Below are positions 1 to 64,000 of a DNA stretch of 64,000 bases, piece by piece (the first letter of the stretch is position 1; every line of letters begins with the position of its first letter). Under the pieces are notes generated by a model. That model saw only the letters and a list, made by a program, of their open reading frames with translations. It made no database searches and had not been told where the DNA came from. The translations under genes and the position numbers were made by a program. Origin of the DNA: Nitrosopumilus piranensis (GTDB lineage Archaea > Thermoproteota > Nitrososphaeria > Nitrososphaerales > Nitrosopumilaceae); assembly GCF_000875775.1 (NCBI RefSeq), contig NZ_CP010868.1, positions 558,001 to 622,000 on the forward strand, written 5' to 3'.

Positions 1-2
1 CA

Positions 3-1295
3 GCTATAGCGCCAAAATTCAAACTAAGTGAATTTATCAAGTCTCTTCTTGATAATCTGTTTTGGATAGTACTACTCTTATCATTAATTGGTATCCCTGC
101 AATTCAAGTAGTTTTGTTCTTTATCGAAATGCCTGTAATCAATGGCGAATTACTTACACCATTTCTTGCATTGACGTGGTTGGCAGATCCGTCACGTAGT
201 CTCCCAATTCTAAAAGCATTCATGGCAACTGATATGTTCAGAGTTATGGCATTTCCTGGCTTTGGATTTGCTGCTCTAATTGCTGCTGGAACAATTTTTG
301 TTGAACGAAAGATGCTTGCAAAATTACAGCTAAGAGTTGGTCCTTTCTATTGTGGAAAAATTGAAGGCATTTTACAATTAATGGGTGATGGTCTAAAACT
401 AATTTCTAAGGAAATTATTATTCCTGCAAAAGCTGACAAACCGATATTTTGGGCGGCTCCTGTGATATTTGTTGCAACTGCAGCTGCATTTGTAGCATTA
501 ATTCCTGTAGCCCCTGGTTGGGTGGTAGCAGATGTAGACTTGGGATTATTAGGAGTTTTTGCAGTAATTGGATTCTTCCCAATCATAACAATTCTTTCAG
601 CATGGTCTGCAAACAGTAAATTCCCATTCATTGGTGGAATTAGAGCTCTATTCCAAATGGTCTCATTTGAAATTCCATTAATATTGTCTTTGTTGGGAGT
701 TGTTATTCTTACTGGAACTCTCAACTTATCTGAAATTGCAGCAAGTCAATCTAACTTCCCATGGATTATATTTTTGCCAGTTGGTGCAATTGTTTTCTTT
801 ATTACGATGCTTGCAGAGTTGGAAAGAATTCCATTTGATCTCCCAGAGGCAGAAAGTGAGATTGTTGCTGGTTGGTTAACAGAATTCTCTGGAATGATGT
901 ATGGTCTAGTTCAATTAGGTACATATCTGAAACTTTATGCATTCGCAGGATTGTTTGTTGTTTTATTCTTAGGTGGTTGGAATGGCCCTATGGTTGTACC
1001 TCCATTCCCAGAAGAAATACTTACTGATGGTATTGTAATGGGGCCAATCACTGCAAAGATTCCAGGATTACCTCTGTTTGATCAAGAAATGCTGAATGGA
1101 ACACTTTGGTTTGTTCTAAAAACAGTTGGTGTGATTTTCTTTATTCTCCTACCAAGAGGTGTCTTCCCAAGAATCAGAATTGATATGCTGTTGAGTCTTG
1201 GTTGGACCAAATTAATTGGATTAGCATTCGTTAACATCTTTATTGCACTAGGATTGCTTTACGCTGGAGTCTTGGGACCAGGAGGATTACAATAA
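3..1295 (+). CDS. nuoH: NADH-quinone oxidoreductase subunit H (5' partial)
   Basis: This is the membrane subunit of complex I at the interface with the peripheral arm, forming part of the quinone chamber. The frame is open from base 3, well before the first possible start, so the 5' end lies outside the window; 430 residues are visible. Family signatures are GTIFVERKMLAKLQLRVGP near the first helices and the loop ERIPFDLPEAESEIVAG. Hydrophobic segments fill the rest. It is the first visible gene of a run nuoH-I-J-K-M-L-N. In thaumarchaea this operon has no nuoEFG, so the electron donor is thought not to be NADH (established for the group, not visible here). Confidence 0.95.
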   Translation, partial: AIAPKFKLSEFIKSLLDNLFWIVLLLSLIGIPAIQVVLFFIEMPVINGELLTPFLALTWLADPSRSLPILKAFMATDMFRVMAFPGFGFAALIAAGTIFVERKMLAKLQLRVGPFYCGKIEGILQLMGDGLKLISKEIIIPAKADKPIFWAAPVIFVATAAAFVALIPVAPGWVVADVDLGLLGVFAVIGFFPIITILSAWSANSKFPFIGGIRALFQMVSFEIPLILSLLGVVILTGTLNLSEIAASQSNFPWIIFLPVGAIVFFITMLAELERIPFDLPEAESEIVAGWLTEFSGMMYGLVQLGTYLKLYAFAGLFVVLFLGGWNGPMVVPPFPEEILTDGIVMGPITAKIPGLPLFDQEMLNGTLWFVLKTVGVIFFILLPRGVFPRIRIDMLLSLGWTKLIGLAFVNIFIALGLLYAGVLGPGGLQ

Positions 1296-1792
1296 TGGGA
1301 ACTGCAACTGGAATTATTCGTGCATTAAATTCAGGAATCAAACATCTTGCAATTAAACGATTTACACTTCGTTATCCTGAAGAAAAACTCAAGTTTGTAG
1401 GTGATGGTTATCAGTTTGATCCTTCTACTGGTGTTGGTATAGCTGGATTAAAAGGCAGACACATGCTATTTCATGATCATTGTACTGGATGTCAATTATG
1501 TTCAATTGCCTGTGAAGGGGTTGCAGAAGCAATTGCAATGGTAAAGGTTCCTGAAGAACAAAAACAAAATAAAAAATCTATCATGCCTCAAATTGATTAT
1601 GGAAAATGTGTTTTCTGTGGTCTTTGTGTTGATGCATGTCCATTCTATGCGCTATACATGACAAATGATTATGAATTATCTTCTTTTACCAAAGAGGGTC
1701 TTATCTATACCCCTGCCCAACTTGCAGTAAAACCATATCTTACTCAAGACAGTGAAATCCAAATTACTGATAGAGGTGCAACACATGGCTGA
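1295..1792 (+). CDS. nuoI: NADH-quinone oxidoreductase subunit I (2x[4Fe-4S])
   Basis: This ferredoxin-like subunit passes electrons through two [4Fe-4S] clusters towards the quinone site. Two C-x2-C-x2-C-x3-C motifs are present, at Cys63/66/69/73 (CTGCQLCSIAC) and Cys105/108/111/115 (CVFCGLCVDAC), each cluster completed in the usual way by the last Cys of the other motif. Length 165 aa is normal. The start ATG overlaps the nuoH stop by one base (TAATG), which indicates translational coupling in the operon. Confidence 0.96.
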   Translation: MGTATGIIRALNSGIKHLAIKRFTLRYPEEKLKFVGDGYQFDPSTGVGIAGLKGRHMLFHDHCTGCQLCSIACEGVAEAIAMVKVPEEQKQNKKSIMPQIDYGKCVFCGLCVDACPFYALYMTNDYELSSFTKEGLIYTPAQLAVKPYLTQDSEIQITDRGATHG

Positions 1793-2297
1793 TGCTGCAT
1801 TTTTAGCCCTTACTGTAATCACAATTGGTTCTGCAATTGCTGCTCTTGAATTAAGATCATTAATTTATGGTTCAATTGCATTAATGGGAACTCTTGGCGG
1901 TATTGCAGGATTCTTCTTTTTACTAGATGCTCCATTTGTTGCATTATTCCAATTAGCAGTTTATGTTGGCTCTATTGCTGTTTTGATTTTGTTTACTGTC
2001 ATGCTCGTAAAAAGAGAACTCATATTCAAAAAAATTGAAGATAAAAGAAGAAAGTTTGCAGGAATTGGTTTGATGCTTGTAGTTATGGTTGCATTAGGTG
2101 CAGTCTTTCTAGACTCTGGAATTAAGACAATTACTACTGATGAACCTCCTGTTGATTTTAGAGATATTGGTACTGACTTTGTAACCTATTATTGGCCTGC
2201 CCTGATTTTAATGGGATTAATTTTAGCTGGTTCTGTTACTGGTGCACTTGTATTAGCAAAACGCGAGGATGTGGAGAATGACCAACGAACTAATTGA
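1785..2297 (+). CDS. nuoJ: NADH-quinone oxidoreductase subunit J
   Basis: This small integral membrane subunit of complex I has about five hydrophobic helices and 170 aa. I chose ATG 1785 (MADAAFLALTV), which overlaps the end of nuoI by 8 bp. The frame is open back to 1752, but that stretch lies inside nuoI and is not needed. The motif QLAVYVGSIAVLILFTVML around residues 60-78 matches the conserved NuoJ helix that carries the pi-bulge. Identification rests on this motif and on its position between nuoI and nuoK. Confidence 0.92.
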   Translation: MADAAFLALTVITIGSAIAALELRSLIYGSIALMGTLGGIAGFFFLLDAPFVALFQLAVYVGSIAVLILFTVMLVKRELIFKKIEDKRRKFAGIGLMLVVMVALGAVFLDSGIKTITTDEPPVDFRDIGTDFVTYYWPALILMGLILAGSVTGALVLAKREDVENDQRTN

Positions 2298-2583
2298 TTT
2301 TACATTAGTATCCGTTGCCTTATTGGGCATAGGAATCTACGGTCTAGCAGTTAAACGTAATTTTATCAGAATGCTATTTGCAGTTGAAATTATCATTAAT
2401 GCTGCCAATCTTAACTTAGTTGCATTTGGTAGATTTTTGCCACATAGTGGTGGTCAAACATTAGCTCTGTTCTCTATTGCTATTGCAGCTGCAGAAGTAG
2501 CAGTTGGACTTTCATTAATTATTGTAGCCTATCGTATGTATCAAAATGTCGATATTGCAGACTTTAGGAGTTTGAAAGGATAA
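2278..2583 (+). CDS. nuoK: NADH-quinone oxidoreductase subunit K
   Basis: This three-helix proton-channel subunit has 101 aa. The conserved buried acid is in FAVEIIINAANLNLVAF, and a second acid lies in AIAAAEVAVGLSL; both are the glutamates of the NuoK/MrpC family. I prefer ATG 2278 (MTNELIDF), which has GTGGAG just upstream, to ATG 2269. The 20-bp overlap with nuoJ is typical of this operon. Confidence 0.93.
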   Translation: MTNELIDFTLVSVALLGIGIYGLAVKRNFIRMLFAVEIIINAANLNLVAFGRFLPHSGGQTLALFSIAIAAAEVAVGLSLIIVAYRMYQNVDIADFRSLKG

Positions 2584-4136
2584 TGGAATATGCATTATTA
2601 CAGGCAGTTTTCTTGCCATTACTTTTATCTCCAGTAGCCTATATTCTAGGAAGAAAAGCAGGACCAACTCCTGCTATGTGGTTTACATTTGCAATCTTAC
2701 TTTATACAACAATTCTTGTAATCAATGCAGCATTATCTGGAACTGTTGAAGAACACTATCCATGGACAGAACAATTTGGTGAATTTGGTTTCTTACTAGA
2801 TGGTTTAGCATCTCCATTTGCAATAATTATCTATGTATTATCCACAATTTTGGTTCTTTATTCAAAACCATATATGATTCACAAATTCCATGAGCAGTTT
2901 GAAGAAGAACAAAAAATCAATCCTTCTTCAAGTGGGCAAAGTTCTGTTGTTGAATCATCATCACTTTCTAATTATGTAAATGCAAAATCTGGTCTCTACT
3001 TTGCACTTTATCTTGTATTTGCAATGGGAATGCTTGGAACAGTACTCTCAACAAACCTGATAGAATTTTACATATTCTTTGAAGTTATGTTGATTCCTGG
3101 TTTCTTTTTAGTTGCTCTTTGGGGTGATGGTCCAAGAAGAAAGATTGGTTTGATGTTCTTGTTTTGGACCCACGCTGGTGCAGTTGTTTTACTACTGGGA
3201 TTCTTGATGATTGGATTAACAATTGGCAGCTTTGACTTTGCTGACATCAAAGAATCTGAGATTCCTCAAGATATTGTAATGATTTCAGCAATTGCGATTG
3301 CAATTGGTCTTGGAGTAAAATTGGCTGTCTTTATGTTCCATGTTTGGTTACCTTATGTCCACGGTTCAGCACCTACCCCAATCAGTGCACTTTTGTCCCC
3401 TGCAATGATCGGAATTGGTGCATATGGTATCTTTAGATTAATTGTTGAATTCTTACCATCTACATTCGCAGAACTCTCAATTTGGTTCCATATCTGGGGT
3501 CTTGTTACAATGATCTATGGTGGTGCAATGGCATTAATGCAAGATGATCTAAAACGTCTTCTTGCTTATTCTAGTATCAGTCAGATGGGTTATTTGCTAT
3601 TTGGTATAGGTTCAATGTCTGCAATGGGTCTTGCAGGTGCTGAGATGATGTATATCACTCACGGACTTGGAAAAGGCATTCTCTTCATGATGGCTGGAAT
3701 TATTATTGTTAAAGTAGGTACACGCAGTATCTCTAAACTTGGTGGTCTTGCTGGAAAAATGCCAATCACTGCTGTTTGTGCAGTTATTGGCGCACTTACA
3801 ATTATGGGAGTTCCCCCAACCAGTGGATTTATGGGAGAATGGATTCTCTTTTACGGTGCATTAGAAACTGCAATTGAAGAAGGTTCTACGGTTAGAGCAG
3901 TAACATTTGGTCTTGGACTTGTAGCAACTGCACTTACAATGTCATACATGTTGTGGATGTTAAAACGAGTATTCTTTGGTAAAACACCAGAACATCTAGA
4001 GAAGGTCAAAGAAGGAAGTTGGTACATGACAGCACCAATGATGGTACTAGCTGGATTTACTATTGTACTTGGAATTTATCCAGACATCTTCTTGAACACA
4101 ATTATGCCTTACATGAACGGAGTGTTGGGAGTTTAA
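2583..4136 (+). CDS. nuoM: NADH-quinone oxidoreductase subunit M
   Basis: This antiporter-like, proton-pumping membrane subunit is 517 aa with about 14 hydrophobic helices. Family motifs include the TM5 glutamate in EFYIFFEVMLIPGFFLV, the HVWLPYVHGSAPTPISALL loop and KRLLAYSSISQMGYLLFG. A hydrophilic, Ser-rich stretch near residues 105-140 (EEEQKINPSSSGQ) is longer than usual and probably forms a loop. The start ATG overlaps the nuoK stop by one base. NuoM precedes NuoL here, the thaumarchaeal order, whereas the E. coli operon has L before M. Confidence 0.95.
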   Translation: MEYALLQAVFLPLLLSPVAYILGRKAGPTPAMWFTFAILLYTTILVINAALSGTVEEHYPWTEQFGEFGFLLDGLASPFAIIIYVLSTILVLYSKPYMIHKFHEQFEEEQKINPSSSGQSSVVESSSLSNYVNAKSGLYFALYLVFAMGMLGTVLSTNLIEFYIFFEVMLIPGFFLVALWGDGPRRKIGLMFLFWTHAGAVVLLLGFLMIGLTIGSFDFADIKESEIPQDIVMISAIAIAIGLGVKLAVFMFHVWLPYVHGSAPTPISALLSPAMIGIGAYGIFRLIVEFLPSTFAELSIWFHIWGLVTMIYGGAMALMQDDLKRLLAYSSISQMGYLLFGIGSMSAMGLAGAEMMYITHGLGKGILFMMAGIIIVKVGTRSISKLGGLAGKMPITAVCAVIGALTIMGVPPTSGFMGEWILFYGALETAIEEGSTVRAVTFGLGLVATALTMSYMLWMLKRVFFGKTPEHLEKVKEGSWYMTAPMMVLAGFTIVLGIYPDIFLNTIMPYMNGVLGV

Positions 4137-4137
4137 T

Positions 4138-6216
4138 ATGGCAACTGAAGCTATTGGTTTACCATTTGAAGCGACATCTGCTGCAGCATGGCTTGTTTGG
4201 ATTTTACCATTTGCTGCTGCACTCATCATGCCAGGTATTGGAAAATTCTCAAAACGAACAACAGGCTATGTTGCAGTTGGATTTGCATTAATGAGTGCAT
4301 TATCTGCAGCATCTTTGTTACCACTTGCAGTTGAAGGAAGTGAAATTCACAAACAGGTTATGTGGATTGAAGCAATCGGTTTGAAGGGCGGTGTATTAGC
4401 TGATCCACTTTCAGTAATTATGGCAAATGTTGTTGCTTGGATTTCATTCTTGATTATGATTTACAGTACTGGATATATGAAAGGTGATAAAGACATTACA
4501 AGATTCTGGTTCTGGATGATGTTCTTTATTGGTTCAATGCAATTAATTGTGTTATCTGATAACTTACTACAAGTCTTTTTTGGATGGGAAGGTGTGGGTC
4601 TCGCATCTTATGCATTAATCAGCTTCTGGTATCGTGATAAAAAGAAAGATCATGTTGGACAAGAAGGACGTACTGTTCTTGGTCTGCTAGATTACTATGC
4701 TCCAACTCATGCTGGTATGAAGGCATTCATCATGACCAAAGTTGGTGACGTGATGATGATTGCTGGTATGCTTTTGATATTCTTGTTCGCTGGAACATTT
4801 GGTTTCAAGGAACTGATGGGAGATCATGAATGGGCTATTGCTATGAATGCACAAGGTCTACTGGTCCCTGCCTTTGTATTGTTATTTGGTGGTGCAGTCG
4901 GTAAATCTGCACAATTCCCATTAAATGAATGGCTCTTAGAAGCAATGACTGGTCCAACTGCAGTTTCTGCATTGATTCACGCAGCAACAATGGTTAAAGC
5001 TGGTGTGTTCTTGGTTGCACGAATAGGACCTATTGTTTTTGCATTAGGTGCAGCAGGAATTATGGCTGATCAATTCTTTGAGATTGTTGCATGGGTTGGT
5101 GCAATTACTGCATTGTTACTTGCAACACAGGGTATGGTTAATCCTGAAATTAAGAAGGTTCTTGCATATTCAACTGGTTCACAAATTGGTTACATGATGA
5201 TGGCATTAGGTGTTGCAGGACTATCTCAGCAATACGTTGATGGTTATACTGCTGGATTTTTCCACTTAATTTCTCACGCAATGTTCAAGGCATCATTATT
5301 CATGGCAGCAGGTTCGTTGCTGCATATTGTTGGTTCTCGATTTATGACTGATATGGGTGGTCTGAGAAAACATATGAAAAAGACATATGCTTTCATGTGG
5401 GCTGCAGGTCTTGGTTTGATGGGAGCCCCATTTATCACAACAGGTTTCTGGAGTAAAGATGCAATCTTTGCAGCAGTCTATACATCAGGAAACGAATGGG
5501 CATTACCGCTATTTGCAATTGCAGTGTTGACTGCAATAATTACTGCATTCTATACTACAAGAATGATTGGTATGGTATTCTTTGGTAACAAGAGTAAACA
5601 TATCCAAAAAATGGAAGAAGAAGGACATCACATCCATGAAGCATCATTATCAATGTGGGCTCCATACGGAATCCTTGCAGTTTTAACTATTGGAATTGGA
5701 TTAATCGGATTATCCACAGAACACGGATTACATCATATGTTTGAAGTATATCTTGAAGATTCATTTGGAATCCACAGTGAATATGCAAAAACTGAATCCT
5801 CAATATTGCCAGAATTCCTGCAAGGAATCAACCCCGTAGCACTTGGTGCTTCACTTGTTGCATTTGCAATAGGAATTGGATTAGGATACATATTCTATAT
5901 TGGCAGATGGGTTGATCCTGTCAAATTTGTAAACTCTAACATTTTCTTTTACGCAATTCACAAAGTTATCTTAAGCAGATGGTATCTTAATGCAATAGTG
6001 TATTGGTGCTTTGTAGTAGCCCCATTATGGTTGGCAAGAGGTGTATTCAGATACTTTGAAAAGACAGCTATCGATTACGGTATGAACGATGGATTCCAGA
6101 AAGCAGTTGGATGGAGTGCTAAAGTCGTCCAAGGAACTCAAACTGGTGTTTCACAATCTTATCTATTCGTATTTGGAGCAGGATTACTATTTGTAGTTCT
6201 GATATTGTTGATATAG
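4138..6216 (+). CDS. nuoL: NADH-quinone oxidoreductase subunit L
   Basis: This is the distal antiporter-like pump subunit, 692 aa, with the extra C-terminal region that forms the lateral helix along the membrane arm. Motifs are VFFGWEGVGLASYALISFW (functional Glu), PLNEWLLEAMTGPTAVSALI and KKVLAYSTGSQIGYMM. His-rich loop sequence (EEGHHIHEASL) occurs near residue 497. It starts 1 bp after the nuoM stop. Together with nuoM and nuoN it supplies the three pump modules. Confidence 0.95.
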   Translation: MATEAIGLPFEATSAAAWLVWILPFAAALIMPGIGKFSKRTTGYVAVGFALMSALSAASLLPLAVEGSEIHKQVMWIEAIGLKGGVLADPLSVIMANVVAWISFLIMIYSTGYMKGDKDITRFWFWMMFFIGSMQLIVLSDNLLQVFFGWEGVGLASYALISFWYRDKKKDHVGQEGRTVLGLLDYYAPTHAGMKAFIMTKVGDVMMIAGMLLIFLFAGTFGFKELMGDHEWAIAMNAQGLLVPAFVLLFGGAVGKSAQFPLNEWLLEAMTGPTAVSALIHAATMVKAGVFLVARIGPIVFALGAAGIMADQFFEIVAWVGAITALLLATQGMVNPEIKKVLAYSTGSQIGYMMMALGVAGLSQQYVDGYTAGFFHLISHAMFKASLFMAAGSLLHIVGSRFMTDMGGLRKHMKKTYAFMWAAGLGLMGAPFITTGFWSKDAIFAAVYTSGNEWALPLFAIAVLTAIITAFYTTRMIGMVFFGNKSKHIQKMEEEGHHIHEASLSMWAPYGILAVLTIGIGLIGLSTEHGLHHMFEVYLEDSFGIHSEYAKTESSILPEFLQGINPVALGASLVAFAIGIGLGYIFYIGRWVDPVKFVNSNIFFYAIHKVILSRWYLNAIVYWCFVVAPLWLARGVFRYFEKTAIDYGMNDGFQKAVGWSAKVVQGTQTGVSQSYLFVFGAGLLFVVLILLI

Positions 6217-6228
6217 GAGAGACATGAA

Positions 6229-7713
6229 ATGTTAGAAATTACTTCAACTCCATTGGTATTAATTGCAATTTTAGGAACTGTAGGTGTTATTCTTCCTATA
6301 ATTAGTATTGCAAGAAAAGAGAAAGGCTCTAACTCATTTTATGCTGTAATTGCATTTGCAGCACTAATCGTGTCTATGGGATATGTTGGATATGAATTCA
6401 TTAACAATAGTGTAACTGCATCTGCGCTTTTCTCTGAGGATGTACTTGCTGATGATGCATTTGGTGGATTCTTTGCAATTGCAATGCTTATAGTTGCATT
6501 GTTCACAACAGTTGGCTCCTTTAACTATATGAGAAAACACAATTCTCCTGCTGTTTACTATTCTCTAATCTTACTTGCAACAATTGGTATGATTCTAGTT
6601 GCATACTCAACTGATCTTGTGATGCTGTTTGTTGCTTGGGAACTCATGAGTATTCCAACTTACATTTTAGTTGGATTCATGAAAAAGAACCCAAGTTCAA
6701 ATGAAGCAGCACTAAAGTATTTCCTGTTTGGTGCATTATCTTCAGCAATAATTGTTTACGGAATTGCATTATCTTATGGATTAACTGGTTCTACAAACAT
6801 TGGTGAAGTCATTGAAGGTTATTCGACACTTGATCCTTCACTTCTACCACTTGCATTACTTTCAGTTGGAATGTTTATCGCAGGATTTGGATTTAAGATG
6901 GGACTTGTTCCTTTCCATCAATGGCTTCCAGATACTTATGAGGGTGCACCTTCTCCAGTTACTGCTCTTCTTGCTGCAGCAACCAAAAAAGCAGGATTTG
7001 CTGCAACCATTAGAATTGTAATTCTTGGAATGGTTGTTCTTAATCTTGATTGGACTTTAGCACTTGGAATTATTGCAATAATGACAATGACAATTGGTAA
7101 TGTTGCAGCTATAATGCAAAAGAATCTTTCAAGAATGTTGGCATATTCTAGTATTGCACATGCAGGATACATTTTGATTGGATTGGCAGTTGCACCATAC
7201 AGTTCTCTTGGATTACAAGGTTCTTTGTATCAAATCTTTAATCATGCAGTGATGAAGGGTGCTGCCTTTATTGCAATTGCAGGAATTGTAACAACTCTTG
7301 CTGTTACTCATATTGATAAATTAAAAGGACTAGGAAGAAGAATGCCAATAACTGCCTTAGGTATGGTGATTTCCTTATTTGCACTTGCAGGCGTTCCTCC
7401 ACTTTCAGGATTTTGGAGTAAATTGATGCTATTTGGAAGTGCATTAGATGCAAGTTCTGCATTATGGTGGGCTCCTTGGCTTGCAATAGCAGGAGTTCTT
7501 AACAGTGCATTATCACTTGCTTACTATGGTTGGATAACTAGAAAGATGTACTTTGAAGGAGAAACAGAAAAGAGGGTTTCAGAACCAAAATCAATTGTTG
7601 CGGTAATGATATTCTCTATAATCTTCTTAGTAGGATTTGGTGTATATCCAGAACCACTTCTTAAATTTGTAGAATTTGCAACACCAATAGTTAGTTTAGG
7701 ACTTATGCCTTAA
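6229..7713 (+). CDS. nuoN: NADH-quinone oxidoreductase subunit N
   Basis: This is the third antiporter-like pump subunit, 494 aa and about 14 helices. Motifs are LFVAWELMSIPTYILVGF (TM5 Glu), LVPFHQWLPDTYEGAPSPVT and RMLAYSSIAHAGYILIG. It is the last gene of the nuo run, 12 bp behind nuoL with GGAGAG before the start. Its 3' end overlaps the convergent prenyl synthase gene by 11 bp. Confidence 0.95.
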   Translation: MLEITSTPLVLIAILGTVGVILPIISIARKEKGSNSFYAVIAFAALIVSMGYVGYEFINNSVTASALFSEDVLADDAFGGFFAIAMLIVALFTTVGSFNYMRKHNSPAVYYSLILLATIGMILVAYSTDLVMLFVAWELMSIPTYILVGFMKKNPSSNEAALKYFLFGALSSAIIVYGIALSYGLTGSTNIGEVIEGYSTLDPSLLPLALLSVGMFIAGFGFKMGLVPFHQWLPDTYEGAPSPVTALLAAATKKAGFAATIRIVILGMVVLNLDWTLALGIIAIMTMTIGNVAAIMQKNLSRMLAYSSIAHAGYILIGLAVAPYSSLGLQGSLYQIFNHAVMKGAAFIAIAGIVTTLAVTHIDKLKGLGRRMPITALGMVISLFALAGVPPLSGFWSKLMLFGSALDASSALWWAPWLAIAGVLNSALSLAYYGWITRKMYFEGETEKRVSEPKSIVAVMIFSIIFLVGFGVYPEPLLKFVEFATPIVSLGLMP

Positions 7714-8554
7714 ACGAAGTAAATTTAATTAAATTATCTAGATTTATTTTTGCATCATTATCTGGAATCTTTCTTAAACTAGTCCTTGCTTTTTCAGAAT
7801 ATTCTTTTAACAATTCTTCCATTTTGTTAAAAACATCTCTTGGATCTGAACTTTTCTTAATCAATGTATTAAACAATTTATCTTCATTTTTCCAATCTAG
7901 CAAATCGTCTCTAATTTGATACGCAATTCCAATATTTTTTCCATATTCAGTTAGTCCTTCAATTTGCTCTTCAGTTCCATTTGCAATAATTGCCCCTGTT
8001 CTGGCTGCTACCTCAAATGCAGTTGCAGTTTTGTATTCAATTACTTTGAGATAATCATCAAATGTAACATCCTCACTTGTCTCTAATCTACTTTCAATCA
8101 TTTCTCCTTCACTCATCAACATTGCTGTAGTTGCCAAATCTTTAGTTATTCTTGGATTGTCTAATCTAGAACATATTGCTAAAATTAACCCTAAAACAAA
8201 GTCTCCTGTAAGTACACTAGTATTATATCCGTATTTGATATGGAATGGATCCTTTTGTCTCCTCATTGTTTCATTATCAATAATATCATCGTGAATTATG
8301 GATTCCATGTGCAAAAATTCAACTGCACAAGATGCAGCAAACGTATTTTCATCAGTTTTACCAATACTTTCAGCTGATAAAGTCAGAATAATTGGTCTGA
8401 TTCGTTTCCCGCCTTCCAAGGAATATTTTAACGGTTCAATAAATTCTGATTCTGAATAGAGATCTAGCTCTTTGTCTAGTGCCTGATCAATTTTTCTAAT
8501 ATACTCTCCGTACGTTTCAAGTAAAGGATTAATCTCGATATTCTTTCTGTCCAA
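7703..8554 (-). CDS. Polyprenyl diphosphate synthase, short type
   Basis: This is a trans-prenyltransferase that condenses isopentenyl diphosphate with allylic diphosphates for membrane lipids or quinone side chains. The first Asp-rich motif is HDDIIDNETMRR, the second is YQIRDDLLDWKNED, and GGKRIRPIILTLSA binds IPP. At 283 aa it is shorter than the second prenyl synthase of this window (39394-40374) and has lower-similarity surroundings; chain length cannot be called with certainty. It may be the farnesyl/geranylgeranyl enzyme or a paralogue with another product. It converges on nuoN with an 11-bp overlap. Confidence 0.88.
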   Translation of the reverse strand: MDRKNIEINPLLETYGEYIRKIDQALDKELDLYSESEFIEPLKYSLEGGKRIRPIILTLSAESIGKTDENTFAASCAVEFLHMESIIHDDIIDNETMRRQKDPFHIKYGYNTSVLTGDFVLGLILAICSRLDNPRITKDLATTAMLMSEGEMIESRLETSEDVTFDDYLKVIEYKTATAFEVAARTGAIIANGTEEQIEGLTEYGKNIGIAYQIRDDLLDWKNEDKLFNTLIKKSSDPRDVFNKMEELLKEYSEKARTSLRKIPDNDAKINLDNLIKFTSFKA

Positions 8555-8601
8555 GATGAGCCTCTACTGAAAAAACTTTCCCATTGTTAATTAAATCTTG
8601 G

Positions 8602-8692
8602 TGCTCCAGCCGGGATTTTCATCGATTGATTTTGAACCCGGGATCACTGCCTTGAAAGGGCAGTATGCTTGACCGGTCTACACCACTGGAAC
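8602..8692 (-). tRNA. tRNA-Glu (UUC) with probable 15-nt T-loop intron
   Basis: Read on the minus strand, the acceptor stem GTTCCAG pairs with CTGGAGC (one G-U), the anticodon stem CTGCC/GGCAG holds loop CTTTCAA with anticodon UUC, and the T stem is CCGGG/CCCGG. Discriminator A is followed by an encoded CCA (8599-8601). The T loop (8615-8636) is 22 nt instead of 7. Removing 15 nt restores TTCAAAT and a 76-nt tRNA, so a non-canonical intron is likely; short introns at such positions are known in thaumarchaeal tRNAs. It lies head-to-head with the CADD-like gene downstream. Confidence 0.85.
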
Positions 8693-8772
8693 CCAAGAAA
8701 ATTCTGTATTTTGACCATAAAATCTTTTGTAAACCACAAAGATTTTTTTATTGGCAGATTTGCAGTCAATTC

Positions 8773-9405
8773 ATGAACATAATTAAAAAAATTGATGAAA
8801 TGATTGAAGAAAGAAGTTTACTAAAACATCCATTTTACCAAGCATGGTCTGATGGTAAATTAACAAAAGAATCCCTTGCAGGATATTCAAAAGAATATTT
8901 TCAACTAGTAAAAGAAGTTCCATCTTTTATGGCTCCTATAATTGAAAAAGCTCCAGAATCAGTTGTAAAAGAATTGGTTGAAAATCAACAAGAAGAGTCT
9001 GATCATATTAAACCATGGATTGCTTTTGCAGGAGATCTTGGAATTTCTGAAGAGGAATTATTGTCATATTCAGGTTTACCAAAAACCAGAAGAGCTGTAT
9101 CTGATTTGAATGAGTTAATGGATTCATTTGAAAATGGGGCTTGTGCAATGTATGCATTTGAGAAAGAAATCCCTAAAATCAGTCAAACAAAACTTGATGG
9201 ATTATCAGAATTCTATGGTATGACTAGTGATGAAGCCACAGAATACTTTAAGCTACATACCGAAGCGGACATCAGACATGCAGCATCTTGGAGAAATATT
9301 CTTGAAAAATCTTCAACTGACTATGACAAATTAATTGAAATTGCAGAAAAATCAATATCTGCACAGAATTTGTTGTTGGACAGTTGTTTTGACGAATACT
9401 GTTAA
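8773..9405 (+). CDS. CADD/TenA-like diiron heme-oxygenase-fold protein
   Basis: This 210-aa helical protein belongs to the TenA/PqqC/CADD group. The start ATG 8773 follows a T-rich TATA-like element (about 8740-8748); the frame is open to 8665, but that part overlaps the tRNA. From memory of chlamydial CADD, which makes p-aminobenzoate from its own Tyr27 with Lys152 and two metals, the counterparts are present: FY at residues 21-22, EESDH at 74-78, E130, K140 and H162-x3-D166-x2-H169. Spacing from E130 to H169 equals that of CADD. This favours an oxygenase over a TenA thiaminase, but the function is inferred. It could provide pABA for folate or methanopterin-type cofactors. Confidence 0.8.
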   Translation: MNIIKKIDEMIEERSLLKHPFYQAWSDGKLTKESLAGYSKEYFQLVKEVPSFMAPIIEKAPESVVKELVENQQEESDHIKPWIAFAGDLGISEEELLSYSGLPKTRRAVSDLNELMDSFENGACAMYAFEKEIPKISQTKLDGLSEFYGMTSDEATEYFKLHTEADIRHAASWRNILEKSSTDYDKLIEIAEKSISAQNLLLDSCFDEYC

Positions 9406-9446
9406 TCTCATAACATTTTATACCTAAGAAAAAATTCATCTGCTTA

Positions 9447-9520
9447 GGGCCCGTAACTCAGCTTGGTAGAGTAACCGGCTCATAACCGGTGAGCCAAGGG
9501 ATCGAAGCCCTTCGGGCCCA
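9447..9520 (+). tRNA. tRNA with CAU anticodon (elongator Met or Ile2)
   Basis: Acceptor stem GGGCCCG/CGGGCCC, D stem ACTC/GAGT, anticodon stem ACCGG/CCGGT with loop CTCATAA, T stem AAGGG/CCCTT, discriminator A, and 74 nt in all. The anticodon is CAU. It lacks the three G-C pairs in the anticodon stem and the A1-U72 pair of archaeal initiators, so it is elongator Met or the Ile tRNA whose C34 is modified to agmatidine; I cannot decide between them. The T loop ATCGAAG has A at position 54 where T is usual. No intron is seen. Confidence 0.93.
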
Positions 9521-9563
9521 TATATTTTCAATTAGTTTTAAAATAAGCAAATTCAAATTTTAC

Positions 9564-9629
9564 TGGCTGCAATGAAGAATCAGAGTTATATCTGAATGAT
9601 GATTGGAAGGCATTTGTCTGAGCTGCCAA
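9564..9629 (+). ncRNA. Candidate C/D-box methylation guide sRNA
   Basis: In the gap between the tRNA and pyrE lie ATGAAGA (9572-9578, C-like), CTGA (9592-9595, D'), ATGATGA (9596-9602, perfect C') and CTGA (9618-9621, D), in the order and spacing of archaeal box C/D sRNAs. The guide segments are 13 and 15 nt. Flanks TGGCTGC and GCTGCCA can form an imperfect terminal stem. The upstream tRNA suggests read-through transcription. Targets were not identified; the 5th base before each D box would mark the 2'-O-methylated nucleotide. Confidence 0.6.
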
Positions 9630-9632
9630 AAC

Positions 9633-10238
9633 TCATTTATCAATTTGCTTTTTCACTTTATCTAAAGTATTATCATCAATTAGATTTTGTTCATGTAGGG
9701 CTTCTGTAATTTGTAAAATATTTAGAATTGAATGCATCTTGACTCCCAATTCTTCCAAGGCCTCATCAGCTCCTTCCATTCTGTTAACAATAACATATGC
9801 ATCTTTAATGGAAATATTGACTTCTTTTAATGATTTTATTGCATTTACAACTGAACCTCCAGTAGTTGCCACGTCATCTATCATAACTACCTGCATTCCA
9901 TCATGAATTTTACCTTCAACTGATTTTGAAGTCCCATAATCTTTTGGTTTACTTCTGACATAGATCAATGGCTTTACAGTTTCAATTGCTAATGCAGATG
10001 CAATAACTAAACCCCCTGTAGGTACTGAAACTATTGAATCAAACTTGTCTAATCCTATATTTTGAGCAATCTCATTTTCTAGATATTTTACCATTTTTCT
10101 AAATTCATGTGGATAACTTGGAACCAGTCTTAAATCCACATAGTATGAACTCTTTTTTCCACTTGCTAGTGTAAAATCCCCAAATTTTATGATGCCTTTT
10201 TGGTGCAAAAAGGTTGCAAACTCTTTTACAAATTCCAT
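9633..10238 (-). CDS. pyrE: Orotate phosphoribosyltransferase
   Basis: This enzyme transfers ribose 5-phosphate from PRPP to orotate to give OMP in pyrimidine synthesis. The PRPP-binding motif VVMIDDVATTGGSVVNA sits near residue 120 and the flexible-loop lysines are in YVRSKPKDYGTSKSVEG. Length 201 aa fits the family. It is divergent from the 10289 gene across 50 bp and has no other pyr gene beside it. Confidence 0.95.
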   Translation of the reverse strand: MEFVKEFATFLHQKGIIKFGDFTLASGKKSSYYVDLRLVPSYPHEFRKMVKYLENEIAQNIGLDKFDSIVSVPTGGLVIASALAIETVKPLIYVRSKPKDYGTSKSVEGKIHDGMQVVMIDDVATTGGSVVNAIKSLKEVNISIKDAYVIVNRMEGADEALEELGVKMHSILNILQITEALHEQNLIDDNTLDKVKKQIDK

Positions 10239-10288
10239 ACCAAAATTAACTACACTGGATTTATTTTGGTTTGTATTATGAATGAATC

Positions 10289-11371
10289 ATGCCTGAAATC
10301 TGGTTAAATTATGGTATTACAGACGTTGTTTTGGACATAAGGGCAGAGAATTTAGAGCAAAAAATTGATTCTGATGGCAAAATCCTAGATGATTCAGCGA
10401 TCAATGAAAAATTGAATGCCATTGATTTTTCCAAACCTATGGAACTTGTAGTTTTACATAATTCAAAATCTATTCAAAAAATTATTTCATCTATGTTTTT
10501 ACTATGTGAACAAAAATCAAAACCTTTTCCAAGAATTCTTACTGATAAAAAAATTCTAAATCAAGTTAAAGCAGGATTGCCCGAAGGCAGCTCTATCAAT
10601 GAATTTGATAATATGGAAAACCCAAACTCAAACCTTGTATTTATGAGTGAAATGGAGTTTGATGGTCTTTTTGGTTATGAAACCATCTCTACACGACTAA
10701 TCAAAAAGTTTGGCTTAGAATCTATGCTTTCAGCATATGCAAAAAGACAAGGAAATCTTCCTGTTCCAGGTCAATATCCTGAAAGTCTTCAAGAAGCAAA
10801 GAAATTCTCTGACAACTTTGAAATTCAGGGAATTGAAATTATTGCAAATTCCCAAGGAATAATTGATTTTTCACTTGGCCACCCATCAGAAACTATCTCT
10901 AATACAAAAATTCTTGAATCTAATTCGATTAAAGATGTAGGCCAGCATAAAACAATGATAATCAGTACTGGAAAAGATGCTAGTAATGATAATCTAGGAA
11001 AATCTTTTTCATCTCTTTGGAATTGTTCTAATGCCATAAAAAAAGATGGCCTTGCAATTTTAGTTGCTGAATGTAAGGGTGGATTGGGATCTGATGCAAT
11101 TCAACAATACATTGAAGACAGATTGAGTTTAGATCAATTACGGAATCCTACAAAATACATTAGTGGAATGGAAGATCTCTTGTTTCTTTCAGAAATCCAA
11201 AAGAATTTTCAGATTGGACTAGTTTCAATTCTGCCTGAGTTCTATGCAAAGAAACTAAACATGATTTCATTGCCTGGGATCAAGTATTCTATGGATTATA
11301 TCATAAAAACACAAGGTGCCAGACAAAAAGTTGCAGTAGTATCTGATGGTGCCCGACTTTTACTAAGATAA
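10289..11371 (+). CDS. Uncharacterised protein, possibly LarA/DUF2088-like
   Basis: This is a 360-aa soluble protein of unknown function. It starts with MPEIWLNYG, 27 bp after a TATA-like TTTATTTT at 10259-10266. The C-terminal half contains LAILVAECKGGLGSDAI and a preceding Gly/Ser-rich STGKDAS segment, which resemble the second domain of nickel-dependent lactate-racemase-type (LarA/DUF2088) proteins, but the N-terminal His motifs of LarA are not obvious. I would treat the relationship as tentative. It is divergent from pyrE and overlaps the convergent protease gene by 9 bp. Confidence 0.7.
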   Translation: MPEIWLNYGITDVVLDIRAENLEQKIDSDGKILDDSAINEKLNAIDFSKPMELVVLHNSKSIQKIISSMFLLCEQKSKPFPRILTDKKILNQVKAGLPEGSSINEFDNMENPNSNLVFMSEMEFDGLFGYETISTRLIKKFGLESMLSAYAKRQGNLPVPGQYPESLQEAKKFSDNFEIQGIEIIANSQGIIDFSLGHPSETISNTKILESNSIKDVGQHKTMIISTGKDASNDNLGKSFSSLWNCSNAIKKDGLAILVAECKGGLGSDAIQQYIEDRLSLDQLRNPTKYISGMEDLLFLSEIQKNFQIGLVSILPEFYAKKLNMISLPGIKYSMDYIIKTQGARQKVAVVSDGARLLLR

Positions 11372-12469
11372 GAAACTAGGCAAAAAATCTGATGGCAATG
11401 GCGCACATAAAACTGCTAATCCAATTATTCCCAAATAAGCAAGTTTTCTATTTCTTGAAAGCGGTGTGATCTCATCAAGTGGGGTCGCACTAGGACGTGT
11501 AAAACTCATAAACAAAATAAAAATTGCCATTACTTCATAACCTAGCAAAAACAAGATCCCTATACTTCCAAAAGTTGCAATTTTGTGGAATTTGGGACTA
11601 AGAAATGTTCTTGCCATGTGTCCTCCATCAAGCTGCCATGCTGGTAGCAAATTCAAAAATGTCACCAAGAAACCTACCCATGACGCAAACAAAAACGGCG
11701 TCAAGTAAGGAGTGTTACCGTGAATTTCACCCTTACCAAACATGGCCAAACTAGCTGTCATTAAGAGGGGTTCTCCCAAACTCCATTCACTTAATCTTGA
11801 ATCATCAGAAATATTACCATCAATTATATTTTCTAAAACTGGTGCTGTATATGCAGCATAAACTGAAACAATAATTGCAATAACTAGACCTGCGACTGGT
11901 CCGGCAATCGCTATATCAAACAATATTCTTCTGTTGATAGTAACTCCTTTTGATTGGATGAATGCGCCAAATGTTGGAATGCCTATTACCGGTAAACCTG
12001 GAATGAAAAATGGCCATGTTGTTTTCAATTTATGCCATCTGGCAGCAAAAATATGACCAAGTTCATGAACTCCTAAAATTCCTAATAATGCTAGTGTATA
12101 CCATGCTGCTGTTTCTAATGGATCTCCGATATCTATAATTGAATTTGCAACTGATGTTTTGTGATACCCATCAAACATAACGAATCCTACTACAATTGCA
12201 AACAAAATCCTGGGGGTCCATGGATTGCCCAAAATCCTTTGCTTTTTCATAGTAAATTTTTGGATAATGACATACTTTTCTCCATTAACTTCTTCTAATT
12301 TGCAAAAATAACTCATGTCTTCTAGTCTTCTAGCCAAATTTTCAAATTTTTCTGTAAAATCATTATCATCTATTCTAAATTCTAAAGCAAATTCAGATTT
12401 TGTAAAATCACTTACCTTAAAAATAGAGTTTACTATCGAAATAATTTCTTCTTGAGATGGGTCATCCAT
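11363..12469 (-). CDS. Site-2 protease-type membrane metalloprotease (M50)
   Basis: This is an intramembrane zinc protease. The zinc motif HELGH (in LGVHELGHIFAARW) sits in a helix near residue 155, and the third-ligand motif LLPAWQLDGGHMA is near residue 280. At least six hydrophobic segments follow a soluble N-terminal region of about 85 residues. The substrate is unknown; relatives cut membrane-bound regulators. Length 368 aa is typical. The gene is divergent from the acetyltransferase at 12545. Confidence 0.93.
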   Translation of the reverse strand: MDDPSQEEIISIVNSIFKVSDFTKSEFALEFRIDDNDFTEKFENLARRLEDMSYFCKLEEVNGEKYVIIQKFTMKKQRILGNPWTPRILFAIVVGFVMFDGYHKTSVANSIIDIGDPLETAAWYTLALLGILGVHELGHIFAARWHKLKTTWPFFIPGLPVIGIPTFGAFIQSKGVTINRRILFDIAIAGPVAGLVIAIIVSVYAAYTAPVLENIIDGNISDDSRLSEWSLGEPLLMTASLAMFGKGEIHGNTPYLTPFLFASWVGFLVTFLNLLPAWQLDGGHMARTFLSPKFHKIATFGSIGILFLLGYEVMAIFILFMSFTRPSATPLDEITPLSRNRKLAYLGIIGLAVLCAPLPSDFLPSFLS

Positions 12470-12544
12470 ATGTTTTAAGACTAAATCTATCCATTAAATG
12501 GTCTTTTGGTTTAAAATTAAATATTGATGGACCTATTCCTTAGT

Positions 12545-13042
12545 ATGCAAGTAATTCTAAGACAATTAGGTGATTGTAATATTAGACGTGCTGAGCCAAG
12601 TGATCTCATTCCTGTGATGGAAATTAATTTGAAAACACTTCCTGAGCATTACTCTGATTATTTCTATGAAAGCCTACTTGCGGAACTTCCAGAGGCATTT
12701 ATTGTGGCTGAGATTGGTGGAAAGCACGTTGGGTACATAATGTGTAAAACTGAGTATGGTTTTTCAAATTTTAAGAAACTGGGTTTTGTCAAGAAAGGTC
12801 ATGTCGTATCGATTGCAGTTCTTGATGAATATAGGAAGAGGGGAATTGGAAATGCACTGGTTGAAGAATCTGTAAAAGGCGTAAAATCTAGAAAGTGTGA
12901 TGAGTTCTATCTAGAAGTGAGGTGTAGTAATAATGAAGCTGTTAGATTGTATGAAAAACTTGGATTTGTAATTAGACAGCAACTTAACGCCTACTATCGT
13001 GATGGTGAAGATGCGTATCTTATGGCAATTGAGCTAGATTAG
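12545..13042 (+). CDS. rimI: GNAT N-alpha-acetyltransferase, RimI/Ard1-like
   Basis: The acetyl-CoA motif is LDEYRKRGIGNALVEESV, followed by the RimI/Ard1 hallmark LEVRCSNNEAVRLYEKLGF and the C-terminal YYRDGEDAYLM. Such archaeal enzymes acetylate protein N-termini. I chose ATG 12545 (MQVILRQLG) because the TATA-like TTTAAAATTAAATA at about 12510-12523 places a leaderless transcript start there; ATG 12527 is also possible. Length 165 aa. Confidence 0.88.
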   Translation: MQVILRQLGDCNIRRAEPSDLIPVMEINLKTLPEHYSDYFYESLLAELPEAFIVAEIGGKHVGYIMCKTEYGFSNFKKLGFVKKGHVVSIAVLDEYRKRGIGNALVEESVKGVKSRKCDEFYLEVRCSNNEAVRLYEKLGFVIRQQLNAYYRDGEDAYLMAIELD

Positions 13043-13079
13043 TTAAAACCAATAAATAACTCTCGAAAAATTCTCCGCC

Positions 13080-13298
13080 ATGGACAAACGTAAAGGAATG
13101 GGTGTTACCATATTTCTTCTTTGTATTGGTGGGTTTTTTCTTTATGCTTATTTGTTAATGCTATCTGAATGGAGTCCTATTGTTTTGCAATTATCTGTAT
13201 TGATGATTGCAGGAGGAATTCTTGGAGTTGTTGCATGGATAGGATATGTTATGGCAACAACAAAACCTTCATCTGCATCAATTACTTCGGACGATTAA
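13080..13298 (+). CDS. Small two-helix membrane protein
   Basis: A 72-aa protein with a basic start (MDKRKGMG) and two hydrophobic segments, about residues 8-28 and 37-60, then a short polar tail ending in SDD. A TATA-like AATAAATAA centred near 13055 lies 25 bp before the ATG, indicating a leaderless mRNA. No family is recognised. It ends 1 bp before the convergent methyltransferase gene. Confidence 0.75.
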   Translation: MDKRKGMGVTIFLLCIGGFFLYAYLLMLSEWSPIVLQLSVLMIAGGILGVVAWIGYVMATTKPSSASITSDD

Positions 13299-13299
13299 C

Positions 13300-14136
13300 T
13301 CATTTGAAAATTTTTACATCTACAACAGTTTGATAATATCTAGGACCTACTGGTCTAACAATTTTTGATCCCAATATCTCTGATTTAACTGGTGTAACTT
13401 GAAGATAATGCTCTTCAGATAGTTTACCTGCATCTGATTTTTTATCTGCATGTATGTGTGAATAATAGTGAATAATTCCTTTGTTTTTGGTTGTCCTTAT
13501 TGCAGATTCTAAAAACTCATCTGATCTTTCTGGTAGTAACATTAGAGTTCTATCTGACTTGTCTACAAGTTGTTCATTGATAATTTGAGTTGCGTCCCCA
13601 TTTATTGAAATAACTTGCCCTGCAAGTTTGTTTAGCTTAATGTTTTTCTCACATAACTTTGATGCAATTGGGTTGATGTCTAAACTATAGACTGTACATT
13701 TTTTCTTTTTTGCAGCAATAATTGAAAACATCCCCACTCCTGCAAACATGTTTGTCATTATTTCTCCATCTTGAATCATATTTGCTATTCTATCTCTTTC
13801 AGTAGATAACCTAGGTGAAAAAAATGCATTTTCAACATCTACTATGAATTTACATCCAAATTCTCTGTACTCTGTCTCTGTATTGTCTTCTCCTGCTATG
13901 ATCTCAAGATTACGCGTACGAAAATCTCCTTCTACTGCAGAGGCCTGGCAAAATACACTTCTAGCAATTTTTACATCATCCAATAATGTCTCTCCGATAA
14001 TTTTCTTTTTTGATAGAAGAGATTCTGGTATTCTCACAATAATGATGTCTCCAATTTGATCAAATGCTGAAATTAATTCTTCACTCTCTTTTGGTGACAG
14101 TATACTTTCAAGTGATTTTTTTAGCATTCGAGTCAA
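13300..14136 (-). CDS. tRNA methyltransferase/aminocarboxypropyltransferase, Trm5/Taw2 family
   Basis: This is a class I SAM enzyme acting on position 37 of tRNA. FFSPRLSTERDRI and NMFAGVGMFSIIAAK (SAM-binding loop) are typical of Trm5 and of its wyosine-pathway relative Taw2/TYW2. The catalytic stretch reads LMLLPERSDEFLESA, where Trm5 normally has an N-L-P motif, and GIIHYYSHIH follows, more like TYW2. It may therefore make m1G37 or transfer the aminocarboxypropyl group. Length 278 aa lacks the extra N-terminal D1 domain of long Trm5. Its ATG overlaps the ABCE1 stop by 4 bp. Confidence 0.82.
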   Translation of the reverse strand: MTRMLKKSLESILSPKESEELISAFDQIGDIIIVRIPESLLSKKKIIGETLLDDVKIARSVFCQASAVEGDFRTRNLEIIAGEDNTETEYREFGCKFIVDVENAFFSPRLSTERDRIANMIQDGEIMTNMFAGVGMFSIIAAKKKKCTVYSLDINPIASKLCEKNIKLNKLAGQVISINGDATQIINEQLVDKSDRTLMLLPERSDEFLESAIRTTKNKGIIHYYSHIHADKKSDAGKLSEEHYLQVTPVKSEILGSKIVRPVGPRYYQTVVDVKIFK

Positions 14137-15920
14137 TTCTTGTAATAGAAATTACCTGATGATTTTTGATCCTTATCTAATCTACTTTCAAGTTTATTCA
14201 CTCTAGGTCTGAGACTTTTCTCATCACGTCTAAATGACATATCAAGTGATTTGAGGAATCTATTCATTGCATCTGCTTTTGGTAACGGAGATGTAGCTAC
14301 ACCTGCCGCACCTGATTCTCCTTCAAAAATTACCATTGAATCTGAAATTAAATCCATTAATTGTAAATCATGATCAATAACTATTGCTGATTTTCCAAAA
14401 GAGCGAACAAATTTCTGCAAGAATTTTGCAACTGCTATTCTATCTTCTACATCTAAAAATGCTGAAGGCTCATCTAATGCATACAAATCTACTTTTTGCA
14501 ATAAACATGAGGCAACTGCAACTTTTTGTAATTCTCCTCCTGAAAGATTCTTGACTGATTTATTGTATAATTTTTTTATTTTTAATGGATCAAGAATCTG
14601 TTCTTCTTCAAGACTACCTTCTACCTGATCTCCATTTGCCTTATCTAATACTGATACTACTTCAACATCTATGTCATTTTGAAGATATTGTGGTTTGTAT
14701 GCAATCTTGATTTTTTTATCAATACTTCCGGAATCTGGTTTTTCAACACCTGCAATCATTTTCATCATAGTTGTTTTCCCTAAGGCATTAGCTCCCATTA
14801 TGCCTAATACCTCACCTTTTCTAACTTGCCCAGGCTCAATTGTAACTGAAAATGATGGATATTTTTTTTCTAGTTTTGGATATGTGACAACTTCACTACC
14901 TTCTTGAAATTCATCTGTAGATGATGATGAAACATCAAATGAAAATTTCTTATCTCTGAATCTAACATTCTCATTTGGCAGATATCCGTCAAGAAATACA
15001 TTAATTCCAACTTTGGTAGATAGAATATTTGAAACAATTCCATATGCGGCTGGTTCTCCATATAACACTTCGATATAATCACTAAGAAAATCTAGTAAAG
15101 TAAGATCATGCTCTACTACCATGACGCTTTTTCCAATTTTAGCTAAACCTTGAATTACACGTGCAACTCCTGTTCTTTGAAAAACATCATTGTATGATGA
15201 CGGCTCATCAAAAAAATAGAATTCAGTATCTTTTGATGCAGCAGCAGCTACTGCAATTCGTTGTAATTCTCCTCCACTTAATTCTTTTAGACTATGATCC
15301 ATAGAATTTTCCAATCCTAATTCTTTGATTAGATGTCTAGAAACACCTCGCTCATCATATTTTTCAATTAGTTCATTTCCTGTTCCTTCAAATGCTTGTG
15401 CAATGTGATGAACTTGTTGAGGTTTTATTGATGCACGAATTTGGTTTTGTTCAATTTTTTCAAAATGCTGTTTAAGTTCTGTTCCACTATAATATTTTAA
15501 AATTTCATCCCATTCCGGTGGGTTTTCATATCTTCCTAGATTTGGTTTTAGGTTTCCTGATAAAATGTTAACAACTGTACTTTTACCCATCCCATTTCTT
15601 CCAAGTAGTCCGACTACCTCTCCTTTCTTTGGTGTTGGTAATTTGAATAGCCTAAATGAGTTGGGACCATATTGATGAATTTTATCAGTAGCTAACTCAC
15701 TTGCCAAATTCACAATTGTTATTGCATCAAATGGGCATACTTTGACACATATTCCACAACCATTACAAATATCTTCATCAATCTGGGCCTTTTTTGATTC
15801 TTCATTTAGAACAATACAATCTGCCCCTGATTTGTTTACTGGACAATATTTTATGCACTCTAAACCACATTTTTTAGGCTGACAAAGCTCATGATCTAGA
15901 ACACCTACCCTATGTGTCAT
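14133..15920 (-). CDS. abce1: Ribosome recycling ATPase ABCE1 (Rli1)
   Basis: ABCE1 splits ribosomes after termination. The N-terminal Fe-S domain has the cysteines of CQPKKCGLECIKYCPV and CNGCGICVKVCPF. Two ABC cassettes follow: Walker A GLLGRNGMGKSTVVN with signature LSGGELQRIAVAAA, and GIMGANALGKTTMMK with LSGGELQKVAVASC. 595 aa is the usual length. It is the first gene of a two-gene operon with the Trm5-type gene. Confidence 0.97.
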   Translation of the reverse strand: MTHRVGVLDHELCQPKKCGLECIKYCPVNKSGADCIVLNEESKKAQIDEDICNGCGICVKVCPFDAITIVNLASELATDKIHQYGPNSFRLFKLPTPKKGEVVGLLGRNGMGKSTVVNILSGNLKPNLGRYENPPEWDEILKYYSGTELKQHFEKIEQNQIRASIKPQQVHHIAQAFEGTGNELIEKYDERGVSRHLIKELGLENSMDHSLKELSGGELQRIAVAAAASKDTEFYFFDEPSSYNDVFQRTGVARVIQGLAKIGKSVMVVEHDLTLLDFLSDYIEVLYGEPAAYGIVSNILSTKVGINVFLDGYLPNENVRFRDKKFSFDVSSSSTDEFQEGSEVVTYPKLEKKYPSFSVTIEPGQVRKGEVLGIMGANALGKTTMMKMIAGVEKPDSGSIDKKIKIAYKPQYLQNDIDVEVVSVLDKANGDQVEGSLEEEQILDPLKIKKLYNKSVKNLSGGELQKVAVASCLLQKVDLYALDEPSAFLDVEDRIAVAKFLQKFVRSFGKSAIVIDHDLQLMDLISDSMVIFEGESGAAGVATSPLPKADAMNRFLKSLDMSFRRDEKSLRPRVNKLESRLDKDQKSSGNFYYKN

Positions 15921-15943
15921 GTCGTAATCGGGTATTTTCTTTG

Positions 15944-15950
15944 CTTTATA
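15944..15950 (-). promoter_or_regulatory. TATA box of the ABCE1 operon
   Basis: On the minus strand TATAAAG lies about 27 bp before the ABCE1 ATG (15920), the spacing expected for a leaderless archaeal transcript. Confidence 0.55.
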
Positions 15951-16012
15951 CCTATTTTGGAATGCTTGAAGGAGGCGTTACGTTAATAGATGAGAATCTG
16001 ACATTAATCTTC

Positions 16013-16129
16013 AAGCCGGCCATAGCGTTAGGGTGCGACCCAATCCCTTTCCGAACTTGGAAGTCAAACCTGACGTCGCTGTTGTGCTACTAAGATGCGA
16101 GAGCCCTTGGGAAGCAACAGTGCTGGCAT
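16013..16129 (+). rRNA. rrf: 5S ribosomal RNA
   Basis: The conserved core CCGAACTTGGAAGTCAAACC is at 16051-16070. Terminal helix I is formed by GCCGGC (16015-16020) and GCTGGC (16122-16127). The size of about 117 nt is right; the exact ends are estimated from the helix. No 16S or 23S gene is nearby, so the gene stands alone as in other thaumarchaea. T-rich sequence (ATTTTCTAATTTT) after the end may terminate it. Confidence 0.92.
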
Positions 16130-16186
16130 TTTCTAATTTTGAATCAATCTTTTAATATCCAATTAATTTGGTTGATGTGATTTCAA

Positions 16187-16315
16187 ATGCCAAATTGTAG
16201 TGTATGTGGAGAAAATTGTGATAATGATATTCGGCTATTAAACCACATGATGGAAAAACATGGTTGGAGAAATCCAAATGTTGGAACTCCTGATAGAAAT
16301 AGTAGAGGTTACTGA
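16187..16315 (+). CDS. 42-aa C2H2 zinc-finger-like microprotein
   Basis: The reading frame gives MPNCSVCGENCDND and then a helix with NHMMEKH: Cys4, Cys7, His20 and His25 form a C-x2-C-x12-H-x4-H finger. A stop codon lies 6 bp upstream in frame, so ATG 16187 is the start, and a TATA-like TTTAATAT is at 16151-16158. Too short for most gene finders. The role is unknown; nucleic-acid binding is only a guess. It converges on pepA, 1 bp apart. Confidence 0.65.
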   Translation: MPNCSVCGENCDNDIRLLNHMMEKHGWRNPNVGTPDRNSRGY

Positions 16316-16316
16316 A

Positions 16317-17783
16317 CTACATATTCTGTAAATAGTCTAAAACCAATCTTACTCCAAAACCTGTAGCGCCTTTTGGATTGTATGATTTTTCTTTTGTAGC
16401 TGTTTGTGTCCAAGCAACTCCTGCAATATCCAAATGTACCCATGGTGTATTTTCAATAGCATTTCTTAAGAACGCTGCAGCAGTTATTGTTCCAGCAGCT
16501 CTACCAATTCCCATATTTTTCATATCTGCTACATCTGACTTGATCATATCCATAAACTCTTGATTTAATGGGAGTTCCCAAATTTGTTCTGTAGTGTTTT
16601 TTGATGATTCAAAAATTTTTTTTGATAGTTTTTCATTATTTGAAACCATACCTGCCACATTAGTGCCTAATGCGATAATACATGCTCCAGTTAAAGTTGC
16701 AAAGTCTATAATTGCTTTAGGTGAATAATGTTTTTCACCATATGCTAGTGCATCAGCTAAAATCAATCTTCCTTCAGCATCTGTGTTGAGAATTTCAGCA
16801 GTTTTCCTATTGTATAATTTTATGATGTCTCCAGGCCTGTATGATTCCCCACCTGGCATGTTCTCAACAGATGGGATAATTCCAATTACATTGATTGGTA
16901 ATTTTAATTCTGATATTGCTTTCATAATTCCCAAAACTGTACAACCTCCACATTTGTCAAATTTCATTTCGTCCATACCTGCTCCAGGCTTTAACGAAAT
17001 TCCACCAGTGTCAAATGTTACTGCTTTTCCAACAAGTACAATAGGTTTTTCATTTCTTGCTCCCTTGTTATGTTCTAGAACAATTAGTTTGGGTTCATTC
17101 TTACTTCCTTGCCCTACAGCTGAAATTCCACCAAAGCCTTTCTTTTTTAGTTCTGGTTTTGAAATAATTTTACATTTCATTTTGTTTTTGGAAATTATCC
17201 TTGCAAAATTTGCTAAAGTGGATGGTGTGCACTCGTTTGGAGGTAAATTAGCAATACTCTTTGTAAATATTGCACCATCTGCAACAATTTCTGCCGTCTT
17301 TATTGCTTGTAAAATCTTGTTTGATTTTGAAACAATTATTGTTAGATCTGGAGAATTTTGTTCTTTTTCAGCCTTGAATTTCTCAAATTTATAAAGTGCC
17401 ATTTTCACTCCTTGTACAATTTGTGCTGATGATGAAGTTTGGTCAATTACAAAATTGGGAGGAGAAATTATTGAAAATTCTTTTAATCTTAATTCACGTG
17501 CTTTTTGAGCAATTTTTCCTGAAATTTGTCTAAAAGTATCTTTTGTAATATCTTCTTTTTTACCAATTCCGGCAATCAGAATTCTCTGAAATTGTTTTTT
17601 TCCTACAATCGGAATAATTATCATTTTACCTAATTTTCCCTCTATATCTTTGAGAGATTGTTTTACAACTTGGGATGTTTTTGCATCTAGTTTTGGTAAT
17701 CCTAAAACTTTATCTGATTTTTCTAAAGCAAATCCACAAAGTAGTTGAGTTTTTTTTGGAGAATCTTGCACTCTTACTTTCAA
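16317..17783 (-). CDS. pepA: Leucyl aminopeptidase (M17)
   Basis: This dizinc aminopeptidase releases N-terminal residues from peptides. The metal and catalytic motifs are VTFDTGGISLKPGAGMDEMK and the M17 signature NTDAEGRLILADAL, with ATLTGACIIALG after it. Length 488 aa is usual. Cytosolic; no signal peptide. It lies alone between the zinc-finger microprotein and the ribbon-helix-helix gene. Confidence 0.96.
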   Translation of the reverse strand: MKVRVQDSPKKTQLLCGFALEKSDKVLGLPKLDAKTSQVVKQSLKDIEGKLGKMIIIPIVGKKQFQRILIAGIGKKEDITKDTFRQISGKIAQKARELRLKEFSIISPPNFVIDQTSSSAQIVQGVKMALYKFEKFKAEKEQNSPDLTIIVSKSNKILQAIKTAEIVADGAIFTKSIANLPPNECTPSTLANFARIISKNKMKCKIISKPELKKKGFGGISAVGQGSKNEPKLIVLEHNKGARNEKPIVLVGKAVTFDTGGISLKPGAGMDEMKFDKCGGCTVLGIMKAISELKLPINVIGIIPSVENMPGGESYRPGDIIKLYNRKTAEILNTDAEGRLILADALAYGEKHYSPKAIIDFATLTGACIIALGTNVAGMVSNNEKLSKKIFESSKNTTEQIWELPLNQEFMDMIKSDVADMKNMGIGRAAGTITAAAFLRNAIENTPWVHLDIAGVAWTQTATKEKSYNPKGATGFGVRLVLDYLQNM

Positions 17784-17827
17784 TATGAATATTGATTTTT
17801 AGAGTCTTATTTAGATTTATGACATAC

Positions 17828-17968
17828 TTAACTGCATTCTCTGAGCATTTCATTGATTACCGAGGAAAAACTTACGGTTGCAGCTGTTTCTTTAATTTTC
17901 TTTGCTTGAAGATTTCTTACTTTTTTAGCAACATCTTCATCAATCATTATTGTTTTACGTTCTGCCAT
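17828..17968 (-). CDS. 46-aa ribbon-helix-helix-type protein
   Basis: The minus-strand frame gives MAERKTIMIDEDVAKKVR and then an amphipathic second helix ending SSVINEMLRECS. The pattern of a short beta strand (KTIMID), helix, turn and helix is that of small RHH regulators such as VapB/CopG-type antitoxins. I see no toxin gene next to it; the adjacent DCC-type gene is a redox protein. A DNA-binding or solitary antitoxin role is inferred from shape alone. Confidence 0.65.
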   Translation of the reverse strand: MAERKTIMIDEDVAKKVRNLQAKKIKETAATVSFSSVINEMLRECS

Positions 17969-18012
17969 AAAAAATTGAGTCAATATTGTGGTTAAAAATC
18001 TATTTCTTGTAA

Positions 18013-18408
18013 TTAAATATGAACTTCATCATGATTTTTTATGACTCTACTATTGGAAATTAAACTCGATGATCTAACAAAAACTGCCTTAACTGATTTA
18101 CAATCTTGTAAACACTGTTCTTCTATTCTTTCTGATCTAAATTTTCTTGTTCTCTTTGAAAAAATTGTTTTTATTAGTGGTAACAAAGCTGCTCTCCCTC
18201 CATATGCTGTTTTTTCATCAATAAACCAAAACATGTCTAGTGCAGATTTATCTAAAATTTTTTGTCGTATATCTTCACCTGTTTTCGTATAATGTCCAAT
18301 CATCCTAATTTTTCCTCTGGCAAAAAAATCCACAAATTTAGCAAATTTTACGCATAAATAACATTGATTATCAAAAACTACCATTGGAAAATTCTCTTTA
18401 ATTTTCAT
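18013..18408 (-). CDS. DCC-family thiol-disulfide oxidoreductase-like protein
   Basis: A 131-aa protein whose start, MVVFDNQCYLCVKFAKFV, has the C-x2-C active-site pattern of the DCC (DUF393) family, normally D-G-x-C-x-x-C. Downstream MFWFIDEKTAYGGRAALLPL fits the family's second motif. A Cys in RIEEQCLQDCKS is close to the C-terminus. Probably a cytosolic redox protein with unknown partner. Confidence 0.68.
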   Translation of the reverse strand: MKIKENFPMVVFDNQCYLCVKFAKFVDFFARGKIRMIGHYTKTGEDIRQKILDKSALDMFWFIDEKTAYGGRAALLPLIKTIFSKRTRKFRSERIEEQCLQDCKSVKAVFVRSSSLISNSRVIKNHDEVHI

Positions 18409-18449
18409 ATTATAATTACTCTGAAATTAACTAAAAATTTTTCCTAATT

Positions 18450-18761
18450 CTAAACATTGGTATTTTGCTTATGGTTTGGGAAGCATTCTCTACAATATAC
18501 AGGTCTGTCCTCTTTTGGTTTGAATGGAACTTGACATTCATTTCCACAATCGCCACATGTTGCTGTGTGCATTTCTCTTTGTCTGTTAAATCTTGATCTT
18601 CCACCAAACCTGTCTCCACTACGTCTTTCAGGTCTATGGTTTGGGAAGCATTCTCTACAATATACAGGTCTGTCCTCTTTTGGTTTGAATGGAACTTGAC
18701 ATTCATTTCCACAATCGCCACATGTTGCTGTGTGCATTTCTCTTTCTTCCCCAAAGGACAT
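18450..18761 (-). CDS. Duplicated C-x2-C-x17-C-x2-C zinc-ribbon protein
   Basis: A 103-aa protein made of two copies of a zinc ribbon. Each copy reads MHTATCGDCGNECQVPFKP and then RPVYCRECFPNH, with C-x2-C-x17-C-x2-C spacing, joined by an Arg/Gly-rich linker (RPERRSGDRFGGRSRF). This domain is common in thaumarchaea and near RNA helicase or cold-shock-type proteins, so RNA binding is plausible. The two copies are identical in DNA, so the duplication is recent. The alternative frame of the same DNA also stays open but has no protein-like features. Confidence 0.8.
   Translation of the reverse strand: MSFGEEREMHTATCGDCGNECQVPFKPKEDRPVYCRECFPNHRPERRSGDRFGGRSRFNRQREMHTATCGDCGNECQVPFKPKEDRPVYCRECFPNHKQNTNV
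18470..18745. repeat. Perfect 111-bp direct repeat (18470-18580 and 18635-18745)
   Basis: Two 111-bp blocks are identical base for base and separated by 54 bp, offset 165 bp. They encode the two zinc ribbons of the overlapping gene. The identity, including third codon positions, indicates very recent duplication or gene conversion, and unequal recombination could change copy number. Confidence 0.95.
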
Positions 18762-18930
18762 TTCTTACAAAATTTGTTAAATTCTGCTGTAATTAAACCA
18801 TTGTAAATTCTTTTGATTTTTTACTATATGGATCTCTTCATTTTTGATATTATGTGGTTTAATTGGAATTTTTTTAATGAATATGTTTTAGAAGTAGATT
18901 TTTATTAAATTTGAAGTCAAAACGAACGAT

Positions 18931-20598
18931 ATGGGGCTTAATTATTATCAAATAAAGAAAAATATTCTTAGAGCCCGAAAATTAGTAATTAAAGCCACTA
19001 ATGCCGCTGGTTCGGGTCATCCTGGAGGTTCCTTTTCAATGGCAGAAATTTTAGGCTGTTTATTTAACAAATATTTGAAATTCGATCCTAAAAACCCACA
19101 ATGGGAAGATCGAGATCGTTTGGTATTATCAAAAGGACATGCTGCCCCAGGACTATTCTCCAACATGGCAGTAGCTGGATATTTTCCAGAATCAGAACTT
19201 GAAACTTTGAGAAAATTTGGAAGTAAATTACAAGGACACCCAGATTTGAAGTGCCCTGGTGTTGAATTTTGTGGAGGCTCTTTGGGTACTGGTTTGTCAT
19301 ATTCTGTGGGAATTGCACTTGCAGGAAAAATTGATTCTAAGGATTATCACGTCTATACAATTATTGGAGATGGTGAGTCTGATGAAGGTCAAGTTTGGGA
19401 AGCTGCAATGACTGCAGCAAAATACAAAGTTGATAATCTTACTGCTTTTCTTGATAGGAATTTCATTCAACAGGATTCTTACACTGAAAAAATCATGCCT
19501 CTTGACAAAACACTAGAAAGTGATGACCTTTCTGAAATGTGGAAAGATGCTTCTAGATGGAAGACTGGTGACAAATGGAGATCATTTGGTTGGAATGTGA
19601 TTGAAATTGATGGACATCGAATTGAACAGATAGATTCAGCTATTGCTAAAGCTAATACAACAAAAGGTGTACCAACAATAATTATCTCAAGAACAATTAA
19701 AGGAAAATCTGTAGAACATATGGAAGACAATCCTGCATGGCATGGAAAAGCACCAGACTCTGATGTTGTACCAATCATTAATCTTGAATTAGATTCTCAG
19801 TTTATGATCGCACCCTCAATTATTGCAGGTGATATGACCAATCTTGAAAATGAAGTTAAAAGATGTGTTTCAGGCAGATCTGATTACATTCATTTGGATG
19901 TGATGGATGGACAATTTGTTCCAAACAAAACCTTTGATCATACTAAAATCAAAGAATTACGACCACTTACTGTAATTCCATTTGATTCTCATCTTATGAT
20001 TGATGATCCTGTAAAACATGTTAGGGATTACATTGATGCAGGTAGTGATGTCATTACTGTACATGCAGAAGTAACTGATGAATCTAGTTTTGGAGAAATC
20101 CATGATTTACTAAAACAAAATCAAGTAGGTGTAGGATTTGCAATAAATCCTGATACTGAATTACCTGAGTGGTCTTACAAATTCTTACCTTCACTTGATC
20201 AGCTTATTGTCATGTCTGTGATACCTGGAAAATCTGGTCAAAAATACATTGAAGAAACACATGCAAAAATGGTTAGATTAAATTCCATCCTAAAAGAACA
20301 TAGTTTTTCAGGCTATATTGAGGCTGATGGTGGAGTAAATCTTGAAAATATTGGCTCAGTTTTTGCAGATGGTGCTCGTGCATTTGTAGGTGGTGGTGCA
20401 ATTATTGGTCAACAAGATGTTCGTGTTGCAATTAGAGATTTTAGAAATGAGGTTTTGAAATCAAGAAGAGGAATTTTACTTGATAAAGCTAATGAGTTAG
20501 GTGGAACTGAATTAGTAAACAAATGGATTGGATTGCATGTTGTTGGAGAAAAACAAGAACAAATTAAAAAAATTGCAGGGGAGAAAGGGTATCTTTGA
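18931..20598 (+). CDS. Transketolase N-terminal half fused to ribulose-phosphate 3-epimerase
   Basis: Residues 1-285 are the thiamine-diphosphate half of split transketolase: SGHPGGSFSMAE, and GDGESDEGQVWEAAM followed by the metal-binding N in FLDRNF. From about residue 292 (MIAPSIIAGDM) an epimerase begins: HLDVMDGQFVPN and SHLM carry the metal His/Asp, and IEADGGV carries the second catalytic Asp. Its usual SVNPGFGGQ loop is MSVIPGKSGQKY here. About 50 unassigned residues follow at the end. No stop separates the parts; an internal ATG at 19804 could make epimerase alone. First gene of the pentose-phosphate operon. Confidence 0.9.
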   Translation: MGLNYYQIKKNILRARKLVIKATNAAGSGHPGGSFSMAEILGCLFNKYLKFDPKNPQWEDRDRLVLSKGHAAPGLFSNMAVAGYFPESELETLRKFGSKLQGHPDLKCPGVEFCGGSLGTGLSYSVGIALAGKIDSKDYHVYTIIGDGESDEGQVWEAAMTAAKYKVDNLTAFLDRNFIQQDSYTEKIMPLDKTLESDDLSEMWKDASRWKTGDKWRSFGWNVIEIDGHRIEQIDSAIAKANTTKGVPTIIISRTIKGKSVEHMEDNPAWHGKAPDSDVVPIINLELDSQFMIAPSIIAGDMTNLENEVKRCVSGRSDYIHLDVMDGQFVPNKTFDHTKIKELRPLTVIPFDSHLMIDDPVKHVRDYIDAGSDVITVHAEVTDESSFGEIHDLLKQNQVGVGFAINPDTELPEWSYKFLPSLDQLIVMSVIPGKSGQKYIEETHAKMVRLNSILKEHSFSGYIEADGGVNLENIGSVFADGARAFVGGGAIIGQQDVRVAIRDFRNEVLKSRRGILLDKANELGGTELVNKWIGLHVVGEKQEQIKKIAGEKGYL

Positions 20599-20609
20599 AT
20601 GAACCAATA

Positions 20610-21569
20610 ATGACTGACATGCGTTCCGAATACTCAAAATCTTTAATCCAGATTGGAAAAGAAAATCCCAATGTTGTTGTATTGGGCGCTGACACTACTG
20701 ATTCATTAAAAACATCTAGTTTTGGAAAAGAATTCCCAAATAGATTTTTCAATGTTGGGATTGCCGAAGCAAATCTTGTAACAACTTCTGCTGGATTAGC
20801 AGTATCTGGAAAAATACCCTTTGCAAGTACTTATGCCATATTTTTGCCAGGAAGAGCAGTTGATCAAATTAGAAATAATGTGGCTTATCCTTCACCTCCA
20901 GGAAAAAAAGGCCTTAATGTAAAATTCGTTGTTTCACATGGCGGTTTATCTGTTGGTCCTGATGGTGGTTCACATCAACAAATTGAAGATATTGCTATTA
21001 TGAGGGTAATTCCAAATTTTCGAGTTTTTATTCCTGCTGACACCATTGCAGTTTCTAAATTGACAATTTTAATGGCAAATGAGTATGGACCATTTTACAT
21101 GCGAATGGCAAGATCAAAGACTCCATTAGTACATTCAGATTCTCAGAACTTTGAAATTGGAAAAGGAATAACTTTGAGGGATGGCTCTGATTGCACAATT
21201 GCTGCATGTGGAATAACTGTGAGAATGGCATTAGAAGCTGCTGAAACACTTCAGCAAGAAGGGATTTCTTGTAGAGTCTTAGATATATTTTCCATTAAAC
21301 CAATAGATGATGCAATTTTAGAAAAGGCTGCTCGTGAAACTGGGTGTATTGTTACTGCTGAAGAACATAATATTATAGGCGGAATGGGTTCTGCTGTGGC
21401 TGAATCTGTTTCTGAATCTTATCCTGTACCCATCAAAAGAATTGGGGCTCAAGACATGTTTGGCGAATCTGCTCGTGATAACGAAATTCCTTTACTTTTA
21501 GAAAAACATGGAATAACATCTTTTAATATGGTAAAACAAGTCAAAGAAATTAGGAGCAAAAAACTATGA
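20610..21569 (+). CDS. Transketolase, C-terminal subunit
   Basis: This is the pyrimidine-binding and C-terminal half of split transketolase, partner of the preceding gene. FNVGIAEANLVTTSAGLA carries the Glu that activates ThDP, and SVGPDGGSHQQIEDIA follows. I chose ATG 20610 (MTDMRSEYSKS); a TTG at 20595 overlapping the upstream stop is the alternative. Length about 319 aa is normal. Its end overlaps the transaldolase start by 4 bp (ATGA). Confidence 0.93.
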   Translation: MTDMRSEYSKSLIQIGKENPNVVVLGADTTDSLKTSSFGKEFPNRFFNVGIAEANLVTTSAGLAVSGKIPFASTYAIFLPGRAVDQIRNNVAYPSPPGKKGLNVKFVVSHGGLSVGPDGGSHQQIEDIAIMRVIPNFRVFIPADTIAVSKLTILMANEYGPFYMRMARSKTPLVHSDSQNFEIGKGITLRDGSDCTIAACGITVRMALEAAETLQQEGISCRVLDIFSIKPIDDAILEKAARETGCIVTAEEHNIIGGMGSAVAESVSESYPVPIKRIGAQDMFGESARDNEIPLLLEKHGITSFNMVKQVKEIRSKKL

Positions 21570-22231
21570 AAATTTTTCTTGATACTGCCAATTTAGAATC
21601 CATACGAAAATTTAATGACATGGGATTGCTTGACGGAATTACTACAAATCCATCTCTTATGTCAAAAGAGAGTGGCAATCCAAAAGATTCTATGGCAGAA
21701 ATTACAAAAATCATCAAGGGTGATGTTAGTTTAGAAGTTGTTAGCACTGAGTTTTCTGGAATGTTAGAAGAAGGAAAGCGATTACGTGAATATGGAGAAA
21801 ATGTTGTTGTAAAAGTTCCTATGACTCCTGATGGACTAAAAGCATGCAAATCACTTTCATCTGAAGGAATTCCTGTAAATGTAACGCTGGTGTTCTCTCC
21901 AAACCAAGCTTTACTTGCTGCAAAATCAGGTGCAAAATATGTCAGTCCATTTATTGGACGATTAGATGATATTGGTCAAGATGGAATGCATTTAATTAAA
22001 GAAATAAAAGAAATTTTTTCAAATTATAATTTTGGAACTAAAATTTTAGTTGCAAGTGTACGCCATCCAATGCATGTAATAGAAGCTGCAAAAATTGGAG
22101 CTGATGTGGTCACTTTACCCCCTGGAGTGTTAGATAAGATGCTTCAACACCCATTGACTAAAATTGGTTTAGAAAATTTTCTTAAAGACTGGGAAAAAGT
22201 CAAAGCTGAAAATCCTGATGTCAAAATCTGA
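21566..22231 (+). CDS. tal: Transaldolase (TalC/FSA-like)
   Basis: This class I aldolase exchanges dihydroxyacetone units in the non-oxidative pentose phosphate pathway. MKIFLDTANLESIRK, GITTNPSLMSKES and the Schiff-base lysine in VVVKVPMT mark the small TalC/fructose-6-phosphate aldolase type; 221 aa fits. Third gene of the operon, overlapping the transketolase stop. Together the three genes interconvert C3-C7 sugars to supply ribose phosphate. Confidence 0.95.
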   Translation: MKIFLDTANLESIRKFNDMGLLDGITTNPSLMSKESGNPKDSMAEITKIIKGDVSLEVVSTEFSGMLEEGKRLREYGENVVVKVPMTPDGLKACKSLSSEGIPVNVTLVFSPNQALLAAKSGAKYVSPFIGRLDDIGQDGMHLIKEIKEIFSNYNFGTKILVASVRHPMHVIEAAKIGADVVTLPPGVLDKMLQHPLTKIGLENFLKDWEKVKAENPDVKI

Positions 22232-22276
22232 CATTATTGTTCAATGTAAAATCATAAAAATGAAATTTTGAGGAAT

Positions 22277-22555
22277 TTATGATGTACCTTTGTTTTTACT
22301 CTTTCTAGAACCTGTTCCTCTACCTGTGACTCTAGTCATTCCTTCTGTTGATGGTCTAGCTTTTGGTTCTGGCATATCCCCAAGTTTTCTAGAACCTGTT
22401 CCTCTACCAGTATGTACCATTCTGTTTGCAGCAGCTTTTTTCCTTGCTTCTTGAATTTTTCTAAATTCATCTCCTGACCATTTTTTAGGGTCGTCATCTA
22501 CTTCAATAGTTCCTGTTCCCCTTCCAGTTCGTATTTTTATTTTGCCCATAAACAT
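22277..22555 (-). CDS. Small basic protein with GRGTG repeats
   Basis: A 92-aa, very basic, low-complexity protein. RTGRGTG, HTGRGTGSRK and VTGRGTGSRK occur at the start, middle and end, separated by charged helices (KKWSGDEFRKIQEARKKAA). The pattern suggests nucleic-acid binding through short Arg-Gly tracts, but no known domain is recognised. Two starts are possible, ATG 22555 or ATG 22549. Confidence 0.6.
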   Translation of the reverse strand: MFMGKIKIRTGRGTGTIEVDDDPKKWSGDEFRKIQEARKKAAANRMVHTGRGTGSRKLGDMPEPKARPSTEGMTRVTGRGTGSRKSKNKGTS

Positions 22556-22703
22556 AGTGGCATTATCTGGTATTTATCTAATCTGATTTTTATCAATCAA
22601 CAACAAATTCTATGAAATTTTTTAAATTCATATTAAAACTCTATTCTTTTGGAATCAAATATTAGAGTCAAACTCTCTGTTTTTTTAAACCCTTGGTGAT
22701 TTT

Positions 22704-23489
22704 ATGAAAAGAATTCTTTATGTTGTTCTCCCAATTTTTGCATTTGTTTTAATTTTTACAAATGCCTTTTTTGGTCATCTAATTTTTGGATTACCTTATG
22801 AACAAGATATTAACAAATATTCAATTTATGTACATCTTCAAGAGGAATGGAATAGTTATCCTGGAAATATTTTATTTGATATAACAAATGTTTGGTCGAA
22901 TTCAAATTCTGATCAAAATGTGTATTCTACAGATCCTTCTGATATTACTTCTTTAATTAACTATAATTCTAATCAACTACAATCTCAAAATGGAAAATCT
23001 TACGTGGAATTAAAACATGAATTCAGTAACTGTGAATCAAGTTGGAAACCTATGTTGTATAGATTAGCAATTGATTCTCTTCGTAATAAAATCGAATTTG
23101 TAAAAGGTGCTCAATTAAATGATGATCCGTATATCACAATTTTACCAAATATGGGTATTGAAAAGCAGACTGCGTCTGAATCATATGTCCAGTTTATACC
23201 AATTTGTACTTCTCACGAATCTACTTCCTATGAATTCTCTGTTTCAATAAATGATAAAAATTCATGGTTTGATGTTTATTTTGTAAATTCAGAAAAACAG
23301 TTAGAACATTATCTAAATTCTGAAACATTTCATTATTATTCTGGTGATGAATGTTCTGCCCAGAATTATCAGAGTTTTAGTGGAGAATGTAATAATGTGG
23401 GAAATAATTCTGGTCTTCTAATAATAATCCCTGACAATTTAGAGCAGTCATTAACTAAGGTTAAAGTAAACCTGCATGAAAAATTGTAG
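22704..23489 (+). CDS. Secreted or membrane-anchored protein of unknown function
   Basis: A 261-aa protein with one N-terminal hydrophobic segment (MKRILYVVLPIFAFVLIF) and an otherwise polar, Asn/Ser-rich domain outside the cell. Four Cys are spread as NCESSW, PICTSH, DECSAQ and GECNNV, possibly two disulfides. No family is recognised. It converges on corA. Confidence 0.6.
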   Translation: MKRILYVVLPIFAFVLIFTNAFFGHLIFGLPYEQDINKYSIYVHLQEEWNSYPGNILFDITNVWSNSNSDQNVYSTDPSDITSLINYNSNQLQSQNGKSYVELKHEFSNCESSWKPMLYRLAIDSLRNKIEFVKGAQLNDDPYITILPNMGIEKQTASESYVQFIPICTSHESTSYEFSVSINDKNSWFDVYFVNSEKQLEHYLNSETFHYYSGDECSAQNYQSFSGECNNVGNNSGLLIIIPDNLEQSLTKVKVNLHEKL

Positions 23490-23498
23490 GTTATTGTT

Positions 23499-24521
23499 TT
23501 AGTTATTGATCCAGCCTAATTTTTTGAAATATGTAAACATCAAAATTGCTGGAATTGCTGATGCAAGAATTACAATTATGAAAGTTGTAAATGGTCCTAA
23601 GAACATTAGATTATCTCCAACCCCTCCTGGTAAATTTACATTCATTCCATAAAATGTTCCGATAACTGTTGCAGGAATTGCTAGTGTAAATATGATGGTT
23701 AAAACTGCAAGTACTTTGTTTGTTTTTTCTGTACTTAATACAAAATCAGTATCTTTGTAAATCTCCATTGTTTCTCTTGATTCTTCTAGTGTTTCAATTA
23801 CTTTGTCAATGTGATCAATTACATCATCAAAGTATAATGAAAGATTCTCTTCGTCTCTTTCAGAAAACCTTTTTACATTTTTTGTAATCTCTAAAACAAA
23901 TTTCTTTAGGGGGTTAGCTATTCTTCTTAGTCTGTTAATCTCTCTCCTAAGTAACGCAATACTTCTTGCTACTGGTTTTGTTTCATCAAACACCCTGTCT
24001 TCAATTTCATCTAAATTAGCAATAATCTTTCTAGAGGTGTGTAAAAGATCATCTACTAACACATCTATAATTTCATGAAGTAATAGCCCTGAAGATTTTT
24101 GTAATATTTTGTTTTTTCTTTGTTCATCTGAATTTGATTTACAAATATCTACTAATTCCACAAGTGGTTTGAGATCTCCCTGATGAATTGTTACTAGAAA
24201 ATCCTTTCCTACAAATATTGATAATTGACTATTTTTTGAAATTCCTACTTTTTGGCTAAGTGGTGGAAAATGAAGAATTACGAAGAAATGGTCATCATAA
24301 CTATCTAATTTTGGGAGTTCAAATTTAGTCATACAGTCTTCAATGTTTAGAGCATTGAAATTGTATTTTGCAGCTAGTTCTTCCACATCATTTCGATCTG
24401 GATTCTGTAAGTCAGTCCATACAAATTTCTCTGCTTGTATGGTCTCAGTTTTTTTCTTGATAGAACTCTCTATGGATTTTCTACCTGAGCGTAATCGATT
24501 TGAGATGAATCCCTTTCTCAT
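23499..24521 (-). CDS. corA: CorA-type Mg2+/Co2+ channel
   Basis: CorA is a pentameric divalent-cation channel. The signature YGMNVNLPG follows the first of two C-terminal helices (IIFTLAIPATVIGTF; the second is TTFIIVILASAIPAILMF), and the C-terminus is basic. The long N-terminal cytoplasmic funnel of about 270 residues includes the coiled stalk helix. 340 aa is normal. Confidence 0.95.
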   Translation of the reverse strand: MRKGFISNRLRSGRKSIESSIKKKTETIQAEKFVWTDLQNPDRNDVEELAAKYNFNALNIEDCMTKFELPKLDSYDDHFFVILHFPPLSQKVGISKNSQLSIFVGKDFLVTIHQGDLKPLVELVDICKSNSDEQRKNKILQKSSGLLLHEIIDVLVDDLLHTSRKIIANLDEIEDRVFDETKPVARSIALLRREINRLRRIANPLKKFVLEITKNVKRFSERDEENLSLYFDDVIDHIDKVIETLEESRETMEIYKDTDFVLSTEKTNKVLAVLTIIFTLAIPATVIGTFYGMNVNLPGGVGDNLMFLGPFTTFIIVILASAIPAILMFTYFKKLGWINN

Positions 24522-24627
24522 GTCGAAAAATAACCTGATACAACAAATTTAAAGCGATCGTTATCAGTTTGTATGAAATCTCTAATTACCCTGAAATTGA
24601 AAATTATACTAAAATTTTAGGCTCCAT

Positions 24628-24707
24628 TACTTGTATGGAAGTAAATACATTCCACCGTAATATGTTAGTCCGATTGTAATGGCCATTGCAATCCACCAAA
24701 ATCTCAT
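24628..24707 (-). CDS. Possible 26-aa membrane microprotein (ends approximate)
   Basis: Minus-strand reading gives MRFWWIAMAITIGLTY and then YGGMYLLPYK, a single hydrophobic helix with an aromatic start. The start codon is at 24705-24707. I am not certain of one base near 24660; if it differs, the frame runs to a stop at 24618 instead. No function is known. Confidence 0.35.
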
Positions 24708-24800
24708 AATAGAAATTTCATATGGTTAATAATAAATCTACAGTCTGATTTTCATAAAAAATCAAAGATTATTACTGGATACTCTTTTTTTCTAATTTGT

Positions 24801-24873
24801 GGCCTTCGTAGTACAGTGGTTAGTATAGAGGATTGTGGATCCTCGGACAGGAGTTCGATTCCCCTCGAGGGCC
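24801..24873 (+). tRNA. tRNA-His (GUG)
   Basis: Acceptor stem GCCTTCG/CGAGGGC, anticodon stem GAGGA/TCCTC with loop TTGTGGA (anticodon GUG), discriminator C73 and an encoded G-1 (24801), all hallmarks of tRNA-His. No intron. It marks the left end of the accessory region. Confidence 0.95.
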
Positions 24874-25171
24874 CTTACAACTTAGTTTAATACCCCAACA
24901 CGGGTAACATTTGGCTATGTTGTCAGGCAGATACGAAAACGATACAGGTAGAGATGATTTAGATAATCTGTCTCTATTCTGATTTTTTATTAAAAATATA
25001 ATCATAGGGATTTGAATCAATTAGGCATTCCCCATGTGGGTTTTAGTAGTTGGTTTGCACGTCAAATACTGTTTACCGAGTATTGGTTAATGAGAAATAA
25101 TTTTTGAAAGATTCAACTTCATGGAGATTCAACCACTATGTGGATAAAAATAGACGTAGATAGGCGTTAAA
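24874..25171. other. Non-coding stretch with repeat copies
   Basis: About 300 bp without a convincing gene. It contains a 37-bp repeat copy at 25050-25086 (see 29771-29807) and, just before it, a copy of the TTTGAA-type element at 25007-25040. A 21-codon ORF near 24917 is too weak to call. Confidence 0.5.
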
Positions 25172-25330
25172 TCAATCCCAAATGTATTTAGTTTTTCTCA
25201 TTTTTTCAGTGATAGGTCGTTTTCCATTCCGAAACAAATCGGTTGCCTCTTGTTTTGTTATGACTCTCTTGTGAACCAACAAATGTAACAAGGCAATCAT
25301 GCGATTATCTTCTTCTCCAGGATATGGCAT
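25172..25330 (-). CDS. 52-aa protein in the ZnuA1 operon
   Basis: The minus-strand frame reads MPYPGEEDNRMIALLHLL, then VHKRVITKQEATDLFRNG, ending KTKYIWD. Its ATG overlaps the stop of the upstream 80-aa gene by one base (TAATG), so it is very likely translated with it. The central part looks helical, like half of a helix-turn-helix; no family is recognised. Confidence 0.55.
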   Translation of the reverse strand: MPYPGEEDNRMIALLHLLVHKRVITKQEATDLFRNGKRPITEKMRKTKYIWD

Positions 25331-25572
25331 TATGCAACTGCAGTCCTTTTTGTCAATGCTTTTTCTGGTTCTATGTGTATCTCTTGTCCTTTGTCTCCAG
25401 ATCTAAAAGAAATTCTTGCTCCTTTCTCAAAATGATACGTTTCCAGATGCGTATGACATTGAAATACAAAAACTTGAGCTTGAGGTTTGATTGCAAGCCA
25501 TGTTAGGTGATTGTTAATTACTCCTAAAATTTTCCAGTCTTTAGGATTTGGAATATGAGTGGTCAAGAGCAC
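25330..25572 (-). CDS. 80-aa protein coupled to ZnuA1
   Basis: It starts at GTG 25572, overlapping the end of the zinc-binding protein gene by 10 bp. The product is soluble, with a His cluster in CHTHLETYHFEKGA that might bind metal and a polar C-terminus. Function unknown; operon position suggests a role in metal handling. Confidence 0.55.
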   Translation of the reverse strand: MLLTTHIPNPKDWKILGVINNHLTWLAIKPQAQVFVFQCHTHLETYHFEKGARISFRSGDKGQEIHIEPEKALTKRTAVA

Positions 25573-26816
25573 TCTAATGCTATTTTCAGATTATCCATGT
25601 TTGCTTTCATTTTTTCAAAGTATGTCGTGTCGAGACTATCTTGTTTTGAAAGAGACTCTAATGGACTAAACAATAGAATATCGCCACCTAATTCAGAGGC
25701 TAATCTTTCAGCTAGTTTTGCATTTCTGTTTTCTTCTGTAAAGAAATACTTGATGTCGTTGTCTTCAGCAAAATGAATGAGTTCTTCAATATCCTTTGCA
25801 GTTACAGGAGTTTCAGGGCTGAACTCCTGTATTACTGCAAGGGTGTGAAGGTTGTATCTCTCTGCAAAATACGAGAATGCATTATGAAATGGTACAAACG
25901 TGTCCTTTTTGCAGGAAGACAATTCTGTTCTTATTTCTTGATCCAGTGTGTCTAATTGGTCAGAATAAGCTTTAGCATTGCTAAAATATATTTCTGAATT
26001 ATCAGGATCAGATTCAGCCATGTGGAAAGCGATGTTCATTACCTGTTTTTTTGCCAATAACGGATCAAGCCAAATGTGTGGATCATAAACATGATCCAAC
26101 TCTAATTCTTCATCATGTGTATCTTCATGTTTTTCATCATGAATGTCTTTGCCAGAAACTAGATGATGTATTTCTTCTATTCCTTCCGGACCTTCAATGT
26201 GTCCTTCTTTGATTTCATGTAATAGTATCTCAATATCTTCAAGAATGTTTGACCCATGTTCGTGTCCGTCTCCTTCATGTTCATAGAGTATTTGTTCGAT
26301 AGATTTGATTGTCTGTGATTCATTAATGTGACCATGTTCAAATTCTTCAATTATGTGTGTAATTTCTTCTAAGAATTCTTCAGTATGCTCATCATGTTCT
26401 TCATCTGTACTATGAGTACCATGATCATGTTCTTCTCCTTCTAGAAGAGTAATTCCTTCAGAAGAATCAACTAGTACAAGATGTGAAAAGTCAGATACGG
26501 ATTTGATTTCATCAATAAATGGTTCAAAATCAGCACCATTGTAAACTAGCATATCTGCTTTAGTCAAATCAACAATTGTTTTTGGCCCTAACTCAAATGC
26601 GTGAGGATCACCATTTGATGGGATAAGTGTTCTAACCTCTGCTGCATCTCCAGCAACATTTTGAGTGAATTGTTGTAATGGGTAAAATGTAGTGTATACC
26701 AAGAATTTTTCTTCTGTTGGAATTACTTTATCTTCAGATGATGCAAACACTGCAATCAGAGAAATCAAAGTAGCAGCAATTATTGCTCCAATTATTGGGA
26801 TTTTTGAATTTTTCAT
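25563..26816 (-). CDS. znuA: ZnuA/TroA-type metal-binding lipoprotein-like protein, very His/Glu-rich
   Basis: This solute-binding protein of metal ABC importers is anchored by an N-terminal hydrophobic segment (PIIGAIIAATLISLIAVF). Metal-ligand regions are GDPHAFELGPKT, VYDPHIWLDPLL and VPFHNAFSYFAERY. Between the first two lies a loop of about 120 residues (130-245) crowded with His, Asp and Glu, much longer than in most ZnuA. 417 aa. No permease or ATPase gene is adjacent, so it may serve the transporter at 54412-57251 or act as a zinc trap. A palindrome lies upstream (26889-26919). Confidence 0.9.
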   Translation of the reverse strand: MKNSKIPIIGAIIAATLISLIAVFASSEDKVIPTEEKFLVYTTFYPLQQFTQNVAGDAAEVRTLIPSNGDPHAFELGPKTIVDLTKADMLVYNGADFEPFIDEIKSVSDFSHLVLVDSSEGITLLEGEEHDHGTHSTDEEHDEHTEEFLEEITHIIEEFEHGHINESQTIKSIEQILYEHEGDGHEHGSNILEDIEILLHEIKEGHIEGPEGIEEIHHLVSGKDIHDEKHEDTHDEELELDHVYDPHIWLDPLLAKKQVMNIAFHMAESDPDNSEIYFSNAKAYSDQLDTLDQEIRTELSSCKKDTFVPFHNAFSYFAERYNLHTLAVIQEFSPETPVTAKDIEELIHFAEDNDIKYFFTEENRNAKLAERLASELGGDILLFSPLESLSKQDSLDTTYFEKMKANMDNLKIALECS

Positions 26817-26888
26817 GCCTGCATTTTTCTAATGTTATTAATAAATCTGTAAATTTTTAATAACTCCGTATATACAAAAAGAAAAAAA

Positions 26889-26919
26889 GTTATTAAAAAT
26901 TATTAAGAAGTTTAATAAC
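26889..26919. promoter_or_regulatory. Palindrome upstream of znuA1, candidate operator
   Basis: GTTATTAAA (26889-26897) and TTTAATAAC (26911-26919) are perfect 9-bp inverted arms with a 13-bp spacer, 73-103 bp before the ZnuA1 start in AT-rich sequence. A regulator-binding site is inferred from symmetry only. Confidence 0.4.
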
Positions 26920-26981
26920 TAATTTTTCATATTATTAATCGTGGGAAATCCAATAAATATTGAAAATTTCAAAAAACTATC

Positions 26982-27077
26982 ATGTCAAAGATTGTAAAAT
27001 GTCCAAGCTGTGATTGTCATATTGTTCTAAATGATCAAGGACAAAAAGAATTCTGCATTAAGAATAGTTCAAACTAG
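26982..27077 (+). CDS. 31-aa zinc-ribbon-like microprotein
   Basis: The frame reads MSKIVKCPSCDCHIVLND and continues to a Cys in FCIKNSSN. C-x2-C-x-C plus a later Cys could bind zinc. CAATAAATAT about 30 bp upstream looks like a TATA box. It may be a complete tiny protein or a remnant. Confidence 0.4.
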   Translation: MSKIVKCPSCDCHIVLNDQGQKEFCIKNSSN

Positions 27078-27647
27078 AAAAATTGTTTGAAAGTTCAATT
27101 CCGTAAAGGCTTGAACCGTTTATGTAGACAAAGTTTGGTTCACAGACCAATGTCCGTTTTACGAGTATTGGGCAAGTTAATCATTAAGCGAGATTTGAAC
27201 TAAAATGACAATTCCTCATGTGAGAATGTCGGGCATCAAGATAAAACTTTAACCCCGCAATGGAGTTTAAGTCTTGAACTAAAATCACAAGTCCCTTTAA
27301 CGGACTAGATTAGTTCAAGTCTTATAGGATTCAAACTATACTTGTAAAACATTATTTGATATGTAATAACACTCATTCATTTGAATTGAAAAAAAAGAAT
27401 CATTGGAAAACTGAATGTTGACCAAAACATGCCAATAGTAATACTCCATGGTCGGTCAGGATGAATAACTATCGTATTCCAATTTTCCTAGTCCTTCCAT
27501 ACTTGCAAAGGAATTGTAAGACACAACATGCAAGGACCATTCAAATTTAGTTTGTCTAAATATTATAGATGTCTAAAATTTTCTCTTCGTATTTTAAAAT
27601 CGTAAATTAATCTGCATCTTTAATACATTAACCATCCAATCTTTGCT
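27078..27647. other. 570-bp non-coding stretch with repeats and an inverted repeat
   Basis: No gene is evident. It holds a 37-bp repeat copy at 27135-27171, TTTGAACTAAAAT-type elements near 27190 and 27272, and an inverted counterpart at about 27306-27322, so TTGAACTAA and TTAGTTCAA form a hairpin. The last 50 bp carry the TATA-like region of the next gene. Confidence 0.5.
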
Positions 27648-27950
27648 ATGAGTCAACAAGAAACAAAGCCTTGGATTCTTGTAAGTCAAATCAGAGATGA
27701 TACAAAGCCATTGGACTTGGAAATGATTGCACCACAAGTGACTGAACTTGTAGATGAGTGGCAGGTCCAAGGAAGAGTGATGTGGTCTGGGGGATTTGAT
27801 GAGGGATACTCTTCAATGGCAGTTTTTGAGGCTACGGAAGTTGAGGCAAAAGAGTTTTTCAAAAAATACGAACAAATTTGTTCTGGAGTTTTGAATTATT
27901 ATCTTTACCAATGGGACGCAATGCCAATTTTGTCAGTGCTGTCAAAATGA
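27648..27950 (+). CDS. 100-aa conserved-looking protein, ferredoxin-like fold possible
   Basis: A soluble 100-aa protein (MSQQETKPWILVSQI) ending in QWDAMPILSVLSK. The sequence of strand, helix, WSGGFDEGYSSMAVFEA and helix resembles small alpha/beta YCII- or DUF3303-like domains with a C-terminal strand, but I cannot name the family. No neighbour is in operon. Confidence 0.6.
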   Translation: MSQQETKPWILVSQIRDDTKPLDLEMIAPQVTELVDEWQVQGRVMWSGGFDEGYSSMAVFEATEVEAKEFFKKYEQICSGVLNYYLYQWDAMPILSVLSK

Positions 27951-27970
27951 CAATGTAATTTTTTATCTAG

Positions 27971-28129
27971 TCATTTACTTTTTCTTTTTCCACGAAGTTG
28001 GGTTCTACAACATGGGCAGTAAACTCCATCATATTCTAGATATGTATCACAACTAGTGCATCTTTTGATACCTTTTCCATATCTTCTGTATTCAGAACGA
28101 TATCTTTCACAAATCCCTCTACAAGCCAA
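27971..28129 (-). CDS. 52-aa RGIC-type double zinc-ribbon protein (TTG start)
   Basis: The frame begins TTG-GCT-TGT: MACRGICERYRSEYRR, then KRCTSCDTYLEYDGVYCPCC and a basic tail LRGKRKSK. This is the thaumarchaeal small-protein pattern with RGIC-x-RY, C-x2-C and CPCC, of unknown function and probably zinc binding. TTG 28129 gives exactly the family N-terminus. The same frame is open upstream of an in-frame TGA (28133-28135), where more Cys pairs occur, so a longer ancestral protein is possible. Confidence 0.65.
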   Translation of the reverse strand: MACRGICERYRSEYRRYGKGIKRCTSCDTYLEYDGVYCPCCRTQLRGKRKSK

Positions 28130-28132
28130 CTC

Positions 28133-28186
28133 TCATGGAACTAAATGTCCTTTACATTTAGGACAACAATCTTTTGATTTCATCAT
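28133..28186 (-). CDS. 17-codon frame with zinc-ribbon half, possible gene fragment
   Basis: From ATG 28186 the frame reads MMKSKDCCPKCKGHLVP and stops. The same frame extends upstream to 28241 without a start codon but with another pair, VCIFCGGVF, so it looks like a two-knuckle zinc ribbon that lost its start or is read by an unusual one. It lies 3 bp before the RGIC gene and directly after the regulator gene. Confidence 0.35.
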   Translation of the reverse strand: MMKSKDCCPKCKGHLVP

Positions 28187-28241
28187 AGGGTATATGCTAA
28201 AAACACCTCCACAAAAAATACAAACTTTCAGAGTTGCTAGA

Positions 28242-28589
28242 TTACCTATCTCCTTTCACCTTGCGGTTCTTTACAAATGAAAGATTCAGTTCGAAATTCG
28301 CAATGCTAATCTTTGCATTCGTAATTCTACTTTGATACCATGTCACAACATGTCCTGTTTCAGAAAAACCATGTGTCTCTGACACTAGTGAACAATCTTT
28401 CAGCTTACTAATTTTTTTGTATGTTGAACTAAGCGGAATATTCAACTCTTTTGAAATATCTTGAATCATTTTTGGCTCATTAATTATTGAAAATAAGATG
28501 TGTCGTGATTCTAAATCTGCTAATTCATTGAAAACCTTATGTGAAATATCATATTTTTCTACCAGTAAAGGACGCAGTTTTTTTCGCAA
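28242..28589 (-). CDS. Winged-helix transcriptional regulator
   Basis: A 115-aa protein with a helix-turn-helix: SRHILFSIINEPKMIQDI followed by LNIPLSSTYKKISKLKD, an ArsR/MarR-like winged helix, then a wing and a C-terminal helix. It starts at TTG 28589. It is divergent from the phnD-like gene with a perfect palindrome between them, so it may regulate phnD and itself. Confidence 0.72.
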   Translation of the reverse strand: MRKKLRPLLVEKYDISHKVFNELADLESRHILFSIINEPKMIQDISKELNIPLSSTYKKISKLKDCSLVSETHGFSETGHVVTWYQSRITNAKISIANFELNLSFVKNRKVKGDR

Positions 28590-28653
28590 GCAAAAATTTC
28601 TGAAAAAAACTATGATATAAGAAAATTAGTAATTCCATAAATATAGAATATTA

Positions 28654-28683
28654 TTTTAAAACATATCTTATCCTGTTTTAAAA
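28654..28683. promoter_or_regulatory. Perfect 10-bp-arm palindrome between the regulator and phnD
   Basis: TTTTAAAACA (28654-28663) and TGTTTTAAAA (28674-28683) are perfect inverted arms separated by 10 bp, one helical turn apart, between the divergent genes 28242-28589 and 28747-29721. This is the layout of an operator for a dimeric winged-helix protein. Confidence 0.5.
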
Positions 28684-28746
28684 AATTAAAACATGATTGT
28701 AAAATTTTGTATTGGTTAATAACAAAGTCAAAAACATTTTGTATTT

Positions 28747-29721
28747 GTGAATAGTTCAACAAAACCCATTTTAGTAATTTCTGTAATTGTTGCAGCTGCA
28801 GCAGGTTTGGCAGTTGGGTTTTCAATTAATGGTTTTTCAGAGGACAATTCAAGTAATGTTGTAACCAGTCAAAGTACTTCTGACGAAATCAAGAAAATTA
28901 CAATAGGAGTTATGCCAAATGAAGATCCTATGGTGTTTGAACTGCAATCTCAGATGCTAGAAGAATATTTCACAGAAAAACTTGGTATTGAAACAGAAGT
29001 TTTCTTTCCAACAGATGCAACCACAACTGTTGAATCAATTGTGACTGGTGATACACAAATTGCGTTTATGAGTGCACGACCAGCAGAGTTTGCCTATGAA
29101 AGAAGTGACGAAAAGACATTGTTGTTTATGGCCGAAGTTCGTCCCTTTAAAAGCGCTGGAGGCGAAAAACTAGACACGTTTTACTGGAGTGAATTTTGGG
29201 TAAAGAAGGATAGTGGCATCAACAAACTAGAAGATGCAAAAGGAAAGAACGTTGCATTTTCAGGTCCAACATCAACTAGTGGATATTTGTTCCCAATGTC
29301 AAAGCTTGTAGATAGGGGATTGATAAAATCAGGAGATGGGGCTGATACATTTTTCAGCAATGTTTTGTTTAGCGGTGGATACCAACAATCACTCAATGCA
29401 CTGATTGAAGGCCAAGTAGATATCGCAGCAGGAGGAGATCATGCCAAATATCGTTATCTTACACCTGAAGAACTAAGCCAGATCAAAGTCATAGAGAGAC
29501 AAGGACCTGTACCTACTCATGGAATTACATATCGTGCAGACCTGGTAAGTCCTGAGATTATTACAAAGTTTGAAAAAGCTATACTAGATATGAAGTCTGA
29601 AAGACCAGATCTGTTAGAAAAAGCATTATTTGGCGCTACAGACTTTACACCAGTTAATCATCATGCACACTTGGCAGCATTAGATAGTGCTCTTGCAAGT
29701 ACCCAGATACCAGCTATCTGA
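28747..29721 (+). CDS. phnD: PhnD-type phosphonate/phosphite substrate-binding protein
   Basis: 324 aa with an N-terminal anchor helix (VISVIVAAAAGLAVGF) and a periplasmic-binding-protein type II fold. KKITIGVMPNEDP, the FSGPTSTSGYLFP ligand loop and QVDIAAGGD are typical of PhnD/PtxB. It starts at GTG 28747. No phnC or phnE is adjacent, so it must share a transporter or sense its ligand. The upstream palindrome and divergent regulator form a likely control unit. Confidence 0.88.
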   Translation: MNSSTKPILVISVIVAAAAGLAVGFSINGFSEDNSSNVVTSQSTSDEIKKITIGVMPNEDPMVFELQSQMLEEYFTEKLGIETEVFFPTDATTTVESIVTGDTQIAFMSARPAEFAYERSDEKTLLFMAEVRPFKSAGGEKLDTFYWSEFWVKKDSGINKLEDAKGKNVAFSGPTSTSGYLFPMSKLVDRGLIKSGDGADTFFSNVLFSGGYQQSLNALIEGQVDIAAGGDHAKYRYLTPEELSQIKVIERQGPVPTHGITYRADLVSPEIITKFEKAILDMKSERPDLLEKALFGATDFTPVNHHAHLAALDSALASTQIPAI

Positions 29722-29770
29722 AATTTTGATAGGATGCATTATTACTCTAAAATAATTATTTTACATGTGG

Positions 29771-29874
29771 CCAATACCCGGTAAACAGTATTTACCGTGT
29801 AAACCAAGCCATTTTCACACCTAAAACAGCAAGGGACTTGAACTAATTTGACAAGTCACCTCGAAGGCCCTCAC
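29771..29874. repeat. Composite repeat: 37-bp element plus 55-bp element
   Basis: 29771-29807 is the reverse complement of 25050-25086 at 33 of 37 positions (the copy at 27135-27171 is weaker). It contains a perfect hairpin CGGTAAA/TTTACCG (29779-29797). 29808-29862 matches 33606-33660 at 46 of 55 positions. The end, CCTCGAAGGCCCTCAC (29859-29874), matches the 3' end of tRNA-His (24863-24878) at 14 of 16. All copies are intergenic. Confidence 0.75.
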
Positions 29875-29942
29875 TTTTGACCTTCCGTCTAAAAGTATGG
29901 TGAAAATTATAACTAATTATGGTGATTTTGCATTAGATTAGT

Positions 29943-30566
29943 ATGAATAATTTTAATTATTTTTTCACTCCTGTTGGTCCTGAATACAAGAAAAAATTTG
30001 CAAGAAATGTTGGTATTGCCGTTTTGATTCTCTTTGTATTTTATGGTATAATGCATCTAATTGGGGATATCTCAAAACCCGAAGAAACTAAGATGATAAA
30101 TGACACTCTTTTTACCATTCCATCTGCCCAAGAATTTCTTAATATGGATTGTGAAAATCTGAATCATTTTTACCCTGAATTTCCAAGTGAGGATGTTGCA
30201 GACGCTTGGATAACCCGAATGCATGAGTGTATAAATGAACAAGAAAAAGTAAATGATAAACATAAAGTAATTGAACTATTCAAAAACACTCCTGAGGTTA
30301 AGGCATTTCATATGCAATATGAAAATGCACGGACCTCTCTGAGAGATGATCACATATCTTACTTTTCAGGAAGTGAAGATGGTTATCTTGTTAGAATGAA
30401 TTTATTTTTTGATGAAAACAATGTGATGAAAAATATGGATTTTCATTGTTACTATCAAAAAGTTCACCAGTTTGAACTTCCTCAAGAGGATTTAGTATCC
30501 AAAATAGAAAAATACGACTGTAAAGAATTTGCCGAGTTAGAAAATGAAAACTATGTACAAAAATAA
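29943..30566 (+). CDS. Membrane-anchored protein of unknown function
   Basis: 207 aa, with a short cytoplasmic start, one hydrophobic helix (NVGIAVLILFVFYGIMHL, about residues 23-40) and a charged domain of about 160 residues. Cys residues occur in MDCENL, HECINE, FHCYYQ and YDCKEF. No family is recognised. It is flanked by non-coding repeat-bearing DNA on both sides. Confidence 0.6.
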   Translation: MNNFNYFFTPVGPEYKKKFARNVGIAVLILFVFYGIMHLIGDISKPEETKMINDTLFTIPSAQEFLNMDCENLNHFYPEFPSEDVADAWITRMHECINEQEKVNDKHKVIELFKNTPEVKAFHMQYENARTSLRDDHISYFSGSEDGYLVRMNLFFDENNVMKNMDFHCYYQKVHQFELPQEDLVSKIEKYDCKEFAELENENYVQK

Positions 30567-30771
30567 AATATCATCATTCCAAAATAATTAGAACTTAAGA
30601 CCAAAAACGTTTAGTTTCTTGGTGACAGTTCCAATTATGTATTGTTTTGTAAAATAGTATTTAGGATATTCTTATGATTTGTATGAATAATTTCTACGTC
30701 TGGCTTTTATGTGATATTTGCCTGATATCATTATACAATTGATGGGAGTCATTCATCTTGTATCAGACCCT

Positions 30772-30802
30772 ACCCTAACCTAGGTTGGGTCAATTTTGAC
30801 CC
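30772..30802. promoter_or_regulatory. Twin adjacent palindromes upstream of the secreted protein
   Basis: AACCTAGGTT (30777-30786, perfect 10-bp palindrome, flanked by ACCCT and GGGT) is followed directly by GGGTCAATTTTGACCC (30787-30802, 7-bp arms with a 2-bp spacer). They lie 91-121 bp before the ATG at 30893. The rest of the 326-bp gap 30567-30892 holds nothing else I can name. Confidence 0.45.
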
Positions 30803-30892
30803 GACTTTATCATTACTTTGTGCGTAAAAATTGCCATTTTTACTAACAATTTATCAGTGCCTATTATAAGGAAAAACCATGTCGGTTTTTTT

Positions 30893-32320
30893 ATGGTGGG
30901 CGTGAAAATTCTTGTCATTAGTGTTGCGTTTGCATTGTTTTTTGCAGCAAGTCCTGCATTTGCACAGGAATCAGTTGCGACAAGTAATCAAACAACGTTG
31001 TCAGGTGATCTTCAAAGCAATCCTGTTGCACAAGATATTCTAAAAAAGATAGAGCAGACAAAAAAATGGATTGCTGATCTTGAGCAAAGAAACTATGAAA
31101 AACTGAAAACACAAAAAGAGTTGGAGGAAAAAAGAGCACATTCTCTTCAAATACTAAATCAAGATCTTGCAGAATGGGAAAAATTATGGGAGTATTTTTC
31201 CTCTTACAATGCATTTGATAGATTTGTAGACAAGATTCCTGATTCTCAAGTGCAAAATGTTTTTTGGGATCAGTTTGAATTCAAGGAACAAAAGGTCAAG
31301 GCAGGAAGAGATGCATTCAAAGAAGTACTTGCTGATGGAGGTTCCAGACAAGATGCACTTCAAGCATATTTTACAGCAGCTGAAACTAAAAGAATAGAAC
31401 TTATCGAAACAAATTCCCAGTTTAATGTAAATCATAACTTGGCATATTATTCACAACAAATTCTCTTTGATAAAGAAGGCCAATTCACTGACTCTCCTAT
31501 AACTGGCGAACAACTACGAAAATACTATGAGGATTACAGGACAAACCCTGCCTATTTGGAGGCAAACCCTGATGATGTAGTGTCTTGGGAGGATCTTAGC
31601 CAAACAAATCCTCATACCAAATGTAGGGATGGACATGTTGTAGTGTATAGATTTCATGCAGATGACTATGTTTGTGTAAGCGGTTCTACTGCAGAGATGT
31701 GGGTACGTCATGGAATGGGTGAGATTACAGGAGATGGACAAAATCAGTTTGATCAAGAACCTGTTACGCCACTTACAAAATGTAATGATGGGTTTGTAGT
31801 AATATTTAACATTGAAACTCAGAAATATTCCTGCATACTTGATGATACTGCAAAATACTGGATAGAGCAAGGACTGGCAGAATTTCACAGTGTTGATGAC
31901 TATGTAGCAACCAGCATTGAGAATAAAGATAACTCTCAGAGAACTGAAGAAGTAAATTTGCAAATATGGGAAATGAAAAAAGAATATGAAGAAAAGAAGA
32001 TAGAACTAAAAAAACTGTATGATAAAAAATATGATGATGCATTAGCTGAATCAAAACGTGATGAAAAAAACGTAACTCTTGATTATACTCAGCGTTCAGG
32101 AATGTCACAAAAAGAACTTAGCATAAAAATTGGTGAGATAAGAGAAAGATATGAATCTCAAAAAGAAACTCTTCTGAAAAACAAAATCCATGACTTGAAA
32201 AATCTTGAAAATGAATTTGAGCAAAGCATGAAAGACCTTGTATCTTTTTACGAACAAGACCCGTATGTTGAAGTTAGATTAAACATGGGACGTACTGGAT
32301 ATGAGGCAGTTGCTAGATGA
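30893..32320 (+). CDS. Secreted coiled-coil protein with two Cys-DG-Cys-TA-W repeats
   Basis: I chose ATG 30893, which gives a clean signal peptide (MVGVKILVISVAFALFF, cleaved after AFA-QE). After a coiled-coil region rich in Lys/Glu come two copies of one short domain: TKCRDGHVVVYRF, YVCVSGSTAEMWVRHG and TKCNDGFVVIFNI, YSCILDDTAKYWIEQG, each with two Cys about 18 residues apart, likely a disulfide. A second long coiled coil (about residues 355-460) ends the protein. 475 aa; function unknown, probably cell surface. Confidence 0.7.
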   Translation: MVGVKILVISVAFALFFAASPAFAQESVATSNQTTLSGDLQSNPVAQDILKKIEQTKKWIADLEQRNYEKLKTQKELEEKRAHSLQILNQDLAEWEKLWEYFSSYNAFDRFVDKIPDSQVQNVFWDQFEFKEQKVKAGRDAFKEVLADGGSRQDALQAYFTAAETKRIELIETNSQFNVNHNLAYYSQQILFDKEGQFTDSPITGEQLRKYYEDYRTNPAYLEANPDDVVSWEDLSQTNPHTKCRDGHVVVYRFHADDYVCVSGSTAEMWVRHGMGEITGDGQNQFDQEPVTPLTKCNDGFVVIFNIETQKYSCILDDTAKYWIEQGLAEFHSVDDYVATSIENKDNSQRTEEVNLQIWEMKKEYEEKKIELKKLYDKKYDDALAESKRDEKNVTLDYTQRSGMSQKELSIKIGEIRERYESQKETLLKNKIHDLKNLENEFEQSMKDLVSFYEQDPYVEVRLNMGRTGYEAVAR

Positions 32321-32379
32321 TGAAAGAATTTCAGCCTTTGTGTATGTAGAATTAACTATAAAAAAATTGGAAGAAGAGA

Positions 32380-32691
32380 TTATCCTCTTCCCATTGCAGC
32401 ATATTTTCCCTTGCGACCCCTTACAAAAAAGGCAGTGGCAATTCCGCCAAACACGCCTGTAGACAGTATAAGAGCACCAAGCACTCCGTCTGCTGCAAAC
32501 ATTGGAGTCCCAGAACCTGTACTGGGGTTCTCATTTGCAATTCTTACTCTGTCTTCTGAAAGCTTGATGTAATCTTCAAGTCCAGTATTTGCAGAAGATG
32601 GCAGGTATTGTGCAAATGCAAGGCTGCTAACAGAAGGCAATATCAAAACACTTAACATCACTCCTGTCATGATTATCTTTTTTCCACTCAT
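32380..32691 (-). CDS. Small exported protein with C-terminal membrane helix
   Basis: 103 aa: signal-like helix (GVMLSVLILPSVSSLAFA), an acidic spacer (LEDYIKLSEDRVRIANEN), the motif NPSTGSGTP, then a second hydrophobic segment (VLGALILSTGVFGGIATA) and a basic tail (RGRKGKYAAMGRG). The spacer, motif and helix resemble the end of the divergent regulator 32783-33535. The two-ended hydrophobic layout is like sorted surface proteins. No named family. Confidence 0.65.
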   Translation of the reverse strand: MSGKKIIMTGVMLSVLILPSVSSLAFAQYLPSSANTGLEDYIKLSEDRVRIANENPSTGSGTPMFAADGVLGALILSTGVFGGIATAFFVRGRKGKYAAMGRG

Positions 32692-32782
32692 TGAATTACT
32701 TAGGTGATTTTTGCATAAAGGGTTTGATGAAATTTTTGTTTTACTAATCCTTACATACTATAATGTCCTATATTATACACCT

Positions 32783-33535
32783 ATGAGCAATGAGACTTCA
32801 AAACCTGTAGATGCTGTAAATATTTTCTCATTAGATGATGAAAAAATGAAAATTCTAGCCAAAGTAATTTCAAACAAGTCAAGCATTTCTATTTTGAATT
32901 TGTTATTTGATGATGAACTAACTGCAAATGAGATTGCTCAAAAAACAAACATGTCATTGCAACTAGTTAAACACTATCTAGAAAAAATGCAACAAATTGA
33001 GCTTGTATGTGTATCAAAAACTGAGAAAAACTCAAAGGCACGTGACATGAACTACTACAAGGCATCAAAGCTTGCAATTGTAATTACTCCTTCAAAAATT
33101 ACAGAGAAAACAAAACAAAGCAAACTACTGTTGCGTTCTTTTCATTCAATATCCAAAGTATTTGGAATGGGAGTTGCCTCTGCAATAACTGCAATGTCTG
33201 TAATTGTAATGTCTGCTGAAAGTAGACTATTAGAGCCAATACAGAGCTGGTACTCTCAGTTTAGTTTGCCTATCAAAATCCCTGGAACTGGCCTTGCAAA
33301 CTCTATGGATGAATCGCTTTACTTGGCAAAGACAAAGGTAGATTCAGTGGTGTCAAACCCTGGAGCAGGCTCTGGAACTCCGTATCTGGATCCTTACACT
33401 GGCGTTTCAGGATTGGCAGGAACTGATTTTGTAATCATGTTATCTGTACTTGCAGGTGCGGGAGCAGTATTGTCATTTGTATTTTTTAATAACGTGATTC
33501 AATCATTTCAGAAACCAGATGAATCTGTCAATTGA
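32783..33535 (+). CDS. Membrane-anchored winged-helix regulator
   Basis: 250 aa. The N-terminal ArsR-type winged helix (about residues 15-85; LTANEIAQKTNMSLQLVKHY as recognition helix) is cytoplasmic. A first membrane helix (MGVASAITAMSVIVM) leads to an outer domain of about 60 residues with ESLYLAKTKVDSVVSNP and GAGSGTPYLDP, then a second helix (FVIMLSVLAGAGAVLSFVFF). The frame is open to 32711, but ATG 32783 follows a TATA-like TATTATACAC. It is likely a one-component signal regulator, paired with the divergent gene. Confidence 0.75.
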   Translation: MSNETSKPVDAVNIFSLDDEKMKILAKVISNKSSISILNLLFDDELTANEIAQKTNMSLQLVKHYLEKMQQIELVCVSKTEKNSKARDMNYYKASKLAIVITPSKITEKTKQSKLLLRSFHSISKVFGMGVASAITAMSVIVMSAESRLLEPIQSWYSQFSLPIKIPGTGLANSMDESLYLAKTKVDSVVSNPGAGSGTPYLDPYTGVSGLAGTDFVIMLSVLAGAGAVLSFVFFNNVIQSFQKPDESVN

Positions 33536-33605
33536 TTTGTGTTACAATCAGTAATTTCGCTAGTTTCTGGGGATGTTTGTAAAACGATTATTGGTATGTG
33601 ATCCA

Positions 33606-33660
33606 GTCATTTTTACGCCTAAAATAATGAGGGCCTTGAACTAATTTGAAAAGTCACCTC
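33606..33660. repeat. 55-bp element, second copy
   Basis: This matches 29808-29862 at 46 of 55 positions without gaps. It includes CTTGAACTAATTTGA, shared in shorter form with 27190 and 27272. Just upstream, TTATTGG (33589-33595) vaguely recalls the end of the 37-bp element. Intergenic. Confidence 0.65.
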
Positions 33661-33727
33661 AAGAGTTCTCTATCATTTTCATAATTTCTTTTTAAGGTCG
33701 AAAAGTCGTTTTAACAATTAGCAGCAA

Positions 33728-34022
33728 TTATAATTTTGTAGGTCCTATATCCAATAATCTTGAGATATTTTTTATATTGATGCTTTTGAATAATTCTACT
33801 TCCTCGTCCCTGTTATCCATGCTGATGAAGAGTAAATGTTCCTCATCAATAGGAAAAGTCATTCTCCTAATTTTCTCATATGATGTAACTGAGTATCGAG
33901 GTTTACCAACCTTGTCTTTGATCTCTGCATGTGATTTCCATGATTCAATTGTTCTTTTGTTTCTTCTAAGGAAAACAGCTGTCTGATATCATCACGACGT
34001 TTTTGAAATCATAATTGGCCAT
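33728..34022 (-). pseudogene. Frameshifted remnant of a small gene
   Basis: From ATG 34022 the minus strand starts MANYDFKNVV but soon stops. A second frame continues with FQKRRDDIRQLFSLEE, and a third gives WKSHAEIKDKVGKPRYSV, RRMTFPIDEEHLLFISM and DIGPTKL, ending at TAA 33728. Each part looks protein-like, so a gene broken by about two frameshifts is likely. The plus-strand frame over the same DNA is not protein-like. No family is recognised. 33536-33727 and 34023-34188 show only repeat sequence or nothing. Confidence 0.45.
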
Positions 34023-34188
34023 ATAAATTGCAAATAGCTGAAAATCTCACATTTTTGTTTGATGTCATCAAAGATTCTAAAAAACTCTTATAATCTTTCC
34101 ATTATTTCATTAGTTTTTACTATTACAAAATATGATCATGTCTTGTTGCCAACATATTCTTATTTGAGAAAACTATCTCTTACACTGA

Positions 34189-34557
34189 CTAAAATATTCC
34201 AAATTTACTTGATTCCATCTCTTCTTTTATGGCAAGTTTGAATCTGGGTGATTTGTTTTCTAGATTATTAGTCAACCATGTTAAAAACTTCTTTTCAGTG
34301 CCTTTTCCCTTTAATTTTTCAAAATCAGAGCCCATCATATCCACTAATTTTTGAACAAGTGACTTGTTTACACTTAGAACAAAAAAATGCCATCCAAAGG
34401 CAAATTCAGAGTCTGTCATCACAAAATCTTCTTCCCCATGAACCATTTCTTCTAAAAGCGATAATTGTCTTGTAAGTGCCTTACTTGTTTTATCATAATC
34501 AACTGCTGATACATTAATGTGCATTCTTTCATCCATGATTGATTTATGTGCAAACAA
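34189..34557 (-). CDS. 122-aa protein of unknown function
   Basis: Mostly helical soluble protein (SKALTRQLSLLEEMVHG, FEKLKGKGTEKKFLTWLT). Several starts are possible: ATG 34557, or ATG 34536 (MDERMHINVS), or the ATG 4 codons after that. It ends close to the SAM methyltransferase on the same strand (20 bp upstream of its start), so they could be cotranscribed. Family not recognised. Confidence 0.55.
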   Translation of the reverse strand: MFAHKSIMDERMHINVSAVDYDKTSKALTRQLSLLEEMVHGEEDFVMTDSEFAFGWHFFVLSVNKSLVQKLVDMMGSDFEKLKGKGTEKKFLTWLTNNLENKSPRFKLAIKEEMESSKFGIF

Positions 34558-34576
34558 AATAAAAGGATTACAGGAA

Positions 34577-35338
34577 TTATTCTTTTAACATGGGTTCAAA
34601 ATCTATATCAAAATTCATTTTCATGAGCTTGATGTATGTTTGAATCGATTCTGGAATGTCATCTCCACAAGCAACTCCTAATTTTTTTGCATTGATCCAT
34701 ATAACTAGAGTCTGAATTATTGTAAGAAATCTATCATTTTTGATTTCTGGTGATCCAATTGCTTTTGTGTATCTTTCTGCAAATTCCCATGCTGTAACAA
34801 AATCAACACATTTCACACCAAATATTGCTAGTAATTGCTCTTGCATGCTTTTTGCTTTTTTGAATGGAACTTTGTTAATGATATATGGAAATTCTACTTT
34901 ATCTGGAATACAATCGGGAAGGGGACCCCAAATAGTAACTATTTTTGTTTCTGGTTTCAGATTTTCAAATTTTTTTAACATCTGGTTTGTCACATTTTCA
35001 TCTGTGAACCAAAATAGAATTACTGTTGCATCTGAGATATCTGCATTTAAAATATCTTGGCAGATTAATTCAACTTGAATCTTTTTTTCTTCAAGATTTT
35101 TTTTAGCCTTTTTAATTTTGTCAGAATTATAATCTATGCCAACTGCTTTTTTTACTCCAAATTCATTTACTGCAATTTCTACTCCTTTTTCATCTCCACA
35201 ACCTAAATGATAAAAAATATCATCTTTTTTGAGTTTAACAAATTTGAAAATATCTTTTAGAGATTTTTCTGGTAATTGTACATCTTCCCCACTAAGTACA
35301 TTTTCAGGAAGTGTTTCTAGATATTCGTCAATTTTCAA
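34577..35338 (-). CDS. SAM-dependent methyltransferase-like protein
   Basis: 253 aa. A Rossmann motif I (FYHLGCGDEKGVEIA) is followed by the acidic loop AVGIDYNSDKIKKAK and motif IV region CQDILNADISDATVILFWF. The C-terminal 110 residues are a helical extension without a known domain. Substrate unknown; DOT1-like or protein methyltransferase relatives are possible. Confidence 0.72.
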   Translation of the reverse strand: MKIDEYLETLPENVLSGEDVQLPEKSLKDIFKFVKLKKDDIFYHLGCGDEKGVEIAVNEFGVKKAVGIDYNSDKIKKAKKNLEEKKIQVELICQDILNADISDATVILFWFTDENVTNQMLKKFENLKPETKIVTIWGPLPDCIPDKVEFPYIINKVPFKKAKSMQEQLLAIFGVKCVDFVTAWEFAERYTKAIGSPEIKNDRFLTIIQTLVIWINAKKLGVACGDDIPESIQTYIKLMKMNFDIDFEPMLKE

Positions 35339-35363
35339 TAATATTTATTTTAAAAACGAGAAT

Positions 35364-35633
35364 TTATTCTCTTATGCTTTCTAATTTTGAAACTGCTTGC
35401 CATAACTGAGTTCTAACATAAGAAGGCATGTTGGGATCCTGCGTAACATCATCTAACAAACTAATTGTATTTGCAGCTCTTACTGATAACGAATATTCTT
35501 CATTATTCAAGTCAGTAATTAGATCAGTAATGGATTTCTTTATTGTTTTTGGAGTTGAACTACTTGATATGATCTGATTTAATGTTTCAATTGCCTCTTT
35601 CATTGATTCTTTATTTTGTTTTTCGTCAGCCAT
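35364..35633 (-). CDS. UPF0147 family protein
   Basis: An 89-aa all-helical protein, matching the archaeal UPF0147 family in ETLNQIISSSSTPKTIKK, AANTISLLDDVTQDPNMP and RTQLWQAVSKLESI. I chose ATG 35633 (MADEKQNKES) over GTG 35642. Function unknown. Confidence 0.88.
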   Translation of the reverse strand: MADEKQNKESMKEAIETLNQIISSSSTPKTIKKSITDLITDLNNEEYSLSVRAANTISLLDDVTQDPNMPSYVRTQLWQAVSKLESIRE

Positions 35634-35669
35634 TTTTTCCACCTTTTATTAAAAATTAGAAGTATATAG

Positions 35670-35978
35670 TTACATCTCTACAAATACGCTATCGGATTCT
35701 ACCACAACGTTGTATGATGTTAAATCTCTAATTTTTGCTGGGAATTTAACTAATTTTCCTGTCTTACAATCAAACTCTGCCGCGTGCCATCCACATGTAA
35801 TGACACATCCATCTAATTTGCCTTCTGAAAGACTTGCACCCGAATGAGTACATGAATCATCTGTAGCAAAATATTCTCCATCAATATTTGCAACTAAAAC
35901 ATCTCTTCCATCAATCGATACTTTGATCATTTTTCCAGGAGGAATATCTGATGTTTTTCCTGCAATAATTTTTCCCAT
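35670..35978 (-). CDS. Rieske-type [2Fe-2S] ferredoxin
   Basis: 102 aa. Ligand motifs are C-x-H in DDSCTHSGASLSEG and C-x2-H in ITCGWHAAEFD, giving a soluble Rieske domain without membrane anchor, like NirD or dioxygenase ferredoxins. Its redox partner is not encoded next to it. Divergent from the acetyltransferase at 36020. Confidence 0.92.
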   Translation of the reverse strand: MGKIIAGKTSDIPPGKMIKVSIDGRDVLVANIDGEYFATDDSCTHSGASLSEGKLDGCVITCGWHAAEFDCKTGKLVKFPAKIRDLTSYNVVVESDSVFVEM

Positions 35979-36019
35979 TGAGGTTTTTATCTGATAATGC
36001 TTAATATTTTTTCGTATAC

Positions 36020-36796
36020 ATGATTAGAAACGCAAAGCCTTCAGATAAACATCAAGTTTTAAAATTTTGCCAAAATACTTTTTCTTGGGGAGATTATGTT
36101 GAACATGTTTGGGATTTTTGGTTATCTGAAGGATTGTTGTTTGTTTTTGAAAAACAATCTCCTGTTGGCATTTGTCATGCACTATTTTCAAAAGATCAAA
36201 TTTGGATAGAAGGAATTAGAGTAGATCCAAATTCTCGAAAACAAAAAATTGCCTCTCAACTAGTACAACATATTGAATTGTTGGGTAAACAGAATAATTT
36301 CTTACTATCCCTAATGTTAATTGATACTGAAAATTTGATTTCACTCTCTATGGCAAAATCATTACAATACAAAATTTACCAAACTTGGAATTTTTACTCA
36401 CTTGAGCCTAAAAAAAACTCAAATTTTGATATTATTTTTGCAAAATCTCTAGATTGTAATGTCTGTACTCATTATGTGAAATCTTGGAGATGGTTTCCAA
36501 TTGATGATGATGTGGTGTCTGAATTTTCTAAACAAAATAAAATAATTCAATCCAAAATTGATGGTAAAGTTTCCACTGCAATTCTAACTGATTCTGAGCA
36601 TTTTGATAATACTCTAATTGTCAGTTTATTTTCAGGATATAAAAAAAGTACATTACAAATAATACTTTTTTTACAAAATTTTGCTGCACAAAATAATTAC
36701 AGTAGAATTCAGATTTTGACTAGGGAAAAATTATCTAACTGCAATCTCTTAGAACATAAATTATCATTTCATTTGCTAAAAAAACAACTAGACTGA
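36020..36796 (+). CDS. GNAT-family acetyltransferase
   Basis: 258 aa. The N-terminal GNAT domain has IEGIRVDPNSRKQKIASQL, a weak form of the R-x-x-G/A acetyl-CoA loop in which the usual glycine is lost. The C-terminal 110 residues form a second domain with no motif I know. Substrate unknown. The 3' end overlaps the convergent FAH gene by 9 bp. Confidence 0.72.
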   Translation: MIRNAKPSDKHQVLKFCQNTFSWGDYVEHVWDFWLSEGLLFVFEKQSPVGICHALFSKDQIWIEGIRVDPNSRKQKIASQLVQHIELLGKQNNFLLSLMLIDTENLISLSMAKSLQYKIYQTWNFYSLEPKKNSNFDIIFAKSLDCNVCTHYVKSWRWFPIDDDVVSEFSKQNKIIQSKIDGKVSTAILTDSEHFDNTLIVSLFSGYKKSTLQIILFLQNFAAQNNYSRIQILTREKLSNCNLLEHKLSFHLLKKQLD

Positions 36797-37660
36797 TTTT
36801 ACAACTTTTATTGTATTGTTTAAAACCCCTAAACCCTCAATTTCCATCTCAACCTTATCTCCATCTTTTAGAAATACTGCATTTGGTTTGTTTAGCATTA
36901 CTCCCGCGGGGGTACCTGTAGAGATTATATCTCCTTTTTCTAATGTCATTACTTTAGAAATCTTTGAAATTATTTCTGGTATCTTTATGAACATATTGCT
37001 TGTAGAAGAATTTTGTCTTAGTTCCCCATTGATTTTTGTTGTTAGTTTTAGATTTTGAACATCTTGAATCTCATCAACAGTTGTAATCCATGGTCCACAT
37101 GGTGCAAACGAATCAAAACTCTTTCCTCTTGTGAACTGCTTATCTTTAAACTGAATATCTCTAGCTGAGACATCATTGAATACCATGTATCCAAAAATTA
37201 CCTTTGATGCCTCTTCTACACTTACATTTTTACAATTTTTTCCAATTATCAATGCTAATTCTACCTCATAATCTAGCTGTGTTACAAAATCTGGGCATTC
37301 AATATAGGAGTCATTTCCCCTAAGAGCGGTTCTTGGTTTTATGACAATTGCAGGATCTTCAGGCGCAGTTAATCCCTGTTCTTTAGCATGATCTACATAA
37401 TTGAAGGCCAAACAAATTATTTTATTTGGATTTGGAATTGGTGGTAGCAATTTGAATTTGGATAGGTTTTCTTTATACGGTAAATCTTGAATTTTATTTT
37501 TAATTTCATCAAACCATCCATCAAAAAGAAAATCTTTGACGTTATGTGGAATTGGAACCCCAGTAAGGTAAGTTATCTCATCTTTTGTTGCAACTTTATC
37601 CTCTTTCACAAATCCATATGTCTCATTATTTTCATGTGACAATCGTGCTATTTTCATCAT
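36788..37660 (-). CDS. Fumarylacetoacetate hydrolase family protein
   Basis: 290 aa with the FAH catalytic fold: metal ligands in QLDYEVELALIIGK (E-x-E), the MVFNDVSARDIQ motif and STGTPAGVM. Such enzymes cleave or isomerise diketo acids; the substrate is not determined. It starts 3 bp after gltX, as the last gene of the long leftward series that begins at rpoN. Confidence 0.9.
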   Translation of the reverse strand: MMKIARLSHENNETYGFVKEDKVATKDEITYLTGVPIPHNVKDFLFDGWFDEIKNKIQDLPYKENLSKFKLLPPIPNPNKIICLAFNYVDHAKEQGLTAPEDPAIVIKPRTALRGNDSYIECPDFVTQLDYEVELALIIGKNCKNVSVEEASKVIFGYMVFNDVSARDIQFKDKQFTRGKSFDSFAPCGPWITTVDEIQDVQNLKLTTKINGELRQNSSTSNMFIKIPEIISKISKVMTLEKGDIISTGTPAGVMLNKPNAVFLKDGDKVEMEIEGLGVLNNTIKVVKSV

Positions 37661-37663
37661 TGA

Positions 37664-39373
37664 TCACTTGTGTGTAAAAATTGCTTGATTTTGTGAATCT
37701 TTTCTACAATATCCAAATCTAACAAACTGAATCTCTTCTCCTTCTTTTAATTGTAGATAATGAGGTTCTGTATAAACGTCTAATTCCTCTAAACTATTTT
37801 CATTGAACTCTTCACCATTAAACAAAATTTTTGGAATAACCATTTTAATTTCATGAGCTGTTTTTTGAGGAACCCATTGAATTTTTGGTATGTTAGATGA
37901 ATCACCTTCTCCAACAAATTCCCCTTCAAATTCATCACTTATTTTTGTGATCAAAACATTACCTAATCCTAAAAGTCTAATCGATGCCTGCTCGTTAATT
38001 GTCTGTGCATCATCTCCCGAAATGTAAAAATCTTCAGTAATTTCGATTTTTCTTTTACCCATATCATTTATTGGATGATTAGGAATCTCAATTGCTGAAA
38101 TTGGTAAATTTTTTATTTTTAATTTCTTGGCATTTTTTACCATAAACAGTCTAATGCTGTCTGCGTCTACAAATTTTCGATTAAATGCTTCAAGAGCATC
38201 AAATGGTGCAAGTGTATTTGCTTTAGTTAGTCCTAAAGACATGATAAATTTTCTAATCGCTTCTGGTTTGATTCCTCTTCTTCTTAGTGCTTCTAAGGTT
38301 GGTAGTCTAGGATCGTCATACCATGAAACTTTTCCTTCTTCAATCAAAGGCTTGATTATCCTCTTTGATATGGGCATTCCTTTGAATTCGAGCCTGGAAA
38401 AAAAGCCTTGTTGTGGTTTTCTCATGTCTAAAGCATCTAAAATAGCATCAATTAGCTCTTTTCTTAATTCAAATTCTTTTGAACGAAAAGCATGTGTAAC
38501 ACCATCAATGCTATCTTCAATTGCTACTGCAAAATCATAACTAGGCCAAATTCTGTATTTGTCCCCTACTGTGTAATGTTTTTCATCGATAATTCGTAAC
38601 AGCACAGGATCTCTCATAACTGCATTATCTGCTTTCATATCTCCTCGGAATCTTACTATAGCTTCTCCAGGTTTGAATTTATTTTCCATCTTTTCCCAAT
38701 TTTTATTATTCTTCTCAATATCTTCCATACTACATTTACAAGCTTTTCTTTCTCTTCTGTTTTTACTGATGTCTTCTCTTTTACAAGTACAGACATATGC
38801 TTTTCCAGAATTAATCAACTCAATTCCTTTTTCATAAAATAATTCCATATCATCTGAAGTATTTTTTACTTGATCAAATTTTATTCCAAGCCATTCTAAT
38901 CCTACCTTTATTGCTGCATGATATTCCATTCTCTCAGCTTCTGGATTTGTATCATCCATTCTAAGAATGAATTTCCCTCCGTACATCTTTGCATATTCTG
39001 AATTAATTATTGCAGCTTTTGCGTGTCCAATATGTGGATAGCCATTTGGTTCTGGAGGAAATCGCGTAATAACTTTTCCTTGTACTGCATCTTTTAATTC
39101 TGGTAATCCTTCCCTTTCTTCTATTTTTTCTTTAGGAGCTAATGCTTCTGGAAAATTTTTTTCCATTTCTTTTTGTTGCTTATCTAATGATAATTGATTC
39201 ACAGATGCAACAATCTCTGATATGTCTTCTGAGATTTCTTTTACTTTTGTTCTAAACTCTGGTTTTGTTCCAAGAATTTTTCCCAAAATTATTTTATCTT
39301 GAGTTTGACCTCCGTGTTCAAAGGCATTTTGGAGCGCCATTTTTCTAATTTCTTTTCTAATTTCTTCATCCAT
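37664..39373 (-). CDS. gltX: Glutamyl-tRNA synthetase, archaeal type
   Basis: 569 aa. The HIGH motif is RFPPEPNGYPHIGHAKAA and the KMSKS-like motif is GMPISKRIIKPLI. The C-terminal half is the beta-barrel anticodon domain of the archaeal/eukaryotic GlxRS class. It charges tRNA-Glu and probably tRNA-Gln for later amidation (established for most archaea). Residues 1-95 form the extra N-terminal domain of this class. Confidence 0.95.
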   Translation of the reverse strand: MDEEIRKEIRKMALQNAFEHGGQTQDKIILGKILGTKPEFRTKVKEISEDISEIVASVNQLSLDKQQKEMEKNFPEALAPKEKIEEREGLPELKDAVQGKVITRFPPEPNGYPHIGHAKAAIINSEYAKMYGGKFILRMDDTNPEAERMEYHAAIKVGLEWLGIKFDQVKNTSDDMELFYEKGIELINSGKAYVCTCKREDISKNRRERKACKCSMEDIEKNNKNWEKMENKFKPGEAIVRFRGDMKADNAVMRDPVLLRIIDEKHYTVGDKYRIWPSYDFAVAIEDSIDGVTHAFRSKEFELRKELIDAILDALDMRKPQQGFFSRLEFKGMPISKRIIKPLIEEGKVSWYDDPRLPTLEALRRRGIKPEAIRKFIMSLGLTKANTLAPFDALEAFNRKFVDADSIRLFMVKNAKKLKIKNLPISAIEIPNHPINDMGKRKIEITEDFYISGDDAQTINEQASIRLLGLGNVLITKISDEFEGEFVGEGDSSNIPKIQWVPQKTAHEIKMVIPKILFNGEEFNENSLEELDVYTEPHYLQLKEGEEIQFVRFGYCRKDSQNQAIFTHK

Positions 39374-39393
39374 TGTAATCTACCTAATGGTGT

Positions 39394-40374
39394 CTAGACA
39401 CTTCTCTTAACTACGAAATCTAATAGTGCAATAAGTTCATTTTTTGCCGAACCAGAGTATTTTGATAGCGATTTTTCAGCTTTTTCAGCGTATTTTAGTG
39501 CCTGTTTTCGAACACTTTCCTCAATTCCAAGAGAACGAATTACCTCTACTGCCTTACTGAGATCATTTCTTGAAATTTTAGAATTTCCAAATGCCTTTAA
39601 AATAATTTTTTTATCTTTACCTTTTGCAAGCTTTATTGCCATTAAGATTGGAAGCGATTTTTTGCCTTCCCTTAGATCATTTCCTACTGGTTTTTTAGTA
39701 ATTTTTGGATCTCCCATTACCCCAATCAGATCATCAGTAATTTGAAATGCGATTCCCAAATTCCTTCCAAATGAAGAAAGATTTGAAATATCTTTATCTT
39801 TACTTGTTGCACATATTGCTCCCATTGAACACGAGACATCAAAAAGTGCTGCTGTTTTCTTTCCAATCATTGTAATGTATTGTGACTGTGTTGGGATTTT
39901 CTTCTCTTCGGCCATTTTCACATCTAGCAGTTGTCCTTCACAAACATCAACACATGCTTTTGCAAGTCTTGAAATAATATGTGTTGTTGCAGTAGGTGAT
40001 AATTTTGTATCAGAAATTACCTGATATGCTTTTGAAAATAATACATCTCCTGCAAGAATTGCAATTGGCATTCCATATTTTCTATGTGTTGTTGGAACTC
40101 CATGACGCATTTCATCATTGTCCATTATGTCATCATGGACTAAAGTAAAATTATGAACCATTTCTACTGCACTAGCAGCTGGCATTGCATCACTTACTTT
40201 CCCACCTAAAATTTGGCAACTTCTAATTACCATGTATGGTCTGAGTCTTTTTCCACCGTGAATAATTAGATGACCTGCAGCATCATAGAGTTTTTTTGGA
40301 TTTCCTTTTAATTTTGATTTAAGAAATTTGTTTACAATTTTTGCATTTTTTTCAATTTGCTTAGTTTTTTGCAT
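39394..40374 (-). CDS. idsA: Geranylgeranyl/farnesyl diphosphate synthase
   Basis: 326 aa. The first Asp-rich motif is LVHDDIMDNDEMRHG, the second is FQITDDLIGVMGDP, with IHGGKRLRPYMV at the IPP site. It lies directly after idi (14-bp overlap), so it is the main chain-elongating enzyme for archaeal lipids. Residues just before the first motif (ASAVEMVHNFTL) would set product length; GGPP is likely but not certain. Confidence 0.93.
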   Translation of the reverse strand: MQKTKQIEKNAKIVNKFLKSKLKGNPKKLYDAAGHLIIHGGKRLRPYMVIRSCQILGGKVSDAMPAASAVEMVHNFTLVHDDIMDNDEMRHGVPTTHRKYGMPIAILAGDVLFSKAYQVISDTKLSPTATTHIISRLAKACVDVCEGQLLDVKMAEEKKIPTQSQYITMIGKKTAALFDVSCSMGAICATSKDKDISNLSSFGRNLGIAFQITDDLIGVMGDPKITKKPVGNDLREGKKSLPILMAIKLAKGKDKKIILKAFGNSKISRNDLSKAVEVIRSLGIEESVRKQALKYAEKAEKSLSKYSGSAKNELIALLDFVVKRSV

Positions 40375-41011
40375 TTACTAATCTCCATTTTTCTTGTGGC
40401 AAATGAGTTTTGATTGCACTTTGCAACCCCTCATGAACATCACTAGTCATCCATGTAGATAAAATATTTGCATGCTTTTCTAGCATGGATTTATCCGATT
40501 TGTCAAGTAACTCTAATGCGATTAGCATCCATGGACAATAAATCTGAGGGTTTTTCTTAATTTCCGAGAGTAATTCAGTAGATGAAATCCATTTTATTTC
40601 ATCTATCTCTCCTTCAATTTTTTTTAATTCAGTGGATTTATCAATAATTGCAATCAGGGTTCCACAGATTTCATTTTCTGAACCTACATCCTTGTAGGGT
40701 ACATGATACTCAAATTTGTGTAAATAATCTAATTTACCTTCAATTCCTAATTCTTCTGGCATTCTTCTCTCTCCAGATGAGACATATGTTTCAGATTCTC
40801 TAGGATGACTTGCAAATGTTCCATCCCAATCTCCTGGCCATAACATTTTTTCCTTCGCTCTTCTTGTAAGAACCAATCTTCCTTCATCATCAAATAGTAA
40901 TGCAGTAAATGCTCTGTGTAGTTTTCCCTTTGGTAAATGACATTTTACTTTCTCTTCTTTTCCAATTGGATTATCGTTTTCATCAACTAAGATAACAAAT
41001 TCTTCAGCCAT
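40361..41011 (-). CDS. idi: Isopentenyl-diphosphate delta-isomerase, type 1 (Nudix)
   Basis: 216 aa. HRAFTALLFDDEGRLVLTRR and TFASHPRESETY with RRMPEELGI match type 1 IDI, although the usual Cys-rich metal loop motif WTNTCCSHP is replaced by GTFASHP. It interconverts IPP and DMAPP. Most archaea use the unrelated flavoenzyme type 2, so type 1 here suggests transfer in the thaumarchaeal lineage. It sits between ipk (1-bp overlap) and idsA (14-bp overlap). Confidence 0.9.
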   Translation of the reverse strand: MAEEFVILVDENDNPIGKEEKVKCHLPKGKLHRAFTALLFDDEGRLVLTRRAKEKMLWPGDWDGTFASHPRESETYVSSGERRMPEELGIEGKLDYLHKFEYHVPYKDVGSENEICGTLIAIIDKSTELKKIEGEIDEIKWISSTELLSEIKKNPQIYCPWMLIALELLDKSDKSMLEKHANILSTWMTSDVHEGLQSAIKTHLPQEKWRLVNAKN

Positions 41012-41754
41012 TATTTTCCTCTAAACAATGTCCCTTCAAATTTCCTATTTTTAACCGCTTTCACTATTCTTTTAGGTTTGTTCCCGTTAACAAAAAATAC
41101 ATTCATTCCCATTTTTGAAATCTTGGATGCTTCTTGTATCTTTCTAGTCATTCCGCCTGTTACGTCCATCTTATTTTCTGAAATTGATGGGTGTTCTCCT
41201 TTTAATTCATGAATTAATTTCTTAGATTTTAGATCTGAATACACTCCGTCTTCATTTAATGCAAAAATACAAATCTTAGGTTTTAGAGTTTTTGCAAGAT
41301 GTGTCATTATTTTATCTCCTGATAAAATGAATGTCTTGTTTTGGCCATACCATAATGCATCCCCAAAAGTCACTGGAATCAAGCCTGATTTTGCAATTTT
41401 TTCAATCTCTCTTACCTTTTTTATAATAGGTTTGTTTCCTGTCATAAAATCAGTAGGTGGAAGACAATATGGATTTAATTTATTTTTTAAAAATGAATCT
41501 AAAATTATTTTGTTTAGTTCTATCATGGAGTTTTTTACAATTGCAACTCCTTTCAAATCGTATTTCTTTTCTTTAGTGTGCATATCATATTTTACAGACC
41601 AATAATGCCCATAGGATCCTCCTCCATGAACAATCACTATGGGTTCTTTGATTTTTTTTAGGTTCTTTGCAAGATTATCTATTGTTTTTTTTCTTGGTGA
41701 TAGTGGTTTTTCTTTATTTGTGATAATTGAACCGCCTAATTTTATGAGAATCAT
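41011..41754 (-). CDS. ipk: Isopentenyl phosphate kinase
   Basis: 247 aa, amino-acid-kinase fold. MILIKLGGSIITNKEKP and IVHGGGSYGHYWS (with the catalytic His of IPK) are clear; MDVTGGMTRKIQEA closes the ATP site. It phosphorylates isopentenyl phosphate to IPP in the archaeal variant of the mevalonate pathway. Tightly coupled to idi. Confidence 0.95.
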   Translation of the reverse strand: MILIKLGGSIITNKEKPLSPRKKTIDNLAKNLKKIKEPIVIVHGGGSYGHYWSVKYDMHTKEKKYDLKGVAIVKNSMIELNKIILDSFLKNKLNPYCLPPTDFMTGNKPIIKKVREIEKIAKSGLIPVTFGDALWYGQNKTFILSGDKIMTHLAKTLKPKICIFALNEDGVYSDLKSKKLIHELKGEHPSISENKMDVTGGMTRKIQEASKISKMGMNVFFVNGNKPKRIVKAVKNRKFEGTLFRGK

Positions 41755-41777
41755 ATTGTTCCAAACTACCTATATAA

Positions 41778-42719
41778 TTAAAAAGTATCCAGTCCTTTGA
41801 AATCAATCTTCACAGAAAAACATTCGTATTTTTTTTCTTTGAACTTTTTTATGGTATCTTCTAAGTTTGATTCATCTGTAAGTGCAAAAATACATCCACC
41901 TCCACCTGCTCCTGTAATTTTTGCCCCAAATGATGATTTATTTCCAATTTGAATCATATCTCTGAGTTTATTGTTTGAAATTCCAATTGTCTCTAGAAAT
42001 TTTTGATTTTGAATTATTTTTTGACCTAACCCTTTGACATTATTTTCTTTTAACATTTCTAAAACATTTTCAACAAGAACTGATTCATCTTCACACAATT
42101 TTGAAAATTTTTCTTTGTTATTCTCTTTGTATTTTTTTACTTCTCCAACAACACTTTCTGTTGAGTGTTCTACATTTGAATTTACAATAACTAGATGAAA
42201 ATTAGGTTCAGACTCTATTTTGGAGAATCCATTTTTCTTGTCATATTCCATCAAGCCTCCAAAAGTGCATACAGTACAGTCTGCACCAGATGTATTTTCA
42301 AAAATTGTTTTTTCAGCCTCTATTGCAAGTTTTAGAATTTCCTCTTTTGAGATATCTCCAACCAATTTTGAAATTGCTGCAGCCCCTGCTACACAACATG
42401 CAGATGATGAACCTAAACCTACACCTAATGGAATTTCTGAGTCAACATTAATTTTGAGTCCAAAATTTTTATTTTGAATTATTTTATTTGCCAAATAATA
42501 AAATGGCTTTAGCGGAGAATTAATTTCTGAAATTAATTTGTTTGGTTGTATTTCAAGTTCTCCTATGTTAGATTTTATGAAAATCTTTCTTTCACTAATT
42601 TTTTCAGCAGTAACTGTGATTCGTTTATCAATTGCACAAAGAATTGCTTTAACTCCGTAAACTACAAAATGTTCTCCAAAAAGAATGACTTTGCCTGGAG
42701 CAGATGCTTTAGATTTCAA
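41778..42719 (-). CDS. mvk: Mevalonate kinase
   Basis: 313 aa, GHMP kinase. SAPGKVILFGEHFVVYG, the ATP loop PLGVGLGSSSACCVAGAA and KITGAGGGGCIFAL are the three family motifs. It makes 5-phosphomevalonate, the entry to the same pathway as ipk and idi downstream. It follows rps2 by 26 bp. Confidence 0.95.
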   Translation of the reverse strand: MKSKASAPGKVILFGEHFVVYGVKAILCAIDKRITVTAEKISERKIFIKSNIGELEIQPNKLISEINSPLKPFYYLANKIIQNKNFGLKINVDSEIPLGVGLGSSSACCVAGAAAISKLVGDISKEEILKLAIEAEKTIFENTSGADCTVCTFGGLMEYDKKNGFSKIESEPNFHLVIVNSNVEHSTESVVGEVKKYKENNKEKFSKLCEDESVLVENVLEMLKENNVKGLGQKIIQNQKFLETIGISNNKLRDMIQIGNKSSFGAKITGAGGGGCIFALTDESNLEDTIKKFKEKKYECFSVKIDFKGLDTF

Positions 42720-42745
42720 GTAAACACTTTAAGATTCTGATTTAT

Positions 42746-43369
42746 TTATTCGATTTCCTCTTCGGTAATCTTTGTTTCAAAATCATCGATTTCCATCTTC
42801 ATTGGATCGTCTTCTTTAAGATCCCCCTTTTCAATGAGGATTTGACGTACCAGCAACCAGTAAACTGTAGCTAATGCTTTTCTTCCTCTATTGTTTGCAG
42901 GAATAATTACATCAAGATTTGATGTAATGTTATCTGTATTTGCAATTCCTATTACAGGAATGCCTGCATTAGTTGCTTCAGTAATTGCCTGTTCATCAAC
43001 TTGAGGATCTGAAATCAATACTAATTTTGGTTCTATGTAATATGGTAATGATGGATTAGTTAGTGTTCCTGGCATGAATCTTCCAAGCAATTTCTTTGAA
43101 CCTAATATGTCACAGAATTTTTCAATCGGGGTTTCTGCATATTGTCTACCTGAACAAACAATGAGATTTTCTACACCTAATCTGTTGATGAATTTGGCTG
43201 CAGTTTTGATCTTCTCTAATGTGATATCTAAATCAAGCATGTAGAGTCCTTCTGGGCTAGCTTTTGTGATGAATGGTCTCATGAATTTTGTCTTAACTTG
43301 AGTTCCTACCCTAATTCCTGTAGATAGGATCTTCTTCTTGATGTCTGTTGTTTCTGCTTGTTGGCTCAT
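42746..43369 (-). CDS. rps2: Small ribosomal subunit protein uS2
   Basis: 207 aa. GVENLIVCSGRQYAETPI, FMPGTLTNPSLPYYIEPKLV and GIPVIGIANTDN are archaeal uS2 signatures. The C-terminal tail is acidic (EIDDFETKITEEEIE). In archaea uS2 is commonly linked to enolase and RpoN, as it is here. Confidence 0.97.
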   Translation of the reverse strand: MSQQAETTDIKKKILSTGIRVGTQVKTKFMRPFITKASPEGLYMLDLDITLEKIKTAAKFINRLGVENLIVCSGRQYAETPIEKFCDILGSKKLLGRFMPGTLTNPSLPYYIEPKLVLISDPQVDEQAITEATNAGIPVIGIANTDNITSNLDVIIPANNRGRKALATVYWLLVRQILIEKGDLKEDDPMKMEIDDFETKITEEEIE

Positions 43370-43376
43370 AGCGATT

Positions 43377-44615
43377 TTAAATCTCTGCCATACCGCGTAT
43401 TAAATCATGCTCTGATAGGCGTAATAATTCATTTAATTTTGCCACTCTTTCTCCTCCTACAACGCCAACTTTGAGCATTTTTGACTTTGTTGCAAGACCA
43501 ATATGAGAAATTTGTGAATCAGTCGACTCGCCTGATCTATGTGATGTGATTAATCTTATATTATTTTCATTTGCGAGATTTGCAAATTCTAGAGCATCAA
43601 AAAGACTTCCTGCTTGATTAACTTTCAAAATTGCTGCATTACATGATTTCATATCAATAGCTTTTACAAGAATGTCTTTATTTGTAACTGTCAAATCATC
43701 TCCTGTAATCAAGGTATTTGGAAATTTAGCTGTTAATTCTGACATGTCTTCAAATGCTTCTTCATGCACTGCATCTTCTGCATAAATTAATTTGAATTTT
43801 TCAATAATATCTGCTGCAAAATCAATTTGTTCAGATGATGTATTTTCAAATCCTGCCCTATCATACACATACTTTGATTTTTCTTCATTCCATTGTGTTG
43901 ATGATGCAAAGTCTACTCCTAATGACACTTCTTTTCCTAAAGTGAATCCCAAGTTCTCACAAGCCATTGCAGAAATTTCTAATGCCTTTTGATTTTCTAA
44001 CTTTGGTGCCCACCCCCCTTCATCACCACGTCCGTTAGTAAAGTGAGGATCTTCCTTTTCTAAAACACTTCGCAATTCTTTATGTACGGCTAAGTTAGTT
44101 TCAATTGCTTCTTCAATAGTCTTAGCACCTGTTGCACAAATCAAAATTTCTTGTATGTCTGGCGTGCCTGGCCCTGCATGTGCTCCACCTCCTAAGATAT
44201 TTCCTAATGGGAATGGAAATTTGAATGATGATTCATTTGATAGTGTCTTGAACAGCGGTTGTTCAAGTGCTTTTGATGCTGATTCCATAGATGCGATTGT
44301 TACTGCAAAAGCAAGTGCACCTCCAATTCCTGAATAATTAGATGAGTTATCAAAACTTTTCAGAGTATCATGAATTCCTTTTAGGTCTGATGAATCTAAT
44401 CCAATAAATTTTTGAGAGTTTTCTTTTAAAATCTGTAGACTATCTTCAGGCTTTCCATTACGGAAACTAACTGCTTCGTATTTTCCTACACTTGCACCAG
44501 ATGGAGCACAAACTCTTCCTAAAAATTTATCATCTGATTTAACATCAACTTCGATTGTTTTACTTCCTCTACTATTGTATAGAATACGTCCTTCAATTGA
44601 AGTGATCTTAGCCAA
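43377..44615 (-). CDS. eno: Enolase
   Basis: 412 aa. It converts 2-phosphoglycerate to phosphoenolpyruvate. Motifs: ILYNSRGSKTIEVDV, GGAHAGPGTPDIQEIL, LITGDDLTVT and LITSHRSGES, the last containing the loop with the catalytic site. It starts 1 bp after rpoN and precedes rps2. Confidence 0.97.
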   Translation of the reverse strand: MAKITSIEGRILYNSRGSKTIEVDVKSDDKFLGRVCAPSGASVGKYEAVSFRNGKPEDSLQILKENSQKFIGLDSSDLKGIHDTLKSFDNSSNYSGIGGALAFAVTIASMESASKALEQPLFKTLSNESSFKFPFPLGNILGGGAHAGPGTPDIQEILICATGAKTIEEAIETNLAVHKELRSVLEKEDPHFTNGRGDEGGWAPKLENQKALEISAMACENLGFTLGKEVSLGVDFASSTQWNEEKSKYVYDRAGFENTSSEQIDFAADIIEKFKLIYAEDAVHEEAFEDMSELTAKFPNTLITGDDLTVTNKDILVKAIDMKSCNAAILKVNQAGSLFDALEFANLANENNIRLITSHRSGESTDSQISHIGLATKSKMLKVGVVGGERVAKLNELLRLSEHDLIRGMAEI

Positions 44616-44616
44616 G

Positions 44617-44853
44617 TTATTCTAACTCAGATTGAACTTCTTGTTTTCTTCTCTGAATTGCTTCATAGAATGGAATTACTTGCTGAATTGTTTCAACAGT
44701 AGTCAATAACATTCTTCTACAACAATATCTCTCTACTCCAACAGAATCTAGAGTTTTTTCTGGATCTTCTCCAGCTTTGATTTTATTTTGATAATCCTCA
44801 AACTTATCAGCAATTAGATTTCCACATGTAAAACATCTAACAGGAATTAACAT
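44617..44853 (-). CDS. rpoN: DNA-directed RNA polymerase subunit N (Rpb10)
   Basis: 78 aa with the unusual zinc site CFTCGN (residues 7-10) plus RYCCRRML. I chose ATG 44853 (MLIPVRCFTCG), the universal Rpb10 start, rather than the longer open frame to 44889. It leads the leftward gene series. The usual archaeal neighbours uS11, RpoD, uL13 and uS9 are not upstream; a tRNA-Leu is. Confidence 0.96.
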   Translation of the reverse strand: MLIPVRCFTCGNLIADKFEDYQNKIKAGEDPEKTLDSVGVERYCCRRMLLTTVETIQQVIPFYEAIQRRKQEVQSELE

Positions 44854-44905
44854 ACGAACGAAAAAGTAATCAAGGATTATAAAAACCATACATGGAAAAT
44901 CCGTT

Positions 44906-44990
44906 GCGGGCGTCGCCCAGCCTGGCCAAAGGCGCTAGCTTGAGGGGCTAGTCTCTCAGGAGTTCGTGGGTTCAAATCCCATCGCCCGCA
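44906..44990 (+). tRNA. tRNA-Leu (GAG)
   Basis: Class II tRNA of 85 nt: acceptor stem GCGGGCG/CGCCCGC, anticodon stem CTAGC/GCTAG with loop TTGAGGG (anticodon GAG), a long variable arm, T loop TTCAAAT, discriminator A. No intron seen. Confidence 0.95.
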
Positions 44991-45005
44991 TACAAAATTT
45001 GAAAG

Positions 45006-45620
45006 CTATTTCTCTAATTTTCGTAGGGTTTTGATCAACTCATTTCGTCTCTTTTCTTCAGTAATTGCTGATCTGACATCATCTACTAAAATTCTATTTA
45101 CATCAATTTTTCTTCTAGCTTCTTTTACAACTTTATCATACAACGAAAAAGTATACAATTGAAGATACAAACTCTCCATTACTTCAAAAATTCTTGTAGC
45201 TTCTTCAATTTCATCAGTTCTGATCTTATCAAATACCATTCTCTTCAACTCTCCTATACAATCTAACAAACCTAGAACGTACGATTCTGGCATTATTGAC
45301 AATTTTTTATCCGATGGAATGTCTTTTTTTTCTACAACTGCAATTAGACATGCAGCCTCTACAAATTCTTGTTCAGGAGTAATCATGTATCTTCTAAGAT
45401 CTCCTGTGGCTTTTTTCTTGTATTTTTTTAAGAGTAATTCTGCTTTTTTTAGATTATCTTTTCCTGCCTTTGTGTCGTTTTTGTGAACTGCAATTATTGC
45501 TCTACTGCAAAGAACAATTATCTCTCTAGTATTTTTTAATAAAAATTCTCTTGAATCTTGAGTATCTGCCAAAGTTTTTGAAATTTTATTCAATGATGAT
45601 TTAACATTTTTTAATGTCAT
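45006..45620 (-). CDS. Translin-family RNA-binding protein
   Basis: 204 aa, all helical. SREFLLKNTREIIVLCSRAI is the translin/TRAX R-x5-R-x4-CSRAI type helix, and SYVLGLLDCIGELKRMVFD and LYLQLYTFSLYDKV are the other conserved blocks. Translin proteins form octameric RNA-binding or RNase shells. Partner not visible here. Divergent from the MBL-fold gene at 45743. Confidence 0.85.
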   Translation of the reverse strand: MTLKNVKSSLNKISKTLADTQDSREFLLKNTREIIVLCSRAIIAVHKNDTKAGKDNLKKAELLLKKYKKKATGDLRRYMITPEQEFVEAACLIAVVEKKDIPSDKKLSIMPESYVLGLLDCIGELKRMVFDKIRTDEIEEATRIFEVMESLYLQLYTFSLYDKVVKEARRKIDVNRILVDDVRSAITEEKRRNELIKTLRKLEK

Positions 45621-45742
45621 GTGTGGTCTTCATAATAACCCGGATAAAGCCGTTTTCTAAACTCTTAGGAATGTTACAAAATCTATTCCCAAAATAGGAT
45701 TTTTGTATTCATTTTTAAATAAAATCACAACTTAGTGATTCT

Positions 45743-46816
45743 ATGAATTATTGGTTTACTATTGTGCTAATTCCTATTGTTTTATCCCTTGGAATAACTC
45801 CAGCCTTACAAACAGAGATGATTCCTAATGCTGAAGCAGTAAAATCTAAAGGAAATTCTTTGACAGAGATAAATTCAAAGAAGGTTTGTGGAGATAAACT
45901 ATGTTCAGAAATTATTGATAATAAAAAAGAAATTAACAAATCTACAATAATGACTTCTCAAAAAGGATTATTCCCATCTACAATGGATTATACTGTAACT
46001 GGACCTGAAATTAATCCTGAAAAGGGATATGCTGTAATCGAAATTGGTGATGGTCTTTACTGGGTTACTGATGGAATGTATCAAATAATGTTTCTGACTA
46101 CAGGCGAGGGTGTAATCTTAGTAGATGCCCCTATGGGAATGGGAACAAAAATTCAGCAAGCAGTATCTGAAGTAACTTCAGAAAAAATAACCCATTTCAT
46201 TTACACGCATATTCACAAAGATCATGTTGGCTCGGCTAGCTTGCTTCCACAAGATACTGTATACATCTCCCACATTGACACTGCCAAACATCTTGCAATG
46301 AAAAATGATCCTCAAAGACCTGTTCCAACAGTTACTTTTGAAGATCAATACACTTTGATAGTTGGTGATCAAGTTCTGGAATTATACTATATTGGAGCAT
46401 TTCACTCTAAAGGAGATATTGTGATTTCCTCTCCTGTACACAAAGTCATTATGGCAGTAGACTTGTTTCATCCAAACGCTGCTCCATTTCAATTCATGGG
46501 AATTGCAAGGGATATGGGTGAACATCTTGCAGCACATGACAAACTCTTAGCAATGGACTGGGAAATAATAATTTCAGGACATGAACCCATCTTGGGAACT
46601 CCTGAACATCTAAAATTCAATAAAGAATTTACTTTGTCAGTATTGGATAATGCAATTACTGCTATGCAAACTACTCAACCAAGTGCAAATTACTTTGGTG
46701 ATTTGGCAAACAGATGTGCTGAATTAACTTTGGAACAATATCCCGATCTCAAAGACATTGAACTTTATCCAGTTGAAAATTGTGTCACTATGGTTTTTTA
46801 TGCCATGATTGATTAA
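45743..46816 (+). CDS. Exported metallo-beta-lactamase-fold hydrolase
   Basis: 357 aa. A signal-type helix (WFTIVLIPIVLSLGIT) starts the protein. The MBL metal motif is THIHKDHVGSASLL, and further ligands lie in YIGAFHSKGDIV and IISGHEPILG. Quorum-quenching lactonase and glyoxalase-like enzymes share these motifs, so the substrate is open. A TATA-like TTTTTAAATAAAA sits about 30 bp before the ATG. Confidence 0.85.
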   Translation: MNYWFTIVLIPIVLSLGITPALQTEMIPNAEAVKSKGNSLTEINSKKVCGDKLCSEIIDNKKEINKSTIMTSQKGLFPSTMDYTVTGPEINPEKGYAVIEIGDGLYWVTDGMYQIMFLTTGEGVILVDAPMGMGTKIQQAVSEVTSEKITHFIYTHIHKDHVGSASLLPQDTVYISHIDTAKHLAMKNDPQRPVPTVTFEDQYTLIVGDQVLELYYIGAFHSKGDIVISSPVHKVIMAVDLFHPNAAPFQFMGIARDMGEHLAAHDKLLAMDWEIIISGHEPILGTPEHLKFNKEFTLSVLDNAITAMQTTQPSANYFGDLANRCAELTLEQYPDLKDIELYPVENCVTMVFYAMID

Positions 46817-46885
46817 TTTGGGTCCATTTTAGCCATAATTCGTACTTTCAAAGCTCTTATTTTGGATATGATTTTCACGTAAATT

Positions 46886-47533
46886 ATGGAAATTACAGTT
46901 GAACAAATGTACAATATTGAAAATAAAGGTCATGATATGGGCTTTTTAAAAAAATTCATGATGGAAAATGCAGGTGCCGCTGCAGTAAGAAGACTGGTTG
47001 AAAAATTTGGAAATGTAGAATCAAAAAACATTCTGATTTTTGTGGGAATGGGAAATAATGGTGGTGATGGATTGGTAATGGCCAGACATCTTGCTGGATA
47101 TGGGGCAAAAGTTACTGTTATGCTACTTGGAACTCCTGAAAATATCAAAACCGAAGAAAGTAATTGGAATTGGTCAATTTTGGAAAAAATGCCTTCTGTG
47201 AAATTAATGACTGGCGGTTCAACTGATTTTAATTTCAACCCAGACATAATTGTTGATGGAATTTTGGGAACTGGTATATCTGGAGAAATTAGAGAACCAT
47301 ATGCATCTGCAATTAACTACATCAATCAAACAAATTGTTACAAACTTGCAGTAGATGTGCCCTCTGGATTGGATCCGCAAACAGGTGAGACTGCTAATAT
47401 TTACACAAAATGTGATATGACTGTCACATTTCATAAAATGAAACAAGGAATTCCAAAAAGAAAGGATTTGACTGGTGAACTATTTGCTGAAAAAATTGGA
47501 ATCCCACCAGAAGCAGAGGAGGGAATACTATGA
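46886..47533 (+). CDS. nnrE: NAD(P)H-hydrate epimerase
   Basis: 215 aa, YjeF N-terminal domain only. GNNGGDGLVMARHLAGYGAKV is the NAD(P)H-binding loop, and AVDVPSGLDPQTGE the epimerase motif. It repairs damaged nicotinamide cofactors. The dehydratase domain often fused to it in archaea is absent. First gene of a three-gene operon; its end overlaps the next ATG by 4 bp. Confidence 0.93.
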   Translation: MEITVEQMYNIENKGHDMGFLKKFMMENAGAAAVRRLVEKFGNVESKNILIFVGMGNNGGDGLVMARHLAGYGAKVTVMLLGTPENIKTEESNWNWSILEKMPSVKLMTGGSTDFNFNPDIIVDGILGTGISGEIREPYASAINYINQTNCYKLAVDVPSGLDPQTGETANIYTKCDMTVTFHKMKQGIPKRKDLTGELFAEKIGIPPEAEEGIL

Positions 47534-48141
47534 TTGTTCATCAAATTCAAGTTGGAAACATGCAAAATTTCTGTTATGTTGTTGAAGATGAAGATACTCA
47601 CGAATCTATCATAATTGATCCATCATGGGATCTTATTGAACTAGAGATGCTAATTAAAAAAAATAATTTAAAAATAAAATACATTGTAAACACTCATCAT
47701 CACTTTGATCATACTATTGGAAATGAGGCAATGGCTGAATCTACCAAAGCCCCAATTATTCAACATGAAAATTCAGAATTAAAACATGATATTTCTGTAA
47801 AGGACGGAGATTTTATAGAATTTGGGACTTCAAAACTCAAAATTCTTCATACCCCTGGACATTCTAAGGACAGTATGTGCTTGATAGGTGATGGAAAAAT
47901 TTTCTCAGGTGATACTCTATTTGTAGGAAATTGTGGTCGTATTGACTTGCCTGGTGGAAGCGCAAAGGAACTCTATCATAGTTTATTTGATGTTCTTTAT
48001 TCATTAGATGATGATTTGGTTCTGTATCCTGGGCACAATTATGGTCATTCAGAGACATCTACAATAGGACAAGAAAAAATGACTAACATGGTAATGCAAA
48101 AAAGAACCGAACAACAATTTCTTGATATGATGGGTCAGTGA
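47530..48141 (+). CDS. MBL-fold hydrolase, glyoxalase II-like
   Basis: 203 aa. The dinuclear metal motif is THHHFDHTIGNE, followed by HTPGHSKDSMCLIG, FSGDTLFVGNCGRIDLPGG and YPGHNYG. This is the hydroxyacylglutathione hydrolase/persulfide dioxygenase-like branch; archaeal members may hydrolyse other thioesters. Coupled to nnrE by an ATGA overlap and to the CobT-like gene by 1 bp. Confidence 0.9.
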   Translation: MIVHQIQVGNMQNFCYVVEDEDTHESIIIDPSWDLIELEMLIKKNNLKIKYIVNTHHHFDHTIGNEAMAESTKAPIIQHENSELKHDISVKDGDFIEFGTSKLKILHTPGHSKDSMCLIGDGKIFSGDTLFVGNCGRIDLPGGSAKELYHSLFDVLYSLDDDLVLYPGHNYGHSETSTIGQEKMTNMVMQKRTEQQFLDMMGQ

Positions 48142-48142
48142 T

Positions 48143-49204
48143 TTGTTGGAAGATTTTGAATTATATGGAAATGTTAATCGGGCTCAAAATTTTATTGATT
48201 TTATAAAACCTGGCAGATTTCTTTTTTCGTTTGTTATTTCTTATACTGAAACATCTGAAATTCCTGGTATAACTTTTGCTGGTGCAGACAGAGATTCAAT
48301 CCAATTTACTCCGCCTGCTGATGCAGAATATCTTCACTATGGGTATTGTAAAACTATTGACAAAATCCCAATGACTCCAGATGGTAAGCCAACTCCTGGA
48401 TTGTTGACTAAAACTGCTCTTGAATCTGCTAGTATTTCTCATTTGACAATTAATGCTGGAAGTAAAGTTACTCCCCAATTACCATTTATTGAATCTGGTT
48501 TGCCTTTTGGAAAAAATATTTCGATTCAAGATGCCATGACTGACTCTATAGTTTCTCATGCAGTTGAATATGGACAAATCATTGGAAGAAGTTTAGCATC
48601 ATTAACTGATTGTTTGATAATTGGTGAATGCATTCCTGGTGGGACAACTACTGCATTAGCTTTGCTAAAGGCATTTGATTATGATGCTAAAGTTAGTTCA
48701 AGTATACCTGATAATCCTGTTGAATTAAAAAATCAAATTGTAACTTCAGCTCTTCAAAGAGTTAATTCAGAGCATCCGTACAGCATTGTTGCGCAAATTG
48801 GTGATCCAATGATACCTTTTGTTGCAGGAATGCTGAGCTCTGCTTCTAGTGTATCTAAGGTTATGTTGGCTGGCGGAACACAGATGGCTGCTGTTTTAGC
48901 ATTTGCATCAAAAATTGGATTTAATGAGGAAAGCACTGCAATTGGAACTACATCGTATATTACAAATGATAAAAGTGCAAATTTCAAGGAACTTGTTCAA
49001 AACATTGCAGATATTCCTGTTCTCTCAGTAGATCCCGGTATGAAAAACTCTGAATTTTCTGGCCTCAAGGCATTCTCTGAAGGATTTGCAAAAGAGGGTG
49101 TTGGCGCAGGCGGTGCCATTATTTCTTCAATGATAAAAACTGGTAATAATTCTGCAAAATTTTTGGAGTTGGCTGAAAAAGAATATCGACGATTATTTAC
49201 TTGA
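48143..49204 (+). CDS. cobT: CobT-like nicotinate-nucleotide:base phosphoribosyltransferase (UPF0284)
   Basis: 353 aa. TINAGSKVTPQLPFIESG, GECIPGGTTTALALL and KVMLAGGTQMAAVLAFA belong to the archaeal UPF0284 family related to CobT, which makes the lower ligand ribotide of cobalamin. The likely start is TTG 48143 (or TTG 48146). Thaumarchaea are known cobalamin makers, so this fits. Third gene of the operon; converges on glmS with an 8-bp overlap. Confidence 0.86.
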   Translation: MLEDFELYGNVNRAQNFIDFIKPGRFLFSFVISYTETSEIPGITFAGADRDSIQFTPPADAEYLHYGYCKTIDKIPMTPDGKPTPGLLTKTALESASISHLTINAGSKVTPQLPFIESGLPFGKNISIQDAMTDSIVSHAVEYGQIIGRSLASLTDCLIIGECIPGGTTTALALLKAFDYDAKVSSSIPDNPVELKNQIVTSALQRVNSEHPYSIVAQIGDPMIPFVAGMLSSASSVSKVMLAGGTQMAAVLAFASKIGFNEESTAIGTTSYITNDKSANFKELVQNIADIPVLSVDPGMKNSEFSGLKAFSEGFAKEGVGAGGAIISSMIKTGNNSAKFLELAEKEYRRLFT

Positions 49205-50957
49205 CTGTAACTGATTTTGCAAGATTTCTAGGATAGTCAGGATCTGTATCTTTTTCAAGTGCTGCGTAATAAGATAACAATTGAATTGGAATTATCTCTG
49301 AAATTGGATATAGTATTTCACTAATTTTTGGCATTTCAATCCAATAGTCATACACATCACTATTTACATCTGACACACCTATGATTTTTGCGCCACGAGC
49401 TTTGATTTCTCTTGCACTAGTTAGAGTATCTGAATAAGTTGAATCATTTGGGTTGAGAATTATTACAAATACACTAGAATCCATCAGGGCAAGAGGTCCA
49501 TGCTTTAACTCTCCTCCTGCAATTCCTTCTGCATGAATATATGTGAGTTCTTTAAGTTTGAGTGCAGATTCTGTTGCAATTGGAAAATTAATTCCACGCC
49601 CTAGAATGTAAATATCTGAAACCTCTTTTAGATCTTTTGCAATTTCTTGAATACTAGTTGGATTGTCTAATGTCTTTGAAATTGATTTGGCAAAACTTTC
49701 AAAATTAATTGTTAACTTGTTATTGCTCAATTTTTGCACAATTTTGTATAGAATTACAAGTTGTGATGTGAAACTTTTAGTTGCAGCTACTCCAATTTCT
49801 GGTCCACAATTCAATCCTATTACAACATCTGCTTTACGAACAAGTGATGATGTCAGTAGATTGACAATTGCAATAATCTTGCAATTTGCACTTTTTGCAA
49901 TCTTTACTGCCTCTAAAACATCTGCGCTTTCTCCACTTTGAGAAATTGCAATTAATATTGAATTTTCTTCAATAATCTCCGGGTTAAACTGAAGCTCACT
50001 TGACATAATTGGCTCAACCTTGATTTTTACATATTTTGATAAAATTTGCTTTGCAATTAATGCTGAATTATAGCTAGATCCACTTCCTGTAATGTATATA
50101 TTTTTAGCATGTCTGATGTAATCTACTGTTTTATCGATACTATCTGCAGTTTTTTCTCCTGCACTCAAAATTGTTTCTGGCTGTTCATAAATCTCTTTTA
50201 ATGTAAAATGTGCATAATCTCCTTTGTATGCATCTGCAAATTCTTTTGAGACTTTGGTAATCTCATATTTTACATGTTCTCCATCAAAATCTAAAATTTG
50301 GAACTTGTTTTTCTCTGATACTACAAAAGTTCCATTTTCCATGTAAATTGCATTGTCTGTGAATTCAATAAACCCTAAAACATCGCTTGACAAAAAGAAG
50401 TCATCTTTTCCTACACCAATAATTAGTGGCTCGTGAAATCTTGCAGCGGCTAATTGTCCGTTTTCAAACATTGCAACAAATGCATAATGACCCTTTAGTT
50501 GTGAAACTGTTTTTAGAATTGTTTCTTTAACATTGTTTGTTTGCTCATAATTTTTTTGTAACAAATTTGCAATTATCTCACTATCTGTTTCACTTTTGAA
50601 AGTATAACCTCCATCTTCTAATTGTTTCTTTAACTCTTCAAAATTTTCTATGATTCCATTATGTACAATTGCAATTTTACCTGAATTACTAGGGTGTGGG
50701 TGTGCATTTGCATCTGTAACTTTTCCATGAGTTGCCCACCTTGTATGGCCTATGCCAACTTTTCCCGGCAATGTCTCTAATTGCACTTTTGAATTTACTT
50801 CATGTACTTTTCCAGTTCCTTTTTTTAATTCAATCTGGTTTTTTGATTCTGTTGCAACTCCAACACTATCATATCCACGATATTCCATTCTCTTTAATCC
50901 CTTTACAATGATGGGTGCTGCAACATCTTTTCCATAATATCCGATAATTGAACACAT
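49197..50957 (-). CDS. glmS: Glutamine:fructose-6-phosphate aminotransferase
   Basis: 586 aa. Cys2 of MCSIIGYYG is the glutaminase nucleophile; GIGHTRWATHG and HNGIIENFEELK complete that domain. The SIS isomerase domains contain ITGSGSSYNSALIAK and SQSGESADVLEA, and the C-terminus ends NLAKSVTVK with the active-site tail. It makes glucosamine 6-phosphate for surface glycans. Starts 45 bp upstream of nothing else on its strand except rps4. Confidence 0.96.
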   Translation of the reverse strand: MCSIIGYYGKDVAAPIIVKGLKRMEYRGYDSVGVATESKNQIELKKGTGKVHEVNSKVQLETLPGKVGIGHTRWATHGKVTDANAHPHPSNSGKIAIVHNGIIENFEELKKQLEDGGYTFKSETDSEIIANLLQKNYEQTNNVKETILKTVSQLKGHYAFVAMFENGQLAAARFHEPLIIGVGKDDFFLSSDVLGFIEFTDNAIYMENGTFVVSEKNKFQILDFDGEHVKYEITKVSKEFADAYKGDYAHFTLKEIYEQPETILSAGEKTADSIDKTVDYIRHAKNIYITGSGSSYNSALIAKQILSKYVKIKVEPIMSSELQFNPEIIEENSILIAISQSGESADVLEAVKIAKSANCKIIAIVNLLTSSLVRKADVVIGLNCGPEIGVAATKSFTSQLVILYKIVQKLSNNKLTINFESFAKSISKTLDNPTSIQEIAKDLKEVSDIYILGRGINFPIATESALKLKELTYIHAEGIAGGELKHGPLALMDSSVFVIILNPNDSTYSDTLTSAREIKARGAKIIGVSDVNSDVYDYWIEMPKISEILYPISEIIPIQLLSYYAALEKDTDPDYPRNLAKSVTVK

Positions 50958-51001
50958 AACTATTCTATCTGATAATTGGGAGTATTTTACTGATAAGGAT
51001 A

Positions 51002-51613
51002 TTATTCTGAAGAGCTTTTATCTTTGGTTTCTTCAGCAGGAGTCTCATCTGTTTCTTCAGCAGGTATTTCTGTAGTTTCAGGAGTTGCTTCTTCAGCAGG
51101 ATCTTCAGTTTTTGTTTTTTCTAGCATTTCTGGAATTTTTGATTCTGGTGCAAAATGAATGCTATCTTCTTCTTCTACTGTAACTGTGTATGATGGAATG
51201 TCTACTTTTCTTTCACCAATCATAATGTGACCATGAATAACTGCTTGTCTTGCTTGATATGGTGTTTTGAATCCAAGTTTCTTTGTAACAACAGTTTGTA
51301 ATCTTCTTGAAAGCAAATCATTTGCATTCAGGTTAAGTACATCATCTAATGTCGCATCTGCACTAACTAATCCTATTCTGGCTAAAGATTTCATTAGAAT
51401 TGGTTCTTTCTCTTCTCTGTCTTCTTGTCTTAAAGCAAGTAATGATCTTGCTTGATGTCTTACTCTGGATAATTCTGTATGTGCTTTCCACAATTCTCTT
51501 TTAGTTCTTAATCCAAATGTACCAAGAGTTTTCAACTCTTCCATTTTTAATTCATAATTAAGAGGTCTCTTTGGTTTTCTCCAAACTCTACGTGGATATT
51601 TTGGATCTCCCAT
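51002..51613 (-). CDS. rps4: Small ribosomal subunit protein uS4
   Basis: 203 aa. RVWRKPKRPLNYELKMEEL and ELWKAHTELSRVRHQARSLL are archaeal uS4; the S4 domain has QARQAVIHGHIMIGERKVD. The last 40 residues form an acidic, Glu/Pro/Thr-rich tail (EEATPETTEIPAEETDE) not found in most uS4. It is 9 bp behind rps13; uS11 and RpoD, often next in this operon, are replaced by glmS. Confidence 0.95.
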   Translation of the reverse strand: MGDPKYPRRVWRKPKRPLNYELKMEELKTLGTFGLRTKRELWKAHTELSRVRHQARSLLALRQEDREEKEPILMKSLARIGLVSADATLDDVLNLNANDLLSRRLQTVVTKKLGFKTPYQARQAVIHGHIMIGERKVDIPSYTVTVEEEDSIHFAPESKIPEMLEKTKTEDPAEEATPETTEIPAEETDETPAEETKDKSSSE

Positions 51614-51622
51614 TCAATACAC

Positions 51623-52180
51623 CTATTCCTTTTTCTCCGCAGGAGCTGCTTCTGCTGCCGGAGCTGCTTCTGCTGCCGGAGCTGCTGCCGGAGCATCTGA
51701 TGATTTCTTTGCAGGAGCTGCCATGCCACCTTTTGCAACACCGACTGCTCCACCTTTTCTACCAGATGTTCTTGTTCTCTGACCTCTTACCTTAAGACCA
51801 CTAAGATGACGATAGCCTCTCCAACTTGCAGTAATTCTTTCTCTTTCAATATCATTTCTTAATGTAAATGGAATATCAGATGTTAACAAATGTAAATCGT
51901 TTCCAGTTTCAATATCTTTTCTTCTGTTGAGGAACCATGTTGGAAAATTCCCTTCAACTGGATTTGAAATTAATTTTTCAATTGCCTGAACATTTTCATC
52001 GGTAAGATGACCTATGTTGGCATTTGAATCAATTTTTAGTGTGTCTAGAATTGCTGTGGCAAAATTATAACCAATACCCTTTATCTGGGTCAATCCAACG
52101 AGCATTTTTCTCTCTCCTGGGATATCGTTTCCCACAATCCTAACAATGTGTCTATATTCTTGAGTGCTCAAGTATTCCAA
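51623..52180 (-). CDS. rps13: Small ribosomal subunit protein uS13
   Basis: 185 aa. [19 protein letters not shown] and [20 protein letters not shown] are uS13 signatures. A C-terminal tail of about 35 residues is Ala/Pro/Glu-rich with PAAEAA repeats, absent in typical uS13. First gene of the rps13-rps4 pair. Confidence 0.96.
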
Positions 52181-52268
52181 AATTCAAAGAAACCCCGATA
52201 AAAACCATGCTAGGCACTATTTTGAGTGATTTTTGGTATGTTTAGTCAGAATATCTGGTTGAAGGCAT

Positions 52269-52421
52269 TTATCTAAAGTCCTCATCTTCTGTCCAATCAT
52301 TACCCTGAACATTCCATTGATTACACTGACAACATTTTTTCACGCCTCGTTGGACATCAATCTCAATACAGAAACAATGTACTCCCTTCCCAGATGGGTC
52401 ATTACCACAAAGTTTTTGCAT
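52269..52421 (-). CDS. 50-aa Cys-rich putative zinc protein
   Basis: Minus-strand frame MQKLCGNDPSGKGVHCFC, then VKKCCQCNQWNVQGNDW and an acidic end. Six Cys and one His could bind zinc. Another small Cys-rich protein of this window; family unknown. The 300-bp gap 52181-52494 holds otherwise nothing I can name. Confidence 0.5.
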   Translation of the reverse strand: MQKLCGNDPSGKGVHCFCIEIDVQRGVKKCCQCNQWNVQGNDWTEDEDFR

Positions 52422-52494
52422 AATTTGAGTATGTTTTTTTCTTAATTATATTATTGGCTAAAGTTATAACTTTCTAATTTATCTCTTTATTGAA

Positions 52495-52803
52495 ATGACA
52501 GATACTTTTGATCGCGAAAAAGTTATAGATTGCATGTTTGATCCAACAACTTCTTCAATTTTAGCAGAGTTAGAAGATGGTGAAAAATCATGCTCTTTTC
52601 TATCCAAACAGTCTTCCATTCCTGAATCTGAAGTATTGGAAAGACTATCCTATCTGATAGAGCATGAATTCATTATCAAAAAGACTAATGGCAAAATTCT
52701 GTTATCTGCTAATTCTGAAAAACTAAGTAGTATTGTTGAAAGTGGTGATAACTTCGATGAAACTATTAGCGGTCTTGAAAAAATGGATAGTTATCTAAAT
52801 TGA
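52495..52803 (+). CDS. Small winged-helix regulator
   Basis: 102 aa. DPTTSSILAELEDGEKSCSF, then SKQSSIPESEVLERLSYL (recognition helix) and EHEFIIKKTNGKILLSA (wing) give an ArsR-like fold. A coiled C-terminal helix may dimerise it. Its place close to the metal importer makes it a candidate regulator of the 53386 palindrome, an inference. Its end overlaps the convergent next gene by 9 bp. Confidence 0.7.
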   Translation: MTDTFDREKVIDCMFDPTTSSILAELEDGEKSCSFLSKQSSIPESEVLERLSYLIEHEFIIKKTNGKILLSANSEKLSSIVESGDNFDETISGLEKMDSYLN

Positions 52804-53298
52804 TTTTTTTCTATTTTTGACTCTATAAATTGCAGAACCTACCAACCCTACCATTCCAATTATCAAGACATATGCTGAAACAAAACTAAGAGATTTCTTT
52901 CCTGCATCTGGTAGGGGCCCTATTGCACCAAATACTTGAACATCATCATCGGAATTGCTCTGGATAATTAGTTTGTAAACACCCGTATCAAAAATATCAA
53001 ATTCTTCCTCAATAGTTTCAGCATCCAATTTTTTAGATGCTATTTCAATATCAAATGGATCTAATACTTTGGCAGAAATTGTATTTTCTTTAAACTCCAT
53101 CATTTGTACTGCAAAAACACCTACAGATGAACTCTCTGCATCAAATTCACCTGAAATGATAAGATCTTGGTTTGAATTAACAATTCCATTTCCCTGAAAG
53201 ACCCCTTCTAGAATAATCTGATTCCCTACTGCAAGTAAGATTAATCCAATTACAATTAATGCGCCTGAGACAACTAGAATAATTCCTGCCTTTTGCAT
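52795..53298 (-). CDS. Membrane protein of unknown function
   Basis: 167 aa with an N-terminal helix (GIILVVSGALIVIGLILL) and a C-terminal helix (SFVSAYVLIIGMVGLVGSA) around a beta-rich outer domain (ESSSVGVFAVQMMEF, DTGVYKLIIQSNSD), like the emp24/GOLD type. No close family. Confidence 0.65.
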   Translation of the reverse strand: MQKAGIILVVSGALIVIGLILLAVGNQIILEGVFQGNGIVNSNQDLIISGEFDAESSSVGVFAVQMMEFKENTISAKVLDPFDIEIASKKLDAETIEEEFDIFDTGVYKLIIQSNSDDDVQVFGAIGPLPDAGKKSLSFVSAYVLIIGMVGLVGSAIYRVKNRKKSI

Positions 53299-53385
53299 AT
53301 TTTGAATTTTTCTTTCTTTACTTTAAACCTAATTTTTTTCAATTTTAGATTTTAACTTGATTTAACAAAGTTAGACTGATGCAAG

Positions 53386-53407
53386 AAAGTTAGCTTATGC
53401 TAACTTT
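53386..53407. promoter_or_regulatory. Perfect 22-bp palindrome at the znuA2 promoter
   Basis: AAAGTTAGC (53386-53394), 4-bp spacer TTAT, GCTAACTTT (53399-53407) are perfect arms directly before and overlapping the TATA-like TTTAAATAAA at 53405-53414. ATG 53438 lies about 28 bp further on. An operator here would block TBP binding; the sequence resembles DtxR-type metal-regulator boxes. Confidence 0.6.
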
Positions 53408-53437
53408 AAATAAAGCTAATTGCACATGTTTTTAGAA

Positions 53438-54415
53438 ATGAAAAAATCCATCATTATGGCATCTGCTGTAATTGTAGCAATTGTGGTAATAGTGGCAGGG
53501 TTATCCTCGACTATTGTTCAAAATAATAATACTGATGAAATTATTCTCAACGACATAAAACAATCTTCAGACAACTCTGAAAAAATCATGGTTACAACTA
53601 CCACTAATGTTGTAACTGATCTAGTTGAAAATATTGGGGGTGAGCATGTTCAAGTAACAGGATTGATGGGGTCTGGAGTGGATCCTCACTTGTATCGACC
53701 TAGCGCAAGTGATGTCAAAAAACTTCAGGATGCAGATATTGTATTTTACAATGGTTTGGATTTGGAAGGTAAGATGGGTGATATTTTTGTAAAAATTGGA
53801 CGAGAAGGAACTGCAGTATGGGCAGTTTCTGAAAACATTCCCCAAGAATCATTATTGAGTCTTGATGATGCAGGCCATTTTGATCCCCATATTTGGTGGG
53901 ATGCAGAACTGTGGATGGAAGCAGCTAAAGTTGTTGCAACAGGATTGAGTGAATATGATCCTGAAAATTCTAAAACATATGAATCAAATCTTAAAGAGTA
54001 TATGACTCATTTAGAGGATCTTCATCAGACTAGCTTAGAGAAGATGAATTCTATTCCTCAGGAACAACGAGTGCTTGTAACTGCTCATGATGCATTTCAA
54101 TACTTTGGTCATGCTTATGGTTTAGAAGAGATGGCAATTCAGGGTTGGAGTACTGATAGTGAGGCTGGAATTAGGGAGATTCAGAATTTAGCTGACGAAA
54201 TAACTGAGAGAAAGATAAAAGCTGTATTTGTAGAAACTTCAATCTCTCCTGCAACAATTGAAGCTTTGACAGCTGCAGTTCAAGATAAAGGCCATAATGT
54301 TGTAATTGGCGGTAAATTATTTTCAGACGCAATAGGTGAAAAAGGAACTAGTAAAGGAACCTATGTTGGAGCATTTACACATAACGTTGAAACAATTGTT
54401 AATGCACTAAAATGA
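53438..54415 (+). CDS. znuA: TroA/ZnuA-type metal-binding protein
   Basis: About 325 aa from ATG 53438 (MKKSIIMASAVIVAIVV, anchor helix); the frame is open to 53420. Ligand motifs: GVDPHLYRPSASDVK, HFDPHIWWDAELW, VTAHDAFQYFGHAYG and AVFVETSISPATIE. A His as third ligand is as in ZnuA/TroA rather than PsaA-type Mn proteins. It leads an importer operon and overlaps the ATPase by 4 bp (ATGATG). Unlike the first ZnuA in this window it has no His-rich loop. Confidence 0.93.
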   Translation: MKKSIIMASAVIVAIVVIVAGLSSTIVQNNNTDEIILNDIKQSSDNSEKIMVTTTTNVVTDLVENIGGEHVQVTGLMGSGVDPHLYRPSASDVKKLQDADIVFYNGLDLEGKMGDIFVKIGREGTAVWAVSENIPQESLLSLDDAGHFDPHIWWDAELWMEAAKVVATGLSEYDPENSKTYESNLKEYMTHLEDLHQTSLEKMNSIPQEQRVLVTAHDAFQYFGHAYGLEEMAIQGWSTDSEAGIREIQNLADEITERKIKAVFVETSISPATIEALTAAVQDKGHNVVIGGKLFSDAIGEKGTSKGTYVGAFTHNVETIVNALK

Positions 54416-55182
54416 TGGAACAAAAATCAAACCATACAAATCTAGATGGTGTACACCTTCCTCCAATTGAAATCAAAAATCTATCTGTTACATATCGTAC
54501 TGAACCTGCATTGTGGAATATAGATCTGAGTTTTCCAGAGGGTAAACTAATTGCAATTGTTGGCCCAAACGGAGCAGGTAAATCTACTCTCATAAAGGCA
54601 GTAATGGGATTGGTTCCAATAACTGCAGGCAAAGTGAGCATTTATGGAAAACAATATTCAAAACAGAGAAACAAAGTTGCTTATGTTCCGCAACGCGGAT
54701 CAGTTGATTGGGATTTTCCTACTGATGCATTAGATGTTGTAGAGATGGGCCTTTATGGAAAACTTGGATGGTTACGGCGTCCCAATTCCCAAACAAGAGA
54801 AAAAGCAAGAGATTGTCTGACAAAAGTTGGATTGGGTGACTATGCTGACAGACAAATTGGTCAGTTATCTGGAGGTCAACAACAAAGAGTATTTGTTGCA
54901 AGAGCTCTTGCACAAGATCCTCAAATTTACCTTATGGATGAACCTCTAAATGGAGTTGATGCAGTAACTGAAGAGACAATACTTTCCATACTTGAAGATC
55001 TGAGAAAAGAAGGGAAAACAATTGTGATGGTTCATCATGATTTGCAAACTGTGGATAAATATTTTGATTGGGTTGTAATGCTAAACAGAAGCCTGATATC
55101 TGCTGGACCAATAAAAGAAGTATTTACTAAAGAAAATTTGGATATTGCATATCAAGAAAAACAGCGTGTATCTCTTCAATAA
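54412..55182 (+). CDS. znuC: Metal ABC transporter ATPase
   Basis: 256 aa. Walker A IVGPNGAGKSTLIKAVMG, signature LSGGQQQRVFVARALAQ, Walker B IYLMDEPLNGVD and switch HHD are present. It powers the importer formed with the neighbouring permeases. First start ATG 54412, or the next ATG at 54415. Confidence 0.95.
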   Translation: MMEQKSNHTNLDGVHLPPIEIKNLSVTYRTEPALWNIDLSFPEGKLIAIVGPNGAGKSTLIKAVMGLVPITAGKVSIYGKQYSKQRNKVAYVPQRGSVDWDFPTDALDVVEMGLYGKLGWLRRPNSQTREKARDCLTKVGLGDYADRQIGQLSGGQQQRVFVARALAQDPQIYLMDEPLNGVDAVTEETILSILEDLRKEGKTIVMVHHDLQTVDKYFDWVVMLNRSLISAGPIKEVFTKENLDIAYQEKQRVSLQ

Positions 55183-55200
55183 CATAAAACAGATGTAAAT

Positions 55201-56148
55201 ATGGTTCTTGAAGAAATACTGACTATCTTTATTGGAATCTTTACTGATTACACTCTAAGGTATGTTGCACTTGGTTCTGCTATTTTAGGAATAACTAGTG
55301 GTGCGTTGGGGTGTTTTACTGTTCTACGAAAACAGAGCTTGTTTGGAGATGCTTTGTCTCATGCTGCATTGCCTGGAATTGGTTTGGCGTATCTTTTTGC
55401 TGGAACAAAAGACTCTATGTTCTTGATGTTGGGTGCTGCGGTGTTTGCATGGTTTGGAGGCATTATTACATTAGCTATCACAAGTACCACAAGAATTAAG
55501 CAAGATGCAGCACTTGGAATAACTCTTTCAGTTTTCTTTGGACTAGGAATAGTTTTCCTTACATACCTACAGAGTATTGGAGGTGCAAGTCAGGGCGGAT
55601 TAGATCGATTTCTTTTCGGGCAGGCTGCAGCTTTAATAGAAAAAGATGTCATAAACCTAGGAATTTTAGCCTCTGGTTGTTTTGTGGTTTTGATATTATT
55701 CTTTAAAGAGTTCAAAATAGCAACATTTGATAGTGCATTTGGACAAAGTTTAGGTTTTCCAACAAAATATCTTAGTGCATTATTAACGTCAGTAATCGTT
55801 GTAGCTGTTGTTATTGGATTACATACAGTTGGTGTAGTTCTAATGGTTTCAATGCTAATAGCTCCAGCAGCTGCAGCTAGACAATGGATCTCTAGTTTGA
55901 AAAGCATGTTGATTCTTTCTGCAATATTTGGGGGTATAAGTGGCGTAATTGGTTCCATGATAAGTAGTACAACAGAAGGAATGTCTACTGGTCCTGTAAT
56001 TGTAATTACAATTACTACTATATTGGGTATTTCTTTATTCTTTTCTCCAAAACAAGGATATCTTTTCCAGTACATTCGTAGGAAAAGGCAACGTCAAAGA
56101 AATCTAGATGAAATTAGTACTATTTCAGGAGCAAATCTAAGAAATTGA
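55201..56148 (+). CDS. znuB: Metal ABC transporter permease 1
   Basis: 315 aa, ABC-3 family, about eight helices. LGCFTVLRKQSLFGDALSHAALPG and GVVLMVSMLIAPAAAARQW are its motifs. It follows znuC by 18 bp and overlaps the second permease by 4 bp. Two permeases imply a heterodimer as in TroCD/MntCD. Confidence 0.92.
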   Translation: MVLEEILTIFIGIFTDYTLRYVALGSAILGITSGALGCFTVLRKQSLFGDALSHAALPGIGLAYLFAGTKDSMFLMLGAAVFAWFGGIITLAITSTTRIKQDAALGITLSVFFGLGIVFLTYLQSIGGASQGGLDRFLFGQAAALIEKDVINLGILASGCFVVLILFFKEFKIATFDSAFGQSLGFPTKYLSALLTSVIVVAVVIGLHTVGVVLMVSMLIAPAAAARQWISSLKSMLILSAIFGGISGVIGSMISSTTEGMSTGPVIVITITTILGISLFFSPKQGYLFQYIRRKRQRQRNLDEISTISGANLRN

Positions 56149-57251
56149 TAGAAATATCTAGTGATCTAATAATTATTGGAACTGCTGTGTTAGTTGCAGC
56201 AAACTGTGCTTCGATTGGCGCATTTCTAGTATTGAGACAGATGGCAATGATGTCTGATGCCATAAGTCATGCCGTGCTGTTAGGTATAGTAATTGCTGTG
56301 TTTATGGTTGGAGGTAGAGAAACTGTTTCAGTAATTGTAGGAGGTGTCTTGTCTGGTATATTGACTGTGTCAATTGTAGAGATGCTTTATCGTACAGGTA
56401 AACTAAAACAGGATAGCTCTATCGGTATAGTCTTTCCATTTCTTTTTGCTATTGGTGTGATACTTGTTACACAAGCTGGTAACGTACACATAGATGCACA
56501 ACATGTTTTGTACGGTTCGATTGAATTTGTTCCATTTGATACTTTGTATGTTGATGAAATTAACATAGGATCCAAATCTCTTTGGGTTCTTGGAATTTTG
56601 GCAATTGCAAATATCTCTTTTATAGCAATTTTGTACAAGGAACTAAAAATTAGCACTTTTGATGCGTCAGTTGCAGTTAGTGTTGGATTAATGCCTATGC
56701 TTATTCATTATTTGTTGATGATAATGGTTGCTACAACAGCAGTTGTTGCTTTTGAATCTGTTGGAGCGGTACTTGTGATTGCATTTTTTATAGTTCCTGC
56801 ATCTGGGGCTTACTTACTAACTGATAAATTATCTCATATGATTATTCTATCTGTTACATTAGGTATGATTAGTGCTATTGCAGGATATATGCTTGCAATA
56901 TTTTTTGATGTATCAATAGCTGGTTCAATGGCTGCAGTTGCAGGTGCTGTGTTTGGGTTAATCTGGGTGTTTGCACCAAATCGTGGTTTGATTAGCAGAT
57001 GGAGAAGGATATCCAAACAACGATTTGAAATAGATGTTGGTATTTTGATAACCCATATTTACAATGAAATTGAATCAAAACATTCTGTGACTCTTTCAAG
57101 TATGTCTGATGCTTTGGGTTGGACAACTGAATACTCTAAAAAAATATGTAAATCTGTACAAGATAGAAAATTAATAGAAATAGATGAGCAACAAAATCTA
57201 CATCTTACTGCAAGTGGGAATAAAAAAGTAAAGTCTTACTCGCCTCATTGA
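56145..57251 (+). CDS. Metal ABC transporter permease 2 fused to a winged helix
   Basis: 368 aa from TTG 56145. The first 290 residues are an ABC-3 permease (LRQMAMMSDAISHAVLLG, VLVIAFFIVPASGAYLL). The last 75 residues are soluble: ESKHSVTLSSMSDALGWT, then TEYSKKICKSVQDRKLIEI and HLTASGNKKVKSY, like the DtxR-type winged helix attached to some TroD/MntD-type permeases. It may sense metal at the membrane. Last gene of the importer operon. Confidence 0.9.
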   Translation: MIEISSDLIIIGTAVLVAANCASIGAFLVLRQMAMMSDAISHAVLLGIVIAVFMVGGRETVSVIVGGVLSGILTVSIVEMLYRTGKLKQDSSIGIVFPFLFAIGVILVTQAGNVHIDAQHVLYGSIEFVPFDTLYVDEINIGSKSLWVLGILAIANISFIAILYKELKISTFDASVAVSVGLMPMLIHYLLMIMVATTAVVAFESVGAVLVIAFFIVPASGAYLLTDKLSHMIILSVTLGMISAIAGYMLAIFFDVSIAGSMAAVAGAVFGLIWVFAPNRGLISRWRRISKQRFEIDVGILITHIYNEIESKHSVTLSSMSDALGWTTEYSKKICKSVQDRKLIEIDEQQNLHLTASGNKKVKSYSPH

Positions 57252-57274
57252 TCTATGCATTTAGAATTTTTTTG

Positions 57275-58653
57275 TTATATGGGCTCTGGATGAATTGTAA
57301 TAACTGCATTTTTAATTTCTGATCTTATGATGTGCTCTATTTCTGATGTTAAGTCATGAACTTTTTCAATTGATAATTTTTTATCAAATGAACAATCAAT
57401 GTCGATTTTGAGTATATTTTCAAAATTCAAGGATACTATTCTTCCTATTTCTTTAATTTCAGGATATTTTTCTAAGATTCTTTTTATTTTTTCTTCAGTT
57501 ACTTTGTCTTCTAGGTTAAAATTTTCTGGTACTGTTACAAATGGCTCTAAATGAATTGTTGCATGTTCAATTTCGGGAATATTATCATAAATTTTCTGCT
57601 CAATAATTTCGGAGATTTTGTGAGCTGATGAAAGATTTCTCTCTCTATCTACCATTACATGCAAATTAGAAAATGTCTTTCCTTTTGTTCTATGTGTATT
57701 CACATTGTGTACTCCTTTTACTCCTTCAACACTTTTAGCAATGTCTAAAATTTTGGCATCTAGTGGGACATCTTCCCAATCAGGCTCAAAATGAATTGTA
57801 ATAGAAGCATTTGAAATCTTTTTTTGATATTTTTTTCAACATTACTGCTTATCTCATGTGCCTTGTCAAAGCTTGTATCACCTCTCAATGATATTGTAAC
57901 ATCTGCAAATATTGTATCCCCTGAGCGCCTCATTAGTATGGGGTCTGCATCAATTACCCCCTGAGTTGATGCAGCAATATCTCTGACGTTTTTAACAAGT
58001 TCTGGTGAAATGATATCCGTTAAATCAAGAGCTGTTTTGTAAACTAGTTTTACACTAAGTACAGCTAATAGACCACCTAAGATTAGTGCTGCAACAAAAT
58101 CTCCATGATACAAACCATAAGATACCAAAACAATTCCAATGATTGCAACTAGGGTTGAACCAAGATCCATAAACGCATGATAGAAATCTGCTTTGAGAGT
58201 TGTCCCCCCTATTTTTTGAATCGATCTTCTCAAAAGAATTATTCTAAAAATGTCTACTCCTATTGTGTACAACCCTCCAATTATTGCAAACATTCCGGGA
58301 AGTATACTTGGTGGAGGACTTTGAATTCTGTGAATTGATTCGTATATGAAAAAACATGCAATCAAAAAAATTGCTATTCCGCCAATTAATCCTCCCAGTG
58401 ATTCTATTTTTCCATGTCCATAGGTGTGTTCTGCATCTGGAGGTTTAATTGCCATTCTTGCCGCTAGCAACAAAACAAGGGTAACTACACTATCCAATAA
58501 TGCATGAATGCTGTCTGTGATAAGTGCTAAACTATTGGAGACAAGACCAAAGATTAACTCCACTAAAAATGCAGAAAAAATAGCTACCAGTGAAATCTGT
58601 AAAACCTTGGTTCTTTGTACAAACATTTTCTTATTTTTAATAATTTTTATCAT
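57275..58653 (-). CDS. CDF cation exporter, split by one frameshift
   Basis: The N-terminal frame (57760-58653) carries the CDF membrane part: LALITDSIHALLDSVVTL, HTYGHGKIESLGG and ADFYHAFMDLGS (metal site), about six helices. It then runs out of frame at two A7 runs (57819-57825 and 57830-57836), and another frame continues ISNASITIHFEPDWEDVPLD through NTHRTKGKTF to 57275, the cytoplasmic domain plus a second CDF-type domain. One added base restores one protein of about 450 aa. It could be a real mutation, slippage or a sequence error. It exports Zn, Mn or Fe. Confidence 0.85.
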
Positions 58654-58719
58654 GTATTACAGGTTTCTAAGAAGAAGTCCTACGATAACATTATTTGTAA
58701 AGGACCGTGATTTTTAATA

Positions 58720-61700
58720 TTGAATAAAAATTGGTTATTTTTATTAGGATTTTTCTCAATTATGCTTATTCCAGCAATGGATGCTCATGCTTCCAGTAAT
58801 CCTAATTTGTTTGTCTCTGCTGAAAATTCAGAATTTGATAACCATTTTGCAGGTTCTATGGTAATTGAAGTTGTTATCAGAGATTCCAATATTTCTGATA
58901 CGGGTGAAGGAAAAGGTGAACCTGATGTCACTATTAATGGAAAAACACTTCGTATGGTTCAAGCAACAGATGGAAATTGGTATGCCTATTTTGCAAATAT
59001 TGACAAGGCAAAAATTGCAGATGCTACAGTTGGTTTATCTGGAAAGGGATTAGATTTTGGAGTCTTTTGTGGTAGAGATACCTCGTCTTCTGTTTTTGGT
59101 ACTTCCTTTTCTGAAACTGATGGGATTGCAGTTCCACGTTCAACTGGTTTGACTGGTTTTGTAAATGGTGATTCCTCATTTAGTGCATGTACTGGTTCCC
59201 CAACTGATTCTGCAAATCTAAACAATGTTGTTCGAAAAGCAAAATCAATCAATTCTAATTCTAATGTTCCAGTTGGTCAAATTGGATTAGATGCTGATGC
59301 ATGGCCAATAATTCAACTATTTTCTTTTGATGATGTAACAATACAATACAATCCTGGTGGTTCTTCACAACAGGTACGTCTTGACTATGATGAAATTCAA
59401 AACATTACATTAGAAATTGATAGAGAAACATATCCTGAAAACTCTGAAGTCTTTCTAACTATACATGATATCCAATTAAATCAAGATCCAACCGATGAAG
59501 ATTCATGGACATTTAATGTTGATTCTCAAAGTACATTCTATCAAGCATTTGATAGTGCTGGAAATAATGATGCTAATGGAAATGCAGGATTAGTGAATCT
59601 TGTTCCACATTTATCCAATTTAGGTTTTGAAGATAACGGCAAATTATCATTAACTCTAGGCAATATTATGGAGTTAAAAACAAACAATGATCAACCTGAT
59701 TCTTCTGTTGATGCTGATGGAGTTTCAAACACTTTTTCTAAAATTGTTACTCTAGTTGAACAAGAACCAAACTCTGGAATGTTTACCAGTTATGACTCTA
59801 ACGATCAATCTGTAATTGGAATACTGGATGATGCGCCAAGAGGTCAAACAGGAAAAATCACATACAACAATGAATCTATTTCAGTTTTAACTGGATTTTC
59901 TACTGCTTCTGTTTCTTTTGGTAGCGAACCTGTTTTGAGGATTGGAAATGATCAATCATTAAGACCTGGCACAGAGTACCCTGTTATTTTGGAGGATCCA
60001 GATCAAAACCTTAACACTGGTGCTAGAGACCATCTGAATGTTTTTAGAGATACTGCACTTATTCCTACGATTACTATTGGCAATCCTGTCACACTCGAAC
60101 AGGCACATAGTGTTGAATTTCATTCATCTTCACCCACATTGACTAGCGGAGATGATTCCAAGTCTGCCGTGGTTGATTCAAATTCTGACATATTGCTAAT
60201 TGATACATCAAATGTATCTAATGCTGCATATGAGATGATCTCAATAAATTTGGGCATATCTGCATCTTCATTGGCAGCATCTTTACTTGATTCTTCAGAA
60301 TCTGGTGTTGATGGGACAAACTGGATAAATTATGATTTAAGATCACTTGAAAAGAACTTGGGGATCTCTGATTTTAGCAGTACAACTTTTGCCCTTTCTT
60401 TTGGAACCCGTGATTCAGCCCCTCAAATTGTGATATCTGATAATGGTGATGTATCTTCATCTCAAGGATTTATTCAGATAGATAATGATGATGTAACAGC
60501 CATTAAAGGAAAAACTGGCAGTGTTTTTCTAATAATTGATTTTTCTACTTCTGATACAGTAACTGTTTCTGATGAGACAAATAAACTACCAATAGTTTTT
60601 GACTTCTTTTCTTTTGGATTAGATAATGGCAACAGCATAAATAATTCTATTTATCGTTTTGAATTAGAAGAAACTCAAGATAACTCATCTGTTTTTGAAG
60701 GCACTTTTGAATATGCAGTTGCAAACCAACTAAATATTTTTGACCCTGATTTTATTCAAACCATACAAACAATCAATGATGAAATAAAAATTATCATTAC
60801 TGATAAATTAATCGATGAAGAAGGCGTGGCAATCTCTTACGCTGATTTAGATTCAGTTGGTGTAACAACTAAAACTTCAAGTAAATCTAATGTTCCAACT
60901 CATTCAGGGATTGTTTCAACTGCATCAACTACATTCCGATTTGGTCAACCAGTAACAATTACCCTAAGTGACTCTGATCTTAATTTGAAAAGTGATACCA
61001 TTGAAATTTACCAAGTGGTAAATGATCCAAACTCTGACAATGTTGATACTGTTGGAAAAGACGGGGAAATTTTGTTAGAGATAAAACTCAAAGATATTCG
61101 TTACAAGCGATGTACTATTAATGGAGTTGAACATGGGGGTTTAGCATCTACTGGGTTTACACTAGTAGAAACTGGACCTAGCACTGGAATATTTACAGGA
61201 GTTTTCAAAATGCCATCTCAAATTTGTGATAAAACGGGCTCAAAATTGATCTATACTGCTGGTGGCAGCCTTGATGTAAGATATTATGATTCGCGTGATG
61301 ATTCTGGAAATGAGAATATTTTCAGCTTGCTAGATTCAAAACCATCCACATCTTATTACATTACTGCTCAACTTAGTAAAGAAAAAGTCTTACTTCCAAC
61401 AGATGGTTCTTCTACAGAAATAGTTTTGACAGGAAGTATTGAACATCATAAGCGGGGAGTGCCATTATCCATAGAACTGACAAATCCTGATGGGACAAAA
61501 CAAAACTTTGGCGCAACACTTACTAGCAGTGGAAAATATCGTTCCATTTTTACTGTAAATGATGATGCTTTGCCTGGAATGTATTTTGTTAATCTTTCTT
61601 ATGATGGAAAAAATATTGATATCCTCTCATTTCATGTAATTTCTGAAACTGTTCCTGATTGGATTAAAAACAATGCCCGTTGGTGGTCTTCTAATAGTAT

Positions 61701-61908
61701 TTCTGATGATGAGTTTATTGGCGGACTAGAACATCTGATTGAAACTGGGATAATTTCCGTTGAATCTTCTCAAAAAATTACCCTGGAACAAGAAATTCCT
61801 GATTGGATTAAAAACAATGCCCGTTGGTGGGCCAATGATGAAATTTCTGAAGAGGATTTTATAAAATCGATTCAATACTTGGTCAAAAAAGGTATAATTC
61901 GAATATAA
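58720..61908 (+). CDS. S-layer-like surface protein with two PDWIKNNA repeats
   Basis: 1062 aa from TTG 58720. A signal peptide (LFLLGFFSIMLIPAMDAHA) is followed by beta-rich domains; the first 200 residues (FVSAENSEFDNHFAGSMVIE, DGNWYAYFANIDKAKIADAT) resemble the thaumarchaeal S-layer protein from memory. The end has two repeats, VPDWIKNNARWWSSNSI and IPDWIKNNARWWANDEI, each with a following helix ending GII, common on thaumarchaeal exported proteins. It is shorter than the main S-layer protein and may be a paralogue. Confidence 0.85.
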   Translation: MNKNWLFLLGFFSIMLIPAMDAHASSNPNLFVSAENSEFDNHFAGSMVIEVVIRDSNISDTGEGKGEPDVTINGKTLRMVQATDGNWYAYFANIDKAKIADATVGLSGKGLDFGVFCGRDTSSSVFGTSFSETDGIAVPRSTGLTGFVNGDSSFSACTGSPTDSANLNNVVRKAKSINSNSNVPVGQIGLDADAWPIIQLFSFDDVTIQYNPGGSSQQVRLDYDEIQNITLEIDRETYPENSEVFLTIHDIQLNQDPTDEDSWTFNVDSQSTFYQAFDSAGNNDANGNAGLVNLVPHLSNLGFEDNGKLSLTLGNIMELKTNNDQPDSSVDADGVSNTFSKIVTLVEQEPNSGMFTSYDSNDQSVIGILDDAPRGQTGKITYNNESISVLTGFSTASVSFGSEPVLRIGNDQSLRPGTEYPVILEDPDQNLNTGARDHLNVFRDTALIPTITIGNPVTLEQAHSVEFHSSSPTLTSGDDSKSAVVDSNSDILLIDTSNVSNAAYEMISINLGISASSLAASLLDSSESGVDGTNWINYDLRSLEKNLGISDFSSTTFALSFGTRDSAPQIVISDNGDVSSSQGFIQIDNDDVTAIKGKTGSVFLIIDFSTSDTVTVSDETNKLPIVFDFFSFGLDNGNSINNSIYRFELEETQDNSSVFEGTFEYAVANQLNIFDPDFIQTIQTINDEIKIIITDKLIDEEGVAISYADLDSVGVTTKTSSKSNVPTHSGIVSTASTTFRFGQPVTITLSDSDLNLKSDTIEIYQVVNDPNSDNVDTVGKDGEILLEIKLKDIRYKRCTINGVEHGGLASTGFTLVETGPSTGIFTGVFKMPSQICDKTGSKLIYTAGGSLDVRYYDSRDDSGNENIFSLLDSKPSTSYYITAQLSKEKVLLPTDGSSTEIVLTGSIEHHKRGVPLSIELTNPDGTKQNFGATLTSSGKYRSIFTVNDDALPGMYFVNLSYDGKNIDILSFHVISETVPDWIKNNARWWSSNSISDDEFIGGLEHLIETGIISVESSQKITLEQEIPDWIKNNARWWANDEISEEDFIKSIQYLVKKGIIRI

Positions 61909-61957
61909 TCTGGTCAATTTTTCTTTCATTGAATACATAAATACTGACAACCCATGA

Positions 61958-62944
<987 letters not shown>

Positions 62945-62992
62945 TTTTAGAATTTCTCTAGGTTATTATACTGAAACACATTATCTAACTTA

Positions 62993-63316
62993 ATGCATAT
63001 TGAGTACGAAGAATTTGATTCAATTGAAGATATTTTTATGTACTTGGCATCAGCTGCACCACCAATGAAAAATACAATGCCGATTAACTCCTACAAGGAT
63101 TATGTTATGTCATTTATTCCACTTAGTCCTTCTACTGGAGAAACATATCTTATGTTGTATGTCAAAGGAACCCTTGAACCTGGAATATATGAGTTTGATG
63201 TATCTTCAAAATCATATAAAAAAGTTGGCAATATTGAGAGAGCAGACAAAGTTTACTTTATCTCATTAACACCAAAACGAAATACCATAGCAGATGTTGC
63301 TATAGAAAATCTATAA
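62993..63316 (+). CDS. 107-aa protein of unknown function
   Basis: A soluble acidic protein (MHIEYEEFDSIEDIFMYL) with alternating strands (GETYLMLYVKGTLEPGIYEF, DKVYFISLTPKR). No family recognised. Its 3' end overlaps the convergent radical SAM gene by 6 bp. Confidence 0.6.
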   Translation: MHIEYEEFDSIEDIFMYLASAAPPMKNTMPINSYKDYVMSFIPLSPSTGETYLMLYVKGTLEPGIYEFDVSSKSYKKVGNIERADKVYFISLTPKRNTIADVAIENL

Positions 63317-64000
63317 TTTCTTTGTTTGAATTTTTGGAGCAGATACTGATCTGCTTCTAGCATACTTGTCAATTATCTCATCAGGGGTTCTTCCATTGAA
63401 TAGATCCTTACACAATCCTCTTAGATATCTCATAATTGCCCACGTTCCTGCTTTTAGAATTCCATACATGAAAACTTTCATTGGTGGTCCATAAGTCTTG
63501 TTTCTAAGAATGATTGGAATGATGTCGTTGATTACACGTAGATTGTTTTCCCAGCATTTCCAAAACAAGGTAAACTGTGCTTCATTCAAATTTCCAAAGT
63601 GCATTGAATTCTTTTCACTAAAGTCCTGATACAATAATGGTGCAACTAATCCTCTAAAGTCCATCTCTCTAAAGTCACTCATCATATCAATTGTATACTG
63701 GATATCGTCAGGCGTTTCATCAGGCCAACCAATAATGATTGTAGCAGCTGGGAACCAATGGTTTTCATTGAGAATTTTTGCCCCTTCTCTAACAACGCTG
63801 CCCCATTCATCAGTAGAAAATGGTCTTGTTTTAACACCTAAGTGCTTCTTTACCATATCTGGTGCAACTGTCTCAATTCCTAGATTAGTTGCAAGCCATC
63901 TTCCTGATTGATCCTGTCCATTAACATGTGAAATCTGTTGCATCAATGTAGGGTCTGCGGCAACTGCTGAAAATGTCATGTGTGTTGTTCCAATAAAGTT
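63311..64000 (-). CDS. Radical SAM protein, C-terminal part (5' cut by window edge)
   Basis: 229 codons are visible and the frame is open to the window end. GIETVAPDMVKKHLGVKTRP and ATIIIGWPDETPDDI match the beta strands and GWP motif of B12-binding-type radical SAM enzymes; the CxxxCxxC motif would lie beyond the edge. Substrate unknown. Confidence 0.8.
   Translation of the reverse strand, partial: NFIGTTHMTFSAVAADPTLMQQISHVNGQDQSGRWLATNLGIETVAPDMVKKHLGVKTRPFSTDEWGSVVREGAKILNENHWFPAATIIIGWPDETPDDIQYTIDMMSDFREMDFRGLVAPLLYQDFSEKNSMHFGNLNEAQFTLFWKCWENNLRVINDIIPIILRNKTYGPPMKVFMYGILKAGTWAIMRYLRGLCKDLFNGRTPDEIIDKYARSRSVSAPKIQTKKL

Follow-up and report, generated by a model that had tools for sequence, protein, structure and literature searches.

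The window, that is, the whole 64,000-nucleotide stretch of DNA from the ammonia-oxidizing archaeon (AOA) Nitrosopumilus piranensis analysed here (positions 558,001 to 622,000 of a genome that forms one contig of 1,713,078 bp), contains two divergent genes, one for a small exported protein and one for a membrane-bound regulator. Both lie where the initial annotation had located them, head-to-head and separated by 91 bp when the regulator is read from the ATG at 32783. Judged by sequence comparison, this start is the best placed and a TTG at 32711 is disfavoured, because orthologs begin at the same ATG and the DNA upstream, including the TTG, is conserved as intergenic DNA. The small protein is named AmoZ2 here, after the ammonia monooxygenase (AMO) subunit AmoZ. 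The features of the locus, in window coordinates, are:

32380..32691, minus strand: amoZ2, small exported protein of 103 aa, by homology and AmoZ-family alignment an AmoZ paralog
32419..32490, minus strand: AmoZ2 membrane helix, then the conserved GRKGKYAAMGRG end, approximately residues 68-91 (hydrophobicity by eye; alignment)
32503..32586, minus strand: outer helix of AmoZ2 with NPSTGSGTP, the region that the regulator has in common with it, residues 36-63 (alignment, hhalign, BLASTP)
32608..32691, minus strand: AmoZ2 signal-peptide-like or first hydrophobic segment, residues 1-28 (by sequence; a low-confidence model has a helix at 3-27)
32713..32720, minus strand: TATA-like box of amoZ2, CTTTATGC on the minus strand, 22-29 nt before the start codon (conserved in the intergenic alignment)
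32723..32748, no strand: operator-like dyad TTTGATGAAATTTTTGTTTTACTAAT, a degenerate TTTGATGAAA-N6-TTTCATCAAA (conserved over four genera)
32750..32757, plus strand: TATA-like box of the regulator, CTTACATA, 26-33 nt before the ATG (conserved in the intergenic alignment)
32783..33535, plus strand: membrane-bound regulator of 250 aa (orthologs begin at the same ATG)
32837..33064, plus strand: winged helix-turn-helix, ArsR-like, residues 19-94 (Pfam HTH_24; model; Foldseek)
33152..33214, plus strand: TM1, approximately residues 124-144 (by sequence; the model has a low-confidence helix at 113-144)
33299..33400, plus strand: AmoZ-like ectodomain, helix and NPGAGSGTPYLD, residues 173-206 (hhalign; AmoZ profile)
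33428..33502, plus strand: TM2, approximately residues 216-240 (alignment to the membrane helix of AmoZ; model)

Elsewhere in the window, an exported protein encoded at 28747-29721 (plus strand) resembles, by eye, a PhnD-type phosphonate-binding protein.

Domain architecture and the AmoZ-like module

The regulator is ordered as an ArsR-fold winged HTH (wHTH), TM1, an AmoZ-like ectodomain and TM2, with the ectodomain spanning approximately residues 146-214 between the two membrane helices. The N-terminal HTH and two membrane helices agree with its initial assignment to the membrane-bound one-component regulators. The "outer tail" described at that stage does correspond to an outer AmoZ-like region, but this is an ectodomain enclosed by two membrane helices and not the extreme C-terminus. 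The wHTH lies above the cut-off for Pfam HTH_24 and just below that for HTH_5 (ArsR). Residues 21-80 of the predicted model have a pLDDT of 70-90, and Foldseek matches the wHTH to NolR, CzrA, SmtB and a Pyrococcus horikoshii ArsR homolog (E 1e-5 to 1e-3); the predicted fold is of the ArsR/SmtB type. ArsR-type proteins are a class of dimeric palindrome binders. AlphaFold modelling of AmoZ2 and the regulator is reliable for the wHTH only; since the ectodomain and transmembrane parts are modelled unreliably, the relation of the ectodomain to AmoZ is claimed from sequence and not from structure. PDB sequence searches with AmoZ and with the regulator returned no relatives.

AmoZ2 has a signal-peptide-like start, an outer helix, GSGT and a single C-terminal membrane helix, according to alignment, sequence and a low-confidence model. 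Its closest relative within the N. piranensis genome sits in the amo cluster: the two proteins share 50% identity (E=8e-24) and their homology spans the whole length. The cluster is ordered amoA, amoX, amoC, amoB, two genes, amoY, amoZ, where AmoB was called by NCBIfam and the remaining genes by eye and gene order. This order agrees with the assignment in N. maritimus of amoY to Nmar_1506 and amoZ to Nmar_1507, as published (PMC10030591). There, AmoZ has been proposed as a small one-TM subunit of AMO from native gels, synteny and cross-linking, so that the assignment has native gels and cross-links rather than a solved structure as its basis (PMC10030591, Hodgskiss et al. 2023). Adjacency of AmoY and AmoZ is also present at three distant AOA loci (L084, L085 and L089). 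The gene studied here lies at 590 kb, away from amoYZ (1,694 kb) and not beside amoY, and is therefore classed as a paralog and not as an amoZ ortholog. With the small protein identified as an AmoZ paralog, the origin of the shared module is known and ammonia monooxygenase is the enzyme to which the pair relates.

The initial annotation had noted that the outer part of the regulator resembles the small protein. A pairwise BLASTP comparison of the two is marginal (E=0.003 over 28 residues), so the claim of homology stands on profiles and on many genomes. An hhalign comparison of six regulator orthologs with seventeen AmoZ-type proteins bears the similarity out, with a probability of 94.6% and E=7.3e-8 over 58 columns; the aligned region takes in the helix, the GSGTP loop and the membrane helix after the loop, which is TM2 in the regulator. 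Moreover, when an AmoZ-type profile built without any regulator was searched against 95 whole genomes from the genus, 83 of them gave matches. The profile catches the tails of all 13 orthologous regulators (E 6e-7 to 5e-5; 1.4e-5 in the window's own genome) and has few matches other than AmoZ-type proteins and regulator tails. Chance similarity is ruled out by the profile matches and hhalign, and the regulator ectodomain is, at the level of sequence, homologous to AmoZ.

GSGT is common to all AmoZ-type proteins aligned, across all AOA families in the alignment. AmoZ2 departs from AmoZ around this motif, with GSGTPMFA in place of the canonical GSGTPYLD; the loop of the regulator is itself GSGTPYLD. 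A cleavage role for NPxxGSGTP is unsupported, since GSGT is conserved as an AmoZ motif throughout the aligned AOA lineages. Codon comparisons indicate that both proteins are under purifying selection. Median dN/dS values, which are rough as synonymous sites are strongly diverged, are approximately 0.13 for the regulator (wHTH 0.09, ectodomain 0.11, TM2 0.25) and 0.14 for AmoZ2 (0.07 for its membrane helix and end).

Linkage, probable repeated origin and related regulators

A full-length regulator is present in 13 of the 95 genomes of the genus, and AmoZ2 lies head-to-head approximately 92 bp away in each of the 13, although in G082 this partner is frame-broken. The amo-cluster-type AmoZ was also found in 12 of these genomes; it was not found in G104. 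AmoZ2-type genes occur in a minority of species. Pairs of a regulator and an AmoZ-like gene recur in five other genera of the family; genus g35 has a diverged set in 12 genomes. Neither of the results that the initial annotation had named as refuting it, dissimilar tails in an HMM comparison or unlinked genes in relatives, was obtained. Overall, 30 of 31 distinct AmoZ-tailed regulators, from six genera, have an AmoZ-like gene within approximately 100 bp, and the lone exception ends 48 bp from a contig end. Among regulators lacking the AmoZ tail, an AmoZ-like neighbour occurs in 2 of 71, both artefacts (one truncated copy and one copy with a frameshifted AmoZ tail). The association of tail and neighbour has a Fisher p of 2.5e-22, with kinship ignored.

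In a tree of the wHTH only, the AmoZ-tailed regulators of loci L280 and L307 stand next to the B-type paralogs and outside the main groups, and the AmoZ-tail label requires at least two changes. In a tree of the AmoZ module, which has few columns and weak support in places, the tails of L280, L307 and L179 are grouped within the canonical AmoZ clade, separated from the window-type tails. The layout at L280 and L307 comprises the same two partners, with the AmoZ-like gene downstream of the regulator and co-directional with it. From these trees, at least two captures of AmoZ by one regulator family are likely, the alternative being that the tail was lost in the B type instead of gained a second time. 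One 95%-complete genome (G214, locus L277) yielded no AmoZ other than the AmoZ-like gene linked to the regulator; the notion of a "spare" AmoZ may therefore not apply everywhere.

Several further AmoZ-type sequences were encountered. G082 has a second locus (L179:1853-4897) with a decayed AmoZ-tailed regulator and an AmoZ-like gene, as well as a 603-aa protein in which an AmoZ-like ectodomain appears, by eye, to be joined to a von-Willebrand-A-like domain. A third AmoZ-type paralog of 99 aa (L069:3934-5418, minus strand; also L071, L080 and L081) is encoded immediately upstream of two genes for soluble HTH-like proteins, in species without the window's pair. In N. piranensis itself, a 3' remnant of amoZ2 (L064:11960-12030, minus strand; G000:C1 ~669460-669530) adjoins a short HTH gene.

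The regulator belongs to a family of approximately 100 membrane-bound paralogs collected in this analysis. One member, at L076 in G013 (4687-5307, plus strand), carries a near-exact AmoA loop FKYPRPTLPPYMTPIEPQ (E=8.7e-12), and a second member or remnant of the family in G104 (L171:1908-2339, minus strand) carries FKYPRPTLPPYMTPIEPQ or a near form after an in-frame stop; both loops stand between membrane helices. C-type regulators carry NTGSVSLDRTVYPxPF, a motif also present in an ORF of approximately 1,700 aa in many genomes, possibly an S-layer protein. The occurrence of DRTVYPxPF in many other exported proteins weakens the idea of an S-layer mimic, and the wider pattern is suggestive only. 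At locus L074 of G013, a C-type regulator (4215-5069, minus strand) and a divergent 759-aa exported partner (5200-7479, plus strand) have NTGSVSLDRTVYPxxF in common; TTTGATGAAATT stands between the two genes, and an AmoA-like stretch, SSFKYPRPTLPPFMEPV, is present in the partner as well. B-type paralogs, examined by eye, were not seen to mirror their divergent partner, an exported protein of approximately 740 aa. There is also a family of proteins of approximately 113-128 aa in which hydrophobic stretches flank an AmoA-like loop, PPYMTPIEPQVGKF (L241:3005-3346, minus; L240:2697-3080, plus; L239:3113-3490, minus; L238:2012-2398, minus).

Intergenic DNA and candidate operator

An alignment of 17 intergenic sequences reveals striking conservation over four genera, in the form GCATAAAG..TTTGATGAAATTNTTNTTTYACTAAT..CTTACATA. 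In genus g35 the same place is occupied by a perfect palindrome, TTTGATGAAA-N6-TTTCATCAAA, and the 10-6-10 design is found as well in B-type and other paralogs, for example TTTAGTGAAA-N6-TTTCACCAAA. The window's own genus has an imperfect dyad, with 7 of 10 pairs, and the single-locus dyads of this genus are not above dinucleotide shuffles; the case for an operator therefore rests on conservation and on the perfect g35 form. Located between two TATA-like boxes, each approximately 22-33 nt before a start codon, the dyad abuts both promoters. At L280 and L307, it is the promoter of the AmoZ-like gene itself that contains a copy of the palindrome, and this marks the gene as a target.

With up to 3 mismatches allowed, the operator-like site occurs once in the window's genome and none is found near the amo genes; in genomes without the pair, the search gives only 3-mismatch background matches. 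This single occurrence, and the background level where the pair is absent, suggest that the regulon is probably local. It is most likely, on the evidence of these sites, that amoZ2 is the target of the regulator rather than primarily its ligand; the roles of ligand, inhibitor or competing subunit put forward in the initial annotation may also apply. The earlier interpretation of the locus, correct as to the shared homologous module, the linkage and the regulator class, had missed both this role of target and the origin of the module in AmoZ and AMO.

Proposed mechanism and comparison with known systems

We propose, with a rough probability of 0.5, that the pair works as a one-component switch governing a spare subunit of AMO. 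With its winged HTH in the cytoplasm, the regulator would be anchored by its two helices, and a dimer would bind the 10-6-10 palindrome lying between two divergent promoters, that of amoZ2 and that of the regulator gene. Its outer part (helix, GSGTP loop and membrane helix), being homologous to AmoZ, could dock where AmoZ docks, and would bind either AMO, as AmoZ does, or AmoZ-type proteins themselves. The signal could be the filling of the AmoZ site on AMO or the amount of AmoZ-type protein; it would cross the membrane to the HTH, which would set the expression of amoZ2. The most likely form is a feedback or assembly sensor, in which empty or altered AmoZ sites would capture the regulator and turn amoZ2 on. 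The switch is supported by the AmoZ-like ectodomain, the paralogy of amoZ2 with the amo-cluster amoZ and the contrast in linkage (30/31 against 2/71), together with the separate grouping of the L280 and L307 tails, the low dN/dS, the ArsR-like fold and the local operator.

Strict one-to-one linkage, a module common to both proteins and a local operator would equally be expected if AmoZ2 were itself the ligand, forming hetero-oligomers with the regulator through the shared helix and TM module in a closed autoregulatory loop without AMO, where free AmoZ2 would inhibit or activate the regulator. This reading, close to that of the initial annotation, is rather doubtful: AmoZ2 has lost none of the features of AmoZ, the C-terminal GKYAAMGRG among them, as if still fitting AMO, and the loop of the window's regulator is closer to canonical AmoZ than to AmoZ2. 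The ectodomains of the regulator family vary widely and many are acidic and of low complexity, as they might be if the AmoZ-like part were a mere membrane anchor or a chance fusion and the real signal were cytoplasmic or the membrane itself. However, the ectodomain motif is invariant among orthologs of the window's regulator, the ectodomain is more constrained than TM2 (dN/dS approximately 0.11 against 0.25) and a regulator with an AmoZ tail nearly always has an AmoZ-like gene for a neighbour, a pattern seen in more than one lineage; all of this makes a passive role improbable.

The display by related regulators of pieces of other exported proteins (the AmoA loop at L076; DRTVYPxPF) could also point to a decoy or damage sensor, a bait copy of an abundant membrane protein attacked by a protease, toxin or virus. 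An attack on AMO would then strike the bait too, and the response would be a variant AmoZ, in keeping with the divergence of AmoZ2 from AmoZ around GSGTP. Such a role seems very unlikely, given that the displayed motifs occur in other exported proteins as well, that the AmoZ module is conserved and not fast-evolving, and that no attacker is known from the data here.

Returning to the switch for a spare subunit, a tentative generalization, to which we give somewhat less than even odds, is that a family of archaeal membrane regulators senses the state of AMO via relatives of AMO subunits and so switches a variant subunit. If true, this AMO-subunit-sensor family (AmoZ, with the AmoA loop in few members) would be the first regulatory circuit wired to archaeal AMO. 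To our knowledge, the regulator is the first candidate wired to AMO, a globally important enzyme. We know of no earlier AMO-subunit-like sensor; membrane-bound one-component regulators as a class are already known. The searched portion of the open-access AmoZ literature holds no mention that we found of a second AmoZ gene or of an AmoZ-like or AMO-dedicated regulator. The pair supplies candidates for both the operator and the target, as well as a sensor whose homolog is known, and makes it testable whether archaeal AMO varies its subunit composition and whether the cell senses AMO at the membrane. It looks like a sensor made by copying the type of protein that is regulated.

AmoZ and AmoZ2 are homologous and both are small and exported, with one C-terminal membrane helix, GSGT and the same C-terminal end, whereas AmoZ2, which a minority of species possess, lies outside the amo cluster and has a regulator as its partner. 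The regulator ectodomain is AmoZ-like, but is fused to a wHTH and is without the GKYAAMGRG end. The ArsR/SmtB-fold regulators found by Foldseek are soluble, in contrast to the membrane-anchored regulator, which scores below the curated cut-offs of ArsR family models. ArnR and ArnR1 of Sulfolobus are likewise archaeal one-component regulators with an N-terminal HTH and two membrane helices. In ArnR, however, a HAMP-like and sensing domain precedes two adjacent C-terminal membrane helices (PMC6396743), while the present regulator has its AmoZ-like sensor between the two helices. A Pfam scan revealed no HAMP domain in it, and its sole extra domain is the one between the membrane helices; by its domain content, it shares the ArnR format and is not an ArnR member.

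In the Staphylococcus BlaR1 system, the controlled gene is adjacent and divergent. The logic is the same, in that the outer sensor is homologous to the type of protein controlled: the outer domain of BlaR1 is homologous to the class of enzyme whose expression it induces (PMC5957439). BlaR1 works via a metalloprotease domain and a separate repressor, BlaI (PMC5957439), whereas Pfam and NCBIfam scans found no metalloprotease domain in the regulator, whose predicted DNA binding resides in the same chain. Unlike that of BlaR1, its sensor module would derive from a subunit of a respiratory enzyme. The regulator thus appears BlaR1-like in logic without being a member of that family, control of amoZ2 itself being suggested by the operator-like site.
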